NCBI GenBank assembly: GCA_947088865.1
Contig: CAMUHY010000001.1
Coordinates: forward strand, 248,001 to 312,000
Length of the DNA stretch: 64,000 bases
Source: an uncultured Eubacterium sp.
Lineage (GTDB): Bacteria; Bacillota; Clostridia; Lachnospirales; Lachnospiraceae
Direction of reading: 5' to 3'
Shown here: one piece after another, positions 1-64,000 of the stretch
Layout of the letters: every line of letters starts with the position of its first letter
Numbering within the stretch: position 1 is the stretch's first letter
Made by a program: the position numbers and the translations under genes
The notes under the pieces: generated by a model
The model's input: only the letters and a program-made list of their open reading frames with translations
Databases searched by the model: none
What the model was told of the DNA's origin: nothing

Positions 1-781
1 CCTCCAATGATGGTATTGCATTGACATGCCCATCATCCATAAGAATGGCATCACATTCCGTATGTCCGTAACATTTATTATTGCCCCGTATACTAGAATT
101 AAATATCTGTTTAGACTGTCCTTTTGCAACAGAACGTGATATAACATTTGCACTGCTATCTGCACCATCTAAATCAACCACAAAATTCGTCTCTGCTGTT
201 TGATTGCCATGTGTCATAATTTTTTCTTTGATAACAAGGCTTGCACCATCTTTTAAATCAGCCTTTGTGTCTCTTATCGTTGAATCCACCCCTTTAATCT
301 GTGTTGTCTCCATCTCCATATATCCGCCTTCATCAATATGGATAATGGTTGTTGGATTTAGGATATTTTCACCTGCTCCATCACCTTCGCCATAATGCTT
401 TTCAATATATTTTACCTTTGCATTTTTGCCGACAAAAAAAGTGTGAATACCATCATGTTCTGATGTGTCAACACCACAGTTGTGTATACCACAACCGGCA
501 ACAATTGTCACATCAGCGTTATCGCCAATATAAAAATCGTTATATACCATATCTTTTAAGCCACTCTCACTAAGAATCACTGGAATATGAATACTCTCAT
601 TCTTTGTGTCTGGCTTAATAATAATATCAATTCCTGGTTTATCCTCTTTTGTCACAATATCAATATTAGCCGTCGTATTCCTGCCTGCAAGCCCACCGTT
701 GGAACGTATATTATAAGCTCCTTCTGGGACTTCGTGAATATCAGCTATCTTTTCTAACATACTTTTTTGTAACTCGTCCAT
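1..781 (-). CDS. sufB: SufB/SufD-family Fe-S cluster scaffold protein (partial, 3' end beyond window)
   Basis: Cytosolic partner of the SufC ATPase in building Fe-S clusters. The 260 visible residues start at an ATG preceded by GGAG and show the glycine- and aspartate-rich beta-helix pattern of the SufB/SufD core (GAGENILNPTTIIHIDEGGY, then a NSSIRGNNKCYGHTECDAI stretch like the SufBD core). The C-terminus runs off the left edge of the window. Only sufC precedes it, with no cysteine desulfurase or sufU in view, which resembles the short two-gene SufBC systems of many anaerobes. A structured repeat (copy 1) lies between it and sufC. Assignment to the SufB/SufD superfamily is firm; the choice between SufB and SufD is not. 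Confidence 0.85.
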   Translation of the reverse strand, partial: MDELQKSMLEKIADIHEVPEGAYNIRSNGGLAGRNTTANIDIVTKEDKPGIDIIIKPDTKNESIHIPVILSESGLKDMVYNDFYIGDNADVTIVAGCGIHNCGVDTSEHDGIHTFFVGKNAKVKYIEKHYGEGDGAGENILNPTTIIHIDEGGYMEMETTQIKGVDSTIRDTKADLKDGASLVIKEKIMTHGNQTAETNFVVDLDGADSSANVISRSVAKGQSKQIFNSSIRGNNKCYGHTECDAILMDDGHVNAIPSLE

Positions 782-838
782 GCTGTCTCCATTCTTGTGT
801 ATTATAAAATTATTTCACACAAATCATTTATAGTTAAA

Positions 839-995
839 CGGATATTCGCAATCCGCTATGCTACTTACTCAAACCCGCTAGCTACTATCGTAGCTTTTCA
901 GTGGGAGCTTATACTCCCACTGAAACAAGCAAGTCCCCACCCCCACTTATGCCTTTGCAGCATTGAAGTGGAGGACTTCCTTGATGAGGTTAAAT
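839..995 (+). repeat. Structured dispersed repeat, copy 1
   Basis: First of four related copies (others near 4413, 50243 and 62149). It starts at GGATATTCGCAATCCGCTAT and ends at TTGATGAGGTTAAAT. It contains a GCTAC-TATC-GTAGC hairpin, a 12-bp hairpin with arms TTTCAGTGGGAG/CTCCCACTGAAA, and a third hairpin with AAGT..CCCACTT/AAGTGGAGGACTT arms. It sits between sufC and sufB, inside what should be one operon. Nothing in it codes for protein. Confidence 0.85.
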
Positions 996-1039
996 CCTTC
1001 ATTTTTATAATATTATATCAACACTGTCAGATAGATTTA

Positions 1040-1765
1040 CTATGCCAATTTATCCATCAATGTTGAACATGCTTCCGAAGAAGCCAATAATGTTGGCATC
1101 ACTTCTTCTTTTAATCCTTGTGCAGTCACTTCTCCATTTGCAATAACAATAATTTTATCTGCAATATTAAGAATCCTCTCCTGATGAGAAATAATAAGAA
1201 TAGAACCGTTAATCTTTTCTCTCATCGCCTCAAACACGCGTATTAAATTATTAAAACTCCATAAGTCAATCCCTGCTTCTGGTTCATCAAATAATGACAG
1301 TTTTGTTCCTCTTGCCATAATCATAGCAATTTCTATTCGTTTAAGCTCGCCGCCTGACAAGGAAGCATTTACCTCTCGATTAATATAGTCTTTAGCACAT
1401 AACCCAACTTCAGAAAGATAGGAACATACTTCTGATATGGAAAGTTTTTCACCTTTTGCCATTGTAATTAAATCTTTTACCGTAAGCCCCTTAAAGCGAA
1501 CAGGCTGCTGAAAAGCAAAACTAATTCCTTTTCTTGCTCGGTCTGTTATGGACATATCCGTAATATCCTCTCCATCCAGTATTATCTTGCCTGATGTCGG
1601 TTTTAATATGCCAGCTATCACCTTTGCCAACGTTGATTTGCCACCGCCATTTGGACCTGTAACAGCCACAAATCCATCTTCTATTGTAACATTAATATTT
1701 TTTAAAATTTCTTTTGCCGCCAAATCTCCCTGAACTTCAAAACTAATATTCTTTAGTTCTAACAT
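1040..1765 (-). CDS. sufC: SufC, ABC-type ATPase of Fe-S cluster assembly
   Basis: A soluble ATPase that drives the SufB scaffold. The 241 residues carry Walker A GPNGGGKST (about residues 37-45), the ABC signature LSGGELKR, Walker B LSLFDEPEAGID and a switch His in IISHQER, in the order and length typical of SufC. The E-A-G-I-D form after Walker B is characteristic of SufC-like ATPases. The ATG start has GGAG seven bases upstream. It is the first gene of the suf pair on the minus strand. Its stop codon is followed within 45 bp by structured repeat copy 1, which separates it from sufB. Confidence 0.95.
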   Translation of the reverse strand: MLELKNISFEVQGDLAAKEILKNINVTIEDGFVAVTGPNGGGKSTLAKVIAGILKPTSGKIILDGEDITDMSITDRARKGISFAFQQPVRFKGLTVKDLITMAKGEKLSISEVCSYLSEVGLCAKDYINREVNASLSGGELKRIEIAMIMARGTKLSLFDEPEAGIDLWSFNNLIRVFEAMREKINGSILIISHQERILNIADKIIVIANGEVTAQGLKEEVMPTLLASSEACSTLMDKLA

Positions 1766-1908
1766 ATTGATACTCCAATCTATTTTTGCCGCTTCTTATA
1801 CGCCGCTTTTAATTATTGTATTTTAAATCAAATACTTCTTAATATATAAATGAATGTTTGACCTTTTAACAGACATAATATTTAGGATTAAAACATATTT
1901 TAACCACA

Positions 1909-2664
1909 TTAACAATCACAGTATTTTTTTACCATATTTACTGCATTTTCTGCTATCAACAAATCAAAATGTTCCTTTATATAACCAATTCTCTCCAAAG
2001 TATATGGAATAAATACACAATATTCCATCATTTCATTCATTAGCCGCTCAAATCTTGCCTCTGAGCATCGCCCTCTCTCTAAAATAAGATACACGCTATT
2101 ATCTGAACCATCCTTGTAAAGAACATTTTTAACGCCCCATGTTTTTTTAATATACTTACAAAAATACTCCATATATTCAAGGTTTTCAAATTTTGCAATT
2201 GCACTTTGACTTCCCACAGGATTACCAAAATAATCCGCTGCAAAACTATCCACCTCGTCTTGTTTATGACACACAGGCTTAAACGGCTTTGCTTTTGCTG
2301 CTGGATTCATCTCTTCCAAAGGATTATTTTTTATGATATTAGACTTATTGTAAGGCGGTTTAGCAAATGCTTTGGACACCTGCTCACCAGCTTGTTTTAA
2401 CATATCGCCAAATTCCTCTGCTCCAGATGAAACTGTAAGCAGCAGTGCATGATTGGGCTGCGGCGATAACTGTAAAGACATAATGCCTCCTCTTGGCACA
2501 ACACCTATACTCTTTTCTGCCTCTTCCATCACAATGTCCAGTAATCCATGTATCTTGTTTGTATCATTTCTAAAAAAATCATCTAATGTAATGTTGTTAT
2601 CCTCAAGGTCTTCTTCTTTTAACAAACATTGAAATTTCGTTTCATCGATTCTTTTAAATTCCAT
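1909..2664 (-). CDS. mecA: MecA/NegA-family adaptor protein
   Basis: MecA-type adaptors deliver substrates to the ClpC AAA+ unfoldase. The 251-residue protein has the expected two-part layout: an N-terminal domain (MEFKRIDETKFQCLLKEEDL, then DFFRNDTNKIHGLLDIVMEE), a low-complexity linker of about 60 residues, and a C-terminal alpha/beta domain with FENLEYMEYFCKYI and LILERGRCSEARFERLMNE. The start has GAGG upstream. It is divergent from the PIG-L gene. It could equally be named NegA-like; no clpC is in view. The short gap to sufC (143 bp) shows no clear signal. Confidence 0.85.
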   Translation of the reverse strand: MEFKRIDETKFQCLLKEEDLEDNNITLDDFFRNDTNKIHGLLDIVMEEAEKSIGVVPRGGIMSLQLSPQPNHALLLTVSSGAEEFGDMLKQAGEQVSKAFAKPPYNKSNIIKNNPLEEMNPAAKAKPFKPVCHKQDEVDSFAADYFGNPVGSQSAIAKFENLEYMEYFCKYIKKTWGVKNVLYKDGSDNSVYLILERGRCSEARFERLMNEMMEYCVFIPYTLERIGYIKEHFDLLIAENAVNMVKKYCDC

Positions 2665-2849
2665 ATGTAACCTCGCATATATCGTAAATCAAGTTATATT
2701 GTTATTCGCCTTATATGTAACTGCTTGGCGATTGTTCTTTATTATAGCATATATTTTTCAACATAAAAATAAAATTTTGAAAAATATTTTTTAAATATAC
2801 AAACAATTTTTGTCATTATCTTTTATTTTTGCCTAAAACCGGAATATCC

Positions 2850-2877
2850 TTGACTTTTTATTGTTTTTGCTTAGAAT
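2850..2877 (+). promoter_or_regulatory. Probable sigma-A promoter of the PIG-L gene
   Basis: TTGACT (2850-2855), 16-bp T-rich spacer, TAGAAT (2872-2877), about 32 bp before the start codon and followed by a GGAGG ribosome-binding site at 2897. Confidence 0.6.
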
Positions 2878-2909
2878 AATGGTATCAAACATTTTTGGAG
2901 GATTTATCC

Positions 2910-4343
2910 ATGAAACTAAAACCATTCATCACAACCATTTTTACTGTGTTGATTTTTTTTGTTGCAACACTTTACTTTCACTCCGAAACCATATTTGCAC
3001 AAGAAGCCGAACAACTTGATGTAACTATCACTTCACCAAATAAAAACTGCGGTAAATTACAGGACAATTCTCATAGCACAACCGTATCTTTTGAAGCACA
3101 AGATACCATTACAATTACAAGTGAGACCGCAATGGGCGGCATCTATGTCAAATTTAATGACCCCGTACAGACTTGGACGCTTTCTTATAACGACAAAACA
3201 GAAATCAAGGGCGAATATGGTTTTCTCCATGAATATGCTGCTTTTTCTGAAGATGTTACCAGTTGTAACATCACACTTGACAGCGCAATGGCAATCAGTG
3301 AGATAAGCGCTTACTCAAAAGGAACGCTTCCTCCCGATGTACAGCTTTGGAAAAAACCATGTGAAGGACAAGCTGATATCCTTGTCTTTTCTACTCATGC
3401 CGATGATGAAATTCTGTTTTTAGGCGGTGTTTTAGCAACGTATGCAGGACAGCAACATTTAAATGTACAAGTTTGTTATATGACAAATTATTGGGATGGT
3501 GATAGACGCCGCGAACATGAAAAACTGGATGGTTTATGGGAAAGCGGTGTTCGCCATTACCCTGTCACTGGTGAATTTTGGGATAAATATGCAGAAAGTA
3601 TTGAAGGTGCATTAAACTATTATTCTTATGATGATGTATTAAACTATATCACAACACAAGTGCGTCGTTTTAAACCGATGGTCGTTGTCACACAAGATTT
3701 AAATGGTGAATATGGACATGGCGGGCATATGCTTCTTGCCAAAACTGTATGTGAAGCCGTTGACAACAGTAATGACTCATCATTTTGTACCGATTCTGTC
3801 ACCTCATATGGCGTCTGGGATACACCAAAAACGTATCTTCACCTTTATGGAGAAAATAAACTTACAATGGACTTAAGACAACCATTAAGCAATATGAATG
3901 GCAGAACAGCCGTTGAGGTTGCAAAAGATGCCTATCTAAAACATGATTCCCAGCAATGGTGTTGGTTTTATGTCTCTGATGAATACGAATACAGCTGCGC
4001 TGACTTTGGATTATACCGCACAACGGTTGGCACCAATACAGGCAATGATATGCTTGAAAACATTGTAACTTATGAAGAACAAGCCAAAATCAAAGAGGAA
4101 GAATCCAAAAAAGCAGAGGAGGAATCCAGAAGCAGAGAACAAGAACGGCTTGCATTGGAATCCCAAAAAGCAAGTGATGAATTAAAAGCAAATACAAATA
4201 CAACATCCGATAATTCAAATGAGAAATTTATTATCATTCTTGTTATTGTTGTTCTTGTTCTTTTAATTTTAGCGATTGCTCTGTTTGGATACAAAGCAAA
4301 AATGGACAAAAAACGCCGTAAGGCACGCAGAAGAAGGCGATAA
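2910..4343 (+). CDS. Secreted, membrane-anchored PIG-L/LmbE-family deacetylase
   Basis: PIG-L family proteins are Zn-dependent N-deacetylases of N-acetyl-sugar conjugates. This 477-residue protein has an N-terminal signal segment (ITTIFTVLIFFVATLYF), a beta-rich N-domain of about 120 residues, and a PIG-L domain beginning at DILVFSTHADDEILFLGG. The usual metal motif HPDDE appears here as HADDE; the third ligand region is GEYGHGGHML. Then come a charged helical stretch (EEQAKIKEEESKKAEEES), a transmembrane helix (FIIILVIVVLVLLILAIALF) and a very basic tail ending KKRRKARRRRR. I chose the ATG at 2910 because GGAGG lies eight bases before it. The topology implies an extracytoplasmic catalytic domain tethered at its C-terminus. 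The substrate is unknown. Confidence 0.88.
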   Translation: MKLKPFITTIFTVLIFFVATLYFHSETIFAQEAEQLDVTITSPNKNCGKLQDNSHSTTVSFEAQDTITITSETAMGGIYVKFNDPVQTWTLSYNDKTEIKGEYGFLHEYAAFSEDVTSCNITLDSAMAISEISAYSKGTLPPDVQLWKKPCEGQADILVFSTHADDEILFLGGVLATYAGQQHLNVQVCYMTNYWDGDRRREHEKLDGLWESGVRHYPVTGEFWDKYAESIEGALNYYSYDDVLNYITTQVRRFKPMVVVTQDLNGEYGHGGHMLLAKTVCEAVDNSNDSSFCTDSVTSYGVWDTPKTYLHLYGENKLTMDLRQPLSNMNGRTAVEVAKDAYLKHDSQQWCWFYVSDEYEYSCADFGLYRTTVGTNTGNDMLENIVTYEEQAKIKEEESKKAEEESRSREQERLALESQKASDELKANTNTTSDNSNEKFIIILVIVVLVLLILAIALFGYKAKMDKKRRKARRRRR

Positions 4344-4412
4344 TAAAAATAGGTTTTATTTCGTTTCTATATCATTAGAGCTTTTAACTTATGCTTATGG
4401 AAATCAAGTCAA

Positions 4413-4563
4413 GCGGATATTCGCAATCCGCTATGCTACTTGCTCAAACCTGCTAGCTGCTATCGCAGCTTTTCAGTGGGAGCTTGTGCTCCCACTGAAA
4501 CAAGGAAGTCCCCCACTTATACCTATGGCATTGAAGTGGGGGACTTCCTTGATGAGGTTAAAT
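4413..4563 (+). repeat. Structured dispersed repeat, copy 2
   Basis: The cleanest copy of the four-copy family. Hairpins: GCTGC-TATC-GCAGC (copy 1 has GCTAC/GTAGC, a compensatory change), GTGGGAGC/GCTCCCAC, and a perfect 13-bp stem AAGTCCCCCACTT/AAGTGGGGGACTT. It ends at TTGATGAGGTTAAAT, 23 bp from the stop codon of the minus-strand gene at 4586. Confidence 0.87.
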
Positions 4564-4569
4564 TTTACA

Positions 4570-4596
4570 GAGGTCATTGCAAAAATCAATGACCTC
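4570..4596 (-). terminator. Hairpin overlapping the stop codon of the small membrane protein
   Basis: Perfect 10-bp stem GAGGTCATTG/CAATGACCTC with a 7-nt loop. The stop codon at 4586-4588 lies within it. The poly-U tract on the minus strand is weak (TGTAAAATT), so termination is only likely. Confidence 0.5.
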
Positions 4597-5029
4597 TTAT
4601 ATCAAATTCATGAAAAATGGGATTATTATTTCCCCATGAATAAACAATATAATAATCGTCTCCCTCCACATTCGTCTTAAATGTCAATTTTGTATGTTCT
4701 ATGATTTTTATATCTGCATCTGTTTGGCTTTCAACCACACATTCCCATTCATCTTTTGCAAATTTTAAATAGTATCCTTTTAATTCTTCCAAAGAAAGTT
4801 CACTTTTAATTAAGATAGCTCCAAAATATTGCATTCCGTTGCCATTTCCAACTAATTTTCCTGCTATATGTACAGTCTCAATAAATTCAGTATTATTTGG
4901 AAGGGGCAAATTTACAAGTTTATCTGCTGTTTTCTTCGCTGCATTATCATTTACAACTGGTGCAATTACTAAAACAGATAAAAAAACAATAATCACAATT
5001 AAAATAATAGTAACAAATACTTTCTTCAT
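4586..5029 (-). CDS. Small membrane-anchored protein of unknown function
   Basis: 147 residues: a single N-terminal hydrophobic helix (VFVTIILIVIIVFLSVLVIA), then an extracytoplasmic domain of about 120 residues with no motif I recognise (NTEFIETVHIAGKLVGNGNG, YYLKFAKDEWECVVESQ). There is no lipobox Cys. It follows the two ABC exporter genes on the same strand (40-bp gap), so it may be co-transcribed and act as an accessory factor; that is inference from position only. Confidence 0.7.
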   Translation of the reverse strand: MKKVFVTIILIVIIVFLSVLVIAPVVNDNAAKKTADKLVNLPLPNNTEFIETVHIAGKLVGNGNGMQYFGAILIKSELSLEELKGYYLKFAKDEWECVVESQTDADIKIIEHTKLTFKTNVEGDDYYIVYSWGNNNPIFHEFDIRGH

Positions 5030-5069
5030 TTATATTAATCTCTCATTCTTTCAAATTAAAACCTCTTTT

Positions 5070-6719
5070 TTACAATCTCACCACACGATTAAACGCTTCC
5101 CATGCAGTCGACCGATGAGTAACCATAATCACTACTTTTTGTCTTGTCCATTCTTGCATTGCCTGATTTATTTTTTGCTCACTCTCAATATCTAATGCAG
5201 AGGATGGTTCATCCATTAAAAGAATAGGCGAATCCCTTAAAAATGCTCTTGCTATTGCAATACGCTGGCGCTGCCCGCCTGATAGATTACTGCCTCCAGC
5301 CTCAAGAAATGTGTTATAGCCTTGCGGCAGCAGCACAATAAATTCATCTGCATATGCCAGCTTTGCCGCCTTTACAATTTCTTCTTCGCTTACCTGCCCT
5401 GTACCAGAATATCCAAAAGCAATATTTTCACGAATACTGCCTTCAAACAGATAACTATTTTGAGGAATATAAGTAATCAACTGTCTTAACTGCCAAAGTG
5501 AATATTTATTTATATCATATCCATACAGCTTTATTTTACCTAAATTTTGCCTATAAAAACGCATAAACAGCTTTAACAAGGTGCTTTTTCCGCAGCCAGA
5601 TTCTCCCATAATTATAATCTTTTCATTATTCTTAACCTCCATAAAAAAATGTTTAAAAACATCTATTTTTTTATTATAAGAAAATGTTAAATTAATTACT
5701 TCAATTGGTTTGTTGCTATTTTGCGGTTCTATTATATATGGACTTTCTGGTTTTTCAAAACCAGATTCTTCACAATCCAATTCAAGAAAATCAAAAACTC
5801 TGCCTGCTTTTACTAATGATGACGAAAATGTAGTCCATGCCGAACCAAAACTTTGCACCATTGAACGAACACCCATCTGCAATGACACAATTGCCATAAT
5901 GGTTCCATAATCGATTTTGCCGCGTGTCACCAAAAATGCACCTACACTGATTGTTCCAAAACTTGCCAATATTCCTAAGAAAAAAGACATCATTTCAAGA
6001 ACTGCCAATTTCCTACTTTTTTGTTTTTCTTCATTGGTTGCCTGATTATTTTCACTTTGAAACAAATCCAGCACAATTGATGAACCACGAAACATTTTCA
6101 ATGTTGTAAATCCTAATAAAATATCACTGAAACGTGCTGTAAGTTTTGATATTTTATTTTGAATATCCTTATCCATCTTCTTAATTTGCTGATTCATCTT
6201 AATCGAAATATATACGGTTATCAAACAAAAGCCAACAGCAATTAACGCTAACATTGGATTATACACCATCATTGCAATAATGGATGTCACACCATTTATA
6301 AGTCTTCCAAACACCCAATAAATATGTGAAAAATAAGAATCCTTAAGCGAATTGACATCCTGATTTAATGTTTTGAGCGCTTCTCCACTGTGATGATGTT
6401 CATAATAATTCATATCCATTCTCATCAATTTTTTAAAAAGCTCTATTTTAATATCAAATACAATTTTTCGGACAACTTTAATTTGAAAATATCTTCTATA
6501 TGGTGCTAAACAATTGAACACAACCAATACGATACATAACACTGCTGCTTGCATAAATAAATTGCTATCTTGATATTCCAACGCATTAAAAATTAATTTA
6601 TTCATATATGGATATGTTAAATTTAATAGAACGAATGTCATAAGCGTTATTATAAAAATACTCCAATATGAAACTTTATATTTTCCAATATATGAAAAAT
6701 ACCTTTTTAATTCTCTCAC
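5070..6719 (-). CDS. ABC exporter half-transporter (permease-ATPase), second subunit
   Basis: 549 residues. An N-terminal exporter-type transmembrane domain of about 300 residues is followed by a nucleotide-binding domain with Walker A GESGCGKST, Q-loop ITYIPQNSYLF, signature LSGGQRQR, Walker B ILLMDEPSSALD and switch H in MVTHRS. It starts four bases after the gene at 6724-8469, so the two almost certainly form a heterodimer. Residues after Walker B are S-S-A-L-D, normal for a catalytic site. The substrate cannot be read from sequence; peptides or drugs are usual for the family. The divergent AraC regulator is the probable controller. Confidence 0.9.
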   Translation of the reverse strand: MRELKRYFSYIGKYKVSYWSIFIITLMTFVLLNLTYPYMNKLIFNALEYQDSNLFMQAAVLCIVLVVFNCLAPYRRYFQIKVVRKIVFDIKIELFKKLMRMDMNYYEHHHSGEALKTLNQDVNSLKDSYFSHIYWVFGRLINGVTSIIAMMVYNPMLALIAVGFCLITVYISIKMNQQIKKMDKDIQNKISKLTARFSDILLGFTTLKMFRGSSIVLDLFQSENNQATNEEKQKSRKLAVLEMMSFFLGILASFGTISVGAFLVTRGKIDYGTIMAIVSLQMGVRSMVQSFGSAWTTFSSSLVKAGRVFDFLELDCEESGFEKPESPYIIEPQNSNKPIEVINLTFSYNKKIDVFKHFFMEVKNNEKIIIMGESGCGKSTLLKLFMRFYRQNLGKIKLYGYDINKYSLWQLRQLITYIPQNSYLFEGSIRENIAFGYSGTGQVSEEEIVKAAKLAYADEFIVLLPQGYNTFLEAGGSNLSGGQRQRIAIARAFLRDSPILLMDEPSSALDIESEQKINQAMQEWTRQKVVIMVTHRSTAWEAFNRVVRL

Positions 6720-6723
6720 TACT

Positions 6724-8469
6724 CTACACCTCTGACATCATATAATTTTGATACATTTTGCAATATGTTCCATTTGCTTTTATAAGCTCTTTATGTGTTC
6801 CAGATTCCACAATTTTACCCTCGTCAAAAACAATAATTTCATCATAATCTACTATTGTAGCAAGACGATGTGCCACTGTAATAACCGTTTTATTTCGTGA
6901 TATTATTTTTAAAGTCTCATTTATAAACCTTTCTGTCTCTTTGTCCAAAGCAGAAGTTGGCTCGTCCAATAAAAGAATCGGTGCATCCTTTAAAATTGCC
7001 CTTGCAATAGAAATTCGCTGTCTCTGACCACCTGATAAATTGCTTCCTTGTTCTTCAAGCAAAGTATCATATTGATTCGGCAATTTTTTAATAAAATCAT
7101 CACAGCCTGCTTTCTTTGCCGCCTCAATTATTTTCTCTTTGCAGGCTTGCGGATTGCCAATACGAATATTATCCCATACACTTATTGGAAAAATTACCGT
7201 ATCCTGTGAAATAAGTGCTAAATCGTTTCTTACAACTTCTGGAGCAATATCTAAAAATTGGTTTCCATAAAATAAAATTTCACCATTGCAGGTTTCATAT
7301 TGCCTGCACATTAATTTAAGAATTGTACTTTTTCCGCACCCACTTCGACCTACAAAAGCAATCTTTCTTCCCTCTTCAATTGTTAAATTGAAATGATTTA
7401 AAACTGGTTTTTCACTTTCCATCCATTTTGAATATGTAAATGATACATCTTTAAACACAAATACTTGTTTTGTCGTTTTATCTACTTTTTCCAATTTATT
7501 TTTTGTATCTTCTATGGGCATTTCCATAATTTCAAATACACGCTTTATAGATATCATGGCTATTTGTGTTCTAACAACCAACTGATAGGCATTGACAAGC
7601 GGTTCATTTATTTTCTCAATTCCGCTGATAAACGCTAATAATATGCCTAATGTCACCATTCCTTTAAAAGTCAAATACCCTCCAACACATAAAGCAATCG
7701 CACTTGGCGCTTCTCTGATTAGACATGAAAGCGGTTCAATATTGTATTGCCATAAATCATTTCGATTTGAAATATCAAATGTTTCTTTTAAAGCTGCATA
7801 ATATTTATCCTGCATTTTCTTTTGAAGATTGTATGATTTAATGACTTCTGCTCCATCAAAAGCTTCTTGTATATTATTATTGGTCAATCCCAGTTTTTTC
7901 ACATAAGCAGATTGTGCCATTTTCACTGGTTTTAAAAGCTTAATACTAAGCGGTACTAGAACAAATAATAAACCAAGACATATTGCTGCAAGCAATGGAT
8001 TTAATAAAAACAGATAAACTGTAAATACGACAACCATGATTGGCACATATAGACAGTCCTTAAAATAACTCTGCATATATGCTGCTATTCCTTCAATATC
8101 GGATGACATTCTCTCAACAATATCACCAAAATTATTCTTTTCCATAAAATCTGGCGTCATCTTCATTATATGGTTTACTAAATCGCGCCGTAAATCTCTT
8201 AAAATCCCTGCACCAAAAAATCCAGTCATACGGCGAACAAAATAATTGGCAAACATTCCTATTATAATTATTAATACAGCTTTCACAATAAGCTCTGGCA
8301 ATATAACACCAATTGTACCTTTAACAGACTCATCAATTACTTGCTTTAAAATATCAATAATCCATACATTTGCAACAGAGCATCCAATACCTGCCAATAT
8401 CGTAATCACTATATACCCAAAATAAGGCTTTGCATAATTTACTAATCGTATCATACTGTAACTGTACAT
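6724..8469 (-). CDS. ABC exporter half-transporter (permease-ATPase), first subunit
   Basis: 581 residues. A six-helix exporter domain starts near residue 10 (IRLVNYAKPYFGYIVITILA). The ATPase domain has Walker A GRSGCGKST, Q-loop LALISQDTVIF, signature LSGGQRQR, Walker B ILLLDEPTSALD and H-loop TVAHRLATI. The first ATG directly abuts AAAGGAG, so ribosomes probably use the AGGA slightly upstream; an in-frame ATG five codons later is an alternative. It pairs with the following gene. It is divergent from the AraC-family gene at 8737 across 267 bp of repeat-rich DNA. Confidence 0.9.
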   Translation of the reverse strand: MYSYSMIRLVNYAKPYFGYIVITILAGIGCSVANVWIIDILKQVIDESVKGTIGVILPELIVKAVLIIIIGMFANYFVRRMTGFFGAGILRDLRRDLVNHIMKMTPDFMEKNNFGDIVERMSSDIEGIAAYMQSYFKDCLYVPIMVVVFTVYLFLLNPLLAAICLGLLFVLVPLSIKLLKPVKMAQSAYVKKLGLTNNNIQEAFDGAEVIKSYNLQKKMQDKYYAALKETFDISNRNDLWQYNIEPLSCLIREAPSAIALCVGGYLTFKGMVTLGILLAFISGIEKINEPLVNAYQLVVRTQIAMISIKRVFEIMEMPIEDTKNKLEKVDKTTKQVFVFKDVSFTYSKWMESEKPVLNHFNLTIEEGRKIAFVGRSGCGKSTILKLMCRQYETCNGEILFYGNQFLDIAPEVVRNDLALISQDTVIFPISVWDNIRIGNPQACKEKIIEAAKKAGCDDFIKKLPNQYDTLLEEQGSNLSGGQRQRISIARAILKDAPILLLDEPTSALDKETERFINETLKIISRNKTVITVAHRLATIVDYDEIIVFDEGKIVESGTHKELIKANGTYCKMYQNYMMSEV

Positions 8470-8570
8470 CTCCTTTCCTATTTGCTATACTTTTTACAGT
8501 CTATCAATTATTAAAATCAATAACAATAAAAGATATGCACGATTTTTATATACTTTCTGCAATTAAAACG

Positions 8571-8712
8571 AGTCAAATACCTCGTAGCAAGCTATGGGGC
8601 ATGAAACTTGTACTGCGCAGCAAGCTACAAAATATTTAACCCTTGCGGCAGTTGCCAAATGGAAAGGCAAACATGCCGCAAGCATGTCCACTTAGCCTGC
8701 TGCTTGTGGAAA
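8571..8712 (+). repeat. Palindrome-rich repeat region upstream of the AraC gene
   Basis: Holds a 24-bp sequence (8571-8594, beginning AGTCAAATACCT) found again exactly at 10476-10499. It also holds a segment near 8684-8710 (ACATGC..GCATGTCC, CTTAGCCTGCTGCTTGTGG) related to one near 57140-57185 beside the SCIFF operon. Short internal palindromes suggest small mobile or REP-like elements. Confidence 0.6.
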
Positions 8713-8736
8713 TAAAAAAGAAAAGAGGACATCTAC

Positions 8737-9657
8737 ATGCCACAACAAGACCGCCATAAAAATCGCCTTATTCCAATTGAATTTACTTTTTATGATAAAC
8801 TTGAAACACTGCCAGTCAAAGACCGCTGCTCTATCGTTTTGCTCACTTGTGGAAATGCCACGATAAAAATTAATCATTGTATTCGTCTGCTTCATTCTCC
8901 CTGTGTGCTTTGTCTGTCACAGTATGATACGATAGAATTAATCCACTCTGAAAATTTAAGCGCTAAATCGTTTCATTTTGACCCATGTTATATCAAAGCT
9001 TGTCTTTGTTTTGACAACCTTAACGATTCCATTGAAATTGACCCTCAATATACATATGACCGTATCAATCTTTATATGTTCACAAAACACCATAACCATT
9101 TTCAGGGGATTTTCTCGCTTACTCCTCAAAATTATATTCATATCAATGAACTATTGCTTATGATTGGAGCAGAAACATTTTCCCAAAGTGATGGTTTTTG
9201 GACTTGCCGAATAAGAAGAATGTTACGCCAATTAATTAACTACATTTCTGATATCTATGCAGACCAGCGCAAATTAAAGCTCTTTGATACGCCAGAAAGC
9301 CACAATCCCGCTTCCATCTGTGCTGAATATATCCATACTCACTATGCCCAAAATATTACACTCAACACTTTATGCAGCCTTGTAAATTTAAATAGAACAT
9401 CTCTAAATCAACAATTTAAAGCACAATTTTTATGCACCTGCATGGAATATCTTTTAAATTACCGCCTAAAGATTTCTCAGGAACTTTTATCCAATACTAA
9501 TATGAAAATTCATGAAATTGCTGAAACCTGCGGCTTTAAATATGACACATATTTTATACGGCAATTTACGAAAAAATTAGGCATTTCTCCTGCTATGTAC
9601 CGTAAAAATCCGCTTTCTTACACAGCTTATGAGGGAAAAGCAATAAAAAAGTTATAA
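8737..9657 (+). CDS. AraC-family transcriptional regulator
   Basis: 306 residues. The C-terminal 100 residues form the double helix-turn-helix of AraC/XylS proteins: SICAEYIHTHYAQNITL, SLVNLNRTSLNQQFKAQF, then IHEIAETCGFKYDTYFIRQF followed by KKLGISPAMYRK. The N-terminal 190 residues form a ligand-sensing domain of unknown specificity, with several Cys and His (CYIKACLCFDN). GAGG lies eight bases before the ATG. It is divergent from the ABC exporter pair, so it probably activates that pair in response to the exported compound. Confidence 0.88.
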   Translation: MPQQDRHKNRLIPIEFTFYDKLETLPVKDRCSIVLLTCGNATIKINHCIRLLHSPCVLCLSQYDTIELIHSENLSAKSFHFDPCYIKACLCFDNLNDSIEIDPQYTYDRINLYMFTKHHNHFQGIFSLTPQNYIHINELLLMIGAETFSQSDGFWTCRIRRMLRQLINYISDIYADQRKLKLFDTPESHNPASICAEYIHTHYAQNITLNTLCSLVNLNRTSLNQQFKAQFLCTCMEYLLNYRLKISQELLSNTNMKIHEIAETCGFKYDTYFIRQFTKKLGISPAMYRKNPLSYTAYEGKAIKKL

Positions 9658-9712
9658 GTAATGATAAAATAAATAGCTTTACAATGGATTCATTACATAA
9701 AAATACAAAAAA

Positions 9713-9744
9713 GCAACTATAAACCTTTATAGGTTTATAATTGC
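9713..9744 (+). terminator. Terminator after the AraC gene
   Basis: 14-bp stem GCAACTATAAACCT/AGGTTTATAATTGC with one mismatch and a TTAT loop, preceded by an A-run and followed by a T-rich stretch. It can serve both the + gene and the convergent gene ending at 9841. Confidence 0.7.
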
Positions 9745-9840
9745 TCTTTGCTATATCAATATAAAATATTTACACTTGACAAAACTACTATATACCTTTA
9801 AAATTCAAATCATAAAGAAATGAGTTTTTCGACCGTACAG

Positions 9841-10365
9841 CTATTGCTCAAGCGGCTTGCTCGTTTCTTTTTTTGTCCTTAAAACATCATACAAATACAA
9901 CTTCCCATCTTGTGCATGACGTACCAGTATTCTTGCCATAAAGACATTATATCTAACTAATTGCATATTGTCATCATAAACAGGTATTGCAAAACGTGTA
10001 TCATACCGATACCAACCAAATTTTGCATCAATATTATGTTTCTGTGCATAGTTTTCTGTAAATGTTTTATTTGTGGCAATTTTTATCATCTCTTTAATAA
10101 TGCTTAAGGAATTTGCCTTAGCATACATATTTGCACCTCTTAATGCTCTTGTGTCTTTAGAATGTGTAAACTCATCTGGAAAATCTGTACTTATGTATAT
10201 CACATCTAATGTTTCCATAATCTCTACATATTCCCCAATATATTCTTTCAGACACTCTTCAACAATGTTCCAATCCACACTTCTTCTACCTTTAAAACGC
10301 AAGTTATTAATAACTACAATACTTTTACCATCAGCATCTTTTATAATATCAACTTTCTTTTCCAC
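9841..10365 (-). CDS. Hypothetical protein resembling the C-terminal nuclease-like domain of phage/ICE polyvalent proteins
   Basis: 174 residues with no signal peptide or membrane helix. The C-terminal half (HNIDAKFGWYRYDTRFAIPV, YNVFMARILVRHAQDGKLYL, ending YDVLRTKKETSKPLEQ) recalls the end domain of large MuF/polyvalent proteins carried by conjugative elements and phages of gut Firmicutes, some described as barnase/EndoU/RelE-like nucleases. That resemblance is from memory and uncertain. It stands alone here, flanked by terminators and small repeats, as expected of an acquired gene. No partner immunity gene is visible. Confidence 0.6.
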   Translation of the reverse strand: MEKKVDIIKDADGKSIVVINNLRFKGRRSVDWNIVEECLKEYIGEYVEIMETLDVIYISTDFPDEFTHSKDTRALRGANMYAKANSLSIIKEMIKIATNKTFTENYAQKHNIDAKFGWYRYDTRFAIPVYDDNMQLVRYNVFMARILVRHAQDGKLYLYDVLRTKKETSKPLEQ

Positions 10366-10671
10366 TGTAACTATTCCTTATAAAATTCTTTTTCATTTAA
10401 CAGCTACATTATATTCTATCTACTTTTGTAATTCCATTAAAAACCTACTAAAAATAACTGTTCTTTGTACAAAAAAGTCAAATACCTCGTAGCAAGCTAC
10501 AATGCGTCCAAAGGAAGCTATGGTATTTGACTTTATTTTAGATAAAAAATTTAATATCTGATTCAATGTATATCTTTATAATCATTACACTTTATTTTTA
10601 ATCAAAGACTCCACTGCAAAACAGCAAGGGCTTTGACCCTCGCTGCTTTTTATTACTCGCAAGAATAAAAA
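10366..10671. other. Intergenic region with palindrome 10475-10533
   Basis: No gene seen. It contains an imperfect hairpin with arms AAGTCAAATACC/GGTATTTGACTT (10475-10486 and 10522-10533) whose left arm belongs to the 24-bp sequence shared exactly with 8571-8594, then the ilvC terminator. Confidence 0.6.
10622..10645 (-). terminator. ilvC terminator
   Basis: 9-bp stem CAGCAAGGG/CCCTCGCTG (one mismatch) with a 6-nt loop. Read on the minus strand it is followed by TTTT, 27 bases after the ilvC stop. Confidence 0.7.
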
Positions 10672-11736
<1,065 letters not shown>

Positions 11737-11761
11737 CTATTCTTATCAAAACAGCCTATTT

Positions 11762-12253
11762 TTATTTTAAACTTGCAGCGCCTCTTGCAAGACCTGTTAT
11801 ACCCGTTCTTGCCAGCTCTGTAATTTTAAAACTGCCTAATAAATCAATAAATGCGTTTAATTTGCTCTGAGCGCCTGTAAGCTCAACAATAATGGATTCC
11901 ATCGCAACATCGACAATATTTGCTCGAAATACATTGCTAAGCGTTATTACTTCCTGTCTTCGCAGTGCATCACATTCAATTTTTACAAGAACAAGCTCCC
12001 TGCATACCGAAGCCTCTGCTGGAAGTTCTATAATCTCTTTTACATCAATCAGCTTCGATACCTGTTTTTCAATCTGCTCTAAGACGTCATCATCACCTGT
12101 AACGGTCACTGTCATTCTTGATAGTTTAGGGTCTGTTGTCTCCCCTACGGTCAAGCTGTCAATATTGTATCCTCTTCTGGAAAACAATCCTGCTACTCTG
12201 CTAAGCACACCAGCTGAGTTTTCAACCAACATAGAAAAAACGGCATGTCTCAT
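11762..12253 (-). CDS. ilvN: Acetolactate synthase, small (regulatory) subunit
   Basis: Valine-sensing regulatory subunit. From the ATG at 12253 (GGAGG 6 bases upstream) it is 163 residues, the usual length. The N-terminal ACT domain shows MRHAVFSMLVENSAGVLSRV and FSRRGYNIDSLTVGETTDP; the C-terminal domain ends ELARTGITGLARG, a hallmark of the family. An upstream in-frame start would add ten residues but lacks a ribosome-binding site. It is followed by ilvC. The catalytic subunit gene must be elsewhere. Confidence 0.95.
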   Translation of the reverse strand: MRHAVFSMLVENSAGVLSRVAGLFSRRGYNIDSLTVGETTDPKLSRMTVTVTGDDDVLEQIEKQVSKLIDVKEIIELPAEASVCRELVLVKIECDALRRQEVITLSNVFRANIVDVAMESIIVELTGAQSKLNAFIDLLGSFKITELARTGITGLARGAASLK

Positions 12254-12317
12254 ATTAATCCTCCATTCTTGCTTTACCTGCAAGCTTAAAGAACGGCTTG
12301 CTGTCCTTTAAACTTAT

Positions 12318-12341
12318 GTGTAAAAAATTTATTTTTCACAC
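12318..12341. repeat. AT-rich palindrome between ilvN and the ABC importer gene
   Basis: 11-bp arms GTGTAAAAAAT/ATTTTTCACAC with one mismatch. A close relative occurs at 59405-59441. Downstream of the importer gene it may act as a terminator, but the similar copy elsewhere suggests a repeated element. Confidence 0.45.
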
Positions 12342-12364
12342 GACTTTCATCTAACATATGATGC

Positions 12365-13780
12365 TCACTGTATTGTAACAACTGTATTGCTGCTTGTCAA
12401 TACGTAAATCCTACTGTCAAGGGCTTTTGCCTCTGTTTCTGAGTGTGTTACTATAATAGTTATTTTATTTTTTGTATGTTCTTTAACAAATTTTACAACA
12501 TGCTGCTTTGATTCCTTATCCAATCCTGTAAATGGCTCATCCATCAGACAAATATCACAATCGCAAAGCAGCGCTCTCGCAATTGCCACGCGTCGTTTTT
12601 GACCGCCGCTAAGATTCTCAACTGGCATATCTATACATTCCTCTGGCAATATAGCCATCAACAATGCTCGTATTTTTTTTTCATTTTCCTTGCTGGTATC
12701 CTCTAAAACCAACATAATATTGCCAATAGCACTCATCTTGTCAATCAAGCGGTTTTCTTGAAAGACAACACTAATTTTGCCTGTTTTTGATATTGCCCCG
12801 CTGTCAGGTGTCAACAGCTTCATTATAATTTTAAGAAGCGTAGTCTTTCCTATCCCTGATTTTCCCATAATACAATTAACTTTTTCCTTTGTAAAAACGA
12901 CTGAAACATCTTCTAAGACAATAGTATTATCATATTTCTTACAAATATTTTGTATTGATAACACATTTATTTTTTCTGTATTAAACCTATTTACAGCCTG
13001 TAATTTTCCTTGTATTTTACCCTGAAATACACCATTTTCTATCCATTTCAATAAATAAAAAAATATATTTTCACATAATAAGCTCACACCGACAACAACA
13101 ATACTCCAGGCAAATAATTGTTCGGTTAATAAATAAAGTTTAGCGTAATAGAACTGCTCGCCAATTGAATTTTTTGCCAATCCAATAACTTCTGCTGAAA
13201 CACCTGCTTTCCAACTCATACCTATTGCAGTCTTTAAACTGCTCCTAGTATACGACAACACCTGCGGCAAATAAATATATTTTATGGTGCGTACAAATCC
13301 TATCGAAAATACCTGCCCCATCTCAAGCAATTTTTTATCGGTCTGTCTCATTCCAGCCACAACGCCGCTGTATACCATAGGAAACACAACGATAAATGAA
13401 ATAAGCGTTGACACTTTAGAAGAACCAAATAAAATCAATAGCAAAATAATAAATGAAGCAACAGGCAATGATTTCATCATATGAACTGGTGGCATAAAAA
13501 ATTCATGTATCATTTGATATTTGCCAGCTAGAACCCCCAACAAAACCGCCATTATACAGCCTGCTAAAAATCCTATCGTAATATGAATAAAACTATTTAG
13601 TAAAATTTTATAAAATTCACTTGTAATAATTAATTTTCCTAATGCTATAAACACATTAACAGGACTTGCCAATATAAGCTCAAGTCCTGTTAAATCACAT
13701 ACAGCCTGCCATATACACAGCCATACTGCAACTATCAATATTCTTATTAACAACAAATTCTTTTTTGATTTAATAAACAT
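12365..13780 (-). CDS. Fused ABC importer: SsuC/TauC-type permease plus SsuB/TauB-type ATPase
   Basis: 471 residues in two parts. Residues 1-255 are a BPD-type permease with about six membrane helices and the cytoplasmic loop GQVFSIGFVRTIKYIYLP. Residues 265-471 are an ATPase with Walker A GKSGIGKTT, signature LSGGQKRR, Walker B ICLMDEPFTGLD and switch H in IIVTHSE. Permease and ATPase are normally separate chains in the nitrate/sulfonate/taurine/pyrimidine-precursor family; here they are one. No substrate-binding protein adjoins it. The SsuA/THI5-like lipoprotein at 50439 is the only candidate in the window. It overlaps the diguanylate cyclase gene by 11 bp, so the two are translationally coupled. 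Confidence 0.88.
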   Translation of the reverse strand: MFIKSKKNLLLIRILIVAVWLCIWQAVCDLTGLELILASPVNVFIALGKLIITSEFYKILLNSFIHITIGFLAGCIMAVLLGVLAGKYQMIHEFFMPPVHMMKSLPVASFIILLLILFGSSKVSTLISFIVVFPMVYSGVVAGMRQTDKKLLEMGQVFSIGFVRTIKYIYLPQVLSYTRSSLKTAIGMSWKAGVSAEVIGLAKNSIGEQFYYAKLYLLTEQLFAWSIVVVGVSLLCENIFFYLLKWIENGVFQGKIQGKLQAVNRFNTEKINVLSIQNICKKYDNTIVLEDVSVVFTKEKVNCIMGKSGIGKTTLLKIIMKLLTPDSGAISKTGKISVVFQENRLIDKMSAIGNIMLVLEDTSKENEKKIRALLMAILPEECIDMPVENLSGGQKRRVAIARALLCDCDICLMDEPFTGLDKESKQHVVKFVKEHTKNKITIIVTHSETEAKALDSRIYVLTSSNTVVTIQ

Positions 13781-15560
13781 TTGCTATTATCCTTACAAAC
13801 ATGTACATTGTACAAATATCGGTCTCGCTCCATTTTCTCTTATGCTCTCCAAAAGTATCAAAACAGATAATTCCTCGAAATATGTCATCTTTCATCAACT
13901 TTATCTGCAAGGTGGAACATATATCTGCTTTTGAAAAAGCAGCATATGCCTTTGGGAAATTACCTGATATAGCCCCTGTATTAAAAATCACATTCACTCC
14001 ATGACTATCAAATAATTCTATATATTTATCATCTTTAAGAAATTCCCCATCAATATTGGTTACTTTATAATGTCCAAGAATTTTATCGCAATTTTTATCT
14101 TTATCAAACACTACAATACCATGAATATCCATTCGATTCATAATATCTTCAAGCACTTGGTCAAGAGCGCTTGGTCCCTCTTGCAGCAATTTATCATTCA
14201 CGTTGGCAATCATCTCCAACTTATCTATTGGCTTCATAAAATTAGCGCTAATATGAAGATTTCTAAGTTTTGTATCACTATTTATCAAATCGCCATGAAT
14301 TTCTGGCGTATAAATAATGAATCGGTCTTTTCCCTTCTCTTTTGCAATATAAAGACAGCCATCAGCCAATTTAAACAATGTATCATAATCGGTTCCATTA
14401 TCTGGATAAGCAGAAATTCCAATAGACACTGTAAATGTATATTCTGGATTTTTCTTTGCAAGCTCAATTCTTAATTTACTTCGGATTGCCGTTAAGAATA
14501 CACGAACCTCCTCAATCGTATTATAATCCGTCAGCAGACACATAAATTCATCGCCGCCGATTCTGCCAGCAATACCTCGCTCCCCTACAGTTCTTCTTAA
14601 CTCGGATGCAAAATCAGCAATAACTTCATCGCCAAAACGATGACCATATGTATCATTAACAGACTTAAAATTATCAATATCAATAATTATAAGAAACAGT
14701 TTTTTTGCTTCTTTTGTACTATTTGCATTTTGTATAATATCATGGATATCGTCAGTCACAGCTCTTTTATTGAGAAGTCCTGTCGCAGAGTCCTTATTTG
14801 CATCATTACCAATCATAATTCTTTTTAAATCATACCGACCATTCATCTCTGTAATTAGCCCTGCGACCAGTACTTTGCCCGTAGCATCAACGATAGTTTC
14901 ACCACGAAAATTAAGCGTATCCATTCTAAATCCCTTAGACATCAAAGACGTATGTATATTGATATTAAATACATCAACACCATCCCGAATATTGCTACAT
15001 AATCGGTGAAACATATCAACATCCGCTTTCTCAATAAATCCAAGCCTTACAACACGCTTTTCCCACTCGTCCAAAGTATCTTTCTCAAAAATTTCACATC
15101 GCCCATTTACGTACATATATATTGTAATCAAATCAGCGCCAAATTCATACTCAAAAAATTTATCTCGGACATAATTCATAAATGCTCGATATTTTCTGGT
15201 ATTATCATAATAAATCTTAAATGTATTATTCTGAGCAACAACATCATGGAACATCAAATTAATTTCTGTATGTTCTTTTTTTAAATCTATATTTAATTTT
15301 CGTACAAGTATCCATCTATATGTACCCTTTTTTACTTTTACTCTAACGACAACAGGCTTATTTATCTCCCTATCTGAAATAAAGTTGCAAAATATCTCCC
15401 TATCATCTATATAAACAAGAGTCAATAAAGAATTGGGTAATTCTTTACCTATCATTCCATAAAATCGTTCATCCCCCATAATAATAGAATACTTGTCATC
15501 AATAACACAACTTGCCTCAACAATGTCATTATTTATCATATTCGTACTAACTTGTGCCAT
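13770..15560 (-). CDS. Diguanylate cyclase (GGDEF) with N-terminal sensory and C-terminal GAF-like domain
   Basis: Makes cyclic di-GMP. 596 residues without membrane helices. There is a PAS-like N-terminal region (to about 120), a second sensory region, and a GGDEF domain with DSATGLLNKRAV, DIDNFKSVNDTYGHRFGDEV and AGRIGGDEFMCLL. The active-site motif is intact. The inhibitory RxxD motif normally just before it is absent (GERG at that position). The last 160 residues resemble a GAF domain (GIVVFDKDKNC, IFRGIICFDTFGEHK). GGGG precedes the ATG. It is downstream of metY and overlaps the ABC importer gene. Confidence 0.9.
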   Translation of the reverse strand: MAQVSTNMINNDIVEASCVIDDKYSIIMGDERFYGMIGKELPNSLLTLVYIDDREIFCNFISDREINKPVVVRVKVKKGTYRWILVRKLNIDLKKEHTEINLMFHDVVAQNNTFKIYYDNTRKYRAFMNYVRDKFFEYEFGADLITIYMYVNGRCEIFEKDTLDEWEKRVVRLGFIEKADVDMFHRLCSNIRDGVDVFNINIHTSLMSKGFRMDTLNFRGETIVDATGKVLVAGLITEMNGRYDLKRIMIGNDANKDSATGLLNKRAVTDDIHDIIQNANSTKEAKKLFLIIIDIDNFKSVNDTYGHRFGDEVIADFASELRRTVGERGIAGRIGGDEFMCLLTDYNTIEEVRVFLTAIRSKLRIELAKKNPEYTFTVSIGISAYPDNGTDYDTLFKLADGCLYIAKEKGKDRFIIYTPEIHGDLINSDTKLRNLHISANFMKPIDKLEMIANVNDKLLQEGPSALDQVLEDIMNRMDIHGIVVFDKDKNCDKILGHYKVTNIDGEFLKDDKYIELFDSHGVNVIFNTGAISGNFPKAYAAFSKADICSTLQIKLMKDDIFRGIICFDTFGEHKRKWSETDICTMYMFVRIIANVY

Positions 15561-15632
15561 ACTTATACCCCCATAAGATTATTACCATTTGCAATATATA
15601 CAAACCGTAATAAACATCGTTTACGCTTTTAT

Positions 15633-16925
15633 TTATGCAAAGCCTTTGACTTTTTCCATCGCCTGCTTGATATCGGATATAATATCATTTACATTTTCTA
15701 TACCCACAGATAAACGAATCAAGTCTGGCTGCACACCTGCCTCAACAAGCTGTTCGTCAGACATTTGCCTATGTGTATGACTTGCTGGATGAAGAACACA
15801 CGTTCTAGCATCTGCAACATGTGTAACGATTGATATCATTTTTAAATTATCCATAAATGCAACTGCCGTATTTCTATCCCCTTTTAATCCAAATGAAATT
15901 ACCCCACATGTTCCATTTGGCATATACTTTTGCTGCAATTCATGGTATTTATTGTTAGGCAAATCGGCATAGTTCACCCATGCGACATGCTCATTGCTCT
16001 CTAAAAACTGTGCCACTTTCAACGCATTTTTACAGTGTCTTGGAACCCTCAAATGCAATGTCTCAAGACCTATATTGATAAGAAATGCGTTCATTGGCGA
16101 CTGTACAGAACCTAAATCCCTCATAATCTGTGCTGTTGCCTTTTGGATATAAGCCATCTTTCCAAACTTTTCCGTATAGACAACCCCATGATACGATTCA
16201 TCTGGCTTTGTTAATCCTGGAAACTTCTCTGCATATTTTGTCCAGTCAAAATTGCCACTGTCTACGATACATCCCCCAACAGTCATAGCATGTCCATCCA
16301 TATACTTTGTTGTTGCATGTGTGACAATATCTACCCCAAATTCAAAAGGACGACAGTTAATCGGCGTTGCAAATGTATTGTCAACAATAAACGGAACCCC
16401 ATTTTGATGTGCTATATCTGCAAACTTTTCAATATCCAGCACCACCAACGCTGGATTGGCAATCGTCTCTCCAAAAATACATTTTGTATTTGGTCTAAAA
16501 GCTGCCTGTATCTCTTCCTTTGTAGCATCTGGCTCAACAAATGTCACCTCAATACCAAGCTTTTTCATTGTCACGCCAAATAAATTAAACGTACCGCCAT
16601 AAATTGCCGATGTACTGATAAAATGGTCTCCTGCTTCACATATGTTAAAAACTGCATAAAAGTTTGCTGACTGACCAGACCCTGTAAGCATAGCGGCATA
16701 TCCGCCTTCTAAATCGCATATTTTTTTAGCTACCCAATCATTGGTTGGATTTGCCAACCTAGAATAAAAATATCCCTCTTTTTCAAGGTCAAACAATGCA
16801 CCCATCTCATCACTAGAGCCATACTTAAATGTTGTGCTTTGAACAATAGGCATTATTCTTGGCTCGCCATTTTGAGGCTCCCAGCCGCTCTGAATACATT
16901 TTGTCTCAATTTCATAATTACTCAT
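15633..16925 (-). CDS. metY: O-acetylhomoserine sulfhydrylase (PLP-dependent Cys/Met metabolism enzyme)
   Basis: Forms homocysteine from O-acetylhomoserine and sulfide, supplying MetH. 430 residues, the length of the MetY branch rather than the shorter MetB/MetC branch. Motifs: QSTTFKYGSSDEMGALF, YSRLANPTNDWVAKKI, the PLP-contact region LTGSGQSANFYAVFNI, VDNTFATPINCRPFEFG, and the Schiff-base lysine in THATTKYMDGH. The start is supported by AAAGGAG, although spaced 12 bases away. It is 35 bp downstream of the CBS/CorC gene. No SAM riboswitch or T-box fits in the short leader. Confidence 0.93.
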   Translation of the reverse strand: MSNYEIETKCIQSGWEPQNGEPRIMPIVQSTTFKYGSSDEMGALFDLEKEGYFYSRLANPTNDWVAKKICDLEGGYAAMLTGSGQSANFYAVFNICEAGDHFISTSAIYGGTFNLFGVTMKKLGIEVTFVEPDATKEEIQAAFRPNTKCIFGETIANPALVVLDIEKFADIAHQNGVPFIVDNTFATPINCRPFEFGVDIVTHATTKYMDGHAMTVGGCIVDSGNFDWTKYAEKFPGLTKPDESYHGVVYTEKFGKMAYIQKATAQIMRDLGSVQSPMNAFLINIGLETLHLRVPRHCKNALKVAQFLESNEHVAWVNYADLPNNKYHELQQKYMPNGTCGVISFGLKGDRNTAVAFMDNLKMISIVTHVADARTCVLHPASHTHRQMSDEQLVEAGVQPDLIRLSVGIENVNDIISDIKQAMEKVKGFA

Positions 16926-16960
16926 TTTTTAATGAAGCTCCTTTCTTAGCCTGCAAATTT

Positions 16961-17860
16961 TTACCGTTCTTCTTGTGCATTTTCTTCTATACCAACATAA
17001 GTCATAGATACCTTTGTAATCATTCTATTATCTACTTCAATTACTTTGAAGTTATATCCTTTATAAACACATTGAAAATCCTCATTTTCCTGTGGGATTC
17101 TTCCCATCTTATCAATAAGAAATCCATTGATGGTATCTATATTTTCACATTCAAATGCAATATCAAACATATCTTCAATATCTTCCAATAACATTGTTCC
17201 CTTAAGAATATAAGAATCATCCGATTGTTTTACAATCAATATCTCCTCGTCATCATATTCATCAAGAATATCCCCCACAATCTCCTCAAGGATATCTTCC
17301 ATTGTCACAATACCCGATGTCTGTCCATACTCATCAACAACAAGCGCCATATGTATCTTTTTTGACTGCATCTCCTTAAACAATACGCTTAGTTTTCTTG
17401 TCTCTGGAATAAAACAAGCGTCAAACAAAACTTGATTGCGCATATCTGCCAACGTCTTATTTAAATTTCTTTTATTATCGTCAACATATACTTTAATCAA
17501 GTCTCTTAAATGCAATATCCCTAGTATATTATCTATATTGCCATCATATACGGGATATCTTGTATGATTTTCATTCATAACAAATTCAAAAGCTTCTTTT
17601 ATCGTTGTATTACAATCTAAGGCAATTATACTTTTTCTATGTATCATAACATCAGAGGCTTGTTTATCTCCAAACTCAAAAATATTATTAATCATCTCAG
17701 CTTCATTCTTGGCAAGAACGCCTTGTTCATGACCTTCATTAACCATATCTATAATTTCTTCCTCTGTCACATCTTCCTCTTTTCTTACCTTTTTAGAAAG
17801 ATTCTTAAAAAAAGCTGATATCATACCTTCTGTTTTTGTCGCGGGGTGACCATCGTTCAT
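16961..17860 (-). CDS. CBS-pair / CorC-HlyC domain protein (soluble CNNM-like)
   Basis: 299 residues from the ATG at 17860, which has GAGG six bases before it; an ATG nine codons earlier lacks one. Order: a short helical N-terminus, the linker NEAEMINNIFEFGDKQASDVM, two CBS motifs (RYPVYDGNIDNILGILHLRDL and MALVVDEYGQTSGIVTMEDI), the conserved EEIVGDILDEYDDEE, and the C-terminal CorC_HlyC domain (GFLIDKMGRIPQ). The membrane DUF21 domain found in most CNNM transporters is absent, as in CorC/YbeX. Its ligand, perhaps an adenylate, is unknown. Confidence 0.88.
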   Translation of the reverse strand: MNDGHPATKTEGMISAFFKNLSKKVRKEEDVTEEEIIDMVNEGHEQGVLAKNEAEMINNIFEFGDKQASDVMIHRKSIIALDCNTTIKEAFEFVMNENHTRYPVYDGNIDNILGILHLRDLIKVYVDDNKRNLNKTLADMRNQVLFDACFIPETRKLSVLFKEMQSKKIHMALVVDEYGQTSGIVTMEDILEEIVGDILDEYDDEEILIVKQSDDSYILKGTMLLEDIEDMFDIAFECENIDTINGFLIDKMGRIPQENEDFQCVYKGYNFKVIEVDNRMITKVSMTYVGIEENAQEER

Positions 17861-17947
17861 AATTATCCTCTTTTCTGCGCTATCCATGCGCTTTCTTACC
17901 TTGCTATAAAATTATTGTTCTTTTCCATTATCCATACGTTTCTATGT

Positions 17948-17996
17948 AGGCAAGTGCCAAAGTCTATGCTAAATCCTTGACTTTGGTACATTGCCT
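17948..17996. repeat. Long imperfect palindrome upstream of the CBS gene
   Basis: Arms AGGCAAGTGCCAAAGTC and GACTTTGGTACATTGCCT pair over about 16 of 18 positions around a 14-nt loop. It is downstream of mazF and upstream of the CBS gene. Without a good U-run it is more like a small palindromic element than a terminator. Confidence 0.5.
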
Positions 17997-18101
17997 TTAA
18001 GTATTTAAAAAAATTTTTATTTTATAAATTGATTTACTTTGCAAATATTGTAAGTTTTCTCTGTGACTATTGTACCATATATTAATATTTATCGTCAAAT
18101 C

Positions 18102-18449
18102 CTATTTCCCCATCTCTAAACTTACCAGTAAAGCATGATTTACCTCGTCAATGATTTCACTGTCGAGATGACAAACTTTATCTTTTAATCTTGTTTTGTC
18201 AATCGTGCGAAGCTGCTCCAAAAGGATAACTGAATCTTTTACTAGGTCATACCGCATAGAATCAATTTCCACATGCGTTGGAAGCTTTGCTTTTGTCATT
18301 TTACTGGTAATCGCAGCACATATAACAGTTGGACTATGTTTATTTCCTGTATCGTTCTGTATAATAAGTACTGGTCTTATTCCACCTTGTTCGGAACCAA
18401 CAACGGGTCTTAAGTCTGCATAAAATATATCTCCACGTTTTACTACCAC
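18102..18449 (-). CDS. mazF: MazF/EndoA-type endoribonuclease toxin
   Basis: Sequence-specific mRNA interferase of the PemK/MazF family. From the GTG at 18449 (GAGGGAG about eight bases upstream) it is 115 residues: [20 protein letters not shown] at the N-terminus, [19 protein letters not shown], then [16 protein letters not shown] and [17 protein letters not shown], all typical of Firmicute EndoA. An upstream GTG at 18458 is too close to the ribosome-binding site. The gene sits after alr as in Bacillus, but the small antitoxin gene (mazE/ndoAI) usually between them is not visible in the 74-bp gap. Confidence 0.92.
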
Positions 18450-18523
18450 ACCAATCACACTCCCTCAAAAATCGCTCTTGTGATTTTAGTATTTCCAGAC
18501 TGTCGGCGTGTATTCAAATAAAT

Positions 18524-19711
18524 TTATTTTAAGTTAAAACCTTCCCATTTTTCATGGAAATAGTCATGACTACCTATATATTTTTCATTCATATAATAAT
18601 TTCTTGGAATCCTTTTGTTTAAATCGCATACAAATTCATAGTTAAATGTTCCTGCAAGTTTAGCAATCTCCTCAATGGTGATAACTTCATTTCCATCTTT
18701 TCCTATCAATGTCACAATATCATTGCGTTTTACATGTTCAATTTCGGTGACATCAACCATTAATTGGTCCATACACACTCTTCCAACAATAGGCGCTTTT
18801 TTTCCATGTATCAAAACATAGCCTTTTGACGATAAACTTCTTGGATAGCCATCGCCGTAACCCACTGAAACGGTTGCAAGAATGGTTTGTTTTGTTGTCT
18901 CAAATGTACCGCCGTAGCTTATTTTCTGTCCAGCCTCTACACATTTTACCATAGTGACATGACTCTTTAACTCCAGCGCTGGTCTTAAATCAACATTTGA
19001 TTGTTCAACCTCATCGGATGGATACATGCCATACATCGCAATCCCAAGCCGAACCATGTCCTTATATGTATAGGGCATATCAATTACAGCAGCGCTATTT
19101 GCACAATGTTGAATCTCAAAATCAATACCTTGCCCATGTAAATACTCAATAAAATTTGAAAACTTTTCAAACTGTTTATCTGCCTGATATTTGTTTTTTT
19201 CATCAGCTGTTGCAAAATGAGTAAAAATTCCTTGTGCCTTAATATTTTCAAGCGCCACAATTTTTTGAATAACCGTTGCGCCGCTTAAATTAGGCTCTAA
19301 CCCGATACGCCTCATTCCTGTATCTACTTTAATATGGCATATTGCTGTCTTATTTAACTCTTTTGCTATCATATCAAGCTCTTTTGCTGTCTCATAATCA
19401 AATATGGTTGCTGCAACATTATATTTTACAAGTGTTGTATATTCATCGGTATTGACAAAACCAAGAATCAAAATAGGCTTATCAATGCCATTTTCTCTTA
19501 AGTTGACTGCCTCATCTAAGGTGGCAACGGCATAGCCATATACTTTGTCATAGACAGCCTTAGCAACTGCAATATCACCATGTCCATATCCGTCTGCCTT
19601 CACCACAGCTAATGCCTTTGTACCAGAAGGTGTAAGCGCCATTAATCGGTCAACATTATCACATATGATATCAAGCCTGATATCTGCATAAACCCTATAA
19701 TACTTACTCAT
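18524..19711 (-). CDS. alr: Alanine racemase
   Basis: PLP enzyme making D-alanine for peptidoglycan. 395 residues. The Schiff-base lysine lies in AVVKADGYGHG near residue 38, and the second catalytic base Tyr in KISYGGTFETTKQT. Other family motifs: VDTGMRRIGLEP, FTHFATADEKN and VGRVCMDQLMVDVT. It lies 35 bp after the nnrE/D gene and before mazF, the standard alr-mazEF neighbourhood. Confidence 0.96.
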   Translation of the reverse strand: MSKYYRVYADIRLDIICDNVDRLMALTPSGTKALAVVKADGYGHGDIAVAKAVYDKVYGYAVATLDEAVNLRENGIDKPILILGFVNTDEYTTLVKYNVAATIFDYETAKELDMIAKELNKTAICHIKVDTGMRRIGLEPNLSGATVIQKIVALENIKAQGIFTHFATADEKNKYQADKQFEKFSNFIEYLHGQGIDFEIQHCANSAAVIDMPYTYKDMVRLGIAMYGMYPSDEVEQSNVDLRPALELKSHVTMVKCVEAGQKISYGGTFETTKQTILATVSVGYGDGYPRSLSSKGYVLIHGKKAPIVGRVCMDQLMVDVTEIEHVKRNDIVTLIGKDGNEVITIEEIAKLAGTFNYEFVCDLNKRIPRNYYMNEKYIGSHDYFHEKWEGFNLK

Positions 19712-19746
19712 CCTACTAACTAAGCCTTTCTTTTATCCGCAATTAT

Positions 19747-21345
19747 TTACAACAATTTTGCAACCGCCTCTGCTATATCCCATGCCACTGTACCGTTAAT
19801 ACCTTTTTCTTTTCTGCATATATCCCCTGCACAGCCATGTATATAGACCGCCATTGCAGCAATCCATTCTGGGGACGCTTCTTCATACTTATATAGACAG
19901 GCAATCCCTGCAATAATTCCTGTCAGCACATCGCCTGCACCGGCTGTCGCCATGCCACAGTTTCCAGAAGTATTAATATAAGTCCCTTCTCTTCCTGCTG
20001 TAATAGTAACAGCATCTTTTAATACACAGGCATCGCACATCATTGTATACAACCTTTTTGCAGATTCCATAGGATGCTCTTTTACTTGTAAAATATCATT
20101 TTTTAACAGCCTTGAAGCTTCCCCAATATGCGGTGTAATAATAATATGAACCTTATCTTGTTTTTTTATATATTCCAATTGTTGAATTAACGACAAATCG
20201 GCTTGCTGGCATTCTAATGATGGATTTATCTCTTGCTGCATTGACAAAGACGCATTTGACAATGATGGATACTGAGCAGCTATGATATTAAGTGCATCGG
20301 CATCTAAAACAAATGTTTTTGGCATATTCCAAGTCGCTTTTGCCATACAATGAATCGTATCATAAATAATTCTAACGGATGTTTCTTGTGTAGATAGTCC
20401 AGGTCCTACAACAATACAATCCGCCCACTCTATCAGTTTTTTAAGATAAATGGCATCGTCATCTGTATAATGATTATAAATATCTGGAAGAACCTCCGGA
20501 ACTTTCACAATCAGAGGCGTTCTGTTATCTGCGTGTGTAAAGACTCGAACCAAACCACATCCTGAACGAAAAGCGGCTCTGGCGCTTAGACAAGCTGCGC
20601 CGCACATATCTTTTGAACCTGCAATAATAAGCGTTTTGCCACATTTTCCTTTATCATAATCGGATTTATGTTTTGGAAGTTGACAGATATCCTCTTTATT
20701 GATAGAAAAAGTATCTATATCATACAATCGATTATCACAGACAAATCCAATATCTTTTACAACAAGGATTCCACAATAATTTTTGCCCTTGCCGCATAAC
20801 ATACCAATCTTGTTATAACCAAAAGTAACGGTTTTATCCGCTTTTACAGCAATACCCATCACTTCGCCTGTCGAAGCGTTAATTCCTGATGGAATATCCA
20901 CTGCAATTTTATATGAATGAATATGATTTATAGCATCGATAACTTCTTTATAATACCCTGTTATTTCTCTTGACAGTCCAATTCCAAATATAGCATCTAC
21001 AATATAATCATATGTTGCATCCGCGACTTTGTTTACAAGAGACATTCCCATATTCTCTACGATTGATTTTTGAATGGCATATTCTTTTGTTCCTTCTTTA
21101 TCTGAAACAAGCAAAATTTTGACATCAAAACCACGCTGATAAAGAATCCTCGCAACAGCCAAACCATCGGCGCCATTGTTGCCAGAACCACTCACTATCA
21201 GCACACTACCCTTTTTCATATCCATAAACACATCAGCAACAGCCAATGCAGCACGTTCCATCAACACCACAGAAGGAATCCCAATATGATGTATGGAATA
21301 CTCATCTACTTGTTTCATCTGTTCTGCACTTAATACATATTCCAT
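19747..21345 (-). CDS. nnr: Bifunctional NAD(P)H-hydrate epimerase / ADP-dependent dehydratase
   Basis: Repairs damaged (hydrated) NADH and NADPH. 532 residues from the ATG at 21345, chosen because GAGG lies six bases upstream. The N-terminal YjeF/NnrE half has LIVSGSGNNGADGLAVARIL and AVDIPSGINASTGEVMG. The C-terminal NnrD half has KTLIIAGSKDMCGAACLSAR, VVGPGLSTQE, a FVLDADALNI motif, IITPHIGEASRLL and AGAGDVLTGIIAGI. A segment of about 30 residues between LNIIAAQYPSLSN and the PHIGE region is longer than I would expect in the family. It precedes alr. Confidence 0.93.
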   Translation of the reverse strand: MEYVLSAEQMKQVDEYSIHHIGIPSVVLMERAALAVADVFMDMKKGSVLIVSGSGNNGADGLAVARILYQRGFDVKILLVSDKEGTKEYAIQKSIVENMGMSLVNKVADATYDYIVDAIFGIGLSREITGYYKEVIDAINHIHSYKIAVDIPSGINASTGEVMGIAVKADKTVTFGYNKIGMLCGKGKNYCGILVVKDIGFVCDNRLYDIDTFSINKEDICQLPKHKSDYDKGKCGKTLIIAGSKDMCGAACLSARAAFRSGCGLVRVFTHADNRTPLIVKVPEVLPDIYNHYTDDDAIYLKKLIEWADCIVVGPGLSTQETSVRIIYDTIHCMAKATWNMPKTFVLDADALNIIAAQYPSLSNASLSMQQEINPSLECQQADLSLIQQLEYIKKQDKVHIIITPHIGEASRLLKNDILQVKEHPMESAKRLYTMMCDACVLKDAVTITAGREGTYINTSGNCGMATAGAGDVLTGIIAGIACLYKYEEASPEWIAAMAVYIHGCAGDICRKEKGINGTVAWDIAEAVAKLL

Positions 21346-21422
21346 TACAGTCCTCATTTTTCAATATTTTATATTAATCCATCCTCAAGATGCTTTCTAT
21401 GTATTTTCATAAAAGTAAAAAC

Positions 21423-22019
21423 TTACTGGTCATTAATCTTATCCAATATTTTCATAATCTCTGCACCCAATATATTGTGCATACCAGCATACAATTGGTT
21501 GTTGGTTTCCTCTTTATCCTGCTTAATCAACAGATTTCTTTTCAATTTTACTCTTGTGGCATCAATCCATTTATTAAGTACTTCCAAATCCTTATTATTT
21601 TCATTAATCTTATCAAAACACATTTTTGCTGTCTCAAGTAACAGCTTATGATTTGCTTCCATCAATTTCTTTGGAATCTCTTTTTCTTCATCTTCTAATT
21701 CTAATATTTTACCCTTTGCCTCGTGAATCAATTTTTGATTCTTATTCATCCGCTTTTTATGCTTGCTGCTGCTGTCTTCTTCCATATTTTCAACAACATC
21801 TTGTATCAGTTGTGACTTTATTTTTCTAACATCGGCAAGGTCGTTTGTAACCTGACCTTGTCTTTTTAATAACTCATTAACCTGACCTTCCCAATAACGA
21901 ATCTCATCGGTCTTGCTAATTTCCGGTACTAATTGATACCAACGCTGATTTAATGTAAGTATCGGAACATTTTTATAAGCCAGAGCTTCTTTTAATACTT
22001 CATAAGTTATCTCTGCCAT
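21423..22019 (-). CDS. Coiled-coil protein of unknown function
   Basis: 198 residues from the ATG at 22019 (GGAGGG immediately upstream). Highly charged and largely helical, with predicted coiled coil over roughly residues 45-170 (VNELLKRQGQVTNDLADVRK, EAKGKILELEDEEKEIPKKL). It has no signal peptide or membrane helix. I do not recognise a named family. It lies between rex and nnrE/D on the same strand; a hairpin at 22032-22075 separates it from rex. Confidence 0.75.
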   Translation of the reverse strand: MAEITYEVLKEALAYKNVPILTLNQRWYQLVPEISKTDEIRYWEGQVNELLKRQGQVTNDLADVRKIKSQLIQDVVENMEEDSSSKHKKRMNKNQKLIHEAKGKILELEDEEKEIPKKLMEANHKLLLETAKMCFDKINENNKDLEVLNKWIDATRVKLKRNLLIKQDKEETNNQLYAGMHNILGAEIMKILDKINDQ

Positions 22020-22031
22020 TATTCCCTCCAA

Positions 22032-22075
22032 AAAGGGCTGTCGTCCTAAACAAATTTATTTGCTTGGCGACAAGC
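22032..22075 (-). terminator. Hairpin between rex and the coiled-coil gene
   Basis: Arms GGGCTGTCG and CGACAAGCCC pair with one bulge across a 24-nt loop. It has no strong U-run; it may be an attenuator or a processing site. Confidence 0.35.
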
Positions 22076-22082
22076 CCACATC

Positions 22083-22724
22083 TTAATTTATAATTTCATT
22101 ATTTGCAATTGTATAAGACAGTCTCATAAGACTTTCTGATAAATGTACATTCTCTACAATAATATCATCGGATAAATTCAAATCGGTATGTGCAAAATTC
22201 CATATGGCTTTAATGCCGCAGTCAACAACCATATGTGCTACTTCTTTTGCAACTTGTCTAGGTACAGTAAGTACAACAATTTCAATATCATTATTTTTTA
22301 TATAATCCGAAAATTCATCCATCATTTTTATCTTTAAATCACCAATTCCCAAACCTTCCAGTGTTGGATTATTATCAAAAACCGCTTGAATTAAAAATCC
22401 TCTCTTTGCAAAATCACCAGAATTGACAAGAGCCGAAGCAAGATTGCCTGCTCCGATAATCACCATATTATGAGTACGGTTAATACCCAGTATCTTTCCT
22501 ATCTCATCATACAAATACTGAACATTATATCCATAGCCTTGCTGTCCAAAGCCTCCAAAATTATTTAAGTCCTGCCTTATCTGTGAAGCCGTTACTTTCA
22601 TTTTCACGCTTAACTCTTTTGAAGAAATCCTTTGAACGCCTCCCTCAATCAATTCGCCAAGATACCTATAATATCTTGGAAGCCTTTTTATTACTGCTGA
22701 AGAAATCTTTTTATTTTCGTCCAT
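22083..22724 (-). CDS. rex: Redox-sensing transcriptional repressor Rex
   Basis: Represses fermentation and respiration genes until the NADH/NAD ratio rises. 213 residues. The N-terminal winged helix has VIKRLPRYYRYLGELIEGG and VKMKVTASQIRQDLNNFGGF, followed by the hallmark GQQGYGYNV. A Rossmann NAD-binding domain has MVIIGAGNLASALVN and FDNNPTLEG. The length matches the family. It has a near-consensus promoter at 22765-22793. A half-site-like TTGTGA lies in its leader but no full Rex operator. Confidence 0.97.
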   Translation of the reverse strand: MDENKKISSAVIKRLPRYYRYLGELIEGGVQRISSKELSVKMKVTASQIRQDLNNFGGFGQQGYGYNVQYLYDEIGKILGINRTHNMVIIGAGNLASALVNSGDFAKRGFLIQAVFDNNPTLEGLGIGDLKIKMMDEFSDYIKNNDIEIVVLTVPRQVAKEVAHMVVDCGIKAIWNFAHTDLNLSDDIIVENVHLSESLMRLSYTIANNEIIN

Positions 22725-22764
22725 ATTTTATACGCACCTTTCGCTAAGCCTCATTGCTATCACA

Positions 22765-22793
22765 ATTATACCTCGATGATAAATAATTGTCAA
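22765..22793 (-). promoter_or_regulatory. Consensus sigma-A promoter of rex
   Basis: On the minus strand, TTGACA (22788-22793), 17-bp spacer, TATAAT (22765-22770). A second TTGACA lies 11 bp further upstream. Confidence 0.8.
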
Positions 22794-22906
22794 AACCTTG
22801 TCAAATAGCAATTCACCCATAGTTGTTGTGCATTATATCATAATTTAATTCATAGTAGAACATATCGCTTAGCTTTTATCAAGATTATTATATCACGAAA
22901 TCATTT

Positions 22907-25366
22907 CTATCCTAGTACCTTCTTTGCAATATCGACGGATTCTTTTGCATCTTTTGAGTAGAAATCCGCATGTATCTCCTTTGCATACTCTGGAGTTAGC
23001 ACGGCTCCTCCAACCATAATTTTACAGTCTAAATGATTGTCATGTATCAGTTGAATTGTCTCTTTCATGGAAACAAGCGTCGTTGTCATCAGTGCTGATA
23101 AACCGACCAATTTTGCATCATGTTCTACAATAGCATCCACCACTTTTTGATATGGAACGTCCTTTCCTAAATCAATTACTTCATAACCATAATTTTCAAG
23201 GAGAACTTTTACAATATTTTTGCCAATATCATGCACATCGCCCTTTACTGTGGCAATTACAATTTTCCCCTTGCTAACAGGAGCCGCATTGCTGTTTGCC
23301 ATATGATTTTTTATCACTTCAAAAGCGGATTGCGCCACCGAAGCAGACATAATAAGCTGTGGCAAAAACAAGATTCCTTTTTCAAAATCATCGCCTATTT
23401 TATCTAATGCCGGAATAAGCACCTTATTGATAACTTCCATTGAATCCACTTGTTCAAGCAGTTTTTTCGTATAATCTGCACCTTCCTTTTTAAGACCGCT
23501 AAGAACAGCATGATACAACTTTAATTGTTCCCCTTCCAATTTTATTCCCTCTGCATTATTTAACGCGGCATTACAAGCTTCATCTGTATTTATATTCCCT
23601 GACGCTTTTGGGCTGTCCATCACAATTTTTGAAAATGTTTTTCCAGCATACTGTGCAATAAAATCAACCGAATTTTTATCATATCCTTTTAAGAGTTTAA
23701 ATGCTCGGACTGCTCCTGTCATTTCTTCAATATTTGGATTAATAATCGGCAAGTCAAGTCCATTTTCAAGTGCCATTGTAAGAAAAATATGATTGACAAG
23801 AACTCGATTCGGCAACCCAAACGAGATGTTAGAAACACCTAACACAGTTTTTAGTCCTAATTCGGTCTTTACCATATTTACTGCTTTTAATGTCTCAACG
23901 ACACCTTCCTGCTCTGCCGATGCAGTGAGTGTCAAGCAGTCAATATATACATCTTCTCTTGGAATACCAAACTGGGCAGCCCTGTCTACTATTTTTTTAG
24001 CAATTGCAAATCGGTCTTGAGCTTTTTGGGGTATGCCGTCTTTGTCTAAAGTCAACCCCACAACGGCGGCGCCATATTTTTTGACAAGCGGAAGAATGGT
24101 ATTTAGTGATTCTTCTTCTCCATTTACAGAATTGACAATTGGTTTTCCATTATAAATGCGAAGAGCCGCATCAAGCACTTCCGGAATGGTCGAGTCAATC
24201 TGCAATGGAACATCAACGATAGATTGGAGCGATTTCACCACCGTAACCATCATTTCTTTTTCATCAATTCCTGGAAGCCCAACATTGACGTCAAGAATAT
24301 CTGCACCAGCCTGCACTTGCTCCAATGCCTGATTGAGAATATAGTCAATATCTCCTTTTATCAATGCTTCTTTAAATAATTTTTTTCCTGTCGGATTAAT
24401 GCGCTCTCCTATAATTCTTGGCTCTGTTACAGAAACTGCTTTTGTTGCTGAACAAACTGCCGCTGGGATAATTGCCTTTTGCTTTGTAACCTTATTTCCA
24501 TTTGTTTTTAGCATATTCGACAATTCTTGTATAAATTCTGGATTTGTTCCGCAGCAGCCACCAAATATTTTAATTCCATACTTTCTTAAGTCTTTCATAT
24601 ACTCTGCAAACTGAGCAGCAGTGACATTATATTCATTTGTCTTTGGGTCTGGAAGCCCTGCATTCGGTTTTACAATAATCGGTTTATCTGTCCATCTTGA
24701 TAATTCCTCAATAACAGGCTCTAGTTCTTTTGGTCCTAATGAACAATTAACGCCAAGTGCATCCACGTCAAGTCCTTTTAATGTAAGAGCCATTGATGGA
24801 ATCATGCAGCCTGTAAATGTTCGCATAGTGCTCTCAAATGTCATCGTACACATAATAGGAAGACTGCTATGCTCCTTTGCCGCAAGAACAGCCGCTTTTA
24901 TATCCAACAAATCGGTCATCGTCTCAAAAACAATAACATCTGCTCCCGCTTTGCTTCCAGCTTCTACAATTTCTGCATACATCTCATAGGCTTCCTCAAA
25001 GCACAATGTTCCTGTCGGTTCTAACAATTGACCTATCGGTCCAATATCCAAAGCAACAAGTGCTTCTGGCTTTACATTTTGGACTGCCTTCTTTGCATTT
25101 TCAACACCGGCAGTTACTAATTCTTCAACACCATATCCACAATCCAAAAGCTTATAAGAATTGGCGCCAAATGTATTGGTATATATTATATCGGCACCTG
25201 CATTCAAATACTTTTCATGGATAGATATTAATAATTGTGGATTTTCTATATTTAATAGTTCAGGAATTTCTCCAATTTTCATGCCTGCTGCCTGAAGCAT
25301 TGTCCCCATCGCTCCATCTAACACAATATACTCTCTGTCTAATAGTGCCTTAAAATCTTTAGCCAT
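22907..25366 (-). CDS. metH: Cobalamin-dependent methionine synthase (without activation domain)
   Basis: Transfers a methyl group from methyltetrahydrofolate to homocysteine. 819 residues from the ATG at 25366; the GTG four codons earlier is the likely ribosome-binding region. Homocysteine domain: DGAMGTMLQAAGM, GVNCSLGP and Zn-ligand GGCCGTNPE. Pterin domain: GERINPTGKKLFKEAL, DVNVGLPGID. Cap and B12 domain: LPQLIMSASVAQSAF and the base-off motif VKGDVHDIGKNIV. It ends after the B12 domain; the SAM-binding reactivation domain is encoded by the overlapping upstream gene. Homocysteine could come from metY at 15.6 kb. Confidence 0.96.
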   Translation of the reverse strand: MAKDFKALLDREYIVLDGAMGTMLQAAGMKIGEIPELLNIENPQLLISIHEKYLNAGADIIYTNTFGANSYKLLDCGYGVEELVTAGVENAKKAVQNVKPEALVALDIGPIGQLLEPTGTLCFEEAYEMYAEIVEAGSKAGADVIVFETMTDLLDIKAAVLAAKEHSSLPIMCTMTFESTMRTFTGCMIPSMALTLKGLDVDALGVNCSLGPKELEPVIEELSRWTDKPIIVKPNAGLPDPKTNEYNVTAAQFAEYMKDLRKYGIKIFGGCCGTNPEFIQELSNMLKTNGNKVTKQKAIIPAAVCSATKAVSVTEPRIIGERINPTGKKLFKEALIKGDIDYILNQALEQVQAGADILDVNVGLPGIDEKEMMVTVVKSLQSIVDVPLQIDSTIPEVLDAALRIYNGKPIVNSVNGEEESLNTILPLVKKYGAAVVGLTLDKDGIPQKAQDRFAIAKKIVDRAAQFGIPREDVYIDCLTLTASAEQEGVVETLKAVNMVKTELGLKTVLGVSNISFGLPNRVLVNHIFLTMALENGLDLPIINPNIEEMTGAVRAFKLLKGYDKNSVDFIAQYAGKTFSKIVMDSPKASGNINTDEACNAALNNAEGIKLEGEQLKLYHAVLSGLKKEGADYTKKLLEQVDSMEVINKVLIPALDKIGDDFEKGILFLPQLIMSASVAQSAFEVIKNHMANSNAAPVSKGKIVIATVKGDVHDIGKNIVKVLLENYGYEVIDLGKDVPYQKVVDAIVEHDAKLVGLSALMTTTLVSMKETIQLIHDNHLDCKIMVGGAVLTPEYAKEIHADFYSKDAKESVDIAKKVLG

Positions 25367-26060
25367 TACAATGACCACCTTTCTGTCTAATATTACATTG
25401 TTCTCTCATATTACATGTCTGACAGCCTCTTGCTGTCTTTTCTATCGGATTATCGGATAATCCAATAATTGCTGTTACCGATTTTGTCGGTGTCAGCATA
25501 TAAGATGCATTAACATTTAATCCAATTCGCTTAGGTGCCTCAAGTGCATTTAAAAAATCTTTCTGCAATAAAATAGGCAAATCGCCATATCCTATGCCAA
25601 ATCGGAAGGTTTGATATTTATTGGGATAAGCTTGTCTTATAATATGCTCTACTTTATCACAAACCTGCTCGATTGCCACACTGGCAAAACTGTCCACAAT
25701 CACAGCTTTTGCCATATCTTCCACCTGTGTAACACGAATTAATCGGTCAATGCTATCCGATAATGTCACTGCCATAAGCACCGCCATATCGCAGCCTTTT
25801 AAATGTTTTTCAATCGAATTGCCCGTAAGCACAAGATTGCATCCTTCTATTGATATGCCATGATTTTTATTGATTTCTGATTCTGTCGTCATTATATGAC
25901 AAACTTTATATATATATCTTGGCTTTGCTAATGCAAGAACCTTCTCCTCACATATATCCATCAGCTGTTTTATTGTACTATCCAGTGTATCTCCCGAATA
26001 GCCTAAATACCTTAACGCCTCTTTGCGGTTTAATTCTTCAAGTTTTATATTTTCTGTCAT
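25359..26060 (-). CDS. Methionine synthase activation-domain protein
   Basis: 233 residues matching the detached vitamin-B12-dependent methionine synthase activation domain of Clostridia: LNRKEALRYLGYSGDTLD, VLTGNSIEKHLKGCDMAVLM, FRFGIGYGDLPILLQKDFL and the SAM-pocket-like LNVNASYMLTPTKSVTAIIG. A Cys-rich tail (RGCQTCNMREQCNIR) may bind metal. Its stop codon overlaps the metH ATG by 8 bp, so translation of the two is coupled and the proteins should be made together to reactivate oxidised cobalamin. Confidence 0.9.
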   Translation of the reverse strand: MTENIKLEELNRKEALRYLGYSGDTLDSTIKQLMDICEEKVLALAKPRYIYKVCHIMTTESEINKNHGISIEGCNLVLTGNSIEKHLKGCDMAVLMAVTLSDSIDRLIRVTQVEDMAKAVIVDSFASVAIEQVCDKVEHIIRQAYPNKYQTFRFGIGYGDLPILLQKDFLNALEAPKRIGLNVNASYMLTPTKSVTAIIGLSDNPIEKTARGCQTCNMREQCNIRQKGGHCNG

Positions 26061-26106
26061 TCCTGCAAATATACCTTTCTATTATGACGGTTTTTATATA
26101 ATCATT

Positions 26107-26144
26107 TTACAATAATATAATTATCTTACAATAATATAATTATT
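26107..26144. repeat. Tandem 19-bp duplication across the metH-operon promoter
   Basis: Two adjacent copies of TTACAATAATATAATTATC (last base T in the second). Each includes an ATAATA that reads as a -10 box on the minus strand. Confidence 0.7.
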
Positions 26145-26159
26145 TTCGGCTTATTTCAA
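26131..26159 (-). promoter_or_regulatory. Promoter of the activation protein-metH operon
   Basis: Minus strand TTGAAA (26154-26159), 17-bp spacer, TATTAT (26131-26136). The 70-nt leader is too short for a SAM or cobalamin riboswitch. Confidence 0.65.
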
Positions 26160-26226
26160 GATTATTATTACGACTCTTTCTTTTTTAGAAATTTCTTGGT
26201 ATTATATAAGGACTGTTGTTAAAAAG

Positions 26227-26292
26227 ATGGGACTTTTTAGCCCAACAAATTTGCTTACAAAAACAAATTTATATATTAAGAAAGGATTTTGA
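26227..26292 (+). CDS. Candidate 21-codon leader peptide upstream of the ABC-F gene
   Basis: A short ORF beginning ATG GGA CTT (MGLFSPTNLLTK...) ends with TGA at 26290-26292, four bases before the ABC-F start codon and overlapping its AAAGGA ribosome-binding site. Translation of it would control access to that site. ABC-F antibiotic-protection genes are often regulated by such leader peptides. The ribosome-binding site for the short ORF itself is poor (AAAAAG), so expression is unproven. Confidence 0.4.
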   Translation: MGLFSPTNLLTKTNLYIKKGF

Positions 26293-26296
26293 TAAA

Positions 26297-28273
26297 ATGA
26301 TTTTATCATGCAGTCATATAACAAAGGCATTTGGCGACCATACCATCGTCTCCGATGCAACATTTCATATAGAAGAACACGAAAAGGCAGCGATTATTGG
26401 CATCAATGGAGCTGGTAAGTCAACCTTGTTAAAAATCATTGTTGGCGAATTGGAATCCGATGCTGGCAATGTAGCAATCTCTTCCAGCAAAACACTGGGC
26501 TATCTCGCCCAGCAACAAAATTTATCGACACACAAAACCATTTATGATGAAGTAGTCGATACCAGACAAGATATTCTTCAGATGGAAGCCGATATACGTA
26601 AGATGGAAGAACAGATGAATCATCTTTCGGGCGATGAACTTGAAACGCTCTTAACCAAATATACTGCGCTCACCCACCAGTTTGAATTGTTCAATGGATA
26701 TTCTTACCGCAGTGAAGTTGTCGGTGTTCTAAAAGGCTTAGGATTTATGGAAGATGATTTTACTCTTAAAGTTGACACCCTTTCGGGCGGACAGAAAACA
26801 AGGGTCGCATTAAGTAAATTGCTTCTGTCTTCCCCTGATATCATTCTTTTGGACGAACCGACCAACCATTTAGATATGGAATCCATTACATGGCTAGAAA
26901 ACTATTTAGCTTCCTATAATGGCAGTGTTATTATCGTTGCGCATGACCGCTATTTTCTTGATAAAATTGTAACAAAAATTATTGAGATTGATTGTTCTAA
27001 AGTCACTTGCTTTTCAGGCAATTATACGGATTATGCTGCAAAAAAATCGGTACTTCGCAATATGCAGTTAAAAGAATATCTCAATCAACAACAAAATATC
27101 AAACATCAAGAGGAAGTTATTGCAAAACTAAAACAGTTTAACCGCGAAAAATCAATTAAACGTGCTGAGAGTCGCGAAAAAATGCTCAATAAAATGGAGC
27201 GTGTAGAAAAGCCCGTCGAAGTCAATAATAAAATGAATATCCAATTGGAACCAGAAGTGATAAGCGGCAATGATGTTCTTTCTGTCAAAAACTTATCCAA
27301 ATCATTTGACGATAACATATTATTTAACGATATCAGCTTTGAGATAAAGCGCGGCGAACGCGTTGCACTTATCGGCAATAATGGTACAGGAAAGACAACA
27401 CTGCTAAAAATTATTAACCATCTTATTCCTGCTAATTGTGGTGAAATACAGCTTGGAGCAAAAGTAACAATTGGTTATTACGACCAAGAACATCATGTGC
27501 TAGACCTTGAAAAAACATTATTTGAGGAAATTCAAGATGCCTATCCAGACCTTAATCACACAAAAATCCGCAATACATTAGCTGCCTTTTTATTTACAGG
27601 TCTTGATGTATTTCGATATATCCGTGAGTTAAGCGGCGGCGAACGAGGTCGATTATCGCTTGCTAAACTGATGTTATCCAACGCCAATTTTCTGATACTT
27701 GACGAGCCGACTAACCATCTTGATATGGTGTCAAAAGAAATTCTTGAGGATGCATTAAACCATTATACAGGAACGGTGTTGTATGTATCACATGACCGCT
27801 ACTTTATCAACACAACGGCAACAAGGATTATTGAATTAACGGATAAGTCCATTGTAAATTATATAGGAAATTATGATTATTATTTGAATAAACGTGATAT
27901 ACTAACGAATAAAGCGTTTGGCAATCATACCAAAAATATAAATTCTAAAATAGAAAACGTATCGACAATGGAGCCTAACCATTTAAAAGAAATAAAGCTT
28001 TCTGAGGAAGCCAAAAATTCTAAAGAATTATGGCAACAATCAAAAGAAGAACAGGCAAAACTAAAAAAAATAAAAAGTAAACTTCAAAATGTAGAAGAAA
28101 AAATTAATGAATTAGAAGAACGAATAAAAAATATTGATAAAGAATATATGCAGCCTGAAATTTCTAGCAACACAGAAAAATTAACAAAACTACACAATGA
28201 AAAAGTACTCTTATCAGAAGAACTTGATAAACTGTACGAACAATGGGAAGAATTATCTACAATAACAATATAA
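26297..28273 (+). CDS. ABC-F family ATPase (ribosome-associated)
   Basis: 658 residues from the ATG at 26297. Two ABC domains and no membrane segments: first Walker A GINGAGKST, signature LSGGQKTR, Walker B IILLDEPTNHLDMES; second GNNGTGKTT, LSGGERGR, FLILDEPTNHLDMVS. Between them is the P-site tRNA-interaction linker rich in charged residues (QEEVIAKLKQFNREKSIKRA). A C-terminal coiled coil of about 80 residues (KLKKIKSKLQNVEEKINELE) recalls Uup/YfmR-type members. It could be a housekeeping translation factor or an antibiotic-protection protein; the upstream short ORF slightly favours regulated expression. It is divergent from the metH operon. Confidence 0.92.
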   Translation: MILSCSHITKAFGDHTIVSDATFHIEEHEKAAIIGINGAGKSTLLKIIVGELESDAGNVAISSSKTLGYLAQQQNLSTHKTIYDEVVDTRQDILQMEADIRKMEEQMNHLSGDELETLLTKYTALTHQFELFNGYSYRSEVVGVLKGLGFMEDDFTLKVDTLSGGQKTRVALSKLLLSSPDIILLDEPTNHLDMESITWLENYLASYNGSVIIVAHDRYFLDKIVTKIIEIDCSKVTCFSGNYTDYAAKKSVLRNMQLKEYLNQQQNIKHQEEVIAKLKQFNREKSIKRAESREKMLNKMERVEKPVEVNNKMNIQLEPEVISGNDVLSVKNLSKSFDDNILFNDISFEIKRGERVALIGNNGTGKTTLLKIINHLIPANCGEIQLGAKVTIGYYDQEHHVLDLEKTLFEEIQDAYPDLNHTKIRNTLAAFLFTGLDVFRYIRELSGGERGRLSLAKLMLSNANFLILDEPTNHLDMVSKEILEDALNHYTGTVLYVSHDRYFINTTATRIIELTDKSIVNYIGNYDYYLNKRDILTNKAFGNHTKNINSKIENVSTMEPNHLKEIKLSEEAKNSKELWQQSKEEQAKLKKIKSKLQNVEEKINELEERIKNIDKEYMQPEISSNTEKLTKLHNEKVLLSEELDKLYEQWEELSTITI

Positions 28274-28316
28274 AAAAAGACGTTTTTAACTCTTTTGTTA
28301 TCAATGACGTTTTTTG

Positions 28317-28345
28317 TTGACAAATGTAATATTAAGTAGTATATA
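28317..28345 (+). promoter_or_regulatory. Strong sigma-A promoter of the HU gene
   Basis: TTGACA (28317-28322), 17-bp spacer, TATATA (28340-28345), followed 27 bp later by AGGAGGGTG before the HU start codon. Confidence 0.78.
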
Positions 28346-28387
28346 TAGCTTATAATTATCAACTCATATAAGGAGGGTGTTTTTTTT

Positions 28388-28669
28388 ATGAACAAGACAG
28401 AATTAGTTGCAGCAATGGCTGAAAAGTGTGAATTGTCAAAAAAAGATACAGAAAAAGTGCTCAAAGCTTTTACTGAAACCGTTTCTGAGCAGTTAAAGAA
28501 GGGTGAAAAAATACAACTTGTTGGCTTTGGTACATTTGAAGTTGTCGACAGAGCTGCAAGAACTGGAAAGAATCCTCAAACTGGTAAAGCAATCAATATT
28601 GCTGCTTGCAAGGCACCTAAGTTTAAGGCTGGTAAGGCTCTAAAAGAAATCGTAAACAAAAAAAAGTAA
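28388..28669 (+). CDS. hup: HU-family DNA-binding protein
   Basis: 93 residues, the classic HU size. MNKTELVAAMAEKCELSKKD opens the helical dimerisation region; GEKIQLVGFGTFEVVDRAAR and TGKNPQTGKAINI form the DNA-wrapping beta arm; APKFKAGKALKEIVN is the C-terminal helix. A near-consensus promoter and a strong AGGAGG site fit a highly expressed nucleoid protein. It has its own terminator at 28708. Confidence 0.97.
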   Translation: MNKTELVAAMAEKCELSKKDTEKVLKAFTETVSEQLKKGEKIQLVGFGTFEVVDRAARTGKNPQTGKAINIAACKAPKFKAGKALKEIVNKKK

Positions 28670-28707
28670 TGTTCACATTTTTGGTACGTGTAGATGCGAA
28701 ACGTTTA

Positions 28708-28735
28708 AGAGGCTGTCATGCGGCAGTCTCTTTTT
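28708..28735 (+). terminator. HU terminator
   Basis: 8-bp stem AGAGGCTG/CAGTCTCT (one G-T pair), 8-nt loop, then TTTTTCTT. Confidence 0.8.
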
Positions 28736-28874
28736 CTTCCTTATGATAAGACAATCATTCTTTTGTGTCTGTGTGTTGCTTGACATAAAGATTCTAAAAA
28801 ACTTATATAATTTTAAATTGAAAGGCTTAAAAAAAACAACCATTTTTTAGCAACACAGAAATGAGGATTTTAAT

Positions 28875-29345
28875 ATGGAAATCGAACGTAAATTTCTTGT
28901 CTCTGATATTCCGTCAGATTTGACACAATATAAATGCCATCTTATTGAACAGGGATATCTTTCAACAAAGCCTGTTGTGCGTGTAAGAAAAGATAATGAT
29001 TCATACTGGCTTACTTACAAAGGCGGAGGAATGATGGCACGTGAAGAATACAATCTTCCACTTACCAAAGAATCATATGAACACTTAATCAAAAAAGCTG
29101 ATGGAAACATTATCACAAAGCATCGATATGAAATACCTGATGGAACAGGAAAAACGATTGAGTTAGATATTTTTGACGGACTATTTGAAGGAACCATTTT
29201 TGCGGAAGTGGAATTTGATTCCATTGAGGAAGCCAATTCCTATATACCGCCAAGTTGGCTTACAAAAGACGTCACCCATGAAAAAGCTTATCACAACAGC
29301 CATATGAGCCAGAAAAAATTAAATAAAACGGAAAAAAACATTTGA
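28875..29345 (+). CDS. CYTH-domain triphosphate-binding protein
   Basis: 156 residues. It opens with the EXEXK signature (MEIERKFLV) of the CYTH superfamily (triphosphatases and class IV adenylate cyclase relatives). Other tunnel residues appear in VVRVRKDNDSYWLTYKGGG, ITKHRYEIPDG, IELDIFDGLFEG and AEVEFDSIEEA. Length and motifs fit a bacterial inorganic tri/polyphosphatase. GAGG precedes the ATG. The ClC gene begins 11 bp after its stop, so the two are probably co-transcribed. Confidence 0.9.
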   Translation: MEIERKFLVSDIPSDLTQYKCHLIEQGYLSTKPVVRVRKDNDSYWLTYKGGGMMAREEYNLPLTKESYEHLIKKADGNIITKHRYEIPDGTGKTIELDIFDGLFEGTIFAEVEFDSIEEANSYIPPSWLTKDVTHEKAYHNSHMSQKKLNKTEKNI

Positions 29346-29355
29346 AAGGTACATT

Positions 29356-30630
29356 ATGAAATCCATTTTTAAAAGTGAACACTATCGTATTACAAAACAA
29401 CGATTAAAATTATCTCTCTTTACATTTTTTAAATGGGTAGCCTGTTCTTGTTTTGCAGGTGTGGTAATCGGTTTTATCGGCACCATTTTTCATATTCTTC
29501 TCGAACATGTCACCGAATTTCGTCAAACTCACTGGTGGATGCTCTTTCTTCTTCCAATAGCCGGAATACTGATAACTGCTATTTATCATACTGCCCATGC
29601 CGCAAAAAGTCGCGGCACGAATTTAGTTATAACAGCTATTCAGTCAAACGAAGAAGTACCCGGAAAAATGGCTCCGCTTATTATGATTTCAACATTGTTG
29701 ACACATGCGTGCGGCGGCTCTGCCGGACGTGAAGGCGCTGCTCTTCAAATAGGCGGTTCCATTGGCAATGAACTTGCCAAATTTTTTGATTTTGACGAAA
29801 AAGACACTCGAATATTAATTATGTGTGGTATGAGTGCATGTTTTGGCGCTCTTTTTGGCACGCCTATCGCTGCTGCCATCTTTTCAATGGAAGTTATCAG
29901 CGTTGGTATTATGTACTATGCGGCACTTGTTCCATGTACCATTTCAGCGCTTATAGGAAGCGGTATTTCCTCTGTATTTGGAATATCTGGAACACATTTT
30001 GACATTGGCATCATACCTGATTTTTCCTTAGGAAATGCCTCAAAAATGATACCTATGTCCGCACTGTTTGCACTTGCAAGTATTATCTTATGTATAACAC
30101 TTCACAAAGCCCATGCTCTCTATTCAAAATATTTGGAAAACCAATATATACGAGCAGCGATGGCAGGCATCTTTGTTATTATACTGCGTTTCTTATGTGG
30201 CAGTTCGGACTATCTTGGTGCAGGAACCGATATTATCGCCAAAAGTTTTGTAACGCAAAGTATCTGGTGTGCCTTTTTATTAAAAATACTATTTACTGCT
30301 GTTACGCTTGGCGGTGGGTTTAAAGGCGGCGAAATTGTCCCAACGTTATTTGTCGGTGCAACACTTGGAAGCTTTTTAGGTCCTGTATTTGGTCTTCCAA
30401 TTGGACTATGCGCTGCCTGCGGTATGGTAACGGTATTTTGCGGAGTAACTAATTGCCCTCTCACCTCACTGATTCTGTCAATAGAAATGTTTGGCGGTGA
30501 CAGCATCAAATTTTGTATGCTCTGTATTGCTATTGGATATCTGCTTTCAGGATATTACAGCTTATACAATAGTCAAAAAATTATATATTCAAAATATAAG
30601 ACGGAGTATGTTAATAAAAAAACGCATTAA
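29356..30630 (+). CDS. ClC-family chloride channel or antiporter
   Basis: 424 residues with about ten to twelve membrane helices. ClC signatures: GGSAGREGAALQIGGSIGNE (the second anion-binding motif, with the gating glutamate in GREGA), GMSACFGALFGTPIAAAIFS and the later GGGFKGGEIVPTLFVGATLG. There is no C-terminal CBS pair. Transport of chloride versus fluoride cannot be decided from these motifs. AAAGG precedes the start. Confidence 0.92.
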   Translation: MKSIFKSEHYRITKQRLKLSLFTFFKWVACSCFAGVVIGFIGTIFHILLEHVTEFRQTHWWMLFLLPIAGILITAIYHTAHAAKSRGTNLVITAIQSNEEVPGKMAPLIMISTLLTHACGGSAGREGAALQIGGSIGNELAKFFDFDEKDTRILIMCGMSACFGALFGTPIAAAIFSMEVISVGIMYYAALVPCTISALIGSGISSVFGISGTHFDIGIIPDFSLGNASKMIPMSALFALASIILCITLHKAHALYSKYLENQYIRAAMAGIFVIILRFLCGSSDYLGAGTDIIAKSFVTQSIWCAFLLKILFTAVTLGGGFKGGEIVPTLFVGATLGSFLGPVFGLPIGLCAACGMVTVFCGVTNCPLTSLILSIEMFGGDSIKFCMLCIAIGYLLSGYYSLYNSQKIIYSKYKTEYVNKKTH

Positions 30631-30787
30631 TATTTTTCATTTTATAAAATATGTAATAACATATACTAAAAAACTGTTACAAAATGTAATTTTGCTGACT
30701 ATTTAGAAAATATGGTTGTTAAAAAAATTACTACAATATATAATATAAATAATATACTATTTTATATTTTGTAAAGGAGTGATTTTT

Positions 30788-31066
30788 ATGACATTTACAA
30801 ATGTAAGTATCAAAGTACCTGAAGGCATGACCATGTATTTAAAACCACAAAATATGCAGGCTGAATTGGAACGAAACGCATTATTGTTATATCCTTATAT
30901 AAATGATAAAACTATCTCACATGGAAAAGCTGCTGAAATTTTAGGCATTTCCAAATATGATTTAATTTCTCTTTATAATAATATAGGACTTGCATATCTT
31001 TCTATGGACATATCAGAAGCTGAAGAAGATGTTGCAAATTGGGAAAAAATGAGAGAGCAAATATGA
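30788..31066 (+). CDS. UPF0175-family antitoxin-like protein
   Basis: 92 residues from the ATG at 30788 (AAAGGAG eight bases upstream). The N-terminus MTFTNVSIKVPEGMTMYLK resembles the beta strand of UPF0175 proteins; NALLLYPYINDKTISHGKAA and EILGISKYDLISLYNNIGL form the helix-turn-helix-like core. Its stop overlaps the ATG of a PIN/DUF3368 gene by four bases (ATGA), the usual arrangement of this putative toxin-antitoxin pair. The toxin partner is destroyed here, so this gene is an orphan. Confidence 0.88.
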   Translation: MTFTNVSIKVPEGMTMYLKPQNMQAELERNALLLYPYINDKTISHGKAAEILGISKYDLISLYNNIGLAYLSMDISEAEEDVANWEKMREQI

Positions 31067-31147
31067 TAGTTATTGCAGATACCACACCATTAATTTCCCT
31101 TATGAAAATTGGTCATCTTGATTTAATAAATCAATTATTTGGAGAAA

Positions 31148-31270
31148 GTGAACTACCCATTGTCTAAAGCCAATGGGCTTCCTGCTTCATAAACCTCGTA
31201 ATCTACTATCTCCACAGGCGTAAATTCGGGCAGTCCCTGCCCTATATATTTGTTCTTCTTATGCTAGTTG
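31148..31270 (-). ncRNA. Probable TnpB omega-RNA scaffold (right end)
   Basis: In IS200/IS605 elements the 3' end of tnpB plus the right end is transcribed as a guide RNA whose spacer is the flanking DNA. Here this region has a hairpin GGGCAGGGACTGCCC near 31230 and the terminal CCCATTG/CAATGGG hairpin. The predicted guide would read TTTCTCCAAATAATTGATTT from the PIN gene. Inferred from family knowledge; no direct evidence of transcription. Confidence 0.5.
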
Positions 31271-32362
31271 TCTTAATCCTTCTGCCAGTATATTTTTTGC
31301 TGCATTCATATCCCTGTCATGTTTTGCACCACAGACAGGACATATCCATTCCCTTACTGACAAATCTTTTGTTGCTATGTTTTTATATCCACAAGCTGAA
31401 CACAACTGGCTGCTGGCATAAAATGTATCTATTTTGATATATTTCCTTCCATTCCATTTTGCCTTGTATTCCAATTGCCTTGTCAGTTCGTACCATGATG
31501 CATCACTTATTGATTTTGCCAGATGGTGATTTTTTACCATATTTTTTATCGCTAGATTCTCTAAAACGATCACTTGGTTTTCACTAATAATTTCATGGGA
31601 TATCTTATGCAGATAATCTTTTCTAGTATTTGTTATTTTCTCATGGCATAATGCTATCTTTTTCCTTGTTTTGTTGTAATTTTGACTCCTTTTTTCTTGA
31701 TGTGCTAACTGTCTTTGTAACTTTGCCAGTTTCTTCTCATATTTCTTGATGGCTTTTGGATTTTCGTATTTCTTCCCATCCGATGTAATACATAAATCTT
31801 TAATACCTAAATCTACCCCAACATTATGATTAGCATGTCCCAGTTTTTCGTACTCCGTTTCCACCAGTATTGACACATAGTACTTTCCGCTTGACACCTG
31901 TGATACAGTTACAGACTTTATCTGTCCGCTGAAGTGTCTATGCAGTTTTGCTTTTACTTCCTTTAGCTTCGGCAGTTTTACTTTGCCATTCGTAAAATCT
32001 ACCATTATATTGTCATTCGTAAAATTTGTTGTATATGATTGATGGCTGTCATGCTTACTCTTAAACTTTGGATAACCTGCGTGTTCCTTGAAAAATTTCT
32101 GATATGCACAATCCATGTTATAAATTGCATTTGTTAAGGCAAACTTATCAACTTCTTTCAGCCATTCATATTCTTTCTTTAATTCCCTGTTGCAATAATT
32201 ATTACAATCTGTTTTACTGACCGATTTTTTCTCTTTTTCATATTTTTCTTTCCGATATGCAAGTGTATGATTGTACACAAAACGGCAACAGCCAAATGTT
32301 TTTGCTATCTGTACTTTCTGCTCATTATTAGGATATATTCTATATTTATATGCTTTTAACAT
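31259..32362 (-). CDS. tnpB: TnpB RNA-guided nuclease
   Basis: 367 residues, full length for compact TnpB. The N-terminus MLKAYKYRIYPNNEQKVQIA is standard. RuvC residues are present: the Asp in NHNVGVDLGIKDLCI, the Glu in IVLENLAIKNM, and the Asp in HDRDMNAAKNI. A zinc finger CSACG...CPVCG sits between the last two. All catalytic residues are in place, so the nuclease looks functional although its transposase partner is dead. TnpB cuts DNA next to a short TAM using the omega-RNA guide. Confidence 0.95.
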   Translation of the reverse strand: MLKAYKYRIYPNNEQKVQIAKTFGCCRFVYNHTLAYRKEKYEKEKKSVSKTDCNNYCNRELKKEYEWLKEVDKFALTNAIYNMDCAYQKFFKEHAGYPKFKSKHDSHQSYTTNFTNDNIMVDFTNGKVKLPKLKEVKAKLHRHFSGQIKSVTVSQVSSGKYYVSILVETEYEKLGHANHNVGVDLGIKDLCITSDGKKYENPKAIKKYEKKLAKLQRQLAHQEKRSQNYNKTRKKIALCHEKITNTRKDYLHKISHEIISENQVIVLENLAIKNMVKNHHLAKSISDASWYELTRQLEYKAKWNGRKYIKIDTFYASSQLCSACGYKNIATKDLSVREWICPVCGAKHDRDMNAAKNILAEGLRQLA

Positions 32363-32380
32363 TTACTGTCACCTTCTTTC

Positions 32381-32785
32381 TTAGCCTTGATTTTCTATAT
32401 ACTTTTTTAACATTTCTTCTGATACATTTTCTACACTACAAGCAAAATACCCGTCTGTCCAAAATGTATGTTCTTTCCAAAACTGTTTTCGCAAATAATT
32501 TGGATATTTTTCCCATATATGATATGTCGTATAACTTTTCATTAGATTTACAATCTTACGAATAGACATTGTCGGTTCTGTTTCTATCATATAATAGATA
32601 TGTTCTTTATCCGTTTCCATATATCTGATAATAACTTTATGTCTTTGACATATCTCATAAGAACACTACTTTATACCACCTGATATTGGTTGTGAAGCCA
32701 GTAATTTCTTCCTATATTTGCAGATAAATATAATGTGATATTGTAATAAATACTTGTGCCTGTTTTTTGATTTCCATGCTCCCAT
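32381..32785 (-). pseudogene. tnpA: IS200-type Y1 transposase TnpA, inactivated
   Basis: From an ATG at 32785 the frame reads MGAWKSKNRHKYLLQYHIIF and ICKYRKKLLASQPISGGIK, then an in-frame TAG. It continues CSYEICQRHKVIIRYMETDK and ends with VSEEMLKKYIENQG, which carries the expected catalytic Tyr. Total 134 codons, normal for the family. Besides the amber stop, the HUH metal motif appears as H-I-Y (DKEHIYYMIE) where H-x-H is expected. Both lesions predict no transposase activity. Confidence 0.85.
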
Positions 32786-33131
32786 GACACAAGTATAACA
32801 CAGACCACCACTTTTGGCTACCTTGACCCATCGTCTAAAGCCAGTGGGATTGCGGTAGCTATTTTTTCAAATTCCAAATGCTGTTTTTAATGAACTTATA
32901 TATAATACTAAATTTCCAGATGAAATCCAACAAATTAAAGAGTGTCCTTTTATTAAAACAGTTATCATTAAAGATGTTAAATCCGGTAGAACTTCTTAAG
33001 CGTTCTACCGGACTTAATACTGGAGAAAGTGAAACAATTATATTGTCTGATACAGTGAAATAATCAGCATTTCTGCGGATATCTTGCATTTTCTAAAACA
33101 ATAATCCAAATCATTATATTGATTATTCAAA

Positions 33132-35042
33132 TTATACAGCTATCCCTGCCAAATGTTTTAATAAGATAACAGCATCCGAAATATCTATTTTACCATCATT
33201 ATTAATATCACTTGCTATTTTATTAATATTTAAACTCAAACCTCCAGCCAAATGTTTCTTTAAAATTACAGCATCTTGTATATTGATAGAACCATCATTA
33301 TTTACATCTCCCAATATTATTTTATTTTGGATATCAACTGTTACTATACATTTAGCACTTTTTGCTCCACTATTTGTCGTTGCCGTTATTGTTGCAACTC
33401 CATTTCCTACTGCAGTTACTTTTCCATTTCCATCTACTGTTGCTACCGCTGGATTATCTGTATTCCATTTTATTAATTTATCTTTTGCATTATCTGGTTT
33501 TATTGTAGCTGTTAATGTTGCTGTTTCATTTTTACTAGTTAATGTTATATTCGTTTTATCAAGATTAATACCCGTTGGTATGATATCATTGACTGTCACA
33601 GTACAATAGGCGCTGTAATTTCCAACTTTTGCTGTTATTATAGCAGTACCTTTTGCTTTTGCTATAACCTGTCCTGTATTACTAACCGTTGCTATTTGTG
33701 GCTTATTACTACTCCATGTAACAGCTTTATTATCTGTTGTATAAGAAGGATTATAATTTACTGATAAATTTTCAGTCTTACCAGTATTTATAGTCATTGC
33801 TGTTTTATTTAAACTAATATTTTCTAAAGGAAAAATAAATAATGAAGAAAGATTATATGTCTTTTCATAATATATTGTTTCTGTTCGATGAACATAAACC
33901 GTTACTTTATAATTACCCTTCTCATTTTTATGTTTATCTTTATATATTTTACCTGTCACAGTTCCCGTTTTTGCATTAACTTTTACTTTTTGCCATTCTA
34001 CATCATCTTCTCCATTTGCTTCTGTCCATATTTTAAAATCTACATATGCCACTTCTGTATCATCTGACACATCACAAATAACTGTATAATATGGATTCGT
34101 TGATGTTGCTAAAGGAGCTTTTGCACTTAAAATAGTTGGTGTCGTAACTGTGAATGTTTTTGTTTGAGATTGTGTAATTCCATTATAAGAAGCTGTTACA
34201 GTAATCGTATTTTTACCGCCTTTAATTGCAGTTTCTGGCAAGAATGTCCAAAATCTTGGGAGCTTATCTTCAAGTAAGTGTTCTACTGGTGGCAAATTAT
34301 ATGTTTTACCATTTATATTGGCAGTTACATTAGCACCAATAAAGGTATCATTTTGATATTTTTTGTATTGACTCCATCCCCATACTTCTAATTGTTTTCC
34401 TTTTACAACATCTCCGTCCATTGGAGCATCCACATAAAGTTGCATGTAATCTACTTGAGGATTAGGATTATATTCTTTCAAATATACAAATCCTAAAAAA
34501 TTTCCACCTCCATAAACATCATATTTAAAATGGGTTGAAATATTTACACTCCTAATAACACAAAAACCATGTTCATAATTTGAATAATAACTTTGACCAC
34601 CCTCACTAATTATAGCTGTATCGCCATTTACTGCTTCTACCACTGCTACATGATTTTCCCAACAAGCTAATGCTTTTGATGAAATTTTTTGTCCTCTGCC
34701 TACTGCTCCATTTTGATTATAATAATTATAAAACCAACTTGTACCACTATGAATCTCTCCCCATGAATTTGTTATTTGACACGCTCTGGCAGAAGCAAAC
34801 CATGCACAACCATATTCACCGTATGCATATTGTCCCATTGATTGATTTGAATATGTTGTATATGGATTTGAATTAATATCAATCCAAATATCCCACCAAC
34901 CATTATGTTCTATTCCATTATTTTCACGCCATCCTGCCTGAGCTTCTATAACATTGTTTTTAAACATTGTATTTTCTGTTAATATCTGAAATATTACTAT
35001 ACAAAACATCAAAATTGCTAAAATTTTTCTTAATTCTTTCAT
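33132..35042 (-). CDS. Secreted CHAP-domain protein with two Big2 domains and a dockerin
   Basis: 636 residues from the ATG at 35042 (GGAGG upstream). Order: signal peptide (ILAILMFCIVIFQIL), CHAP-like peptidase/amidase domain with the candidate nucleophile in YGEYGCAWFASARACQ and His in CWENHVAVVEAV (about 45-200), Ig-like domains, two Big2 repeats (ISLNKTAMTINTGKTENLSV and INLDKTNITLTSKNETATLT), and a C-terminal type I dockerin with two calcium loops (GDVNNDGSINIQDAVILKKH and SDINNDGKIDISDAVILLKH). CHAP domains cleave peptidoglycan peptides. The dockerin implies attachment to a cohesin scaffold; none is in the window. It sits in the accessory region beside a decayed mobile segment. Confidence 0.88.
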   Translation of the reverse strand: MKELRKILAILMFCIVIFQILTENTMFKNNVIEAQAGWRENNGIEHNGWWDIWIDINSNPYTTYSNQSMGQYAYGEYGCAWFASARACQITNSWGEIHSGTSWFYNYYNQNGAVGRGQKISSKALACWENHVAVVEAVNGDTAIISEGGQSYYSNYEHGFCVIRSVNISTHFKYDVYGGGNFLGFVYLKEYNPNPQVDYMQLYVDAPMDGDVVKGKQLEVWGWSQYKKYQNDTFIGANVTANINGKTYNLPPVEHLLEDKLPRFWTFLPETAIKGGKNTITVTASYNGITQSQTKTFTVTTPTILSAKAPLATSTNPYYTVICDVSDDTEVAYVDFKIWTEANGEDDVEWQKVKVNAKTGTVTGKIYKDKHKNEKGNYKVTVYVHRTETIYYEKTYNLSSLFIFPLENISLNKTAMTINTGKTENLSVNYNPSYTTDNKAVTWSSNKPQIATVSNTGQVIAKAKGTAIITAKVGNYSAYCTVTVNDIIPTGINLDKTNITLTSKNETATLTATIKPDNAKDKLIKWNTDNPAVATVDGNGKVTAVGNGVATITATTNSGAKSAKCIVTVDIQNKIILGDVNNDGSINIQDAVILKKHLAGGLSLNINKIASDINNDGKIDISDAVILLKHLAGIAV

Positions 35043-35065
35043 AAGACCTCCATTTCTATGTTGCT

Positions 35066-35095
35066 TTATTACGCAAAAATCAAAATTTGTGTCAA
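35066..35095 (-). promoter_or_regulatory. Probable promoter of the CHAP-dockerin gene
   Basis: Minus strand TTGACA (35090-35095), 17-18 bp spacer, TAATAA (35066-35071). It lies between the gene and the inverted repeat at 35196, so it is outside the inverted-repeat-bounded segment. Confidence 0.55.
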
Positions 35096-35195
35096 GCAAC
35101 ACACAAACACAAATTGCTTGTGCAACAATAAAGTCAATTTTTTATTATAACTTATCCAGTAATTTAGAAATAATAATAAAAAATATGAATATACC

Positions 35196-35219
35196 TTGTG
35201 TAGAACTATTAATTCATAA
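35196..35219 (+). repeat. Left 24-bp inverted repeat
   Basis: Begins TTGTGTAGAACT and ends TTCATAA. Its exact reverse complement is at 35999-36022. Confidence 0.9.
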
Positions 35220-35998
35220 CATAGAATTAAGTTTACTAATTTTATTCATTATATCATTTGTTCCTTAAAAAATCAACATTGTAAATTATTTATTAATACA
35301 ATAAAAATAAAATAATTTTTAATTAATTGATACCAAAATAGAGTCAAAATAAAATTAAACATAAAATTTTAACAGAAGTAAACCATGAAAATTTAATAGA
35401 AAAAAATATTATTTCAGAATTTGGTAAAATGAAACTATCAAGTATAATACCAGTTATTTTAAGTAATTAAGCAAGAAATAATTATTTTGTTCATATATTC
35501 GCAGTATAATGTTAATAATTACAAAAACATCGGACTATATTGTAAGTGAATAAACATTAATAATACTTTTATTACAATGCTTGTCGTTAATACATCTAAA
35601 ATAAAATCATTATTAAAAGATATTCTAATTTCATCAAATTCAACACCTATGGTTATTTCAATGCAGTCATCTATTCAATCTATTTATGTTTTTCAATACA
35701 AATAAATCTATGAATCGTCCTATATATAAATATAAATTTCATTGTATTCTTGATTTATGTTAGATATTTACTATCAATTACCATATTTTACGACATACAT
35801 TTACTACACATAGATATATTAAATGAAATATTAGGACATTCTAATGTATCAATAATATTAAATATTTATGTTCATTCCTCTATAAAATTAAAAAGGACAC
35901 AATTAGAAAAACTTTCTTTTATCTTGTCATAAATTTTCAAAGAAATAGTTATAAAATCAAAGAAAATTGTTATATTATACTAGGTTTTTTTGATTTTT
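35220..35998 (+). mobile_element. Very AT-rich decayed segment between perfect inverted repeats, with integrase remnant
   Basis: 779 bp with no intact gene. Many stops in all frames. The only recognisable coding trace is the tyrosine-recombinase tail at 35782-35932. The bounding perfect 24-bp inverted repeats suggest a former IS-like or invertible element. Confidence 0.65.
35782..35932 (+). pseudogene. Tyrosine recombinase/integrase C-terminal remnant (frameshifted)
   Basis: One frame from 35782 gives HILRHTFTTHRYIK then a stop, which carries the H-x-L-R-H box. The neighbouring frame continues DILNEILGHSNVSIILNIYV and HSSIKLKRTQLEKLSFILS, with the LGH motif and the catalytic-Tyr region (NIYVHSS). 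The two pieces overlap in order, as in a phage/ICE integrase C-terminus broken by a frameshift. No upstream catalytic domain remains. Confidence 0.8.
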
Positions 35999-36022
35999 TT
36001 ATGAATTAATAGTTCTACACAA
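35999..36022 (-). repeat. Right 24-bp inverted repeat
   Basis: Exact reverse complement of 35196-35219 (reads TTATGAATTAAT...CTACACAA on the + strand). Confidence 0.9.
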
Positions 36023-36284
36023 ATTCAAGCAAAATATCTTTTTCTTATATCATATTGTATCTCTCTTTATATTCCTTCTTTTAAGATAAATCAACAAATA
36101 GCAAAAAAATTTAGGCGTATGATTCATATCGTTATTCCACACGCCTTTTGTTATTGCATCTATAAAACACAATTTTATTTTAATATTAAATTATTTTCTA
36201 CTTATATATTTCCAATCTATTCTATTTTTTCATTTTTAAGATATACTATTAATAAACCATATACATTTTACTTTTATTATGGTA

Positions 36285-38270
36285 TTATTCCATTCCCAAA
36301 ATCCCCTTCACAATACATTCCTCATACCATTCTTTTGGCGCGCCACCGCTATGATACGCGCTGTCCAATAATTGATATATCTGTGGATAACGAATTTCCA
36401 GCCGCAATATATCCTTCAACTCAGATGTTTGCAATGGTAGTATTTTCATTCCTGTAATAAATGCCGTCCCTGAATGATTATAATATTCCATATTTTTCCT
36501 TGCTCTAAAATCCGAAATCACATTGTTATTAAGATTGGTTGTAATAAATACACAATAAGCCTCATTATCTGGATTTGTTAAGCAATATTCACCCAGATGC
36601 CTTGAGACAGGTTCCATTTCCATTCTGCGCTGATTGCTGCCATCGGCAAGCGTTGCCTCGATAAGCAATGTGTGTGCTGGATAATCTTGCTGTCTATCAT
36701 ACTTCCACACAATGTCCGCCTCCCCGCCGCCAGCATGTGTCTTAGGAAGCAAATCCGCTTCCAGTGAAAGATTCATATACTCTAAAACCTTTCCTTTGCG
36801 CCCACTGATAACATACCATGCAATTCCTAACACATATTCAAATATCGTAGGTATATCTGCATTATCAGTCACTAAAACTCTAATATTATTATCTTCTCTA
36901 TTTTCAAAAAAGGTAAACAAACTTATCAGTATATCCGTTGAAAATTTTTCATCAATCAATTTATTAAACCGTACATAACGCTCGTCCTGAATAACCTTTT
37001 TTGCTCCTGTCTTATCGGTAACGGCAATGCCAAGCAGCTGACTTAATTTTTTATAAAGTACATCTTCCTTTATCTCAAAACAAGCTGCGATTGCTTCAAG
37101 TGGGACATCTTCATTCAGTAAAGGGCTTTCTAAAAAAGCAAATTCAATCAATTTATCTGCAATATCTTCTATATAACATCGCGGCAGCATATCGAGCTGT
37201 ACTTTATTATCTTCAAAGAGAACCATATCGGTTATTTTAAAATATCTTCTATTTAAGTCAAAATAATCAGACAATGTTGCTTTTGCCTTAAATAGATGCA
37301 TTACCTTAAAAAACTCTTTATTAAATGTTTCCATATCTTCTGCCATTAATATTGGAACATTCTGCAATACCTTGCGTCCTTTTTTGACAATAACACTTCT
37401 TACAAGACTGCTAAAAAAATATTTTCGCCAGCTTCCGCCCACTTTACTGTTTGTCAATTTTTTTGTTGCTTCATATAATTCCAGAGCAGCCTCTTCTTTA
37501 TAAAATACAATCTTTAACAAAATTAAATATAGCTGATAATATGGTTTATCATATTTTGAGCTTTTGCGGTTGATGCCTATATCACAAATTAACTCTTCAG
37601 ACAAAGGCTGTGTCTGCAATAAATGCAGCGCCTCCTTATAATTATCCATATCGAACAATACCGATATAATAATTTCCTCATAATTGGTGCTACCTTTACG
37701 CGAATCAAGAATACATGCAATAATTTTATCGGTCGTTGTCCTATCAACACACAATGGCAGCAAGTAGGTAAATTCATCATAAGTCAAATAGTTCAACTTA
37801 CTTACAACATACAAAAATACCAAAAATGGTCTTACCTTTTTGCCATCTACATCATTGCATGTCTTTAATAACTGTTTAAAATAGACAAAACTATCACTTG
37901 GTATTTCTAATAAATTATCCGATTTATAATTGTGCGAAGCCGCGATTTGAAGCAGTTTATTGCCCGCTGGTGTAATCCTTCTCTCATCGTCCATCAGCCC
38001 TATATCACGAAGCCCTGATGTTTTTTCTCTGGCATCTTTATCAGGTCTTTTTGCATCGCCTGCCACAAAATTTTTTGATTTTAAAAAATCATAATACTGT
38101 TTTTGAAACGCATTATTTCCTGTCCATACTTGATTGCAGTTTTGGGACAGCTCTCTAAATTCTTTCATCAAAGCAAGCTGCCTTTCAATATTCATATTAA
38201 AATTATCAGTTCGATAACTTGTTGTCCCAACAGACCAACAATAACTTTTAAAATGGATATTATGCGCCAT
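36285..38270 (-). CDS. AlwI-family type IIS restriction endonuclease
   Basis: 661 residues from the ATG at 38270 (GAGGGA just upstream). It resembles the RE_AlwI family, which includes AlwI, PleI/MlyI and the nicking relatives of BstNBI. The N-terminus has HIHFKSYCWSVGTTSYRTDN-like order (NIHFKSYCWSVGTTSYRTDN). The PD-(D/E)XK-like core shows GGGEADIVWKYD followed by HTLLIEATLADGSNQRRME, giving D..E-x-T spacing near residues 535-560. It directly follows the two-domain methyltransferase gene (56-bp gap between the chosen start and the methyltransferase stop). The cut site probably lies outside an asymmetric sequence such as GGATC, but specificity cannot be read from the protein. Confidence 0.82.
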   Translation of the reverse strand: MAHNIHFKSYCWSVGTTSYRTDNFNMNIERQLALMKEFRELSQNCNQVWTGNNAFQKQYYDFLKSKNFVAGDAKRPDKDAREKTSGLRDIGLMDDERRITPAGNKLLQIAASHNYKSDNLLEIPSDSFVYFKQLLKTCNDVDGKKVRPFLVFLYVVSKLNYLTYDEFTYLLPLCVDRTTTDKIIACILDSRKGSTNYEEIIISVLFDMDNYKEALHLLQTQPLSEELICDIGINRKSSKYDKPYYQLYLILLKIVFYKEEAALELYEATKKLTNSKVGGSWRKYFFSSLVRSVIVKKGRKVLQNVPILMAEDMETFNKEFFKVMHLFKAKATLSDYFDLNRRYFKITDMVLFEDNKVQLDMLPRCYIEDIADKLIEFAFLESPLLNEDVPLEAIAACFEIKEDVLYKKLSQLLGIAVTDKTGAKKVIQDERYVRFNKLIDEKFSTDILISLFTFFENREDNNIRVLVTDNADIPTIFEYVLGIAWYVISGRKGKVLEYMNLSLEADLLPKTHAGGGEADIVWKYDRQQDYPAHTLLIEATLADGSNQRRMEMEPVSRHLGEYCLTNPDNEAYCVFITTNLNNNVISDFRARKNMEYYNHSGTAFITGMKILPLQTSELKDILRLEIRYPQIYQLLDSAYHSGGAPKEWYEECIVKGILGME

Positions 38271-38326
38271 CGTTCCCTCATTTCTGCACCGCTTTTGCAC
38301 CAAAAACTAAATTTTCATTATATTTT

Positions 38327-40474
38327 TTATAGATTTTCGACTTTGTAATTTACAATCAACACTTCTTTTGTAATTTCATTACGCCCTTTTGTATGATAAT
38401 TGGAATTGGAATAATTATAATTTAATGGAATTACTTTAAATTGTTTATGTTTTAAAATCCACTTGCTTAATATCTCGTTCTTTTTCCCCTTGCTTTCCAG
38501 CACGTTAGAAAGTGCAAATCGGATTCCTTTTTTATCCAATTGTTCCAAAAATGCAAGTAAATCTTCTTCATCTTTTTTTGTCCATCCATTCTGCTCATTA
38601 TAACTGGCACATGTAATCAAATACGGTGGGTCTGCATAAAAAAAGCTTTTTTCTGAATAGCTATCCACATCAATCTGCCGAAAATCTTGATTTGTAAATT
38701 GATAGTCACTGCTTTTGATTCTATCAATAAAAGCACCTAACTTTTCCTGCATTTTACTGTTAAAATCACGTTTTCCCACAGGAAGATTAAATTCTCCTTT
38801 TTGATTAAATCGAAGTTGATTATTAAAAGAGTACACAATCAATAAATACAGCATTAAATAATATTCGCTATCCATCTTATTTTTTGCATTAAAATCATCA
38901 CGCAATTTATTATATCCTGCTTTATTGTAAGAACCCACGCCCGACGAACTATCACATCCATAATATTCATATCCAAACTGGCTGACTAAAGATAATTGAT
39001 AATGATTGATAGTATCAAACATCCACTTTAAAATTTCTTTTTTTGACAACTTCCGAAACGTATTAAGCAATCCAATCAGATGTGTATTAGAATCGTTAAA
39101 TAACACTTTATTGCAGTCAACATTAATTCCTACATTGCATCCTCCGCAAAATAAATCAACAACCTTATCTGCATCTTTTGGAAAATAAGGCAATATCTGG
39201 GGCAGCAATTTATATTTTCCGCCTGTATAATTTAATGCCGATGGAATAATGGATTTTTTATCTGTATTACAAGTACATAAAAATAAGCGTTCTTGATTTT
39301 CTTGTATATCAGATTTTCCTGTGGAAAACGTCTTATAGTTCTCTGAAAATACTTGAACAGTTCCTTTTTTGCTTAAGATTCTTATAATATCCTCATCGCT
39401 TATCTTCGCATTGGAGCGTTCATTTCCCTTTTCTGCCATATTGTTATAAGACAATAAGATATACTTTGCATGAATAGAATCAATCAACTGTTCAAATACT
39501 TTTACAGCTTTCTGTGTACAATATGCACTCTTTAGAGCCGTTCTATCCATTTTCTTTGCCACGCCAAACACTTCTGGCTTTTCCCATCTTGCCACATTTT
39601 CTAATAAATGATACGCATCGCAATACTGCCTTGAATTATAAGGCGGGTCAATATATACTAAATCAGCCTCAATAGCAGAGGCAATATCATTAATGTCCAT
39701 ATTATAACACACATTATTTTCATTTAAATTCGTATCTGGCACTGGCACATACAGTTCTAAATGTTTTTCAAACGTGGTTCCCTGTCTGTAAGCATCATAA
39801 TGTCCGCATGTATTTGCAATCTTATCCATCGCATAAAGCAAAGAAGTAATCAGCAATGCGCGTTCTCTTTGATTAATTCTGCCTTTGTTGTATTGGTTTT
39901 CTATATCTTGTCTAATGTAACCAATCTTTCTGCAATCCTCCAACGAAAAATAAGTATCTGCAAAATGTTCGCTCATATAATTATCTTCAAGGACTTTCTT
40001 TTTATTGTAATCAACAATCATATCAATTATTTTTTCTTCTGAATAACGCTCTGGACTAAACCATGCCAAATGGCAAATATAATTGCTGTACATAATATCA
40101 TTTGTAATCAGCTTTTTATCTGTAAAAGCAGACGACACTGCCCCTGTACCGGCAAATATATCTGCTACTGTTGAAATTCCTGTACATTCTTTGTCAACAA
40201 TTCTTGTTATAAAAGGCAGCAATTTATATTTGTTCCCCAGATATCGCCTGTTATTAATCTTTGTGGTTTTATATTGTGGCTTTTGTGTACAAACTTTATT
40301 GTTTATATGATTTTTTCTTATATAATGATATAATTTTTCATATACAGCATCATTCCAAATGGGATGACCTTGTTCATTTTCTTGAATTTCCACCACGTTA
40401 TTCTTTTTTAAATAATAAAGATATGACCTTGATATGTCTAATTTTTTTGCCATTTCAGTTGCCGAATAATGCAT
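38327..40474 (-). CDS. Two-domain DNA adenine methyltransferase with N-terminal HTH (type IIS M protein)
   Basis: 715 residues from the ATG at 40474, which has GGAG eight bases upstream; an in-frame GTG at 40522 would be almost leaderless given the promoter at 40533-40560. Residues 1-60 look like a MerR-type helix-turn-helix (SATEMAKKLDISRSYLYYLK). Then come two Dam-like methyltransferase units: motif I VADIFAGTGAVS with DPPYNSRQY (about 276), and motif I VVDLFCGGCNVG with ADPPYLITCASY (about 615). As in M.FokI-type enzymes, two units are needed to methylate both strands of an asymmetric site. The HTH may autoregulate the system. It precedes the AlwI-like endonuclease gene. Confidence 0.88.
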   Translation of the reverse strand: MHYSATEMAKKLDISRSYLYYLKKNNVVEIQENEQGHPIWNDAVYEKLYHYIRKNHINNKVCTQKPQYKTTKINNRRYLGNKYKLLPFITRIVDKECTGISTVADIFAGTGAVSSAFTDKKLITNDIMYSNYICHLAWFSPERYSEEKIIDMIVDYNKKKVLEDNYMSEHFADTYFSLEDCRKIGYIRQDIENQYNKGRINQRERALLITSLLYAMDKIANTCGHYDAYRQGTTFEKHLELYVPVPDTNLNENNVCYNMDINDIASAIEADLVYIDPPYNSRQYCDAYHLLENVARWEKPEVFGVAKKMDRTALKSAYCTQKAVKVFEQLIDSIHAKYILLSYNNMAEKGNERSNAKISDEDIIRILSKKGTVQVFSENYKTFSTGKSDIQENQERLFLCTCNTDKKSIIPSALNYTGGKYKLLPQILPYFPKDADKVVDLFCGGCNVGINVDCNKVLFNDSNTHLIGLLNTFRKLSKKEILKWMFDTINHYQLSLVSQFGYEYYGCDSSSGVGSYNKAGYNKLRDDFNAKNKMDSEYYLMLYLLIVYSFNNQLRFNQKGEFNLPVGKRDFNSKMQEKLGAFIDRIKSSDYQFTNQDFRQIDVDSYSEKSFFYADPPYLITCASYNEQNGWTKKDEEDLLAFLEQLDKKGIRFALSNVLESKGKKNEILSKWILKHKQFKVIPLNYNYSNSNYHTKGRNEITKEVLIVNYKVENL

Positions 40475-40532
40475 CGCTTTTATCTCCATTTTATGCAACA
40501 TATTTTCCAATTTATTGGACACTTTTCATATA

Positions 40533-40560
40533 ATTATACCATTATATTGACTTATTTCAA
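40533..40560 (-). promoter_or_regulatory. Promoter of the restriction-modification operon
   Basis: Minus strand TTGAAA (40555-40560), 16-bp spacer, TATAAT (40533-40538). The predicted transcript start falls about five bases before the GTG at 40522, favouring the start at 40474. Confidence 0.7.
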
Positions 40561-40582
40561 GGATTTTTTATACTTTTTCCAA

Positions 40583-40635
40583 AAAAATGGATGCTAAAGT
40601 ATAATAAACATACAAATACTTTAGCATCCATTTTT
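40583..40635. repeat. Perfect 20-bp palindrome with 13-nt loop
   Basis: Left arm AAAAATGGATGCTAAAGTAT, right arm its exact reverse complement. Each strand ends in a T-run, so it could terminate in both directions, but no gene on either strand ends here. The MTase gene starts to the left and the unknown gene to the right. Confidence 0.8.
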
Positions 40636-40806
40636 AGAACTTTCGTTTGCTTTACCATAGAGCATGTAAAAACTTCTATTTATTTTTTATGATTATCTTA
40701 TTTTTTGTATAAAAAACTAAAATATGCTATTATATATTTATTTTTTACAAACAAATCATTTTCATAAAAATAATATAAAAATTATATTTCAGAATGGAGG
40801 ATTCCT

Positions 40807-41346
40807 ATGGATTATATAGTTGCTTTAAAAGATATTGTATCCAATTACGACGCCTTTTGCTCGGTTGCAAAAAATATTGAATGGATTTCTATTAAACCGC
40901 ACTATGATGATTGGTTTTATTGTGCATTAGGCATGTACCTTTATACCTTTGAGTTTCCACAAGAATATATACAAAATCACCCTGCACAAGCATACGTCCG
41001 AGCGCTTTTTTCCCGTATAGCATTTGACGAAGAATGGGACAATGATTTTTGGAATATACCACAAATGGAAAGAACATTCTATCTGGAAGAAGGAAGTGCG
41101 TTTTATAAAAGCTATGCTATTCCAAAACAATTACGATTCATTAAACGAGACTGGAACTATCTCGCCAATGAAATAAACAATTTTGCACAGATAAACAACA
41201 TTCCTTTTTCCAAACAAAAACCTTATATAGAACAATTTGAAAATGCTGCTGTTATTGAAATTGGCGGAGCATATCACGGTGATTCTGAATATCTAGCAAT
41301 AAAAGACAACCATATGCTTATGGTCAACTGTGGATGCTGGGACTAA
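40807..41346 (+). CDS. Hypothetical protein next to the restriction-modification genes
   Basis: 179 residues, cytosolic, acidic and rich in aromatic residues (HYDDWFYCALGMYLYTFEFP, WDNDFWNIPQMERTFYLEEG). It ends LMVNCGCWD. A GGAGG site precedes the ATG. I do not recognise a family; the shape recalls small immunity-type proteins but no motif proves it. It is convergent with the GH3 gene, and a terminator hairpin lies between them. Confidence 0.7.
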   Translation: MDYIVALKDIVSNYDAFCSVAKNIEWISIKPHYDDWFYCALGMYLYTFEFPQEYIQNHPAQAYVRALFSRIAFDEEWDNDFWNIPQMERTFYLEEGSAFYKSYAIPKQLRFIKRDWNYLANEINNFAQINNIPFSKQKPYIEQFENAAVIEIGGAYHGDSEYLAIKDNHMLMVNCGCWD

Positions 41347-41425
41347 TTGCTATAATTTTTTAACGAGCTGTCAATAAACAATTCTATTATAAACTTACAT
41401 AGACAATCACCATAAAAAATAAAAT

Positions 41426-41453
41426 GGCTATCTCCTACACCCAGAAGATAGCC
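41426..41453 (-). terminator. Terminator between the hypothetical gene and the GH3 gene
   Basis: 8-bp stem GGCTATCT/AGATAGCC; on the minus strand it is followed by ATTTTATTTTTTATGG. Suitable for the GH3 transcript and possibly for the convergent + gene. Confidence 0.7.
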
Positions 41454-41567
41454 TATTATAGTTCTTAAACATTGTTTATTCGTTTCTGGTGGCAATCATC
41501 AGACAAACAAACATCCTTTGATTATTCCTAAAATAATTATAAACAATTCCTTGCTTATTTGCAATAA

Positions 41568-44500
41568 TTAATTTAATTTATTGATACTTCCAAGATTATA
41601 TACATTGGTAAAACCAAACTGTGCTGCCATCTGTATTGCCTTTGCTGACCTTACGCCAGATGCACATCCAAACACTAAAACAGTATTTGTATCATATGCC
41701 GCAAGACCTTCTTCTAATCTGTCCATTGGAATATTGACAGCATCTTCTATTGGTTGTTCTGCAAATTCTGTCTCGCTTCTGACATCTATAAGCACTGCTC
41801 CTCCTGACATCAAAACTCTTGCTTCGTCAACCTCAATCGAATCTCCGCCAATATCACTCATATTGACTTCAATATCCGTTTGACCATCACCTGCATACAT
41901 CACGCCATCAACAATGCTCATTTCTTTAATATCAATATCGCTGACTTTTTTCAGCTTATAACATTTTTCGCAATCGGTAAATACAATGACAAGTCCATTG
42001 TCACATCCAGCATAAAGTCTATCTTTATATACTGCAAGCATATTGATTGTGTATGTATCATCATAGTTGTAAGGAACATCTGCTTCATAGAAATAATTGG
42101 TATTAAACTGTACTTTTGAACCACTTACTGTCTGCATCCATACTTTGGTTTCGCCCGATGTATCATGCTTTGTCAATACAACATCACGATTTCCCCATGT
42201 AACAAATTGTACAGGACGGTCAATTGCCTCCTCTTGTGGTGTCACACTAAGATATGATGTAGACATTGTCTGAGCTGAATTGACATAATATTCAACAATA
42301 ACGGCAAACAATTGCTTATTGCTGCTACCACCATAAATATATACTGGTTTCGTTGTATCTGTAACTTCAAGACTAACTGAAGCGATTGAACCTGTACCTG
42401 GCTGTGTAGCACTGTTTTCATCACTCTGATATATAGTCATGCTGCGTTCAGGCTCACCACCTAAGAACACTGCTGTCACTTTACATGGTGCTTCTGGTGT
42501 AAAGTATAAACTACGTCTGCTCTGTCCGCCAGAACCAGCCTGCCATGCCTTTGTAAAGCTATAATCATACGTTTTGCCATTTACATCTGTATATGTATAG
42601 TTTCCTTTCTTATTTGCCACTGTCCAATCCCCATAACCGCTCAAACCATTTATCGTACTCACGTATGCAACCCTATCTGTTCCGCCTGTCAATGGTGTGT
42701 AATCAAAATCTTTGCTGTCAAGTGAATAAACGACAATATTACCATCTTCTGGAATAATATAAACTTTCTCAAATGCCTCGGACAATGAATTATTATTCGC
42801 ATCACGAACCGTCAACCTTACTGTTTCACCACCCGTGGCACCTGTTTCTATCTCAAATTCTCCTGTTCCCTTTACATCTGTACTTACTGTATTTTTAACA
42901 CTTCCATCTGCATTAAGGACCTCTGCAACAAGCTTTACAGTCTCTGCGAGTGTACTTCCACGATATTTCAATGCGGCTTTGATTTTACCATTTGTTCTAT
43001 TGAGTGCATTTTCAATAACATATGGTACATCATCATTGTTCTCAATATAGTTCAATCTGAAATAGTCAAGATTTACCCCGTTGGTTTGAACATAAATTGT
43101 AGCACATCCATATTCATCAAGTAATCCATTTATTTGAGCATTTTTCAAGCTTTCTGTATTCAATGTAAGCGTTACATCTGCCCATGTACTCCATGCACCT
43201 GTTGCTGAGACAGAAGCTGTGGCGATTAAATTGCTTGATGTAGTATTCTTATCTAGGCTGATATTAATTACATTCGCATTTTTACCTGCATATCTTGCTA
43301 CAATACTATCAAGATTTGATAGCTTAACCGATTTATATTCCATCCATGCGTTGCCTGTGCTTCCTGCATCGTGACCGCCGCTGGAACCGTTTTGAGCATC
43401 GGACAAATTCGCTCCATTTCCAGCATCTGCATATTCTGCCTCAATCTGCATATTAACATGTACCATAATTTTTCCGCAGACCATATTTTCAATATCTGAA
43501 GCCGTAATCTGGATAATACCATTTCCATATACAATCAGATTGCCATCTTTATCAATATCTGCGACCTTACGAACCGAATTGTCAAACTTGCGGACATTCC
43601 ATGTCAATTTTGAATTATCAATAGGATTTCCGTCTTTATCAAGTACTTTAAGTGCTATTCCCTTATATGGATTTATATTTGTAATTGTACCTGTTGCTCC
43701 ATTATACATAGGAATACCGCCATCACGGTAATCAATCATGCCTGCTTTGATATGTTCTGGATTGACTGATTCCACACTGTAACCAACTGTAAGCTTATCC
43801 ATCTCAATAGAATTTAAGTCATTGATTGCCTTTGCAAGCACAGTATTTAATTCTGTTTTTATCATAACAGCATCTAAGCTGGCTAATCCCTGCTGATAAA
43901 TTGCTGTAAGCTCTGCATAATTTTTATCCGAATAAGCAGCTTTTGGAAGTTTGTTATAACTTTCTGTCAATTCTGCTTTTGCTGCCTCAACCTCTTCTGG
44001 AGATGGTTTAATCTCAATCTGATTAACTACAGGATATGAAGTTGAAACTGTTTTATCATTTATTGTTACAGAAATATGAATCGTTGTAACGCCTTCTTTT
44101 GCTCCTGATGTAACAATACCATTTTCATCTACCGATGCAACATCTGTATTATCACTTGTATAAACAACCGTTGTACTACTGCTGTCTAAATCAGCCCATG
44201 CTTCATCAGACATGATTGCTGATACGTTAGAACTGATTGTTGTACCAGATGTAAGTCCTGTGCCATCTTCATAGACAAGTCCTTTTACTAAAATACCGCT
44301 TGGTATTGCCTTAACAGTCTTTAATATCGATTCAAGTGTACCTGTCACTTCAAATTGCTTTGACAATGCAGTATCATTTGCATTTTTTGCTATATATGCT
44401 GTATATGTACCTGTTGTGACAATATCTTTTTGTGCTGCTTCGTCAAATAAATACAACTCTTTAATATCCAAACTAAATGAAACGGTCTTTGTCTCATTTG

Positions 44501-47484
44501 GCTGAAGTTCAACCTTTTCAAAACCTTTAAGCTGTTTTGTAGGAGTTGTTCCAACACCTGAATTTGGAGCCGCAACATAGAGCTGAATAACCTCTTTACC
44601 TGCCACAGAACCTGTATTTTTCACATCAACTGTAAAATTTAGCGTTCCATTTGCATCCACGCTTGTCTTATCCATTGTCATATTGGAATACTCAAAATTG
44701 GTATAGCTTAAGCCATAACCAAATGGATAAACTGGCGTTTTACTATAATACTGATATGTATGTCCTGGATTATCTCCATCTGCTTGAATATTATAATTGG
44801 TATACACACCACTAATATCTTCAATCGTCTTTGTTGTTCCGGCAAGCTCCATCTTCTTTACATCATCATTTTTATACCATGTTGTAGTAAGTTTACCTGA
44901 TGGATTCACTTCACCTGTCAATACCTTGCCAAGTGCTGTACCCTGTGTTTGTCCATTATATGATGTCCACAAAATCGCTTTACAGTTATCCATAAAGGGC
45001 TCAACATTAATCTGTCCAACGGTCTGCATAACAACAATTGTCTTATCAGGATATGCTTTTGTAATTTCATTAACATGAGACTGTGATTCAGGAAGGTCTA
45101 TTGTAGCTCTGTCCTTTGACTCTGATGAGTCTGCATCGCCAAATCCAGCCTGCTTTGGCACGGTACCAGCATAGGCAATAATAACATCGGCTGCATCAAG
45201 CTGTGCTTGATATGCTGCTACTGAAAATGGTTCAACAGCAACACTTGCTGAAATATACATATCCGCTGTGCCGTTATATCCTCCATCTTCGCCTGTATAT
45301 TCACCTGTACATGCCACATATGTATCTGCATTTGCTGTTGTCTGTGAAGAAACAGAAGCAACGGTAGGTCCGCCATTGCCATAAGCAATATTAATCGAAC
45401 CACCCTTTCTGCTGCCTGTAGCCATCTCTACTTGTACACTTGCTACACTATCAAAATTAACATTGGATATGACCGCCTTTGCTATTGGCGTAACATCTAT
45501 AAATGTGCCATTGGAAACAGTCATTCCGGATACGCCTGTTGCCTTTGACAAATCAACAGCTCTTGTTGAACCATTTTTTAATACAAGCGTGATACTCTTC
45601 ACATTAAACAAAGATTCGTCATCCGACACAACACCAAGATGATTGACTTCAACATTGGCATTGGCATTTGTCAATTCTTTTCTGATACCTTGTATAGGGT
45701 TTACTGTCTTTGTCGGTGTACTTGAGTAATCTCCTAATGCAAGTGTATTTGCCATATTGCCGACAACAGCAACCTTTGTCACATCTTTTTTAAGAGGAAG
45801 CGTATTGTCATCATTTTTAAGAAGTACCCATGATTCTTCTGCAACTTCTTCTGCCACAGCAACATTTTCATCGGTCTCAATTACACTTGAAGTAATATTT
45901 CTATAAGTACAATCAAGATCAAATTCGCCTGTTCTAAATCTTTGTAAGAACAGCTCATATACAACACGTCCTAATTCTAATTCACTCAAGTAACCATTCT
46001 CAACAGCAGCAACACCATGTAATCCGGATTTGTTATTACCGCTCTGATAACATTCAAGATTTAATCCAGACTTGTAGGCTTCTGCAATATACTGTTCATC
46101 AGGAAGTGAATCACTGCCTAATATCCCTGTCTTAAAAGCATTGCTTGCTAACAAATAAGCACCAGCACCACAGTCACTTGTCACATATCCGCTAAAACCC
46201 CAATTGCGTCGAAGTAAATCCTGAAGCAGATAAGAGTTGGAAAGAGATGGTATAAAATTGTAAATATATTCACCATTTCTGGTGATAGTTGTCGCATTGT
46301 ATGAGGTCATTACGGATGTAGGATTAGCCTGCTCTGTAATGTTTTTAAATACTTTTGTATAGTAATTTCTAAAGTTAAATTCAGTCATTAACGAAGAGCC
46401 GTTGCTGCGGTTCTTTTCATTATTATTGGCTGCAAAATGCTTTAATGTTGAAATGGTTTTCAAATATGTTTCATCATTTCCCTGCATACCTTTGACAAAC
46501 TCAGAACCAAGCTGTCCTGTAAGATATGGGTCTTCACCCATTGTCTCTTCATTTCTTCCCCAACGAGGGTCACGTGCCATATTGACTGTTGGACTCCAAT
46601 ATGAAAGATCATACTTACTATTCTTTGCTCGTGCCTCTGTTGAAGTAATATCTGCAAGTTTATATATAAGACTTCTATTCCATGTATTTGACATAGCAAG
46701 CGGTACAGGGAAGCTTGTAGCTTGTCCCTGTCTTGCAACGCCATGGAGCGCCTCTCTCCAATAATTGTAAGCAGATACGCCCAATCTTTCAATCGCTGCT
46801 GCCCTATAGCCAAGCTGTGATACTTTCTCCTCAAGAGTCATTCTCGATACAAGGTCAGCCGCACGTTCTTCAAATGAGAGTGATGTGTCAAGATATGACA
46901 ATTCTTTTCCATCTTCACCGATTTTGCTATTGTATATCTTTACATAAACATAATTTCCACAATATGCTGATTTTTCGCCGCTTATGTTGAGTGTGACATT
47001 TCCACTCGCCTCTGTTGTTATAAGATTTGCTGTATTGATTTGATATTTACTCCACGAACCAGTATTGATATTATTAAATGTTGCCACCGTTGTGCTGCCA
47101 ACCTTAATCGTGACAGCAACATCTGTCTTACATCCTGCATACAAATCAATTCTATCATAGCCGGAATTTTGAAGCTCCACACTTTGTAAAGTCAAAACAG
47201 CTGCGCCGTCTTTATTCGTTTTTAAATTATCTGGTCTTTTATAACCCCCCATTAACCGTATCCTCAATAAGTGTGCCGCCGCCGCTTTGGGTGATACTAT
47301 CCTCACCGAAAGAGAAGGTTATTGATTTATCAGAATTTGTAGTAACTATGCCATAATCTCCTGCTGCTAAAACGAACAATTGTGGTGGAAATACCATACA
47401 AGACAATGCCATTAAAACAGACAAAATCACTGCAAGAGATTTTTTTAATTTCATAGAAATCTTCATTTCTGCACTGCTTTTCAC
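41568..47484 (-). CDS. Secreted GH3 glycosidase with CBM, FIVAR-like and rhodanese domains; frame broken at a G6 tract
   Basis: A signal-peptide frame (47484 down to the tract; KKSLAVILSVLMALSCMVFP) runs into a G6 tract at 47245-47250. One G fewer would join it to a frame of about 1890 residues. Domains in the large frame: CBM6-like (20-130), GH3 N-domain (137-460) with WSPTVNMARDPRWGRNEETMG and the nucleophile Asp378 in GYVTSDCGA, GH3 C-domain with an inserted beta-sandwich, Fn3-like (about 880-960), Big-like, FIVAR-like helices, a second CBM6-like domain, a propeller-like region, and a C-terminal rhodanese domain (1827-1912) with Cys in FGCASGVRSA. The likely role is plant or mucin glycan hydrolysis. 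GGAGG precedes the GTG start. It is 17 bp downstream of the surface-protein gene. Confidence 0.82.
47245..47250 (-). repeat. G6 tract that breaks the GH3 gene
   Basis: CCCCCC on +, GGGGGG on the coding strand. The sequence ...ACG GTT AAT GGG GGG TTA TAA stops at once; with five G it reads VNGGYKRPDN and stays open to 41568. Confidence 0.85.
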
Positions 47485-47501
47485 GCTAAGCACCTCCTTT
47501 T

Positions 47502-49917
47502 TTATTTCTTTTCATTTCTTTTTAATTTTAATCCAGTTACTACAACAACTATTCCTGATATAAAGATAAATGCAAATAACCAGCTAATTGGCGCATCATC
47601 ACCAGTTCCTGGTGTGTCTGTGGCTGCATTATTATCTTTCGTTGTTGGTTGTTGTGTTGATTCTTCCACTGTTGGTTTTTCTTCTGTCATATCTTTATAA
47701 ATAATAGCATACGTTGAAAACATATCGGATTCAAATGTCAGCGTGCTATTTGCCGCATTATACTCTGCATCCAATATAGCAGCCTTGCCATTATGTACAC
47801 AAACCATTTGATATATTCTTGCCTTTGCTGCATCAACTTTAAGTGTTTCTGGCAATGTTACTGTAATTTTAATCTTACCATTCGTTTCCTTAACAGGTGT
47901 TTTTTCTAAATTTCCAACCTGCTTAAATACAGAAATATCTACATACTGACCCACCATCTTATCACTCAGTACATCACCAATTGCCTTTTTATCCTCATCA
48001 TTTACAGTACTGCTTAAATCCGTAACCTCTAGTGAAATCTTAATATCATTACCTGCTGTTATCAATTGTTGTTCATCTGCTGTCCATGATATTTTATCAA
48101 CAAGTTCTTCCTTTGTATTTGATATTGTCATAGCTGGTGCTTTCTCACCCACAACAATATCTACATCAATCTTACCCTCTGTTGTTTCCTCTTCAAAAAC
48201 TGCTTTTACAACAACATCATTTGATGGCATCACAAAACAATTGTCATTGATAGTAACTTCACCAGAAATAACCTGCCATTCTTTGAATTTATATCCCTTA
48301 TTTGGCACGGCTGTAAGTGTAACGGTTGTACCTGCCGCCGCACTATTGATATCAGCACGAGCGATACCATTACCATCATTTTCAACTTGAACATTGTATG
48401 TTGGCACTGGTTCTTTATCTGCTGTTGCAGCAAACTGATATGTTACAGTTAATGTTTTGTCATCATTGAACTTAACACTTGTTGCAGCATTGCCATTTAC
48501 AAATGCTGTACTTGATGCAGTAAATACATAACCTGCCGAAGGTGTCAATGTTATACTTGCTGTATATGCTGTATTATAGTCTGCTGTCTCATCATTTGGT
48601 GTCCATGCAACTACTGATACTGTGCCGATTCCTACTGTGTCAGAAACCGCCGAAGTATCTAGTGCTGTTCCTGCCACTGGCGTATCAATGCCTGTTATTT
48701 CAACATTCTTAATTTCTTTTTTCTCTGTTTCGCCATTTTTTATAGCCTTCACTGCATAAGTTATATTATCTTGTGTTGTTTCAATCCAGATTTCACAGTC
48801 ATTCATGTCTGGCTCAATCGCTAAATCTAAGGCACGTTGAATGGCACTTGCAGACACTGTTTTTTCACTGCTTACAGATTCAGCATAATACCAATCATTT
48901 GTTTTGTCATTTCCCTGAACAATAAAAGTTACAGTTGTATTTGCCGCAGGCTTAACCGTTGCTTCACTTGCTGTATAACTTGCAGCACTTCCACTTAACT
49001 TTGTACTTCCATCTGCTCTCATTATAAATGCATCCTCTGCCTTAATTGTTTCTGAACCAGCAGCCGATGCTGGAACTGCCGATGCAAAAAGAACAGACGA
49101 TAAATTCAAGCTAAAAGCTGGTAAAACATCATGTTTTATAATAACATCCCATTGACCACTCACAACAAAACCTATCTGTGCCATACAGACATCTTTTTGA
49201 CCATTGCTGCGTGTTGAACGAAGCCAAAAACTTAAATTATTGTTAATATATGGTTTATACGTATCAATTTTTAATCCTTTGCCCAAATCTTGTGAAGAAT
49301 TGGAACCAACTGTAATATAGTTATCATTAGCAACACCATATGCAAGATACAGTTTATCTGTTGTGCTGTATGTACTATTATTCTTTCTATCATATGTAAA
49401 TACAGTCGTTTCTTGCATCAAATCCTGTTCTGCTGCTGAAAAATACTTGCTGTCTTTTTCCAAGCCTTGCAATATATCACGGACATTACTAGAACCATAG
49501 TGATTTGGAAAAACAGCCTGAGTTTTTACCCCCCTCATACGTTCCTTCTATTTTTTCATTATAAATAGTACTTGCTATGGTTTGGAACTTTTCTTTTGCA
49601 AGCGGTGTCTCTGCCAGCAGTACAAGTCCTTTATTTGTTTGTGTATCAGGGTCTGCTCCTGCAATATACCAATACTGTGTATTACCAGAACCATCTTGTC
49701 CAAATGCCACCTTTTTTGCTGTCCCACTATACGATGCAGACAGATCAAAATTTGTGTTATCCTTCAATTGCTCTGCTGTGGCATAGGCTGTCACATTTAA
49801 CGTGTTATCATCTTTCGCTTTGGCTTTCATTGAGCCGCTTAACACACTAGAAAATAGACCTATGGCAATACATGCCGTTAAGGTATAAACTATGCCTTTT
49901 TTAGGTTTCATTCTCAT
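47502..49917 (-). CDS. Wall-anchor-like secreted surface protein; frame broken at a G6 tract
   Basis: Start ATG 49917 (AGGAGG six bases upstream). Signal peptide GIVYTLTACIAIGLFSSVLS, then about 130 residues to the G6 tract at 49529-49534, where the frame shifts and soon stops; a tract of five G would join it to the frame that continues to 47502. The rest has a DUF6273-like region (NNLSFWLRSTRSNGQKDV), Ig-like repeats, a bacterial-repeat unit (VTLTAVPNKGYKFKEWQVIS), and an anchor-like C-terminus: a TDTPGTGDDAPISW motif, a hydrophobic helix and the tail KLKRNEKK. This resembles a divergent LPXTG/NPKTG sorting signal. The ligand is unknown. It is first in an operon with the GH3 gene. Confidence 0.78.
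49529..49534 (-). repeat. G6 tract that breaks the surface-protein gene
   Basis: Coding strand TAT GAG GGG GGT AAA AAC leads to a stop about 13 codons later. With five G it reads YEGVKTQAVFPNHYGSSNV and the frame stays open for over 670 codons. Confidence 0.85.
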
Positions 49918-50438
49918 ATAAATCCTCCTATCCATTTTTTAAATAGCCATGAATACATCTTAATACCGTAAGAACTTCTATGATTTTATATATTTTTTTC
50001 AAAATGCTAAATAATCATTACAAATTCAAAATATTTTATTCATGTCTAATTTTTTATAAAATTATTATAAAATATCAATTTAAACTTTTGCAATGTCTTT
50101 TTATAAAACTACTTTTATTTCTCCTTTTTCGACATACCCCCCTATTTTTTATGCAATATGTACATTTATCGCCTTTACTTTTATAAAAAAATTCTACATA
50201 TTTTACATTAACATTTGACAAATAAATATTTACATTCTGCTTCATGCTACTTGCTCGAACCCTCATAGCTGCTATCACAGCTTTTCAGTGGGAGCTTATA
50301 CTCCCACTGAAACAAGCAAGTTCCCCCACTTATGTCTTTGCAACATTGAAGTGGGGGACTTCCTTGATGAGGTTAAATTATATTAAGAATCAAATTTCAA
50401 CATACAATAAAAATAGGAGACTCTGCTAAGTAAAAATT
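49918..50438. other. Gene-free region upstream of the surface-protein operon
   Basis: 521 bp with no credible gene. AT-rich from 49936 to 50130, a third G6 tract (C6 on +) at 50137-50142, then structured repeat copy 3. It presumably contains the operon promoter, but I could not pick a convincing one. Confidence 0.6.
50243..50378 (+). repeat. Structured dispersed repeat, copy 3
   Basis: Lacks the first GGATATTCGC-AATCC segment and begins at CATGCTACTTGCTC. It keeps the GTGGGAGC..TCCCAC hairpin and the CCCCCACTT/AAGTGGGGG hairpin and ends GATGAGGTTAAAT, 61 bp from the stop codon of the lipoprotein gene. Confidence 0.85.
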
Positions 50439-51491
50439 CTACTGAATATAAAATTTTTCATCTGGCATTTTGCCGCCTACTGCCGCTGCATTTTCATTAA
50501 ATAATACCGTAAGATATTTTGATACCTTATTTTTGCACTCTTCTCCTGTAATAAATGTAATATTACAGTAAGGAATTGCTTTTTTTGCCACAGCCGCCTT
50601 AAAAATATCAAATTCTTCTACAAGATTTGCCGCTGCCTCAACATTGGCATTGACATAAGAAACCGACGACTGATACTCTTCCATAAATTTATCAACAGTC
50701 TGCTTATTATTCTCATAGTACTTTGTATTCACTGCAATAACGCCTGTTACAACAGTACTGCCATCTTTTGTAACGGCTTCCCATTCTTTTGTCACATCTA
50801 AGGCAATCCTTATATCGGCGTTATTATTTTGTAGGGTTGTGACATATGGCTGAGGAAGCATAGCCACCGCGCCATTTCCTGCTGCCATCATGGTCTGTGC
50901 AACCTCTGCTGCCTCTGACTTAAACTCTATTACAACATCGTTATCAGGGTCTATTCCTGCACTCTTTAAAAGATGGCGCAATGTATATTCTGGCGTTGTT
51001 CCTTTTCCTGTCGTATAAATCGTTTTTCCTTTTAAATCGGCAACAGATTGAATCGTATTGCCATTTTCAAGAATATATAATACGCCCAACGTATTAATAC
51101 CTAATAATTGAATCTTTCCCTCGCTCTTATTATACAATGTAGCCGCCGCATTGCATGGCAGAGCTGCAAGCTGAATATCTCCCTTAATTAAAAGAGATGT
51201 AAATTCATCGGCTGCGGCTGCAATCGTAAACTCATAATCATTGGCAGCCTGCCCCTCTTTGCTGTCTTTCATCAATTTTACCATACCAATCGCTGTTGGA
51301 CCTTTTAAAGCTGCCACTTTAACATGTTGCGATACATAGTCAAGCGTGGCATTTGTTGTCGCATTGCCCTCTGTTGTAGGCTGATTTGTTGTGCCATCAT
51401 TGTTTGCAGTGCTGTTTGTCTGACATGCTGTTATGGCAAACATGGTTACACAAATCATTGCCATAACGATTCTTTTTATCCATTTTTTCAT
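50439..51491 (-). CDS. ABC transporter substrate-binding lipoprotein (SsuA/THI5-like)
   Basis: 350 residues. Lipoprotein signal MKKWIKRIVMAMICVTMFAI ending at the lipobox Cys (ITACQTNS), a low-complexity Thr/Asn linker, then a periplasmic-binding fold of the NMT1/THI5/SsuA type (VKVAALKGPTAIGMVKLMKD, QLAALPCNAAATLYN, DLKGKTIYTTGKGTTPEYTL). The ligand could be a sulfonate, nitrate-like ion or pyrimidine precursor. No permease or ATPase adjoins it; the fused permease-ATPase at 12.4 kb is the matching type. It follows recJ on the same strand, 28 bp from the recJ stop. Confidence 0.88.
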   Translation of the reverse strand: MKKWIKRIVMAMICVTMFAITACQTNSTANNDGTTNQPTTEGNATTNATLDYVSQHVKVAALKGPTAIGMVKLMKDSKEGQAANDYEFTIAAAADEFTSLLIKGDIQLAALPCNAAATLYNKSEGKIQLLGINTLGVLYILENGNTIQSVADLKGKTIYTTGKGTTPEYTLRHLLKSAGIDPDNDVVIEFKSEAAEVAQTMMAAGNGAVAMLPQPYVTTLQNNNADIRIALDVTKEWEAVTKDGSTVVTGVIAVNTKYYENNKQTVDKFMEEYQSSVSYVNANVEAAANLVEEFDIFKAAVAKKAIPYCNITFITGEECKNKVSKYLTVLFNENAAAVGGKMPDEKFYIQ

Positions 51492-51519
51492 TTTTAATTA
51501 AACCATTCCTTTCTATTTT

Positions 51520-53241
51520 TTATTTAACTTTCACCTTTATTTCTTCAATAACAAATTGGATTTTCTTTCTTCCATTATACTCATTAATGGACGGATAATA
51601 CAATATGGATATTATTTGTCCTTTTATTGGCAAATTTTCTTCACTTATCTTAAACATAATGCCGTCAAACATTCGACCATCGGCATCTTCCAAAACAAAT
51701 TTTGCAACATTCTTGTTTTTCCCAATAATATCCACACTTTTTACAAGAAGATTAGAATCGGCAAATAAAGGCTTTTCATTGCCTGTTCCAAAAGGTTCTA
51801 ATCTTTTAAACTGATTAATCAATTCCATTGTCACATACCATAATGGCATAGCAACATCTACCCAATGAACAGGAATTAAATCATTTTCTGTCAATGTCTG
51901 ATTTTGGTTCAGCATTTTTCTTAAAAGTTCTATATGTTCCTCTGGAAAAGATAAGCCTGCCGCCATTGGATGCCCGCCAAATTTTGTGAGCAGATTTTTA
52001 CATTTATTAATCTCTTCATACATGTTGTACTTTTCGATAGACCTTCCAGAACCTTTTACGCCCTCAACGGACTTTGTTATAACAAAGGTTGGTTTATAGA
52101 AATGTTCTTTTACCCTTCCTGCAATAATCCCCGCAATGCTCTCATGGCATGAAGGCAAATATATCAGCAATACTGTATCATTTTTTAAATCGCTGTTATT
52201 TACCATGTCAATTGCCTTTTGCGTCTCTTCCTCTGTCATCTCTTTTCGTGTTTCATTTAGCATCTTTACATGCTGTGCAAGCTCTTTTGCCTCATTTGTA
52301 TCCTCCGTCATCAATAAACGTATTGCAATATCTGCCTTTTCCAAGCGACCGCTGGCATTTAAACAAGGTCCTAGCACAAAACCAACATGATAAGAAGAAA
52401 TTTCTGATAAATCAATGGCACATATATCTGCCAATGCGCGTATTCCTTTATTTCTTGTATCTTTCATGGTATCTAATCCGAATCGCACAAGAATTCGGTT
52501 CTCGTCAACCAAATCAACCAAATCACATATGGAGGCAATCGCTGCTAATTGTTTATACTCCTCAAGTTCTTTTAATTTCTGCGACCTTCTATACTCATAT
52601 AAAATTTGCATCATCTCATAAGCAATGCCTGCTCCGCACAGCATTTTAAAGGGGTATTCACAAGATTCCTGTTTAGGGTCAACAATGGCATCGGCTTTAG
52701 AATACATATAATGTTTTTCTCCATGATGTTCATCAAAAGGAATTTCATGGTGGTCTGTTACCACTACCGTCATTCCCTTTGACTTTGCATAATTAATCTG
52801 CTCAATCGCAGCAATTCCATTATCGCAAGTAACAATGGTGTCAATACCATCTCGCAGCGCTTTATCAATAATGGCTATATTAATTCCATATCCATCATTT
52901 ACCCGGTCTGGCACACTATAATCAACCATTCCTCCACAAGCTTTAATTGCCTTTACAAGAATAGTTGTAGAACATATCCCATCGACGTCATAATCGCCCA
53001 CTACTCTAATTTTAACGCCATCTTCTATTTTTTTGTCAATAATCTCAACTGCTTTTACCAAATCCTTCATCTGTCTTGGATTGTGAAGGGATTGATACGA
53101 AGCTGAAAAATAGGCGTCCAACTCTTCTTTTGTACATATATTTCTATTCCTTGCTATTCTGGCAATAACTTGGTCTACCCCATATTCTTTGCCAATTTCA
53201 ACAAAATCTGCTTTCTTGCAATACACTCTCCAATTGCTCAT
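51520..53241 (-). CDS. recJ: Single-stranded-DNA exonuclease RecJ
   Basis: 573 residues. DHH-family motifs: VVGDYDVDGICSTTIL (motif I), VTCDNGIAAIEQ, VVVTDHHEIPFDE (DHH) and MLCGAGIAYEMMQ. The C-terminal DHHA1 domain has VKGSGRSIEKYNMYEEI and KFGGHPMAAGLSF, then an OB-fold region. GGAGG precedes the ATG. RecJ degrades DNA 5'-3' in recombination and mismatch repair. The order secDF-recJ is common in Clostridia. Confidence 0.95.
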   Translation of the reverse strand: MSNWRVYCKKADFVEIGKEYGVDQVIARIARNRNICTKEELDAYFSASYQSLHNPRQMKDLVKAVEIIDKKIEDGVKIRVVGDYDVDGICSTTILVKAIKACGGMVDYSVPDRVNDGYGINIAIIDKALRDGIDTIVTCDNGIAAIEQINYAKSKGMTVVVTDHHEIPFDEHHGEKHYMYSKADAIVDPKQESCEYPFKMLCGAGIAYEMMQILYEYRRSQKLKELEEYKQLAAIASICDLVDLVDENRILVRFGLDTMKDTRNKGIRALADICAIDLSEISSYHVGFVLGPCLNASGRLEKADIAIRLLMTEDTNEAKELAQHVKMLNETRKEMTEEETQKAIDMVNNSDLKNDTVLLIYLPSCHESIAGIIAGRVKEHFYKPTFVITKSVEGVKGSGRSIEKYNMYEEINKCKNLLTKFGGHPMAAGLSFPEEHIELLRKMLNQNQTLTENDLIPVHWVDVAMPLWYVTMELINQFKRLEPFGTGNEKPLFADSNLLVKSVDIIGKNKNVAKFVLEDADGRMFDGIMFKISEENLPIKGQIISILYYPSINEYNGRKKIQFVIEEIKVKVK

Positions 53242-53323
53242 ATATAAGCCTCCAACATTTACAAATCATCCTTTGTCAACCAACAATAAATATATTTTAT
53301 AAACTTATTTGACAACAATAAAA

Positions 53324-53412
53324 GCTGCTGCAAAATGAATTTTTATACAAAATATGAAATCCACAAATGGATATGATATCACATCTTATAAAATTGCTCA
53401 TTTTGCAACAGC
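53324..53412 (-). terminator. Long hairpin between secDF and recJ
   Basis: 15-bp arms GCTGCTGCAAAATGA/TCATTTTGCAACAGC (one mismatch) around a 59-nt loop; on the minus strand TTTT follows. Probably terminates secDF or attenuates recJ. Confidence 0.5.
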
Positions 53413-53443
53413 CCCTTAAACCAGAAAATTTTTAATTAACGAA

Positions 53444-55672
53444 CTATACCTGTGAACCGTCTGCATTAACTATTTTCTTTTCCTTTTGTGCTTCTGTCGT
53501 AACGCCCCTTTTCTTTCCGCCAAAAACGTACCACAAAGCACTTGTTATACATACAGATGAATATGCACCTACAACAACACCTACCATAAGCGGAAGAGCA
53601 AATTCTTTAACCGATGCCACACCTAATATAAATAGGGCAAGCAACATAATAAATGTTGTAAGGGATGAATTCATTGTTCTAGTAAATGTATGGTTAATTG
53701 CACTATTTACTAATTCTGTAATATTTGTTTTCTTGTTGGCATCCTTTAACAATTCTCTAATTCTATCAAATATAATAATTGTACTGTTGATTGAATAACC
53801 TACAATTGTCAACATACATGCAATAAATGTCGTACCGACCTGAACTCTTGAAAATGCGTAAAATGCAAGTACAACCAACACATCATGCAGCAGTGCAATA
53901 ACAGCCGCCAAAGCAAATTTAATATCTCTAAATCGGATAAAGATATAAATCAACATACATATTGTAGCAATAATAACGGATATAATCGCACTTTGCTTCA
54001 TTGATGAACTCACAGCAGCGCCAATACTATCCGATTCAACAACGGTACCCTCTTGGATTGGGAACTTTTCGCAAACAGCCTTTTCTGCTGCTTCTCTTTG
54101 TTCAAGATTCAAAACAGGCGTCTTAAAAGTAACCTTTGTTGAATCCTTTACTTTTTGCTGCTGTACTTCGGCTACGCCTGTCGCCTCTTTAATCAGAGGG
54201 ATAATTTCATCCTCAATCTTTTCTTGGCTAAGCTCTTCTTGGAATGTATAAGTAGCTGTTGTACCGCCTACAAATTCAAGACTGTAATTAAATGAATAAC
54301 CACTTGTTGTATTAAATACACCCATTCCTATAAAACCAGCAATAATCACTGCTACGGAAGCTATAAAGAATATATTGCGCTTGCCAAGTATGTCCACTTT
54401 TTTATTGTGAATGGTCTTACCATACCACTTTGCATCTTGTAATCCAAAGTTATAAAACAGTTTCATAATCACTTTTGTTATAACCAATGCTGTAAACATC
54501 GAAACAACAATACCAAGTGCAAGTGTCATTGCAAAGCCCTTTATTGGACCTGTACCAAACATATATAACACAGCAGCAGCTATCAATGTTGTGACATTTC
54601 CATCGACAATTGCTGATGTAGCCTTACTGTAACCAGAAAGAATTGCTCCCTCTACATTTTTGCCGTTTCCAATTTCTTCCCTGATACGTGAGTAGATAAC
54701 AACATTTGCATCCACTGCCATACCAATACCGAGAATAATACCTGCAAGTCCTGGAAGTGTGAGCGTTAAATCATACACGCTTACCAAGAACAGTATAAGC
54801 ACAGAATACAACCAAAGAGCAATTGTTGCAACAACGCCTGGTATTCTGTAAATAACAATCATAAAGATACACAGTGCAGCAAGACCAATAATAGCAGCAA
54901 TCAAACTGGTATTAATGGCATCTTTTCCCAACTGCGCACCGACAATATTGGAACTTACTTCATTCAGAGTAAGCGGAATTGAACCAACTCTTATATAAAC
55001 TGCCAAGTTGTCTGCGGATTCATAGGATTCCATATCTGTAATAGAAGCAACGCCGCCTGAAATAACAGATTTTACTGTTGGCGAACTAACCACTTTATTA
55101 TCATATACAATATAAATTGCACTTCCTAAATTCTGTTGTGTTGCGGTCTCAAATTTTGTAGCGCCTTCCTCTGTAAATGTAAGCTGTACACCATATGGTG
55201 TTGATGATGTTGAGTTATTATCTGTGTAAGCCTGCGCACTCTTGACATCCGAACCTGTAAGAATTGGCGTATATGAATTTCCATTTACCTTAGCCTGATA
55301 TTGTGTATTATCAAGAAATTCAAGGGAACCTGGCGTACCTAATTCTTCTAAGATTGCATTGGCATCGGTTACACCTGGAATTTCAACCGTAATTCTATTG
55401 CTGCCTGCCTCATACACTTGAGATTCTGTACTCTTTCCCTCAATACGCTTTTCCAATTTAGCAATTGTATCTCTTATATCTTGCTGTGTTGGATTGTCTT
55501 CTTGTATCTCATATGTGATACTTACACCGCCAGCTAAATCAAGACCAAGATTGATATTGCTGGCACTACCATATCCATTGCCTAAACCTACTGTCACAGC
55601 TACTGTTATAACTGCAAGCAATGCTACAATAATCAATGAATAGGTAATTATTTTACCTTTTTTGTACTTCAT
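53444..55672 (-). CDS. secDF: Fused SecD-SecF protein translocase subunit
   Basis: 742 residues from the ATG at 55672; an ATG seven codons earlier lacks a ribosome-binding site. The SecD half has LGLDLAGGVSITYEIQEDNP, the P1 head domain, and the conserved LPGLAGIILGIGMAVDANVV helix. The SecF half has YSLEFVGGTTATY, then IACMLTIVGYSINSTIIIFD and NSSLTTFIMLLALFILG. About twelve membrane helices. It uses proton motive force to assist SecA/YEG export, relevant to the many secreted proteins here. It follows scfB. Confidence 0.96.
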   Translation of the reverse strand: MKYKKGKIITYSLIIVALLAVITVAVTVGLGNGYGSASNINLGLDLAGGVSITYEIQEDNPTQQDIRDTIAKLEKRIEGKSTESQVYEAGSNRITVEIPGVTDANAILEELGTPGSLEFLDNTQYQAKVNGNSYTPILTGSDVKSAQAYTDNNSTSSTPYGVQLTFTEEGATKFETATQQNLGSAIYIVYDNKVVSSPTVKSVISGGVASITDMESYESADNLAVYIRVGSIPLTLNEVSSNIVGAQLGKDAINTSLIAAIIGLAALCIFMIVIYRIPGVVATIALWLYSVLILFLVSVYDLTLTLPGLAGIILGIGMAVDANVVIYSRIREEIGNGKNVEGAILSGYSKATSAIVDGNVTTLIAAAVLYMFGTGPIKGFAMTLALGIVVSMFTALVITKVIMKLFYNFGLQDAKWYGKTIHNKKVDILGKRNIFFIASVAVIIAGFIGMGVFNTTSGYSFNYSLEFVGGTTATYTFQEELSQEKIEDEIIPLIKEATGVAEVQQQKVKDSTKVTFKTPVLNLEQREAAEKAVCEKFPIQEGTVVESDSIGAAVSSSMKQSAIISVIIATICMLIYIFIRFRDIKFALAAVIALLHDVLVVLAFYAFSRVQVGTTFIACMLTIVGYSINSTIIIFDRIRELLKDANKKTNITELVNSAINHTFTRTMNSSLTTFIMLLALFILGVASVKEFALPLMVGVVVGAYSSVCITSALWYVFGGKKRGVTTEAQKEKKIVNADGSQV

Positions 55673-55708
55673 TGTAGTAAAAACTCCCTTCATTTTTTGT
55701 TATATAAT

Positions 55709-57070
55709 TCATTTGTTGTTTGCAAGTGCTGCTTTAATCATAATAGCACACTCTACTCTTTTCTTTTGCATAGTACAGCCAATATCATATGTGTCATTAA
55801 TATTGCCGTGAAAGTTGTATGCGTTTGCGGCACATCCGCCGCTGCAATAAAATTTTGCAAAACAATTTTTACATTGTTCTTTTGTATATACATTGCTGTC
55901 TTTAAACATTGTTTGTATATCAGTTCTTGTAATTCCCTCATCGACATTGCCCATCAGAAAATCCTTATTGCCGACAAACTGATGACATGGATAAAAATCA
56001 CCCCAAGGTGTAACTGCCAAATACTCACAGCCAGAACCACAACCTGATAACCTTTTAGCAACACAAGGTCCGCCATCTAAATCTATCATAAAATGAAAGA
56101 AATTAAAACCTTTTCCTTCTTTTTTTCTTTTTGCCAATTCTTTCGCAAGTTTATCATACTGTTCACATATCATTGGCAAATCCTCTTCTTTAATGGCATA
56201 ATCCATTTCCTTTGGTGCTACAACAGGTTCTATGGATATCTGTTCAAACCCCAAATCGGCAAGATGAAGAACATCCTCGCAAAAATCAAGATTATGATGT
56301 GTAAATGTTCCTCTCACATAATAATTATTTTGATTTCTGCTTTCTGCCACCTTTTTAAATTTTGGAACAATAATATCATATGAACTGCCTTGATTATTTC
56401 TTGTAGGACGCATCTTGTCATTGACCTCTTTACGTCCGTCTATGCTAAGAACAATATTGCTCATCTCTTTATTGGCAAATTCTATCATATCATCATCAAG
56501 AAGTATACCATTTGTTGTCAATGTAAATCGAAACTTTTTTTGATTTGCTTCTTCAATGCTTCGTCCATACACTACAATTCTTTTTACCACATCAAAATTC
56601 ATAGTAGGCTCGCCGCCAAAAAAATCAACTTCCAGATTTTTGTTTGCACCAGAATGAGCCACTAAAAAATCAAGTGCTTTTTTGCCAACCTCAAAGCTCA
56701 TAAGCGCTTTGTCGCCATGATACTCCCCTTCGCCTGCAAAGCAATACTTACAGGCAAGATTGCAGTCATGCGCAATATGAAGACATAAAGCCTTAACAAT
56801 AATGGGTCTGTCTTTAAATGAATTTATGTAAGGTTCATATATATCTTTTGTAAATAGCTGACCAGCATCCTTTAACTCCCTAATCTCATAATATGCCTCG
56901 CTAATATCATCTTCGTGATACTTTTCTTCAAGCATATCTAAAATTTCATCAAGTGAATACTGTTCAAACAATGCTATAATATCATACACAAGCTCGTCCA
57001 CTACATGAACAGCCCCGCTGTTTGTATCAAGAACAATATTGTAGCCATTATTTTTAAACTGATGTACCAT
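55709..57070 (-). CDS. scfB: SCIFF peptide radical-SAM maturase
   Basis: 453 residues from the ATG at 57070, which gives the usual N-terminus VHQFKNNGYNIVLDTNSGAV. Radical-SAM cluster motif CNLACKYC (with CLHIAHDCN just before), the FFGGEPTMNFD motif, and a SPASM domain with auxiliary-cluster cysteines in CGSGCEYLAVTPWGDFYPCH and CKNCFAKFYCSGGCA. It forms thioether bonds in the SCIFF peptide encoded just upstream. The chain scfA-scfB-secDF-recJ is conserved in Clostridia. Confidence 0.96.
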   Translation of the reverse strand: MVHQFKNNGYNIVLDTNSGAVHVVDELVYDIIALFEQYSLDEILDMLEEKYHEDDISEAYYEIRELKDAGQLFTKDIYEPYINSFKDRPIIVKALCLHIAHDCNLACKYCFAGEGEYHGDKALMSFEVGKKALDFLVAHSGANKNLEVDFFGGEPTMNFDVVKRIVVYGRSIEEANQKKFRFTLTTNGILLDDDMIEFANKEMSNIVLSIDGRKEVNDKMRPTRNNQGSSYDIIVPKFKKVAESRNQNNYYVRGTFTHHNLDFCEDVLHLADLGFEQISIEPVVAPKEMDYAIKEEDLPMICEQYDKLAKELAKRKKEGKGFNFFHFMIDLDGGPCVAKRLSGCGSGCEYLAVTPWGDFYPCHQFVGNKDFLMGNVDEGITRTDIQTMFKDSNVYTKEQCKNCFAKFYCSGGCAANAYNFHGNINDTYDIGCTMQKKRVECAIMIKAALANNK

Positions 57071-57187
57071 AAATGACCATGCCTTTCTCAACATCTGTGA
57101 AGTGATAGAAGGCTCTTACTGCCTTTAGCTGTCATAAGTCAAATAGACATGCAAGCATGTCCGCTTGGCTCGTTGCTCGCAGGAATA

Positions 57188-57218
57188 AGAGCGTGCCTAT
57201 ACGCTTTAAGCACGCTCT
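57188..57218 (-). terminator. Hairpin between scfA and scfB
   Basis: 9-bp arms AGAGCGTGC/GCACGCTCT with a 13-nt loop; followed on the minus strand by TATTCC rather than a full U-run. It probably reduces read-through so that precursor exceeds maturase. Confidence 0.5.
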
Positions 57219-57245
57219 CACACTCCACCCCATATCTTCATAAAA

Positions 57246-57392
57246 TTATTTATTCTTATTCTCACAGCTCTGATTGCCAACTGTACAAGATGTCTTACAT
57301 GCTGACTGACAAGATGTCTGACACTCGCCACAACCGCCATGCTTCATTGTATCCTTTAATGCACCATTACTGATTGTCTTAATATGTTTCAC
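57246..57392 (-). CDS. scfA: SCIFF ranthipeptide precursor (six cysteines in forty-five)
   Basis: 48 residues from a GTG with GGAGG upstream. N-terminus MKHIKTISNGALKDTM (leader), followed by GGCGECQTSCQSACKTSC and a last Cys in NQSCENK: six cysteines at positions 21, 24, 28, 32, 36 and 43. Both size and Cys pattern match the SCIFF family, nearly universal in Clostridia. The maturase scfB is 175 bp downstream. The Thr/Ser residues between cysteines are candidates for thioether cross-links. Confidence 0.95.
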   Translation of the reverse strand: MKHIKTISNGALKDTMKHGGCGECQTSCQSACKTSCTVGNQSCENKNK

Positions 57393-57457
57393 GACAATTC
57401 CTCCTTTAATAATGATAAAATTTCAAAACTACGTTGCATTATATCATAAGATTTCTA

Positions 57458-58450
57458 TCATATCAAGTTAAAAGTTCTTAATATATAAATCCAGCCTGTA
57501 AGCGTTATACTGGATAAAAATGTTGTGACAACAACAACGCTTGACGTAAGAACTTCATCATTGTACATATTTTTAGCCATAATATATGCGGTTACTGTTG
57601 TTGGGGATGCCAACATAATAAGTATAGCAACAAGTTCTTGATTTCTAAATCCCATCCACACAGCCACAGGCAAAAATAATACCGCCAATCCTATAATTTT
57701 TATAAAAGCGGCAATCAATGTTGGTCTTATCTTTTTAATTGCCTTTCTTCCCTCAAATCCTGCTCCAATACATATTAAAGCCATCGGTGTTGCCGTCTGT
57801 GCAATGCTTTCCACCGCTTTGTCAAAAACAACGGGAAGCTTTATATGTGCTAATGAAGCTATAAATCCTATAAAGATACCTATAATAATGGGATTCTTTA
57901 CTATATTCATACATGATTGTAACATCGCTTTTTTATTATTGTTTGATTTTTTATTTATATAAGAAGTATTATCTATTGAATGATTAAACACTTCCTCATG
58001 TGCTTTAAAAGTAAGTATCACAACAGAAAATATATTAAACAGCGGAACGGCAGCTAATATCATTAATGGAGCCATTCCAGCATCCGAATACATATTTTGT
58101 ATAAAAGCAATGCCCAAGATGGCAGCGCTGCTTCGACAACTTGCCTGCACAAACGCTCCCTTCATTGTATCCTCTTTCATAAAAAGTTCAGTTAAGCCCC
58201 AAACACCTAAAAACATAATAGTTGTAACAAGAACACAAAATAAAACAAACGTAATATCAAACTGTGACACAAAATCGGCTTTAGATAAATCCTTATACAA
58301 TAAAACAGGAAGCGCAACATGAAAGACATATTTATTGGCTTTCCTTACAAAATTATCATCAATAATCTGACATTTTTTAATAATCCATCCTACAATCATT
58401 ACTAAAAAAATAGGAATGGTTGAATGAATACTATATATAAAACTATCCAT
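57458..58450 (-). CDS. AEC-family (auxin efflux carrier-like) permease
   Basis: 330 residues, about ten membrane helices in two halves (PIFLVMIVGWIIKKCQIIDD at the start; NPIIIGIFIGFIASLAHIKL opening the second half). VVFDKAVESIAQTATPMALI matches the conserved AEC crossing region. The ATG overlaps the end of thiD by 8 bp, so the two are translationally coupled. The substrate is not evident; coupling to thiD suggests a thiamine-pathway metabolite. Confidence 0.88.
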   Translation of the reverse strand: MDSFIYSIHSTIPIFLVMIVGWIIKKCQIIDDNFVRKANKYVFHVALPVLLYKDLSKADFVSQFDITFVLFCVLVTTIMFLGVWGLTELFMKEDTMKGAFVQASCRSSAAILGIAFIQNMYSDAGMAPLMILAAVPLFNIFSVVILTFKAHEEVFNHSIDNTSYINKKSNNNKKAMLQSCMNIVKNPIIIGIFIGFIASLAHIKLPVVFDKAVESIAQTATPMALICIGAGFEGRKAIKKIRPTLIAAFIKIIGLAVLFLPVAVWMGFRNQELVAILIMLASPTTVTAYIMAKNMYNDEVLTSSVVVVTTFLSSITLTGWIYILRTFNLI

Positions 58451-59294
58451 GCTCTCTTACCACATTAACATTATACATATGATTCAGTGGTCCTTTTCCT
58501 TTTCCTATATTTAAATCAGCCCGAAGCGCACCTGCTATATATTGTTTCGCTGCCCCAACTGCCTGCTCCATCGTATATCCCATTGCCAGATTACATGCAA
58601 TGGCAGACGATAATGTACAGCCTGTTCCATGTGTGTTTGGATTTTTTATTTTTTCGCCTCGAAACCATATATGTTTTCCATTATAATAAAGCATATCATC
58701 GGCAGTATTGGCATGATGTCCACCTTTTAACAAAACAGCTTGTTTTTTGCTTAATACAAGAGCATCCTCTGTATTTTTACATGCTTCTTTTAATGTATCT
58801 GATATCATTTTAACGGCTTCTAACACATCCTTTTTTTCACGTATTGCATTGCCTGACAACACCTCAGCTTCTGGTATATTGGGTGTAACTATGTCAGCAA
58901 TAGGCATCAATTTTTCTACAAGCGCTTTTACTGCTTCTTCTTGCAGCAGATTACTGCCGCTTGTCGATACCATAACAGGGTCAAGAACAATATTTTTTGC
59001 ATGATACTGCTGAAGCTTTCTTGCAATCACCTCTATCAGTTCTTTATTTGATACCATTCCAATCTTAACCGCATCGGGAACAATATCGACAAAAATACAG
59101 TCAAGTTGTTTCTCTAAAAATTCAGGGGCAACATCACTTATCCCATAAACACCTGTTGTATTTTGAGCGGTCAATGATGTTATCGCACTCATTCCATACA
59201 ATTTATGTGCCGCAATTGTTTTTAAATCTGCCTGTATTCCAGCGCCGCCGCTGCAATCACTACCTGCAATTGTCAATACTTTTTTTATATCCAT
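58443..59294 (-). CDS. thiD: Hydroxymethylpyrimidine/phosphomethylpyrimidine kinase
   Basis: 283 residues from the ATG at 59294 (GAGGAG just upstream). Ribokinase-fold motifs: TIAGSDCSGGAGIQADLKTI at the N-terminus, VLDPVMVSTSGSNLL, IVTPNIPEAEVLSG and the C-terminal anion hole NTHGTGCTLSSAIACNLAMG. It phosphorylates HMP and HMP-phosphate in thiamine synthesis or salvage. There is no thiC/thiE nearby, which fits salvage. The leader has three hairpins (59329-59441) but not a TPP riboswitch. Confidence 0.95.
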   Translation of the reverse strand: MDIKKVLTIAGSDCSGGAGIQADLKTIAAHKLYGMSAITSLTAQNTTGVYGISDVAPEFLEKQLDCIFVDIVPDAVKIGMVSNKELIEVIARKLQQYHAKNIVLDPVMVSTSGSNLLQEEAVKALVEKLMPIADIVTPNIPEAEVLSGNAIREKKDVLEAVKMISDTLKEACKNTEDALVLSKKQAVLLKGGHHANTADDMLYYNGKHIWFRGEKIKNPNTHGTGCTLSSAIACNLAMGYTMEQAVGAAKQYIAGALRADLNIGKGKGPLNHMYNVNVVREHG

Positions 59295-59328
59295 AAAACT
59301 CCTCATTTCCGAAGCGTAGCGTAGGAAT

Positions 59329-59441
59329 TGCGCAATAGAAATTCGCAGAGGCGATTTCTATTGTCGCATCAAGCCCTATTTGTGACGCTTCGGCACAAAT
59401 AGGCGTGTAAAAAATAAGTGCAGCAGCATTATTTTTCACAC
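59329..59441. repeat. Three consecutive inverted repeats in the thiD leader
   Basis: Stem 1: TGCGCAATAGAAAT/ATTTCTATTGTCGCA around 59330-59368. Stem 2: GCCCTATTTGTG/CACAAATAGGC at 59373-59404. Stem 3: GTGTAAAAAATAA/TTATTTTTCACAC at 59405-59441, related to 12318-12341. They are contiguous and fill most of the region between tRNA-Leu and thiD. Confidence 0.7.
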
Positions 59442-59481
59442 TAATCCCCCTTTTTCCTTACGCGCCCTGCGCATAAAAAGC

Positions 59482-59508
59482 AAAAAAGCTCTTGAATACT
59501 CAAGAGCT
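59482..59508 (-). terminator. Terminator of tRNA-Leu(AAG)
   Basis: 8-bp stem AGCTCTTG/CAAGAGCT, 6-nt loop, U6 on the minus strand. Confidence 0.85.
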
Positions 59509-59516
59509 TTTACAAT

Positions 59517-59600
59517 GCAGTCGGCGGGACTTGAACCCGCACCCAAGCAATATGGACTAGATCCTTAGTCTAGCGCGTATGCCAATTCCGCCACGACTGC
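59517..59600 (-). tRNA. tRNA-Leu (anticodon AAG)
   Basis: 84 nt. Acceptor GCAGTCG/CGACTGC pairs fully. T arm GCGGG-TTCAAGT-CCCGC. Anticodon arm CTAGA-CTAAGGA-TCTAG gives anticodon AAG. A long variable arm is present as expected for leucine. CCA is not encoded. A34 implies inosine modification for reading CUN codons. Confidence 0.9.
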
Positions 59601-59685
59601 GTTATCTCGTGCTTTTCAGCACTCAATTATATTACCATTAACTTTGTTATTTGTCAACATTTTTTTACAAGATTTTTACAAGATT

Positions 59686-60993
59686 TTATTTTGCCATCGT
59701 TTCTCGAACGGCTTTTAACACTTCTTCTTTTTCAAAAGGCTTGGTTACAAACTTTTCAGCTCCCGCTTTTAGTGCTTCAATAATCTTATGTTGCTGTCCT
59801 GCTGCCGTTATCATAATGACTTTTGCATCCTCATCAAAATCCATAATCTGTCTTAAAGCCTGTGTGCCATCCATATTGGGCATCGTAATATCAAGCGTCA
59901 CCAAATCTGGACTGCACTGTTTATATGCAAGCACACCCTCTGCCCCATCTGAAGCTTCTGCAATTACACTATATCCTTCCTCTTCAAGTATATTCTTTAA
60001 CATCTTACGTGACATACCCGAATCATCAACAACAAGCACCCGTCCTTTTGAGTTTTCTTTTACTTCCTCTGAAAGAATCACTCCTTTTTTGCTTATCATC
60101 GGCATTGTACCAACTGTTACAGCACTATCTACGGCTATATACAGCTTGAACTCATAACCTTCTATGTATATTGGTATAATATGTGCTGCTCCTTTTGCTA
60201 TCTGATTTTCATAACATATTTGTGGCTTTATATCAACATTAACATTATTATGTGCAAGAAATGTCGCCATCAAACCACTAATGCAGTTAATAAATTCACC
60301 AACGGCATCATAAATATCAGAATTGCGCCCATCTAAGCGTTCACCAATATAGCCGTTCGCAATCTTATTAAAGGAAGGATTTTCCCCAACCATTGCAAAT
60401 CCTATACATATGTCAACATCTCCCATACTTCTCTGAGTTACCATACACCGATATTCAAGGCTTTCAATGGACTGTATATGTCCAATATAATAATTATTTG
60501 TCACAAAACGCGTGATATTGCGAATAACAAGCCCAACAATATCTGTAACATATTTCTTAGAAGCATATGCAAAAATTGGAAGCAATGTATCAACATCATC
60601 TCTTTTTAAGGCTTCCATTTCTTTGTCATCAAATCCTTGTTCTTTTTGGAACCCTTCCAGGTATTCATCTATCTTTGACACTTTTATGTCCGTTTTTTCA
60701 ACAAGAACCTGTAAAAACTGCATATAAGGACTGCCCTGCTCATTCAATAAATCCTTAACCTGTGATTCTGTAAGATATCCTTGTTCTATTGCTATATCAC
60801 CGAATCGTTTATCCTGTTCTAACTGAATCTTATTAATCTCTTCTGCTTGTTCTTGTGTAATTATTTTATCTGCTACTGCAATCATACCAAGCTTTACACG
60901 TATTTTGGTCTGTTCACTTAAAATGCTTTCAAGAGCAGCCTCATTAATTATTTTTTCTTTTACAAGATATTTTCCAAAAAGCTGTCCAAACAT
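59686..60993 (-). CDS. CheY-like receiver fused to CheX-like phosphatase and helical N-terminal domains
   Basis: 435 residues from the ATG at 60993 (AGGAGGAG upstream). N-terminal helical repeats (LFGKYLVKEKIINEAALESI, IAIEQGYLTESQVKDLLNEQ) resemble MshEN/PilB-type N-domains that can bind c-di-GMP. The middle 150 residues look CheX-like. The C-terminal receiver has VLVVDDSGMSRKMLKNILEE (acidic pocket), phospho-Asp in LVTLDITMPNMDG, T in MITAAGQQ and K in FVTKPFEKEE. It likely links a two-component signal, perhaps c-di-GMP, to motility or a similar output. No flagellar genes are in the window. Confidence 0.82.
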   Translation of the reverse strand: MFGQLFGKYLVKEKIINEAALESILSEQTKIRVKLGMIAVADKIITQEQAEEINKIQLEQDKRFGDIAIEQGYLTESQVKDLLNEQGSPYMQFLQVLVEKTDIKVSKIDEYLEGFQKEQGFDDKEMEALKRDDVDTLLPIFAYASKKYVTDIVGLVIRNITRFVTNNYYIGHIQSIESLEYRCMVTQRSMGDVDICIGFAMVGENPSFNKIANGYIGERLDGRNSDIYDAVGEFINCISGLMATFLAHNNVNVDIKPQICYENQIAKGAAHIIPIYIEGYEFKLYIAVDSAVTVGTMPMISKKGVILSEEVKENSKGRVLVVDDSGMSRKMLKNILEEEGYSVIAEASDGAEGVLAYKQCSPDLVTLDITMPNMDGTQALRQIMDFDEDAKVIMITAAGQQHKIIEALKAGAEKFVTKPFEKEEVLKAVRETMAK

Positions 60994-61172
60994 ATAATAA
61001 TCTCCTCCTGTCAACTATTGTATAAATCAATACCTATCATTAATTTTACACATTCACGCACATTATATTTATACTTTAACATATTTTTGCACATGAAACA
61101 AGCGGATTTCTATTAAGAATCCAAAAAGGCTTTTACAAACTTTATATAGACTTTCTATAAAACAAACACAGC

Positions 61173-61208
61173 AAAAAAAGGAAGTCTTTATATAGACTTC
61201 CTTTTTTT
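61173..61208 (-). terminator. Terminator of tRNA-Leu(CAG)
   Basis: 8-bp stem GGAAGTCT/AGACTTCC, flanked by A7 and T7, so efficient in either direction. Confidence 0.88.
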
Positions 61209-61214
61209 GCCAAT

Positions 61215-61296
61215 GCGGAAGATGGGACTTGAACCCACACGTGGTAACCCACACAAGAACCTGAATCTTGCTCGTCTGCCATTCCGACACTTCCGC
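61215..61296 (-). tRNA. tRNA-Leu (anticodon CAG)
   Basis: 82 nt. Acceptor GCGGAAG/CTTCCGC with a neighbouring pair, anticodon arm CAAGA-TTCAGGT-TCTTG giving CAG, T arm with GTTCAAGTC, long variable arm. CCA not encoded. Confidence 0.9.
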
Positions 61297-61381
61297 TTTT
61301 TACATATTGTGGTATACACTTTACAGAACAGACTAATTGTAAACAAAGATATCGTATCTGTCAATCCCTAAAATACCAAGA

Positions 61382-61612
61382 TTACATAAATTCTCTGATA
61401 TCTATAAGAATGTCCTCAAGCTGCACACCGTCATCCTGAATTGTAAGATGCAGCGGTTTACTGATATCCAAACTAAACAGTCCCACTAAAGATTTTGCAT
61501 CAACACAACTATTTCCCAATTCAATATCAAAAGAACAAGGATATTTACTCACTATACTTACAAACCTTTGTACCTTCTCCACTGAATCTAACAAAATGCT
61601 TACTGTAAACAT
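61382..61612 (-). CDS. HPr-like protein lacking the phosphorylatable histidine motif
   Basis: 76 residues. The C-terminal half matches HPr (NSCVDAKSLVGLFSLDISKP, equivalent to the region around Ser46). The N-terminal region where HPr has the G-x-H-A-R-P active site reads VSIVSKYPCSFDIELG, with no His. Such proteins cannot accept phosphate from enzyme I at His15; a regulatory role is possible. GGAGG precedes the ATG. Confidence 0.85.
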   Translation of the reverse strand: MFTVSILLDSVEKVQRFVSIVSKYPCSFDIELGNSCVDAKSLVGLFSLDISKPLHLTIQDDGVQLEDILIDIREFM

Positions 61613-61687
61613 ATTGTTCCTCCAAATGTGCTTATCTGTTGCTCTTGTAATAAACGGTCACACAAAAGCATACAACATTATACGACA

Positions 61688-61849
61688 TTATCTATTAAAA
61701 ATCAACATAAAATGATTTTTTACATTATTTATTATTCTTCCATCTACTTTAATATATGCGATACAAAACTGCCGTTTAGAATCAAATTTTTCATCAATTA
61801 ATTTAGATAAATGCACTCCTATTTTTTTGTTCTCTTCCAACTTAAACAT
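61688..61849 (-). CDS. Short ORF resembling the N-terminus of an HTH-type regulator (possible remnant)
   Basis: 53 codons, ATG at 61849 with GAGG nine bases upstream. Begins MFKLEENKKIGVHLSKLIDE followed by KFDSKRQFCIAYIK, similar in pattern to the first helices of XRE-like proteins. It ends abruptly after a hydrophobic NHFMLIFNR. Probably a truncated gene. Confidence 0.45.
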   Translation of the reverse strand: MFKLEENKKIGVHLSKLIDEKFDSKRQFCIAYIKVDGRIINNVKNHFMLIFNR

Positions 61850-62069
61850 TTTATTCTATCCTCTCATATAATTATTTTACAATTATAAATTCTCAAAAAA
61901 TATCCTTTATTTGTTTACATAAAATTCTGATATTAACAAAACACCTTTATAATGTATGCTTTACACATACATACATTAATTTATATTTATTATATCTATT
62001 TGATTTTTTAAATGCTATTTTTTATTTAAATCTATACTTAAAAATTTATATTGCTAAAAACATAAAATA

Positions 62070-62093
62070 GCGGCACAATCTATATTGTGCCGC
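62070..62093 (-). terminator. Hairpin, probable gltBD terminator
   Basis: Perfect 10-bp stem GCGGCACAAT/ATTGTGCCGC, 4-nt loop; TATTTTATG follows on the minus strand. It is 190 bp beyond gltD because repeat copy 4 lies between. Confidence 0.55.
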
Positions 62094-62148
62094 CACTATA
62101 TATATATTCTGTTTAAATCGAAGCGGATGCTTTCTTGACAAGAGTTAA

Positions 62149-62274
62149 GTGGATATTCGCAATCCGCTATGCTACTTGCTCAAACCCGCTAGCTACTATT
62201 GTAGCCAGCAAGTCCCCACCTCCACTTATGCCTTTGCAGCATTAAAGTGAGGGACTTCCTTGATGAGGTTAAAC
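62149..62274 (+). repeat. Structured dispersed repeat, copy 4 (shorter)
   Basis: Has the first segment (GGATATTCGCAATCCGCTAT) and the GCTAC-TATT-GTAGC hairpin, lacks the GTGGGAG/CTCCCAC hairpin, and keeps the last hairpin (ACCTCCACTT/AAGTGAGGGACTT). Ends GATGAGGTTAAA, 9 bp from the gltD stop codon. Confidence 0.85.
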
Positions 62275-62282
62275 AAAAATAA

Positions 62283-63767
62283 TCACACATTGGTATAGCC
62301 CATTAAATACTCGTCAACTTCTCTTGCACAGTCTCTTCCCTGTCTTATTGCTTTTACTACTAGCGATTGACCTGTGTGACAGTCTCCTGCTGCAAATACG
62401 CCTTTTACATTCGTTGCAAAATGGTCTGTTTTAGTCTTAACATTCGTTCTCTCGTTTAACTCGACACCAAACGAATCCGTTACATATTTTTGTGTTCCCA
62501 AAAATCCGGCGGCAATTAACACCATCTCGCAAGGCAATTCTTTTTCCGTTCCAGCCACAGGCACCATCATCTTTCTGCCTGTTTTTTCATCAATTTGTGA
62601 CTCCAGTTGAACTGTTACAACACTAGTCAGCTTTCCTTTTTTATCCTTTTTAAACTCTTTGACCGTCGTTGTATATATTCTTGGGTCTTGCCCAAATACT
62701 GCAATCGCCTCTTCTTGACCGTAATCCGTTTTGCATACAATCGGCCACTGCGGCCATGGATTGGTATCTGCTCTTTCATTGGGCGCTTTTGGCATCATCT
62801 CCAATTGTACAACCGATTTACAGCCATGTCGAATACAAGTACCAACACAGTCATTGCCCGTATCTCCTCCACCAATAACCAAAACATTTTTATTTTTTGC
62901 AGAAATATATGTACCCTCTTTAAGATTGCAATCCAAAAGACTTTTTGTTGTTGAAGCAAGAAAATCCACTGCAAAATAGATACCTTGCGCATCTCTGCCC
63001 TCCGCCTTGATATCTCTTGGATTAGAAGCGCCGCAAGCCAAGACAATGGCATCGTAATCTTTTAACAATTCCTTTGCTTTAACAGTTGTTCCTACATCGG
63101 TATTTGTAATAAATTGGATTCCTTCTGCTTTCATTACATCAAGCTTTCGGTCAATAATATGCTTTTCCAGTTTCATATTCGGTATACCATATCGCAGTAA
63201 ACCGCCAATTCGGTCTGCTCGCTCATATACAACAACTTGATGTCCTCTGCTGTTTAGCTGGTCTGCAACAGCAAGTCCGGCAGGTCCAGAACCAATGACG
63301 GCAATCTTTTTTCCTGTACGCACTTTTGGTGGTCTTGGCGCTGCCCACCCATTTTCATATGCACGCTCAATAATAGCTTTTTCATTTTCTTTTGTGCATA
63401 CAGGTTCACCGTCCAGTCCGCAAGTACATGCCTTCTCACATAAAGCGGGACATACGCGACTTGTAAATTCTGGAAAATTACTGGTCTTGCGCAATCTATA
63501 ATAAGCCTGTTCCCAGTTGCCTGTATAAATAAGGTCGTTCCACTCTGGAATCAGATTGTTTAGCGGACACCCTGATGTCATTCCTTTAATGGTCATTCCA
63601 GATTGACAAAATGGTACGCCGCAATCCATGCAGCGCCCTCCTTGACAGCGTTGTTCTTCCTCTGTCAAAGGTATATGAAATTCGTTAAAATGCGTAATTC
63701 GCTCTTTTGGCAAAACAGCTTTTGCCTCTTTTCTATCATACTCTAAAAATCCTGTTGGTTTTCCCAT
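62283..63767 (-). CDS. gltD: Glutamate synthase, small (beta) subunit
   Basis: 494 residues. N-terminal Cys-rich domain for two [4Fe-4S] clusters (CQGGRCMDCGVPFCQ, SRVCPALCEKACTCGLDGEP). FAD site KIAVIGSGPAGLAVADQLNS with YERADRIGGLLRYGIPN; NADPH site NVLVIGGGDTGNDCVGTCIR; C-terminal VFAAGDCHTGQSLVVKAIRQ. It passes electrons from NADPH to the large subunit encoded just upstream (11-bp gap). GGAGG precedes the ATG. Confidence 0.97.
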   Translation of the reverse strand: MGKPTGFLEYDRKEAKAVLPKERITHFNEFHIPLTEEEQRCQGGRCMDCGVPFCQSGMTIKGMTSGCPLNNLIPEWNDLIYTGNWEQAYYRLRKTSNFPEFTSRVCPALCEKACTCGLDGEPVCTKENEKAIIERAYENGWAAPRPPKVRTGKKIAVIGSGPAGLAVADQLNSRGHQVVVYERADRIGGLLRYGIPNMKLEKHIIDRKLDVMKAEGIQFITNTDVGTTVKAKELLKDYDAIVLACGASNPRDIKAEGRDAQGIYFAVDFLASTTKSLLDCNLKEGTYISAKNKNVLVIGGGDTGNDCVGTCIRHGCKSVVQLEMMPKAPNERADTNPWPQWPIVCKTDYGQEEAIAVFGQDPRIYTTTVKEFKKDKKGKLTSVVTVQLESQIDEKTGRKMMVPVAGTEKELPCEMVLIAAGFLGTQKYVTDSFGVELNERTNVKTKTDHFATNVKGVFAAGDCHTGQSLVVKAIRQGRDCAREVDEYLMGYTNV

Positions 63768-63778
63768 ATCGAACCTCC

Positions 63779-64000
63779 CTACCTTGTCACTGCATAAAAT
63801 GCTTCAATTTGCGCCTGCTCGCTGCTCAATCCTTTTTCTTCCATCTGAACAATTGCCTTTAACATATTTTCATAGTCATGCGGAATAATCTTTTTAAACT
63901 TTGGCAAATACTGCGCAAAATTATCCAATATATGTTTTCCTTTTTCAGAGTTCGTATATGCGACATGTTCTGTAATAATTGATTTTAGTTCAAGCACATC
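63779..64000 (-). CDS. gltB: Glutamate synthase, large (alpha) subunit, C-terminal end (partial)
   Basis: The last 73 codons of a gene entering from the right edge: LKSIITEHVAYTNSEKGKHI and LPKFKKIIPHDYENMLKAIV, the typical end of GltB. It directly precedes gltD. Only this fragment is visible, so the identification rests on both sequence and position. Confidence 0.88.
   Translation of the reverse strand, partial: DVLELKSIITEHVAYTNSEKGKHILDNFAQYLPKFKKIIPHDYENMLKAIVQMEEKGLSSEQAQIEAFYAVTR

Follow-up and report, generated by a model that had tools for sequence, protein, structure and literature searches.

Two consecutive genes for large secreted proteins in the 64-kb window (the whole stretch of DNA that was analysed) are each interrupted at a tract of six G. 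The question raised by this locus is whether the two breaks form a reversible switch, are sequencing errors, are bypassed by recoding or are real losses of function.

The two broken genes

The genes encode a surface-type protein (SP) and a GH3 glycosidase. Both G6 tracts exist on the minus strand, as described in the earlier note, and in each gene a signal-peptide frame is thrown out at the tract and then stops, while intact homologues are found elsewhere. The features of the two genes are as follows.

49489..49935, minus strand: 5' half of SP, a signal-peptide ORF of 148 aa that enters the G6 tract and then stops
49529..49534, minus strand: G6 tract of SP, the frame switch point, where the codon bias changes frame
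47502..49538, minus strand: 3' half of SP, an open frame of 678 codons
47239..47484, minus strand: 5' half of GH3, a signal-peptide ORF of 81 aa with its start at 47484 and its stop one codon past the tract
47245..47250, minus strand: G6 tract of GH3, the frame switch point, where the codon bias changes frame
41568..47250, minus strand: 3' half of GH3, open for about 1,890 codons, with Pfam domains and six orthologous loci

The stop of the SP signal-peptide ORF lies about 40 nt past the tract. The 3' half of SP contains an InlB B-repeat-like domain (Pfam PF18998) and, at its C-terminal end, a hydrophobic segment. The 3' half of GH3 contains the GH3 N and C domains, an Fn3-like domain, a CBM6 and a C-terminal rhodanese domain (Pfam). 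Membership of the GH3 family is indicated by PF00933 (117 bits) and PF01915 (160 bits), both above the Pfam cut-off; the best solved relative is 6q7i, an exo-beta-xylosidase, and none of the NCBIfam equivalog cut-offs was reached. When restored, SP is a surface-type protein of about 810 residues and GH3 a secreted enzyme of about 1,970 residues, each being one ancestral gene now split into two frames. The full lengths of about 800 and 1970 residues given earlier thus follow from the ORF coordinates. Both 3' halves retain their codon bias and contain no additional stop.

Homologues across the break sites

The SP relatives comprise 12 copies at 10 loci, all of them open across the site and none with G6 there. 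At 8 of the 10 loci the 5' half of SP is homologous to the N-terminal part of its relatives, and at 8 the two halves align in one frame. The six GH3 orthologues, with best segments that are 49-66% identical, are likewise all open across the site without G6, and the 5' half of GH3 matches the N-termini of all six. Three further proteins, from a second family, have open frames of 1,859-2,012 aa, judged by frame length. The splits exceed what is expected by chance, since each 3' half is long, has no interruption and shows homology to the corresponding part of intact genes.

No homologue is broken at the G6 site (0/12 SP copies at the 10 loci and 0/6 GH3 orthologues). Internal stops elsewhere than at the site were found in one SP relative (L129) and in a distant GH3 match located at a contig start (G665); broken relatives of both genes do therefore occur, at other sites. 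Homologues that are open across the site, together with a shift site that is not conserved, are what characterizes a pseudogene formed by frameshift. Decay beyond the frameshift is not seen as any further stop, and the nearest orthologues, at 49-66% identity, are too distant to gauge recent constraint. A conserved contingency tract was rejected, as the tract is missing in the GH3 orthologues and SP relatives examined. Viral contigs, scanned twice by pattern for either site with four or more G, yielded no sequence of the same species.

Operon structure

The distance from the end of SP to the start codon of GH3 is 17 nt and the GH3 start has a AGGAGGTG ribosome site, which upholds the earlier description of the two consecutive genes as one likely operon. 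Two further features are found upstream.

50064..50093, minus strand: predicted sigma-70-type operon promoter, TTGCAA-N18-TATAAT, recognized by eye
50137..50142, minus strand: a third tract of six G, non-coding, located upstream of the promoter and missing from the duplicated region

The 109 bp around the predicted promoter have 79% identity to the region upstream of another secreted-protein gene in the same genome. This duplicated promoter region is without the third G6 tract, which was therefore rejected as a conserved regulatory element. The two coding tracts and the third one are the only G/C runs of at least six in the window.

The operon is missing from the other 21 genomes of the genus, where the only matches are of 254 bp or less, and this absence fits an accessory operon. 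The SP halves have no match in the six Monoglobus-type GH3 loci, in which the genes directly upstream of GH3 differ from SP, as judged by eye. A conserved pairing of SP and GH3 was therefore rejected.

G6 tracts and frame integrity in the genome

The 3.29-Mb genome contains 84 G/C tracts of at least six, of which 82 were classed; a C41 tract was left out and one other was removed by the duplicate or edge filter. A mechanical rule gave 37 gene-internal G6 tracts, and two of these (L070 and L098) were set aside because they are at or before the start codon. The frame runs through the tract in 33 of the remaining 35, the other two being SP and GH3. Only 2 of the 595 pairs formed by the 35 tracts are at most 3 kb apart, a statistic chosen post hoc, which means that two random hits would seldom be neighbours. 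Longer G tracts are present both inside genes and at promoter-like places. One break, at a G8 tract (L112), was put aside since its contig appears foreign and is presumably Bacteroidales-like.

In 464 kb, a filtered codon-bias frame screen picked out 7 of 47 gene junctions. One is SP, four resemble ordinary overlapping starts by eye, and two are ambiguous (L143 and L150). The filter flagged SP yet passed GH3, which points to modest sensitivity. In this sample, ORFs of at least 200 codons contain 355 runs of A7/T7 or longer, and apart from the SP-GH3 pair no frame break equally clear was found.

A proposed recent loss of function

The reading favoured here, held with middling confidence, is that SP-GH3 is a decaying operon that suffered two recent slips while selection on it was relaxed, with the first slip shutting down the second gene by polarity. 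The organism would no longer maintain this operon, whose products are a surface-type protein and a GH3 glycosidase, both secreted. First, slippage by one base in a short run of G would have broken SP; the early stop would leave a long untranslated 3' part and lower the expression of GH3 downstream by polarity. GH3, then under little selection, would in turn have slipped at a G run of its own. Both breaks would be recent loss-of-function mutations and not a device. The broken frames, the intact homologues, the tract missing in these homologues and the otherwise clean frames of the sample are observed; the polarity, the order of events and the relaxed selection are inferred.

The retained codon bias of the 3' halves, with no further stop, suggests that the breaks are young; clean downstream frames are equally expected from a reversible switch or an error. 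Of the three options raised in the earlier note true pseudogenes fit best, with the amendment that the downstream decay tied to them was not seen, so that the breaks would have to be recent. The pair resembles the 'pseudogene' and 'singleton' frameshifts of the GeneTack survey (PMC3711429) in its intact homologues, its unconserved shift site and a break in a homopolymer, but differs from the frameshift pseudogenes there in that two consecutive genes of an operon are broken without other decay.

Alternative explanations

Reversible phase variation, in which slipped-strand mispairing at both G tracts toggles SP and GH3 and the assembly caught both OFF, is rather doubtful. It agrees with the undamaged 3' halves and with both tracts being near the 5' end of genes for secreted proteins in one operon. 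Poly-G/C translational phase variation in Neisseria lgtG and the Campylobacter phasome is alike in that the 5' region of genes for surface or secreted proteins has a G tract in which a one-unit change moves the frame, and the longer G tracts of the present genome make other slippage loci plausible. Those systems differ in having tracts of 7-11, whereas G6 is found here, in one genome and with homologues that have no tract. Short tracts can revert, examples being A6/A7 in Listeria inlA (PMC2831843) and G7 in Mycobacterium glpK (PMC11898584). These are alike in their six- or seven-base tracts and inactivation near the 5' end, but the evidence for them comes from numerous isolates or from assays of reversion, as compared with a single genome here. 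SP and GH3 each have a tract of exactly six, below the homopolymer or repeat of at least seven near a frameshift that is the cut-off in PhasomeIt (PMC6321876) and in GeneTack (PMC3711429), and the GeneTack cluster of at least five homologues broken at the repeat compares with none for either gene. The 33 other gene-internal G6 tracts hold frame, and for two independent switches a joint OFF state would be less likely than a single one. With no tract in homologues, a gene pair that is not conserved and a tract below published cut-offs, the dedicated coupled ON/OFF switch suggested in the earlier note is unsupported.

That an error of assembly or sequencing hides open frames in both genes is unlikely, and so is random homopolymer error as the cause. 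Both breaks are at homopolymers, the usual place for errors, no other lesion is present and the assembly is a draft of 48 contigs; the GeneTack survey holds that most singleton frameshifts backed by homologues should be sequencing errors and not true mutations (PMC3711429). Against this, the frame is held in 33 of the 35 counted tracts, the 464-kb screen with its 355 A7/T7 or longer runs gave no other break as clear, and two errors in adjoining genes, with no equally clear case elsewhere, would be coincidental. The repeated base-calling error put forward earlier thus fits poorly.

Recoding or internal initiation, with the 3' halves made via +1 frameshifting, transcriptional slippage or an ATG just upstream of the tract, is highly improbable. 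In its favour, both genes have, at most 6 nt from the tract, a 3'-frame ATG accompanied by an SD-like motif (a combination present at 0.7% of gene positions and, in any frame, at 3 of 36 gene-internal tracts including both broken ones). Against it, an ATG adjoins as many as 11 of 36 tracts and the observation is post hoc, the codon phase differs between the two tracts, the 33 G6 tracts whose frames run through oppose efficient shifting at GGGGGG as such, and internal starts at the tract ATGs would give a GH3 enzyme and a surface protein without signal peptides and hence misplaced. A programmed frameshift with a stimulatory structure was rejected, the downstream structure, modelled free of pseudoknots, being unremarkable against shuffles (z 0.89 and 0.04); a conserved shift site is also missing in the SP relatives and GH3 orthologues examined.

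Poly-G promoter spacers in the family

Of 397 genomes of the family, 54 have tracts of G7-G11 inside the spacer between the -35 and -10 promoter elements. The matches number 93, as compared with 4 for a reversed pattern and 14 for poly-C. Such tracts are seen in 51 of the 334 genera sampled in this one large family and often precede secreted-protein genes. The genome with SP-GH3 has two looser matches and none to the strict pattern. In Neisseria meningitidis porA (PMC3639595) a poly-G is located between -35 and -10, like the spacer tracts of the family and unlike the SP-GH3 pair. The spacer poly-G is a better candidate for a slippage switch than the tracts of SP and GH3. That the family tunes its secreted-protein genes chiefly by slippage in these spacers, as in porA, seems on balance probable. 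That such slippage is accompanied by SP-GH3 as a young coding-side product, still revertible as a coupled glycan-use switch, is decidedly unlikely.

Significance

Real and fixed breaks would mean that a large secreted glycosidase has been silently lost from the genome together with its partner; any annotation reading across the tracts would then be wrong. If the tracts switch, a gut-type Clostridia genome would have a coupled ON/OFF glycan-use operon with unusually short tracts. The result on spacer poly-G matters more than SP-GH3, as promoter phase variation in commensals is testable from existing reads.

A pair of adjacent genes, each interrupted at a G tract

On the minus strand the gene of a surface-type secreted protein (SP) and that of a secreted glycoside hydrolase of family 3 (GH3) are consecutive, and each is interrupted at its own run of six G (G6).

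Features of the gene pair, in window coordinates
50093-50064, minus strand: predicted operon promoter, TTGCAA-N18-TATAAT
49489-49935, minus strand: 5' half of SP, a signal-peptide reading frame of 148 aa
49529-49534, minus strand: G6 tract of SP, where the frame departs from the ancestral one
47484, minus strand: start of GH3, 17 nt after the end of SP
47245-47250, minus strand: G6 tract of GH3; the 5' ORF has 81 codons and stops one codon past the tract

The remainder of SP continues as 678 open codons in the next frame, and Pfam finds an InlB B-repeat-like domain in SP. In 12 SP copies at 10 loci, from the same family as the genome of the window (G000), the frame is open across the tract site and no run of six G lies near it, the longest nearby run being five. 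The two halves match in the same frame at eight of these ten loci. One relative, L129, carries a stop roughly 40 codons beyond the tract site and is thus damaged too, at a different place.

The 3' part of GH3, an uninterrupted frame of about 1,890 codons, has GH3 N, GH3 C, Fn3-like, CBM6 and C-terminal rhodanese domains (Pfam). No NCBIfam equivalog cut-off is reached by GH3, so its substrate is left open despite an exo-beta-xylosidase as the nearest solved relative. Scanning genome contigs yielded six orthologues with best segments 49-66% identical; they lie in Monoglobus-type records, one of which is titled Oscillospiraceae. All six match the 5' half and the 3' half in one frame and none has G6 at the tract site. 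Three genomes (G623, G653 and G685) of f11, a second family within the order, have GH3-matching open frames of 1,859-2,012 aa, N-terminal DNA not being covered, and a partial match at a contig start in a fourth (G665) has a TAA inside. Sequence comparison indicates that the two halves of each broken gene belong together. The claim of the earlier note that a G6 tract interrupts both of these consecutive genes is confirmed, with intact homologues for both.

The rhodanese domain (window 41568-41835) is unusual on a secreted GH3 enzyme (Pfam). The orthologue match extends to residue 1911 in four of the six loci (L113, L115, L116 and L118).

Promoter and neighbourhood

The operon promoter still looks good as a sequence. 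It sits in a 109-bp stretch (window 50052-50160) that is 79% identical to a copy upstream of a different secreted-protein gene of G000 (L161, contig C15:332-441); this duplication ahead of two secreted-protein genes suggests that they may be co-regulated. A short intergenic repeat (AAGTGGGGGACTTCC / AAGTGGGGGAACTTGC) at about 50320-50360 has many copies (e.g. loci L028, L045, L053, L074, L077 and L080). The length of its G run differs between copies, from G5 in the window to G6-G9 elsewhere, a natural record of slippage at G runs. Not far from the broken operon, at 36285-40522, an AlwI-type restriction enzyme gene adjoins a D12-class adenine methyltransferase gene, the latter with two matched stretches.

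Decay, switch or error

The most likely explanation of the pair is an operon that decayed recently. A first slip in SP would have given an early stop with a polar effect on GH3, and the relaxed selection on GH3 would then have allowed the second slip. The breaks are considered recent because the downstream frames are intact and codon bias is kept. A 464-kb sample holds 59 G5 tracts in ORFs of 200 codons or more, by extrapolation some 400 genome-wide; that two hits fell in a single operon points to relaxed selection on that operon and not to a process acting across the genome.

A reversible slippage switch at both tracts is the strongest alternative. Published surveys set a lower bound of 7 or more G/C (PMC6321876, PMC3711429), above G6, but other papers describe shorter reversible tracts, A6/A7 in Listeria inlA (PMC2831843) and G7 in Mycobacterium glpK (PMC11898584), so that the G6 length is compatible with switching. 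Against a switch, the tract is not conserved among the homologues examined, SP was not found next to GH3 at the GH3 orthologue loci, and the operon is absent from the 21 further genomes of the genus, where no match exceeds 254 bp. The earlier interpretation, a coupled switch or two false pseudogenes, is supported in part: the genes are broken, most likely by decay, and neither tract nor gene pair is conserved.

Longer runs, G7-G9, occur in genes of G000. On contig C3 a G8 (L049, 81049-81056) and a G9 (L052, 89664-89672) lie close to the 5' ends of open genes that are about 9 kb from each other, the second encoding a hexapeptide-repeat transferase; both are candidate contingency genes, in frame as assembled. 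Locus L112, on the small contig C42, encodes a protein without Pfam match whose frame breaks at a G8 tract; this contig looks foreign, presumably Bacteroidales-like.

Sequencing error behind both breaks is unlikely, although a published survey expects singleton frameshifts of this kind to be errors (PMC3711429). The assembly is a draft (48 contigs, 3.29 Mb) with 84 G tracts of at least six bases, 82 of them classed. A mechanical rule gave 37 gene-internal G6 tracts, or 35 after two at or before a start (L070 and L098) were set aside; 33 of the 35 lie in frames that run through, the other two being those of SP and GH3. Only 2/595 tract pairs are within 3 kb, so two random hits would be adjacent about 0.3% of the time (a post hoc test). 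A codon-bias screen of the window and 400 kb of G000, which also argues against error, returned 47 junctions. Of these, 40 have a start and SD close by and seven are flagged: SP, two unclear ones (L143, L150) and four that resemble ordinary overlapping starts. The start/SD filter let GH3 through, recovering one of two known cases; both appear among the unfiltered junctions listed. Recoding at the tracts is unlikely. An ATG with an SD-like motif directly ahead of each is a curious feature, noticed post hoc.

G tracts inside predicted promoter spacers

Some non-coding G tracts of G000 occupy promoter-like sites, in the stretch that separates the -35 and -10 elements.

Promoter-like sites of G000, both upstream of a secreted-protein gene
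C12:15715-15744 (L184): TTGACG, G9, TAAAAT, spacer 18
C3:288762-288792 (L180): TTGACA, G6, TATAAT, spacer 19

A loose pattern matched 12 times within the genus, at 10 places in 7/22 genomes, and its reversed form three times. The sister-genome loci are L175-L178, and TTGACA-N10-G10-TARAAT is common to three sister genomes, ahead of one orthologous secreted protein. A strict pattern, TTGACA-N4-12-G7-N0-6-TANNNT, has no match in G000; among 397 genomes of 334 genera, probably Lachnospiraceae, it matched 93 times, overlaps included, in 54 genomes from 51 genera. The reversed pattern gave four, and C7 instead of G7 gave 14 in 11 genomes. Family loci with such tracts include L187-L215. Among 33 loci, a subset of the matches, 27 have a spacer of 16-21 and 27 have the tract directly against the -10 box (0-1 nt). 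At 26 loci an ORF begins no more than 150 nt away, 16 of them signal-peptide-like by a crude rule; the same rule gave 10/41 for promoter-like sites lacking a G run in a sample of G000, the single control genome. A small, partial literature search found no reports of spacer G tracts in this family. The layout is shared with porA of Neisseria meningitidis, where a G tract lies between -35 and -10 (PMC3639595), and by this analogy the spacer tracts are candidate phase-variable promoters.
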